From: Rikenellaceae bacterium
GTDB lineage: Bacteria; Bacteroidota; Bacteroidia; Bacteroidales; Rikenellaceae
Assembly: GCA_031286025.1 (NCBI GenBank)
Contig: JAITVB010000250.1
Location: 1-12,452, forward strand
DNA: 12,452 bases
Reading direction: 5' to 3'
The notes under the pieces were generated by a model that saw only the letters and a list, made by a program, of their open reading frames with translations, had not been told where the DNA came from and ran no database searches. The translations under genes and the position numbers were made by a program. This document shows, piece after piece, positions 1 to 12,452 of the stretch (the stretch's first letter is position 1; each line of letters opens with the position of its first letter).

Positions 1-954
1 GTACCAGGTCAGGTAACTGGTCGCCGTCGGGCCGAAAAGACAAGCCGCCGTCGCCCGGAATTGCAACTGTGGCGAAGCGTCGAAGCGATACGAAGCCACA
101 GCCAGATTCTGCCCGTAACTGCGCACTTTGGCATTTCGCACCCGTCCGTCCACTTCGCCCCAATTCGCATTATAATAAGGATCGCTCGCCAGATCGAACA
201 CTTCCTGCGTGGCGGCCGAACGCACGCCCTGTTCTCCGAAAACGCCCGTGTAGAAAAGATTAAAACTTTGGCCCCGACCCGATAATTCGAGATTGGCGCT
301 CAACGCGGTCAAATCCGTGAAAAGCCCCTTTGAGAATCCGTCCTCGTCCCAACGGCGGTCGGCGGCCACCGAAAACGAAGCCCCCCGGCCGGGGTTGTAA
401 AGGCCGCCGGCAGCCACGCGGTTCGCATAGATGCGATTCGCATGGGCGTAGAGCAATTTGCCGGACGAAGGCGTAGCGCCCGGAGCGGTTTCGATGCGGT
501 CGGTCTGCCCGATCGCGCCCCAACCTGCCACATGCGGGTCGTCACTATAAAAGACGCCGCGCGCGCCGGCAATAAGTTTCCAGTAGAAAAAACCTTCGGA
601 AAGGTCGCCCATATCTGCCCCGTTGACTGTCAGTCGGTTAAAGCGATTGTCGTAGCCCCGTGGGCGATAACGCATAAAGATCAGGTTGCGTGACAGGCGC
701 TCGATCGGATTCTGCCACGCACTGACGGCCGACACGGTAAAATAGTCGAAGAAATTTTCCTCTGTCAGTTGTTCCGCTTCATCCGAGGTTTCGCCCGGTA
801 CCGGGCGAAACGGATCATAAGGGAAGTGCCGTCCCATTTCCCCGCCCTCTTCGAGCGGACGGACAACACGCAACGTATCGCCGCCCTCTTGTGCCGAGAG
901 CGGCGATATCGTCACGAAAAACGTCAGCAGGAGGAGGGCCGGGCGGCTACCTCT
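1..954 (-). CDS. TonB-dependent-receptor-like outer-membrane protein, N-terminal part (runs off the left edge)
   Basis: The minus-strand frame is open for 318 codons from an in-frame TGA at 957-955 to the window edge. It begins R-G-S-R-P-A, then a hydrophobic LLLLTFFV core and a signal-peptidase-like end (SPLSAQ, about 906-889). An acidic linker follows. Next comes a plug-like segment, with [14 protein letters not shown] and [11 protein letters not shown] at about 680-600, which resembles the RGYD...NG pattern of Bacteroidales TonB-dependent receptors. Further on are alternating aromatic/polar beta-barrel stretches such as [13 protein letters not shown] role in outer-membrane uptake is inferred; the substrate is unknown and the barrel C-terminus lies outside the window. 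The frame touches the end of smpB, suggesting co-transcription. No ATG, GTG or TTG lies between the TGA and the hydrophobic core; the first is GTG at 915-913, which would cut the signal peptide. The start is therefore unresolved: non-AUG codon, frameshift, sequence error or broken gene. Confidence 0.72.
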
Positions 955-1402
955 TCATAACCCGGTCCAGTTCGCGTTTGGTGTCTTTGTCCTTGATGTA
1001 TTCACGTTTGTCGTAGTTTTTACGCCCCCGGGCCAGACCGATCACGATCTTGGCCAACCCCCGCTCGTTGACGAAGAGTTTGATCCCGATCAGAGTTATC
1101 CCTTTGTCTTGCAGGGCCCGTTCAAGTTTGCGCAGCTCTTTGCGCTGAAGCAGCAGTTTGCGGTCGCGTTTGGGTTGGTGATTGTTGTATGTTCCCCAAT
1201 AGTACTCGGAGATGTTCATGCCCCTTACGAAAAGCTCTCCCGCGTGGAAGCAGCAGTAACAGTCGACCAAGGAAGCCTTGCCCAGACGCAACGACTTGAT
1301 CTCGGTCCCGGTGAGGACGATTCCGGCCACCCAGGTGTCGAGGACCTCGTAGTCGAACGAGGCCCGGCGATTCTTGATCTCGATGTTTTTGTAATCGGCC
1401 AT
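947..1402 (-). CDS. smpB: SsrA-binding protein SmpB
   Basis: SmpB binds tmRNA and brings it to stalled ribosomes for trans-translation in the cytoplasm. The 151-residue product carries the family landmarks in order: N-terminal [14 protein letters not shown], the [11 protein letters not shown] block, a [16 protein letters not shown] segment, the basic [13 protein letters not shown] stretch, [12 protein letters not shown], and [14 protein letters not shown] followed by a Lys/Arg-rich tail ending VMKR. The frame also offers an ATG 12 codons upstream (1438). The start at 1402 is preferred because known SmpB proteins begin close to this motif, and because an AAAAGGAG stretch sits between the two ATGs. 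Upstream on the minus strand, TTTATTTG at 1460-1453 is a weak match to the Bacteroidetes -7 element. The gene ends at TAG 949-947, overlapping the frame of the receptor gene that follows. Identity is secure; the start is moderately sure. Confidence 0.95.
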
Positions 1403-1649
1403 AAACGCGCTAAATGTACTCCTTTTCAGAGAAAACACAATAAAAACGCAGACAAATAAAACAAAAAGTCTTCATAACGTAACGAAAGGCGGCTTGTTCC
1501 TGTTCGAGGTCGGCCTCCGATACATTTCCGACGCATGGGACGCCGGAAATATGGCACTAAATTAGCGATTAATTGAGAATGTAGCAAATTCCGGTCTGCT
1601 TCCGGCTTGTAGAAAAAATGGATAAGTCGTACCTTGTCCCCGCATTCGG
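1403..1649. other. Divergent intergenic spacer between smpB and pdxB
   Basis: This AT-richer 247-base spacer lies between two divergently transcribed genes. It contains a likely plus-strand promoter (described separately) and a weak minus-strand one near 1453-1460. No coding frame with a recognisable product, RNA gene or strong long hairpin was seen; short palindromes such as GAGG-tcgg-CCTC are too small to interpret. Confidence 0.5.
1607..1637 (+). promoter_or_regulatory. Candidate Bacteroidetes-type promoter for pdxB
   Basis: TACCTTGT at 1630-1637 is close to the Bacteroidetes -7 consensus TAnnTTTG. A TTG at 1607-1609 lies 20 bases upstream, the usual spacing for the -33 element. The expected transcription start would fall only a few bases before the ATG at 1650, giving a very short leader. 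This is pattern matching only. Confidence 0.4.
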
Positions 1650-2684
1650 ATGAAGAAAGTAATCGTCATAGACCGCGATATACCTTACCTGGAGGGGGTC
1701 TTCGAACCGTGGTTCGAAGTCCGTTGCCGACCGGCCGGGGAGATTACGCGTGAAGTCGTGCATGACGCCTCGGCACTGCTGATCCGCACCCGTACCCGGT
1801 GCGACCGCAGGCTGCTTGCCGGGAGCCGGATGGAATTTATCGCTACGGCCACCATCGGGTTCGACCATATCGATCGGGCGTATTGCACGCACATCGGGGT
1901 CGAGTGGTCGTCGGCCGCCGGAAGCAATGCCCGGGCGGTGATGCAATACGTGGCCGCCACGTTGGTTTGGCTCAGCCGCAAGCAGGGATGGGCGCCCGGC
2001 GGGCGGACACTCGGTGTGGTGGGCGTGGGTCATGTCGGGTCGATCATCGTCGAGTTGGCTCGCGGACTGGGATTCCGGGTGGTGTGCTGCGATCCGCCAC
2101 GAATGCGGGCCGAGCAGGGGCTTGACTTTTTGCCGTTCGACGAATTGTTGGCCATGGCCGATATCGTCACTTTCCATGTCCCGCTACAACGCGAGGGGAT
2201 CGACAAAACGTTTCATTTGGCCGACGCCGCCTTTTTCGAAAAGATACGCCCCGGCACGGCAATTATAAACACCTCGCGGGGCGAAGTCATTGAAAATACA
2301 GCTTTTTCGAGGGCTGTAGACTCCGGTAAAATATCGGCTGCCATACTCGATGTCTGGGAAAATGAACCGATCATCGACCGTTGCCTGCTCGAAAAGGTCG
2401 CCCTCGCCACCCCTCACATCGCCGGTTACTCGGTGCAGGGCAAGGCCAACGCCTCGGCCATGGCCGTGCAGGCGTTGGCTACGCACTTCGGCCTGCCGTT
2501 GGCCGAATGGTATCCGTTGGGAGCAGCGCCCCAAACCGACGGCTTGCCCATCTCCTGGGAAACGCTCTGCGCCACGATCGGCCGCTATTATGACATCGCG
2601 GCCGACGACCGCGCCCTGCGCTCCGATCCCGCCGCCTTCGAATACCTGCGCAACGGCTACCGTCTGCGCGAGGAGTATTTTTAG
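1650..2684 (+). CDS. pdxB: 4-phosphoerythronate dehydrogenase (PdxB)
   Basis: PdxB is an NAD-dependent dehydrogenase that oxidises 4-phospho-D-erythronate to 2-oxo-3-hydroxy-4-phosphobutanoate in the deoxyxylulose-5-phosphate-dependent route to pyridoxal phosphate. The 344-residue protein is a D-2-hydroxyacid dehydrogenase. Visible landmarks are TATIGFDHID at about 66-75, the Rossmann motif GVGHVG at 125-130, NTSRG with Arg210, WENEP with Glu239, and ATPHIAGYSVQGKANAS with His256. Arg, Glu and His form the family's usual catalytic trio. The PHIAGYS-x-x-GKA pattern and the C-terminal extension after residue 270 point to PdxB rather than SerA or GhrB. The protein is somewhat shorter than the roughly 380-residue enterobacterial form. 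The start at 1650 fits the MKKVIVIDRDIPYLEG opening. It is followed by pyrD 77 bases away, which appears to have its own promoter. Confidence 0.88.
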   Translation: MKKVIVIDRDIPYLEGVFEPWFEVRCRPAGEITREVVHDASALLIRTRTRCDRRLLAGSRMEFIATATIGFDHIDRAYCTHIGVEWSSAAGSNARAVMQYVAATLVWLSRKQGWAPGGRTLGVVGVGHVGSIIVELARGLGFRVVCCDPPRMRAEQGLDFLPFDELLAMADIVTFHVPLQREGIDKTFHLADAAFFEKIRPGTAIINTSRGEVIENTAFSRAVDSGKISAAILDVWENEPIIDRCLLEKVALATPHIAGYSVQGKANASAMAVQALATHFGLPLAEWYPLGAAPQTDGLPISWETLCATIGRYYDIAADDRALRSDPAAFEYLRNGYRLREEYF

Positions 2685-2727
2685 CGCGAAAGGCGTTCTT
2701 TTCGCAGATATTTCGGCGAATTTGTCA

Positions 2728-2735
2728 TACCTTTG
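2728..2735 (+). promoter_or_regulatory. Candidate -7 promoter element for pyrD
   Basis: TACCTTTG at 2728-2735 matches the Bacteroidetes -7 consensus TAnnTTTG exactly and sits 26 bases before the pyrD ATG. No convincing -33 TTTG is found at the usual distance of about 20 bases, so only the -7 half is supported. Confidence 0.5.
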
Positions 2736-2761
2736 CCTTTCGATATTAGTGCGAGACAGTT

Positions 2762-3820
2762 ATGTACAAAAAGATCATCCGCCCGATCCTCTTCCTCCTT
2801 TCGCCCGAAACGATCCATCGCGTGACCGTTCTCGGATTGAAGATACTGGGTCGCATCCCCGGTGGAAAAGCGCTGCTGCGCGGCGCTTGCACGGTGCGCC
2901 ACCCGTCGCTCGAACGCGAGGTGTTCGGACTGAAATTTCCCAATCCGGTGGGCCTTGCCGCCGGGTTTGACAAAAACGCCGAGGTTTACCGTGAAATTTC
3001 GTGCCTCGGCTTCGGCTTCGTCGAGATCGGCACCGTAACTCCGCTGCCTCAACCGGGCAATCCCAAGCCGCGCCTGTTCCGCCTGGTTAAAGACCGCGCA
3101 ATCGTCAACCGTATGGGATTCAACAACAACGGGGTCGAAGAAACAGTCAAACGTCTGCGCAACCGCGACCGCCGCATCATCATCGGCGGTAACCTCGGTA
3201 AAAACACCGTCACACCCAATGACACCGCACCGGCCGATTACCTGCGTACCTTCCGTCGGTTGTATGACCACGTCGACTATTTTGTGATTAACGTCAGCTG
3301 TCCCAACGTGGCCAATCTGAGCGAATTGCAGGAAGAAAAGTCGTTGAAGGAAATCCTCGTCCCGGTACTCGAATTCCGCCGCGGACAGAGCCAATACCGC
3401 CCCATCCTGCTGAAAATCTCGCCCGACCTGACCGCCGGACAGATCGACAACACGATCGCCGTGATGAAGGAGTGCAAGATCGACGGTATCGTGGCGACCA
3501 ACACCACCGTCAGCCGTGACGGATTGAAGAGCGAAAGGAAAACCATCCGAGCCATCGGCCGCGGCGGGCTGAGCGGAGCGCCGCTTACCGAACGGTCGAT
3601 CGAAATGGTGCGCTATATACACGAAAAGACCGGCGGCAATTTCCCGATCATCGGCGTGGGCGGCATTATGTCGGAAGAAGATGCGATGGCGATGCTCGAT
3701 GCGGGCGCCTGCCTGATCCAACTCTATACGGGCTTCATCTACGAAGGGCCCAAGTTTGCCAAGCGGATATGCAAGAAGATCCGGCTCGAAAGCGAGATCC
3801 GGGAGGCGATCCGCTCCTGA
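2762..3820 (+). CDS. pyrD: Dihydroorotate dehydrogenase, class 2-like (PyrD)
   Basis: PyrD oxidises dihydroorotate to orotate, the fourth step of pyrimidine synthesis; class 2 enzymes pass electrons to membrane quinone. The 352-residue protein has the class 2 layout. An N-terminal region (about 1-45, with IIRPILFLLSPE) would form the membrane-associated helices. The FMN-binding barrel follows: GLAAGFDKNAE at 64-74, GFVEIGTVTP, NRMGFNNNGV at 116-125, GGNLGKN, and NVSCPN at 177-182. Later motifs are LLKISPDL with Lys218, TNTT at 246-249, GGLSGAPL, and GVGGI plus LYTGFIYEGP near the C-terminus. The catalytic-base position, Ser175 in the E. coli enzyme, is Cys180 here, as in class 1 enzymes. The start at 2762 keeps the N-terminal extension and follows a good promoter element. 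cinA follows after 76 bases and may be co-transcribed. Confidence 0.93.
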   Translation: MYKKIIRPILFLLSPETIHRVTVLGLKILGRIPGGKALLRGACTVRHPSLEREVFGLKFPNPVGLAAGFDKNAEVYREISCLGFGFVEIGTVTPLPQPGNPKPRLFRLVKDRAIVNRMGFNNNGVEETVKRLRNRDRRIIIGGNLGKNTVTPNDTAPADYLRTFRRLYDHVDYFVINVSCPNVANLSELQEEKSLKEILVPVLEFRRGQSQYRPILLKISPDLTAGQIDNTIAVMKECKIDGIVATNTTVSRDGLKSERKTIRAIGRGGLSGAPLTERSIEMVRYIHEKTGGNFPIIGVGGIMSEEDAMAMLDAGACLIQLYTGFIYEGPKFAKRICKKIRLESEIREAIRS

Positions 3821-3896
3821 TCCCTCTTTTCCTGCACATCCCCCATTCCTGCGTTACCTCATTCCGAACCTTTCTTCTTATCGCAACAATCGAAAA

Positions 3897-5141
3897 ATGC
3901 GGGTAGAGATCATTACCATCGGCGACGAACTCCTGATCGGTCAGGTCGTCGATACCAACTCGGCTTGGCTTGGCCGGGAACTCAATGCCATCGGCGCCTA
4001 TGTCGTCCGGATCACTTCGGTCTGCGACAGCCGCGAAGCGATCACCGGCGCGTTCGACGCCGCACTGTCCGATGCCGACCTCGTCCTGGTCACCGGTGGC
4101 CTTGGCCCTACGAAAGACGACATCACCAAGCATACGTTGGCCGACTATTTCGGGATGCCGCTCACGCTCCACGAGCCGACCTGCCGGATGATCGAACGCC
4201 TCTTTGCCAACCGCGGACAGAAGTTTAACGAACTGAACCGCTCGCAAGCCGACGTGCCTGCAGGTTGCCGCGTGTTGCCCAACCCCAACGGCACCGCCCC
4301 CGGGATGTGGTTCGAACGCGGGGGGAAAGTGTTGGTGTCGATGCCCGGCGTACCGTTCGAGATGAAGCCGATGTTTTCCGATTCGGTCGTGCCTTTGGTG
4401 TGTGAGCATTTCACGTTGCGCTCGGTCGTCCACCGCACGATGCTCACCTTCGGCCTGCCCGAGTCGATGTTGGCCGACACGATTTCGGAATGGGAAGCGG
4501 CGCTCCCCGGAGAACTGAAACTCGCCTACCTGCCCAATCCGGGCGGCATCCGGCTGCGCCTGTCGGCCTACGATACCGACCGCGAAAGCGCCAAGACCGA
4601 AATGGAACGCCAATTCGACACACTTCGCACAATCATCCCCGACTGCCTGGTCGGCCTCGAACCCACCTCGCTCGAAGCGGTCGTAGCCACTGCGCTCAAC
4701 ACCCGTAAAGAAACCCTTGCCGTTGCCGAATCGTGTACCGGCGGTGCCATTGCCGCCCGCTTCACTGCCATGTCCGGCTCCTCGAACTGTTTTCTCGGCG
4801 GTATAGTCGCCTATAACAACGACATAAAACACAACGTATTGGGCGTCGCACCCGACGATCTAACCAAATACGGAGCCGTCAGCCAACCCGTCGTCGAACA
4901 AATGGCCGCAGGCGTTCTACGTCTCACCGGAAGCACCTATGCCCTCGCCACCTCCGGCATAGCCGGCCCCACCGGCGGCGGCGAAGAAAAACCCGTCGGT
5001 ACCGTCTGGATAGCCCTCGCCGGCCCTCAAGGCATACTTTCCCGCCAAATGCACTTCGGCCAACAACGCGAACAAAACATCCAACGAGCCACAGCCAACG
5101 CCATCAATCTCCTTCGCCTACACCTCGATGAAACACGGTAA
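3897..5141 (+). CDS. cinA: CinA-type protein with C-terminal nicotinamide-nucleotide amidohydrolase domain
   Basis: CinA proteins join a molybdopterin-binding-like domain (COG1058, linked to ADP-ribose pyrophosphatase activity) to a PncC domain that deamidates nicotinamide mononucleotide in pyridine-nucleotide recycling. In the 414-residue product the first domain shows ITIGDELLIG at 6-15 and VTGGLGPTKDD at 65-75, followed by NPNGTAPGM and VSMPGVPFEM. The second domain shows LAVAESCTGG at 274-283, with Ser279 as the expected nucleophile, and ATSGIAGPTGGG at 351-362. The same frame extends upstream to an ATG at 3756, but that would overlap pyrD and add a low-complexity Arg/Ser/Pro stretch. The family opening MRVEIITIGDE sets the start at 3897. 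The gap to pyrD holds no clear promoter, so read-through from pyrD is plausible. A hairpin at 5183-5220 follows. Confidence 0.93.
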   Translation: MRVEIITIGDELLIGQVVDTNSAWLGRELNAIGAYVVRITSVCDSREAITGAFDAALSDADLVLVTGGLGPTKDDITKHTLADYFGMPLTLHEPTCRMIERLFANRGQKFNELNRSQADVPAGCRVLPNPNGTAPGMWFERGGKVLVSMPGVPFEMKPMFSDSVVPLVCEHFTLRSVVHRTMLTFGLPESMLADTISEWEAALPGELKLAYLPNPGGIRLRLSAYDTDRESAKTEMERQFDTLRTIIPDCLVGLEPTSLEAVVATALNTRKETLAVAESCTGGAIAARFTAMSGSSNCFLGGIVAYNNDIKHNVLGVAPDDLTKYGAVSQPVVEQMAAGVLRLTGSTYALATSGIAGPTGGGEEKPVGTVWIALAGPQGILSRQMHFGQQREQNIQRATANAINLLRLHLDETR

Positions 5142-5182
5142 CATGCCTGACGCAAGCGGGCTCGGGGGTTGCGTTATGCCGC

Positions 5183-5220
5183 TCCCGACGGCCGCTTTTT
5201 ATGAAAAGCGGCCGTCGGGA
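5183..5220. terminator. 17-bp perfect hairpin between convergent cinA and the S46 peptidase gene
   Basis: TCCCGACGGCCGCTTTT (5183-5199) is exactly complementary to 5204-5220, with the four-base loop TATG. It lies 41 bases after the cinA stop and 22 bases after the stop of the opposing peptidase gene, so it could serve both strands. The T and A runs are at the loop end of the stem rather than after it. A classical U-tail is therefore absent, and rho-independent termination is likely but not certain. Confidence 0.65.
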
Positions 5221-5242
5221 CTTACCCGAAACGTCTGCCGGT

Positions 5243-7390
5243 TTACCTGGTGACGATGGTCATTTCGTCGATGAGGCGTTGGGCGCCGGCGAATTTGTCG
5301 ATGATGAACAAAACGTAGCGGATATCGACGCTGATGGTTCGTTGGAGCTCGGGTTCGAAGGCGATGTCGCCGCTCATGGCTTCCCAGTTTCCATCGAAGG
5401 CAAGGCCGATGAGCTCGCCTTTGCCGTTCATGACGGGACTTCCGGAATTACCGCCGGTGATGTCGTTGTTGCTGATGAAATTGACGGGGACGTCTCCGTT
5501 CCAGGCGTAGCGACCGAAATCTTTTTTGGCGTAGAGCTCCTTGAGTTTTTCAGGCACGGTAAATTCCATGGGGTTGGCCGGGTCCTCTTTTTCTATCACG
5601 CCGGTCAGGGTGGTGTAATAGTCATAGCGAACAGCGTCTGCCGGCTTATACGGGAACACCTGGCCGTAGGTGAGACGGATGGTCGAATTGGCGTCGGGGT
5701 AATGGTTGACGTTTTTTTCCATTTCGAGTAATCCTGCAACGTAGAGGCGATGCCCGCGAACATATTTTTCCTGGCAGGCCAGGTAGGGGCCGCGGAGTTC
5801 GGCGGCTTTGGCCGCAATCGAGCCATAACCGATGAAAGCGGGGTCGGCGTCCAGTTCTTCGAGCGTCGGATTGCTCATAAAGGCGTCGAACTTACCTTGG
5901 TCGGCGAAGATCGAGTTGCCGTAGAGACCGTCGACATATTGATTGATGTCGCCCCCGAATTTATCCTGAATTTCGGTCTGGAAGAATGACGGGCGTTGAT
6001 CGGCGGGCACCTTTGCGGCGAAAAGTTCGAGCATCGCCACGGCAATCTTTTTGTCGGTAGGTTGGTTGTAATCCTTGTAGAATCCGGCGGCCGAACTTTT
6101 GATCCGGGCCACCATCGCAGGAGCAATTTGGTTGGAATCCTGCAACTCCTGGCGAATGGCGGCCCCGAGCGAACCGATGTAGAAAATCTCGGTACCGCGT
6201 TGCAGCGCTTCTGTGATGTACTGCATCGCCGCCGCATAGGGCCGACGGCTTGCCACGGCTTCCTCGATCAGCGGCAGCGCTTCGGCGTAAACGGCGCGCG
6301 AGGGATCGGCAGCCACCCAGGCGGTGAATTGGTTTTCCTGCGCTTGTTTTTTATCCTTGACATGGAGGCGGCGCAAGCCGCGGCTCATTCCGATCGAGTT
6401 TTTCCAATAGTTCGACGACGAGGCGTATTTCGAAGCGTACTGGATGCGTACGGCGTCGCTCGCCCTCATGTCGGCCATCATCAGCTCCTGGCGCGCACCG
6501 CGCACTTCGATGCGGATCGGGTTGTCCTGATCGAGCGCCTGGTCGATCTCGTACGAAGTCATATAGCGGTTCGTGCTGCCCGGGAAGCCCAAGATCATCG
6601 TAAAATCGCCCGGCTCGATGCCCTTGATCGAAATATTGAGGTGTCTCAGCGGTTTATAAGGTTTGTTTCCGGCCGAGTAGGGGGTCGGCTTGCCATTGGC
6701 GTCAGCGTAGATGCGGAATACCGAAAAATCGCCGGTGTGGCGCGGCCACATCCAGTTGTCGGTATCGCCCCCGAATTTGCCGATGGCCGAAGGCGGTGCG
6801 CCGACCATCCTGACGTCAGGATACGTTTCGGTCAGGAACAGCAGATATTGGTTGCCGCCAAAGAAATCGCGCACGATCACGTTGTGGCCCGGATGCCGGG
6901 CCCGCCACTCGGCGACGAGTTCGCCCGACGCTTTCATGACGGCGTCGTCGCGGTCGGCTTCCGACATTTGTTCGGTGATGCCCTTGAGCACGGCGGCGGT
7001 CACGTCCTCGATACGGCGCACAAAAACGACCTGCAGTCCCGGCGTAGGGATCTCTTCGGTAAAACTCCGGGCCCAGAAACCATTCTTCAGGTAATCGTGT
7101 TCGACCGAACTGTGCTGTTGGATAGCACCATAGCCGCAATGGTGGTTGGTCAGCACGAGGCCCTGGTCCGACACCACTTCGCCCGTGCAACCGCCGCCGA
7201 AGATCACGATGGCGTCCTTGAGCGAACTGTTGTTGATATCATAAATGTCTTTGGCCGAAAGTTTCAGTCCTCCTTTTGTCATTTGAGGTATGTTCTTCGA
7301 CAGAAAGGGCAGGAGCCACATCCCCTCGTCGGCCGCCGCCCGTCCGAAAACGAGGAAGAGGGCCAACGCCATTACGGAAAGTTTTTTCAT
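5243..7390 (-). CDS. Periplasmic S46-family dipeptidyl-peptidase, DPP7-type
   Basis: S46 enzymes remove dipeptides from the N-terminus of oligopeptides in the periplasm of peptide-using Bacteroidetes. The 715-residue product matches the usual length of about 700-720. It begins with a signal peptide (MKKLSVMALALFLVFGRAAA) and then DEGMWLL, a typical mature start. The chymotrypsin-like triad is visible as TNHHCGYG with His84, PRHTGDFSVFR with Asp221, and TGGNSGSP with Ser649. DNWMWPRH (211-218) is the segment that in known structures holds the substrate N-terminus. Eighteen residues after the catalytic Ser is Gly667 in FDGNWEAMSGD. DPP11 enzymes carry Arg at this place and prefer Asp/Glu at P1, whereas DPP7 enzymes carry Gly and prefer bulky hydrophobic residues, so DPP7-type specificity is inferred. 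A promoter candidate lies upstream at 7444-7477. It converges on cinA and diverges from the B12 leader. Confidence 0.95.
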   Translation of the reverse strand: MKKLSVMALALFLVFGRAAADEGMWLLPFLSKNIPQMTKGGLKLSAKDIYDINNSSLKDAIVIFGGGCTGEVVSDQGLVLTNHHCGYGAIQQHSSVEHDYLKNGFWARSFTEEIPTPGLQVVFVRRIEDVTAAVLKGITEQMSEADRDDAVMKASGELVAEWRARHPGHNVIVRDFFGGNQYLLFLTETYPDVRMVGAPPSAIGKFGGDTDNWMWPRHTGDFSVFRIYADANGKPTPYSAGNKPYKPLRHLNISIKGIEPGDFTMILGFPGSTNRYMTSYEIDQALDQDNPIRIEVRGARQELMMADMRASDAVRIQYASKYASSSNYWKNSIGMSRGLRRLHVKDKKQAQENQFTAWVAADPSRAVYAEALPLIEEAVASRRPYAAAMQYITEALQRGTEIFYIGSLGAAIRQELQDSNQIAPAMVARIKSSAAGFYKDYNQPTDKKIAVAMLELFAAKVPADQRPSFFQTEIQDKFGGDINQYVDGLYGNSIFADQGKFDAFMSNPTLEELDADPAFIGYGSIAAKAAELRGPYLACQEKYVRGHRLYVAGLLEMEKNVNHYPDANSTIRLTYGQVFPYKPADAVRYDYYTTLTGVIEKEDPANPMEFTVPEKLKELYAKKDFGRYAWNGDVPVNFISNNDITGGNSGSPVMNGKGELIGLAFDGNWEAMSGDIAFEPELQRTISVDIRYVLFIIDKFAGAQRLIDEMTIVTR

Positions 7391-7443
7391 AAAGTTGTTA
7401 TTTTCAAAAAGTTTGTGTGTTTGATCGGTTTATCTCAGAGCAG

Positions 7444-7477
7444 TAAAGGTAAAAGAAAGTGGGTAATATTTTTCAAA
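7444..7477 (-). promoter_or_regulatory. Candidate promoter for the S46 peptidase gene
   Basis: On the minus strand TACCTTTA (7451-7444) differs from the -7 consensus TAnnTTTG at the last base only. A TTTG (7477-7474) sits 22 bases upstream, within a T-run. The leader to the ATG at 7390 would be about 45-50 nt. Pattern evidence only. Confidence 0.4.
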
Positions 7478-7504
7478 AAAACGGTTTTTGTCGGCCTTTT
7501 TTCG

Positions 7505-7512
7505 TACCTTTG
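7505..7512 (+). promoter_or_regulatory. Candidate -7 promoter element for the riboswitch-btuG transcript
   Basis: TACCTTTG at 7505-7512 matches the Bacteroidetes -7 consensus exactly. The predicted start, about 7 bases later (near 7519), falls just before the first base of riboswitch helix P1 at 7527, which supports it. The nearest TTTG upstream (7487-7490) is only 14 bases away, shorter than the usual 19-21, so the -33 element is doubtful. Confidence 0.55.
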
Positions 7513-7526
7513 TTCTGATAACGGCA

Positions 7527-7702
7527 CCCGACGGCATGCACGCCCAAGGGTTTAATAGAGAATCCGGTGTGAATCCGGAACAGTACCCGCTGCTGTGAGT
7601 TCCGAAATGTGTTTCCGGCATCAACGAAGCCACTGTCGCACGCAACATAGGCGATGGGAAGGCGCCCGAAACAGGAACGAGTCAGAAGACCTGCCGACCG
7701 GG
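7527..7702 (+). ncRNA. Cobalamin (adenosylcobalamin-family) riboswitch
   Basis: The aptamer's conserved blocks appear in order. TTTAATAGAGAATCCGG with TGAATCCGG (7551-7577) forms the 5' core and P2, and CCCGCTGCTGTGA corresponds to the family's CCCGCAACTGTA. GCCACTG is at 7629-7635 and GCGATGGGAAGGC at 7651-7663. The 3' B12 box AGTCAGAAGACCTGCCG (7680-7696) has one change from the common form. The ends close as helix P1: CCCG (7527-7530) with CGGG (7699-7702) and CGGCA (7532-7536) with TGCCG (7692-7696). P5 is visible as TCGC/GCGA. Cobalamin binding normally lowers expression of downstream uptake genes, which fits the BtuG-like gene at 8036. Confidence 0.95.
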
Positions 7703-7735
7703 GGACACGGGCTACGCGGAAAACGCCCGCCCCCG
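7699..7735 (+). promoter_or_regulatory. GC-rich hairpin overlapping the P1 3' strand, possible expression-platform switch
   Basis: CGGGGG (7699-7704) pairs with CCCCCG (7730-7735) and CGGGC (7708-7712) with GCCCG (7725-7729), giving 11 bp with a three-base bulge. The first four bases are also the 3' strand of P1, so P1's outer helix and this hairpin exclude each other. It could also be the P13 arm of the family, whose loop can kiss L5; only a weak three-base match was seen. No T-run follows. Confidence 0.5.
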
Positions 7736-8035
7736 ACACCACAACTTTTAGCGTTTTCGGGAGTTAAAGCTAAAAAGGCCGCAGGAATTTTCCTGCCTGT
7801 CCTTGCTCTTTCCCCGTTACATTACCGGTTCTGGTGGCGATAAACTATGTTGAACCAAAACCGTGAAATGCGTATGACACAGTAACCCTTTCAGCATTCG
7901 GGGCTCTCTCCCGCCTCCGGTGGAGAGGAGTTCCTCGGGGGATATTGCCCTCAATCCCATAACTCGACGCCGCAGGAGAGGCGCGATATCCCCTTTTCAC
8001 TTTATCCCGATTTTTCAACCAACGATTTTTCTGAA
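7703..8035 (+). other. Structured leader between riboswitch and btuG
   Basis: This 333-base untranslated stretch has no recognisable gene but several perfect stems. They are TTTTAGC (7746-7752) with GCTAAAA (7769-7775), GCAGGA (7781-7786) with TCCTGC (7791-7796), CTCTCC (7906-7911) with GGAGAG (7922-7927), and the long stem at 7938-7993. A 12-codon frame from ATG 7847 to TAA 7885 is present but nothing shows it is translated. The leader is long for a riboswitch-to-gene distance. Confidence 0.5.
7938..8003 (+). terminator. Candidate attenuator hairpin just upstream of btuG
   Basis: GGGGATATTGC (7938-7948) pairs with GCGATATCCCC (7983-7993), including one G-T pair. CCTC (7949-7952) continues pairing with GAGG (7978-7981) past a single bulged C7982, giving about 15 bp. 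The stem is followed by TTTTCACTTT. It ends 42 bases before the btuG ATG. It could be a conditional terminator controlled by the riboswitch, or simply a stable leader fold. A competing pairing GAGTT (7928-7932) with AACTC (7961-7965) overlaps its loop. Confidence 0.45.
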
Positions 8036-9094
8036 ATGAAACACATAAAATTACTATTCGCCCTTGCGGCAGCTGCATTGTTGTTTACAAACTGCAACAA
8101 CGACGGCGGTTTTGAAGACAGTCCTTATGATCTGACCTCCGGCGGGGTGATCATCCTCGACGAAGGCATGTTGGGAGTTGGCAACGCCGAGATCAGCTAT
8201 TATACGCCCGGCGACGGCCAGGTGATCAACAATGTTTTCGAAAAGGCCAACGATGCCGATTTCGGCGATGCGGCCGCATCGCTCACCTTCTACGGCGGCA
8301 GGATGTACGCTACCCTGAGCGCCTCGGACAAGATCTATGTCATCGATCCGAAAACGTCGCTGATGACGGGCAAACTCACCGATATCAATTCGCCCCGCGA
8401 CATGTATTTCTTCTCGTCGACCAAGGCTTACGTTTCAAGCCTTTATGCCAACGAGATCTACATCGTCAACCCGTCGACGATGACCGTGACCGGCACGGTC
8501 GTCCTGGGCGCAGGCAACAGCGCCGAGACGCTGATCTCGCACGGGGGCTACATCTACACCAATTGTTGGAACAACAATTCGCGCCTGCTGCTGAAGATCG
8601 ATCCGGCCAAAGACCAGGTCGTGGCCACGCTCGAAGTGGGTTACCAACCTAGCAAAATGACGATCGACAAGAACGGCAGCCTGTGGGTCTTCACCGACGG
8701 GGGATGGACCAGCGACTGGACAACCCACCTCGAAACCCCGGCTCTGCACAGGGTAGGCACGATCGATTTCACGGTGGAAAACAGTTGGCCGATGGGCGAT
8801 TGGGACTGGGTGACGGCAGCCGCGATGAATGCCGCCGGCGACAAGTTGTACTATGTCAACACGGATGTGTATGAAATCCCGGTCAGTGGGTCGTATGCCG
8901 ATGCCCGGGCGGTGATCCCGGCCGACGGCCGGTCGTTCTATGGTTTGGGCGTCCTTCCCAACAACGACCTTTATGTGAGCGATCCGCTCGATTACCAACA
9001 GGCGGGCGATGTGTTCCGTTACAATTCGTCGTTCGGCCTCGTCGCTTCATTCAAGGTCGGAGTCGCTCCCGCCAAATTCTACACCTACCGATAA
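8036..9094 (+). CDS. btuG: BtuG-like cobalamin-capturing surface lipoprotein (YncE-type beta-propeller)
   Basis: BtuG proteins of gut Bacteroidetes are surface lipoproteins with a beta-propeller fold. They bind vitamin B12 very tightly and hand it to the TonB-dependent transporter BtuB. The 352-residue product has a lipoprotein signal (MKHIKLLFALAAAALLFTNC) with Cys20 as the lipidation site; Asn at -1 is somewhat unusual. Acidic residues soon after it (CNNDGGFED) fit a surface-export signal. The rest is propeller-like repeats of the form YVIDPKTSLMTGKL (101-114), YIVNPSTMTVTGTVVLG (142-158), LLKIDPAKDQVVATLEVG (186-202), ending DVFRYNSS...VGVAPAKFYTY. The sequence alone shows only a YncE/DUF5074-type lipoprotein. 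The cobalamin riboswitch directly upstream is what makes BtuG the best call. No btuB or btuCDF gene is adjacent. A hairpin terminator follows at 9117. Confidence 0.8.
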   Translation: MKHIKLLFALAAAALLFTNCNNDGGFEDSPYDLTSGGVIILDEGMLGVGNAEISYYTPGDGQVINNVFEKANDADFGDAAASLTFYGGRMYATLSASDKIYVIDPKTSLMTGKLTDINSPRDMYFFSSTKAYVSSLYANEIYIVNPSTMTVTGTVVLGAGNSAETLISHGGYIYTNCWNNNSRLLLKIDPAKDQVVATLEVGYQPSKMTIDKNGSLWVFTDGGWTSDWTTHLETPALHRVGTIDFTVENSWPMGDWDWVTAAAMNAAGDKLYYVNTDVYEIPVSGSYADARAVIPADGRSFYGLGVLPNNDLYVSDPLDYQQAGDVFRYNSSFGLVASFKVGVAPAKFYTYR

Positions 9095-9116
9095 TCGCCG
9101 ATTACGGTTGTCTGCG

Positions 9117-9154
9117 GGGCCTGCGAACTCAAAGTCGCAGGCCCTGTCATTTTA
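9117..9154 (+). terminator. Rho-independent terminator after btuG
   Basis: GGGCCTGCGA (9117-9126) and TCGCAGGCCC (9135-9144) form a perfect 10-bp stem with an eight-base loop, followed by TGTCATTTTA. It lies 23 bases after the btuG stop. On the opposite strand no T-run follows, so it mainly serves btuG, although the convergent dusB ends 32 bases away. Confidence 0.75.
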
Positions 9155-9185
9155 TGAGATTTGCTTTGAGGGAAGGAGCCGGCTG

Positions 9186-10169
9186 TCAAAGGTCGCCCCA
9201 CTGCGCGGCAACGTAGTCGAGTGTGGCATAGAGGTCGGCCGGATCGTCCCGGGTAACAAGCTTCGTTCGGGTTTCCCTGAAGTCGGGCAACCCTTTGAAG
9301 TAAGCGCTCAGGTGGCGGCGCATTTCGAGGACGCCGACTTTGGCACCTTTGAATTCGATCGATTTGTCGAGGTGGAGTTTGGCCAGGGCAACGCGTTCGA
9401 TCACCGAAGGCGCAGGCGGGATGACGCCCGTCTCTAAAAATGTCCGGATCTCATAAAAAATCCAGGGACGGCCGTAAGTGGCGCGACCGATCATGATGCC
9501 GTCGACGCCCCAACGGTCAAAGGCTTCGCGGGCACGTTCGGGCGAGTCGATATCGCCGTTGCCGATGATGGGGATTTTTATGGCCGGATTGTTCCTGACG
9601 GCGCCGATCAGCGTCCAGTCGGCATCGCCGTTATAGAGTTGGCTGCGGGTACGGCCGTGGATGGTGAGGGCGGCGATGCCTACGTCCTGCAGGCGCAGGG
9701 CGACCTCTTCGATATTTCTCGAATCCTGGTCCCAACCCAGGCGGGTTTTGACGGTGACGGGCAATTTGACGGCCTCGACGATGCGGCGGGTCATTTCGAC
9801 CATCGCGGGCACGTCGCGCATCATGCCCGAGCCGGCGCCGCGGTTGGCGATCTTTTTGACCGGACATCCGAAATTGATGTCGATCAGGTCGGGGCCGGCA
9901 ACTTCGGCACGCAGGGCGGCTTCGACCATCGGCCCGATCAGGTGACCGTAGAGTTGGATGCCCACAGGCCGCTCACAATCATAAATGCGCAACTTGGCCA
10001 TCGACTTGGCCGCGTTGCGGATCAGCCCGTCGGAAGAGATGAATTCGGAATAGACGACGTCGGCTCCATACCGCTTGCAGATGTAGCGGAACGAGGGATC
10101 GGTCACGTCTTCCATCGGAGCGAGGAAGAGGGGCCGGTCGGGAAGTTCCATGCCGGCGATTTTTACCAC
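9186..10169 (-). CDS. dusB: tRNA-dihydrouridine synthase (DusB family)
   Basis: Dus enzymes are FMN- and NADPH-dependent and reduce uridines in the tRNA D-loop to dihydrouridine. The 327-residue TIM-barrel protein shows LFLAPMEDVTD at 14-24, DINFGCPVKKI with the catalytic Cys102, VKTRLGW with Lys141, TIHGRTRSQLY with His171, IIGNGDI at 201-207 and MIGRATYGRPW at 226-236. The last two would hold the FMN phosphate. The C-terminal helical domain (about 245-327) is the tRNA-binding part. The start is GTG at 10169-10167, overlapping the end of ung by 7 bases. It is chosen because the family opening, K-I-x-x-x-x-LP before the LFLAPMEDVTD motif, needs these residues; an ATG seven codons in is the alternative. 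It is the last gene of the minus-strand string. Confidence 0.94.
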   Translation of the reverse strand: MVKIAGMELPDRPLFLAPMEDVTDPSFRYICKRYGADVVYSEFISSDGLIRNAAKSMAKLRIYDCERPVGIQLYGHLIGPMVEAALRAEVAGPDLIDINFGCPVKKIANRGAGSGMMRDVPAMVEMTRRIVEAVKLPVTVKTRLGWDQDSRNIEEVALRLQDVGIAALTIHGRTRSQLYNGDADWTLIGAVRNNPAIKIPIIGNGDIDSPERAREAFDRWGVDGIMIGRATYGRPWIFYEIRTFLETGVIPPAPSVIERVALAKLHLDKSIEFKGAKVGVLEMRRHLSAYFKGLPDFRETRTKLVTRDDPADLYATLDYVAAQWGDL

Positions 10170-10825
10170 GCGACGGGTGTTTTACCGGTCGAAGCCAGGT
10201 ATTCGTTGGCTTTCACAAAATGGTTGCAGCCGAAGAAGCCGCGGTAGGCCGACAGGGGGGAAGGGTGTACGGCTTTCAGAATGCAGTTGTGCGCGAGGTC
10301 GACGGCGGCGGCCTTGCGTTGGGCATAAGAACCCCAGAGCAGGTAAACGACGCCTTGTTTTTCGCGGGCAATGGCGTTGACCACGGCATCCGTAAAGGTT
10401 TCCCAACCGCGTCCCTGGTGCGAGGCGGCCTGTCCGGCGCGGACGGTCAGCACGGCGTTGAGCAGCAGCACGCCCTGTCGGGCCCAACGGCTCAGGTCGC
10501 CGTCGGCGGGAATCGGTTGGCCGGTTTCCTGCTTGATTTCCGTAAAAATATTTTGCAGCGACGGCGGGAAAGGCACGTCCGGATTGACCGAGAAACAGAG
10601 CCCGTTGGCCTGTCCCGGGCCGTGATAGGGATCCTGGCCGATAATGACGACTTTCAACTCGTCGAACGGACAGGCGTCGAACGCAGCGAAAATCTTCTTC
10701 CCCGGAGGGTAGACCGTTCCTCGGCTATACTCCTCATGAACGAATTTCACCAATTCGGTGAAGTACGGTTTTTCGAATTCGGACGTCAGGCGAGATTTCC
10801 AACTTTCTGCGATTTTTACGTCCAT
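10163..10825 (-). CDS. ung: Uracil-DNA glycosylase, family 1
   Basis: Ung cuts uracil from DNA and starts base-excision repair. The 220-residue protein has all family 1 signatures. The water-activating loop is GQDPYHGPGQ at 63-72 with Asp65, and FSVNPDVPFPPSLQNI is the Pro-rich loop. LLNAVLTVRAGQAASHQGRGWE (from 121) carries the uracil-binding region, and HPSPLSAYRGFFGC at 187-200 is the DNA-minor-groove loop with His187. Length fits the family norm of about 220-230. The start at 10825 is followed by the usual VKIAESWKSRL opening. It lies 13 bases after the stop of the GH105 gene and overlaps dusB by 7 bases, so it is probably on the same transcript as both. No promoter was recognised in the 13-base gap. 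Confidence 0.96.
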   Translation of the reverse strand: MDVKIAESWKSRLTSEFEKPYFTELVKFVHEEYSRGTVYPPGKKIFAAFDACPFDELKVVIIGQDPYHGPGQANGLCFSVNPDVPFPPSLQNIFTEIKQETGQPIPADGDLSRWARQGVLLLNAVLTVRAGQAASHQGRGWETFTDAVVNAIAREKQGVVYLLWGSYAQRKAAAVDLAHNCILKAVHPSPLSAYRGFFGCNHFVKANEYLASTGKTPVAW

Positions 10826-10838
10826 GTCCTTAGCGCGT

Positions 10839-11981
10839 TTATTTCATCTTGTACACTTCCGTGCCGGCCAACAGGAAGCATCCCAATCCATAGTCCTCAA
10901 AGTCAGGCATACTCGTATACCTCACCGGCTGCCCATCCTTCGGTTCCTTGCCTGTCCCCTGCACATAGCCCAAGAATCCGTCCCGATGCAAACAATCCTT
11001 CACCAACGCGCTCCAAGCCCGATAAATCACCGGCCGGTAAGTCTTCGCGTCCAACAATCCGGCGTTCACCCCATAGGCCATCCCGTAAACGAACAATGCC
11101 GTCCCGGTCAACTCCTTACCCCCGAAGTGCGTCGGATCGTGCAGGCTCACGTTCCAGAATCCGTCCGGACGCTGCAACGGCACCAACGCCGAGCACATAT
11201 CCCGCAACATCTTCACATATTCGCTTCGGTGGGCCTCGTCGGTCGGAATGATCTCCAATACACGCACCATTGCCGCCACGACCCAACCGTTGCCGCGCGA
11301 CCAGTAACAGTCCTCCCCGTTGGGTTCCACATAAGGCGGATCGAAATCGGCATCGCGCCACCACAGCCGGTCGACCGGGTTGTATAGGCCCTTGTCGCCG
11401 ATCCGCGTCTTGGTGTAGTTATACATGTCGTACATCCGCTCGAAATAAGCCCGATCGCCCGTGATCGTCCCCAGTCGGGCAAAGACCGGCATCGCCATCT
11501 GGATCGCGTCGATCCATGTCCAGTCGTCGATCCGGGTCGAGTCCATCATGGCGTCGATCGATTTCCTGATGATCTCCATCCGCCGGGGTTGCGGATCGAT
11601 TCGGCAGAGTTCAAGATACACCTGCCCGCAGCATTGGTTGTCGGCATTGCGCGTGGTGTAGCCCCGGTTGAGGTCCCAGTCGAAGCGCTCGCCCCACAGT
11701 GTGGCGTAGTCGAGCAGCCTTTTGTCCTGTGTCAGGTTGTACAGGGCCATTTCGCCCTCGAAATAGACGGCGCGGGTCCAGATGTTGCCCGGATAGACAC
11801 GTGCGCGCGACGGGTAAGGCATCCCTTCGCCCGGATCGGGCCACCGTTTCATGTAATAGTCGTTGGCCACGGTCAGCGCCTTGAGTACGTCGGCCTTTTT
11901 CGGTTTCTGTTGCGCCTGGGCCGGGGATGCCACCCATCCGGTCAGAAGGGCTGCCGCAACGATCAGAATCGTCTTTCTCAT
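10839..11981 (-). CDS. Unsaturated rhamnogalacturonyl hydrolase, GH105 family
   Basis: GH105 enzymes remove the unsaturated galacturonic acid that rhamnogalacturonan lyases leave at the non-reducing end of oligosaccharides. The 380-residue product starts with a signal peptide (MRKTILIVAAALLTGWV, with cleavage likely after AQA at about residue 23), so a periplasmic site is expected. The alpha/alpha-barrel motifs visible are NADNQCCGQ with Asp114, DDWTWIDAIQMAMP with Asp158 (matching the family's catalytic Asp), YWSRGNGWV at 226-234, HFGGKELTGTALFVYGMAYGV, and a C-terminal SMPDFEDYGLGCFLLAGTE. It starts three bases after the stop of the PL11 gene, whose product makes its substrate. The closest alternative is a GH88 unsaturated glucuronyl hydrolase, but the PL11 neighbour favours GH105. 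Confidence 0.88.
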   Translation of the reverse strand: MRKTILIVAAALLTGWVASPAQAQQKPKKADVLKALTVANDYYMKRWPDPGEGMPYPSRARVYPGNIWTRAVYFEGEMALYNLTQDKRLLDYATLWGERFDWDLNRGYTTRNADNQCCGQVYLELCRIDPQPRRMEIIRKSIDAMMDSTRIDDWTWIDAIQMAMPVFARLGTITGDRAYFERMYDMYNYTKTRIGDKGLYNPVDRLWWRDADFDPPYVEPNGEDCYWSRGNGWVVAAMVRVLEIIPTDEAHRSEYVKMLRDMCSALVPLQRPDGFWNVSLHDPTHFGGKELTGTALFVYGMAYGVNAGLLDAKTYRPVIYRAWSALVKDCLHRDGFLGYVQGTGKEPKDGQPVRYTSMPDFEDYGLGCFLLAGTEVYKMK

Positions 11982-11984
11982 ATA

Positions 11985-12452
11985 TTATTTCGTTACGGGT
12001 TGAATCAGGGGCGTGTATTCCGGAGCGTCGGCCGGATCGACCCCTATGTAATAGGATGTCATCGGCGGTTGGTCGTACCCCATTGACCGGTGTGCAATGT
12101 AGTTGCGGTAGAGCGGATCCTGGATCAGGCTCACACGGCGGTCGCGAGCCGAAATCGTGGTCGAATAGACACGCAACTCGCCCGGCAGCATCGTGACGAT
12201 CTCCTCGCGCCAGTCTCCGCTCATGTCGGCGATCATCATGACCGCGCCTTGGAGGCCGTTGGCCAGTACCGATTTGTCCTGATACTTGATCACACTGAAG
12301 GTGCCGCTCTGGCGGTCGCGTTGAGTGGTGGCGCGCAGCACATCGTTACCCCACCAGATCCATTCGCGGCAGCCGGGGATGACAGCGGTCGAACCGATGC
12401 GCCGTCCGTCGGCGGTGAACATGTAGCGGTCGTCTTGGCCTGCTTTGGTCGC
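11985..12452 (-). CDS. Rhamnogalacturonan lyase, PL11 family, C-terminal part (5' end outside the window)
   Basis: The frame is open from the right window edge to TAA at 11985, giving the last 155 residues. They include RYMFTADGRRIG, CREWIWWGNDVLRA, MIADMSGDWREEIVTM, ELRVYSTT, IQDPLYRNYIAHRSMGYDQPP and TSYYIG. The GDWREEI...LRVY...DP-Y-R...YNQPP-type order is characteristic of the C-terminal propeller blades of PL11 rhamnogalacturonan lyases (YesW/YesX type). These cleave the rhamnose-galacturonic acid backbone of pectin by beta-elimination. Endo or exo action cannot be told from this fragment. The GH105 gene starts three bases downstream, consistent with a rhamnogalacturonan I degradation operon whose promoter lies beyond the window. 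Confidence 0.85.
   Translation of the reverse strand, partial: ATKAGQDDRYMFTADGRRIGSTAVIPGCREWIWWGNDVLRATTQRDRQSGTFSVIKYQDKSVLANGLQGAVMMIADMSGDWREEIVTMLPGELRVYSTTISARDRRVSLIQDPLYRNYIAHRSMGYDQPPMTSYYIGVDPADAPEYTPLIQPVTK

Follow-up and report, generated by a model that had tools for sequence, protein, structure and literature searches.

The window analysed here, 12,452 bases long, is the whole of contig C217 of a gut-type Bacteroidota draft genome (G000; 1.72 Mb, 261 contigs, completeness 77.5%) that is the only member of its genus in the genus listing. Its central part carries a single-gene unit on the plus strand between two genes on the minus strand:

5243–7390, minus strand: S46 peptidase gene (PF10459, 826 bits), upstream of and divergent from btuG, outside the unit
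7505–7712, plus strand: cobalamin riboswitch aptamer (RF00174, 85.6 bits, E 2.2e-20, whole model, positions 1–189)
7713–8035, plus strand: leader from the aptamer to the start codon, 323 bases
7937–7994, plus strand: leader hairpin of 58 bases with a large loop, followed by a short T run at 7994–7997
8036–9094, plus strand: btuG, 352 aa, with a signal peptide, Cys20 and a DUF5074 propeller
9114–9147, plus strand: terminator-like hairpin 3' of btuG, 13 pairs, tail CATTTTATGA
9186–10169, minus strand: dusB, tRNA-dihydrouridine synthase gene (PF01207, 276 bits), downstream of and convergent with btuG, outside the unit

The preliminary description had read this region as a stand-alone unit made up of a riboswitch, a long leader, a single btuG-like gene and its own terminator, with the unusual neighbours S46 peptidase and dusB, and each of these parts was recovered. 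With both neighbours on the minus strand, btuG is the only gene that follows the riboswitch. A PADLOC scan gave no match. At the contig end, positions 10839–12452 encode a protein of the Glyco_hydro_88 family together with the end of a rhamnogalacturonan lyase (RGL11_C).

At gathering scores (31.5 for RF00174), the cobalamin riboswitch was the sole Rfam family in the window; the match begins 22 bases before the start previously given for the unit (7527). The leader hairpin at 7937–7994 has a folding energy of −33.1 kcal/mol (z −3.0), with none of 200 shuffled sequences equally stable, and its T run ends 38 bases 5' of the btuG start codon. A simple terminator scan allowing loops of 3–8 bases left it unlisted because its loop is too large. 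Together with its T run (7937–7997), this hairpin is possibly the expression platform of the riboswitch, a candidate transcription attenuator. Read by eye, a stem and then a T run also occur in the leaders of the lone btuG genes of four related genomes (G012, G082, G099 and G108, described below), as would be expected if these riboswitches end transcription. According to PMC12751083, such a mode of action is proposed for Bacteroides thetaiotaomicron. The hairpin behind btuG (9114–9147) reached −26.5 kcal/mol (z −4.8), again with 0 of 200 shuffles equally stable, and no T run follows its stem on the minus strand. The T run of this hairpin is short; where 2.6 terminator-like sites would be expected by chance in the region, the simple scan gave five.

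Sequence comparison bore out the btuG-like nature of the gene. The DUF5074 model (PF16819) matched its product at 73.9 bits (cut-off 27.2), and a phmmer search against solved chains returned nine BtuG-type chains at E values from 4.9e-65 (best, 8bmx_D) to 2.8e-61, while the BtuG1-type chain 8blw_B was matched weakly (E 7e-8). PMC6143338 took a BLASTP value of 1e-10 as its criterion of homology to BtuG, and the phmmer matches of the window protein to solved chains place it within such a limit for B. thetaiotaomicron BtuG. The protein is, by homology, a BtuG. A propeller family lacking the corrinoid-binding face, a match to which was to have spoken against this assignment, did not turn up by sequence.

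Five aromatic residues of the BtuG2 ligand site are named in the main text of PMC10404256: Trp194, Tyr239, Trp272, Tyr316 and Tyr335. In the phmmer alignment, counted by hand, four of them are kept in the window BtuG (Trp178, Trp258, Tyr302 and Tyr320 at BtuG2 Trp194, Trp272, Tyr316 and Tyr335), and the fifth, Tyr239, is replaced by Trp224. This comparison covers the aromatics of the main text; the hydrogen-bonding residues are listed in the supplement of that paper. The earlier statement that the corrinoid preference cannot be read from the sequence is partly right. Since BtuG2 leaves the lower ligand outside (PMC10404256), broad corrinoid binding would be the default expectation for the window BtuG as well. 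The net charge of the mature window BtuG is −18, and −18e is given for BtuG2 in PMC10404256.

Cys20 is likely the lipid anchor of the protein; it is preceded by Asn, off the usual lipobox, and followed by acidic residues. The motif CM.[WYF], which follows the Cys in 136 of 163 parsed BtuGs, is absent from the window BtuG. The 163 remained from 201 rows after removal of duplicates and of unparsed rows, the latter including the lone genes L153, L204 and L218; two rows were mis-parsed, among them the lone L216. Read by eye, all four of these lone BtuGs are without the motif. Loss of CM.[WYF] was considered as a marker of BtuGs encoded apart from btuB and rejected, because several linked BtuGs are without it and the lone L091 and L154 have it.

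The identity of the window BtuG to 13 BtuGs of the same family is 36–41%, and a comparison with database proteins, in which the 8000 candidates with the most shared words were scored, gave 80% and 44% for the two best and 29–37% for the remaining listed ones. The closest listed protein (P0002, 80% identity) is encoded on a 259 kb contig.

As the preliminary description had proposed, the genome was searched for other btuB and btuG genes. One BtuG match was found in G000, and a relative's BtuB gave one match among 17 TonB plug-domain matches. This btuB (658 aa) lies on another contig, C221, as a lone gene with opposite-strand frames on both flanks. Its product matched the solved receptor chains 8bmx_C at E 1.8e-108 and 8p98_A (BtuB3) at 4.7e-106 (359 bits), and BtuB1 at 2.3e-21. 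Chain 8bmx_C comes from an entry, 8BMX, that the data section of PMC10404256 gives as BtuG2-CNCbl, yet the PDB copy has a receptor chain. According to PMC10404256, the EL8 loop of BtuB pushes B12 out of BtuG, and the tip of this loop in BtuB3 is Ser524–Leu531; by our own count on chain 8p98_A, Leu531 and Tyr538 fit the published numbering and residue 524 is not Ser. The EL8 aromatic Tyr538 of BtuB3 corresponds to Trp503 in the C221 protein, in a column that is aromatic in 44 of 46 aligned BtuBs. By sequence, the C221 protein is a TonB-dependent receptor homologous to BtuB2 and BtuB3, with an aromatic EL8.

No cobalamin riboswitch was detected on the whole of contig C221, even at E values up to 10. 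The canonical locus, in which btuB adjoins btuG behind a common riboswitch, is absent from this pair: the two genes lie on different contigs, each with opposite-strand flanks. Were C217 and C221 to adjoin in the genome, the stretch from btuG to btuB would still measure 5 kb or more and include opposite-strand genes, which excludes one btuG–btuB operon.

We assessed how often btuG lies apart from btuB among relatives. In the best 80 of 374 BtuG-encoding stretches of GTDB genomes, with flanks of up to 10 kb of which some ended at contig ends, a BtuB match was present in the flanks of 79 and on the same strand in 78. The two others are L120, with BtuB on the opposite strand, and L091, without BtuB. 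In L091 (a Paramuribaculum MAG), btuG follows matches to a DUF4465 protein and a PKD-domain protein, and the 9.6 kb downstream gave no BtuB match. In the family of the window's genome, BtuG matches at E ≤0.001, some of them weak, occur in 136 of 150 drawn genomes, counting its own. Among 115 listed family matches of at least 158 bits, its own excluded, tblastn-based counts placed BtuB on the same strand within 400 bases of btuG in 86 cases and farther off in the fetched piece in 21; three places were cut by a contig end, and five had no BtuB in pieces that extended 3.5 kb or more to both sides. A same-strand btuB was thus nearby in 107 of 112 informative listed places and absent in five (G012, G046, G082, G099 and G108), three of which, G082, G099 and G108, belong to one genus (g19).

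Rfam searches placed a riboswitch before the lone btuG in G012, G082, G099 and G108, and a pattern scan found none at the btuG of G046. Around the btuBs found in these four genomes and in G046, no riboswitch reached the gathering score in pieces of 9–17 kb. The lone units of G012, G082, G099 and G108 resemble that of the window in their riboswitch, their leader stem with T run and the lack of a nearby btuB, and their genomes resemble G000 in having an unlinked btuB without a riboswitch. They differ from it in their btuG neighbours, and G082 and G099 additionally carry a linked pair, of which the BtuB of G099 is cut by a contig end. In G012, a single contig of 3.15 Mb, the riboswitch–btuG unit lies at 1.92 Mb and the best btuB match at 0.78 Mb, ∼1.1 Mb apart, indicating that the separation is not only a product of draft fragmentation.

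Gene surroundings of lone units in other genomes were noted in passing. L153, L204, L216 and L218, lone riboswitch–btuG units from two other genera, have what we take to be a tsaD-like gene near them, in differing order. The lone btuG of G046 (L154) is presumably followed by a polA-like gene, and the btuB found in G012 (L252) is divergent from a gene that we likewise assume to be polA-like.

Matched trees were calculated for 46 BtuG/BtuB pairs, six with lone genes and 40 linked ones chosen by hand. The window and G012 were sisters in both the BtuG tree (100/99) and the BtuB tree (100/100), and the lone genes of G082, G099 and G108 were sister to the same six linked g19 rows in each (BtuG 100/96, BtuB 99/99). 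These placements fit the view that the lone BtuG–BtuB pairs stayed together. Other points speak against it. Deeper in the trees the placements differed: the window and G012 joined the g19 set in BtuG (11 rows, 98/90), and in BtuB the g19 set joined L036, L208 and L193 (94/97). The placement of G046 differed between the two, its BtuG lying with L184 (92/75) and its BtuB with L207, L227 and L047 (84/85). The window BtuG and the G012 BtuB were flagged as long branches. Mapping of the lone label needed three changes in both trees, at least two of them by starred branches. Larger quick trees again paired the window with G012 for BtuB (83 rows; 100); for BtuG (86 rows), the window paired with P0002, and these two fell into a set of five with P0003, G012 and G032 (98).

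We consider it probable, with good confidence, that the unit encodes half of a split BtuB–BtuG importer of B12, made from two unlinked units of which only the lid is repressed by B12. From homologues we infer B12 binding, repression by B12, surface exposure, a lid–barrel complex and attenuation. At low intracellular B12, the leader would be read through and BtuG made as a surface lipoprotein; at high B12, the riboswitch would bind B12 and btuG expression would be turned off, probably via the hairpin before the start codon. The propeller face of BtuG would capture corrinoids, BtuG would serve as a lid on the C221 BtuB, and the EL8 loop of this receptor would displace B12 into the barrel. Because the C221 btuB has no cobalamin riboswitch, B12 status would set the supply of the lid and not that of the barrel. 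Among the roles offered in the preliminary description, feeding a distant BtuB fits best, given the unlinked BtuB match in G000 and the sister placement of the window and G012 in both trees.

A role purely as a store or scavenger, offered there as well, is less likely. A BtuG acting without a BtuB partner, as a surface-bound or shed trap or store of B12, would account for a btuG unit that stands alone, and PMC6143338 reports that deletion of btuB2 in B. thetaiotaomicron moves BtuG2 mostly to the supernatant, so that an unpartnered BtuG can be released. Yet the BtuB match encoded in G000 keeps the EL8 aromatic, and this BtuB pairs with that of G012 just as the window BtuG pairs with the BtuG of G012; we regard a partnerless BtuG as unlikely.

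Less probable still is that the separation of the genes is an artefact of the draft, through mis-binning of the window or of the btuB contig or through a linked btuB–btuG operon that is missing from the assembly. The completeness of 77.5% and the 261 contigs would leave room for such an operon, but within its contig btuG is flanked to the left and right by opposite-strand genes, as is btuB on C221, and the same separation recurs in the one-contig genome G012 and in G082, G099 and G108, which share a genus. It is very improbable that the window BtuG handles some other corrinoid or a different kind of ligand and is no partner of the C221 receptor: its identities of 36–41% to family BtuGs and of 80%, 44% and 29–37% to the listed database proteins, and the exchange at BtuG2 Tyr239, would allow for it, but four of the five named pocket aromatics are conserved, the riboswitch links btuG to corrinoid status, and both trees pair the window with G012.

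A split importer of this kind is most likely a known machine with unusual wiring, the lid gene being under a riboswitch and the pore gene elsewhere without one. It resembles BtuG2/BtuG3 with BtuB2/BtuB3 of B. thetaiotaomicron (PMC6143338, PMC10404256) in its homologous lid and barrel and in the riboswitch before btuG, and BtuG2/BtuB3 in four of the five named pocket aromatics, the net charge and the EL8 aromatic. It differs in that each btuG of B. thetaiotaomicron adjoins a btuB, as given in PMC6143338, whereas here the genes are lone and unlinked and the riboswitch stands at btuG only. In the same paper, 106 of 112 btuG homologues from 313 gut strains were in btuB operons. For operon 1 of B. 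thetaiotaomicron, PMC12751083 reports an additional riboswitch upstream of btuB1; a barrel gene may thus carry its own control element, but the riboswitches there lie inside one operon and none is present at the btuB described here. In the open literature searched, with subscription papers mostly outside its scope, no description of a lone riboswitch–btuG unit with an unlinked btuB was found.

Existing descriptions have BtuB and BtuG form a stable complex, barrel and lid, that is encoded at a single locus. With separate genes under different control, one can test if the lid is limiting, if excess lid is released, and if a lid and a barrel encoded apart remain matched partners. As BtuG2 of B. 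thetaiotaomicron is mostly lost from the membrane without BtuB (PMC6143338), we also entertain, as a speculation with the odds clearly against it, that a lid which alone responds to B12 would come to exceed a steady supply of BtuB in starvation, with the surplus shed as a B12 trap that later docks onto BtuB. Equally speculative is the notion that such shed BtuG might be a protein counterpart of a siderophore.

The G000 gene content points to corrinoid demand in this organism, and predicted corrinoid users are present. In the family scan of the genome, MutB was above its cut-off; MutA and a piece of MetH at a contig end fell short of theirs. A FecCD permease had BtuC as its best NCBIfam match (179 bits, cut-off 334). 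The draft contains two cobalamin riboswitches, one before btuG and one before nrdD. The latter riboswitch lies at L072 9097–9290 (G000:C39, minus strand). The nrdD gene, for an anaerobic ribonucleotide reductase, is above its cut-off, and next comes an nrdG-like gene that narrowly misses its own; a cobalamin riboswitch before nrdD has been reported in a Chlorobium (PMC8620254). An adenosylcobalamin-dependent class II ribonucleotide reductase gene (L262, G000:C251:8445–10040, minus strand) has an in-frame stop and is either a pseudogene or an assembly error. At L258 (3763–5553, G000:C167), a gene for an MtbC/MtgC-type corrinoid protein adjoins one for an MtaA/CmuA-type methyltransferase, both below curated cut-offs; the pair is perhaps a further corrinoid user.
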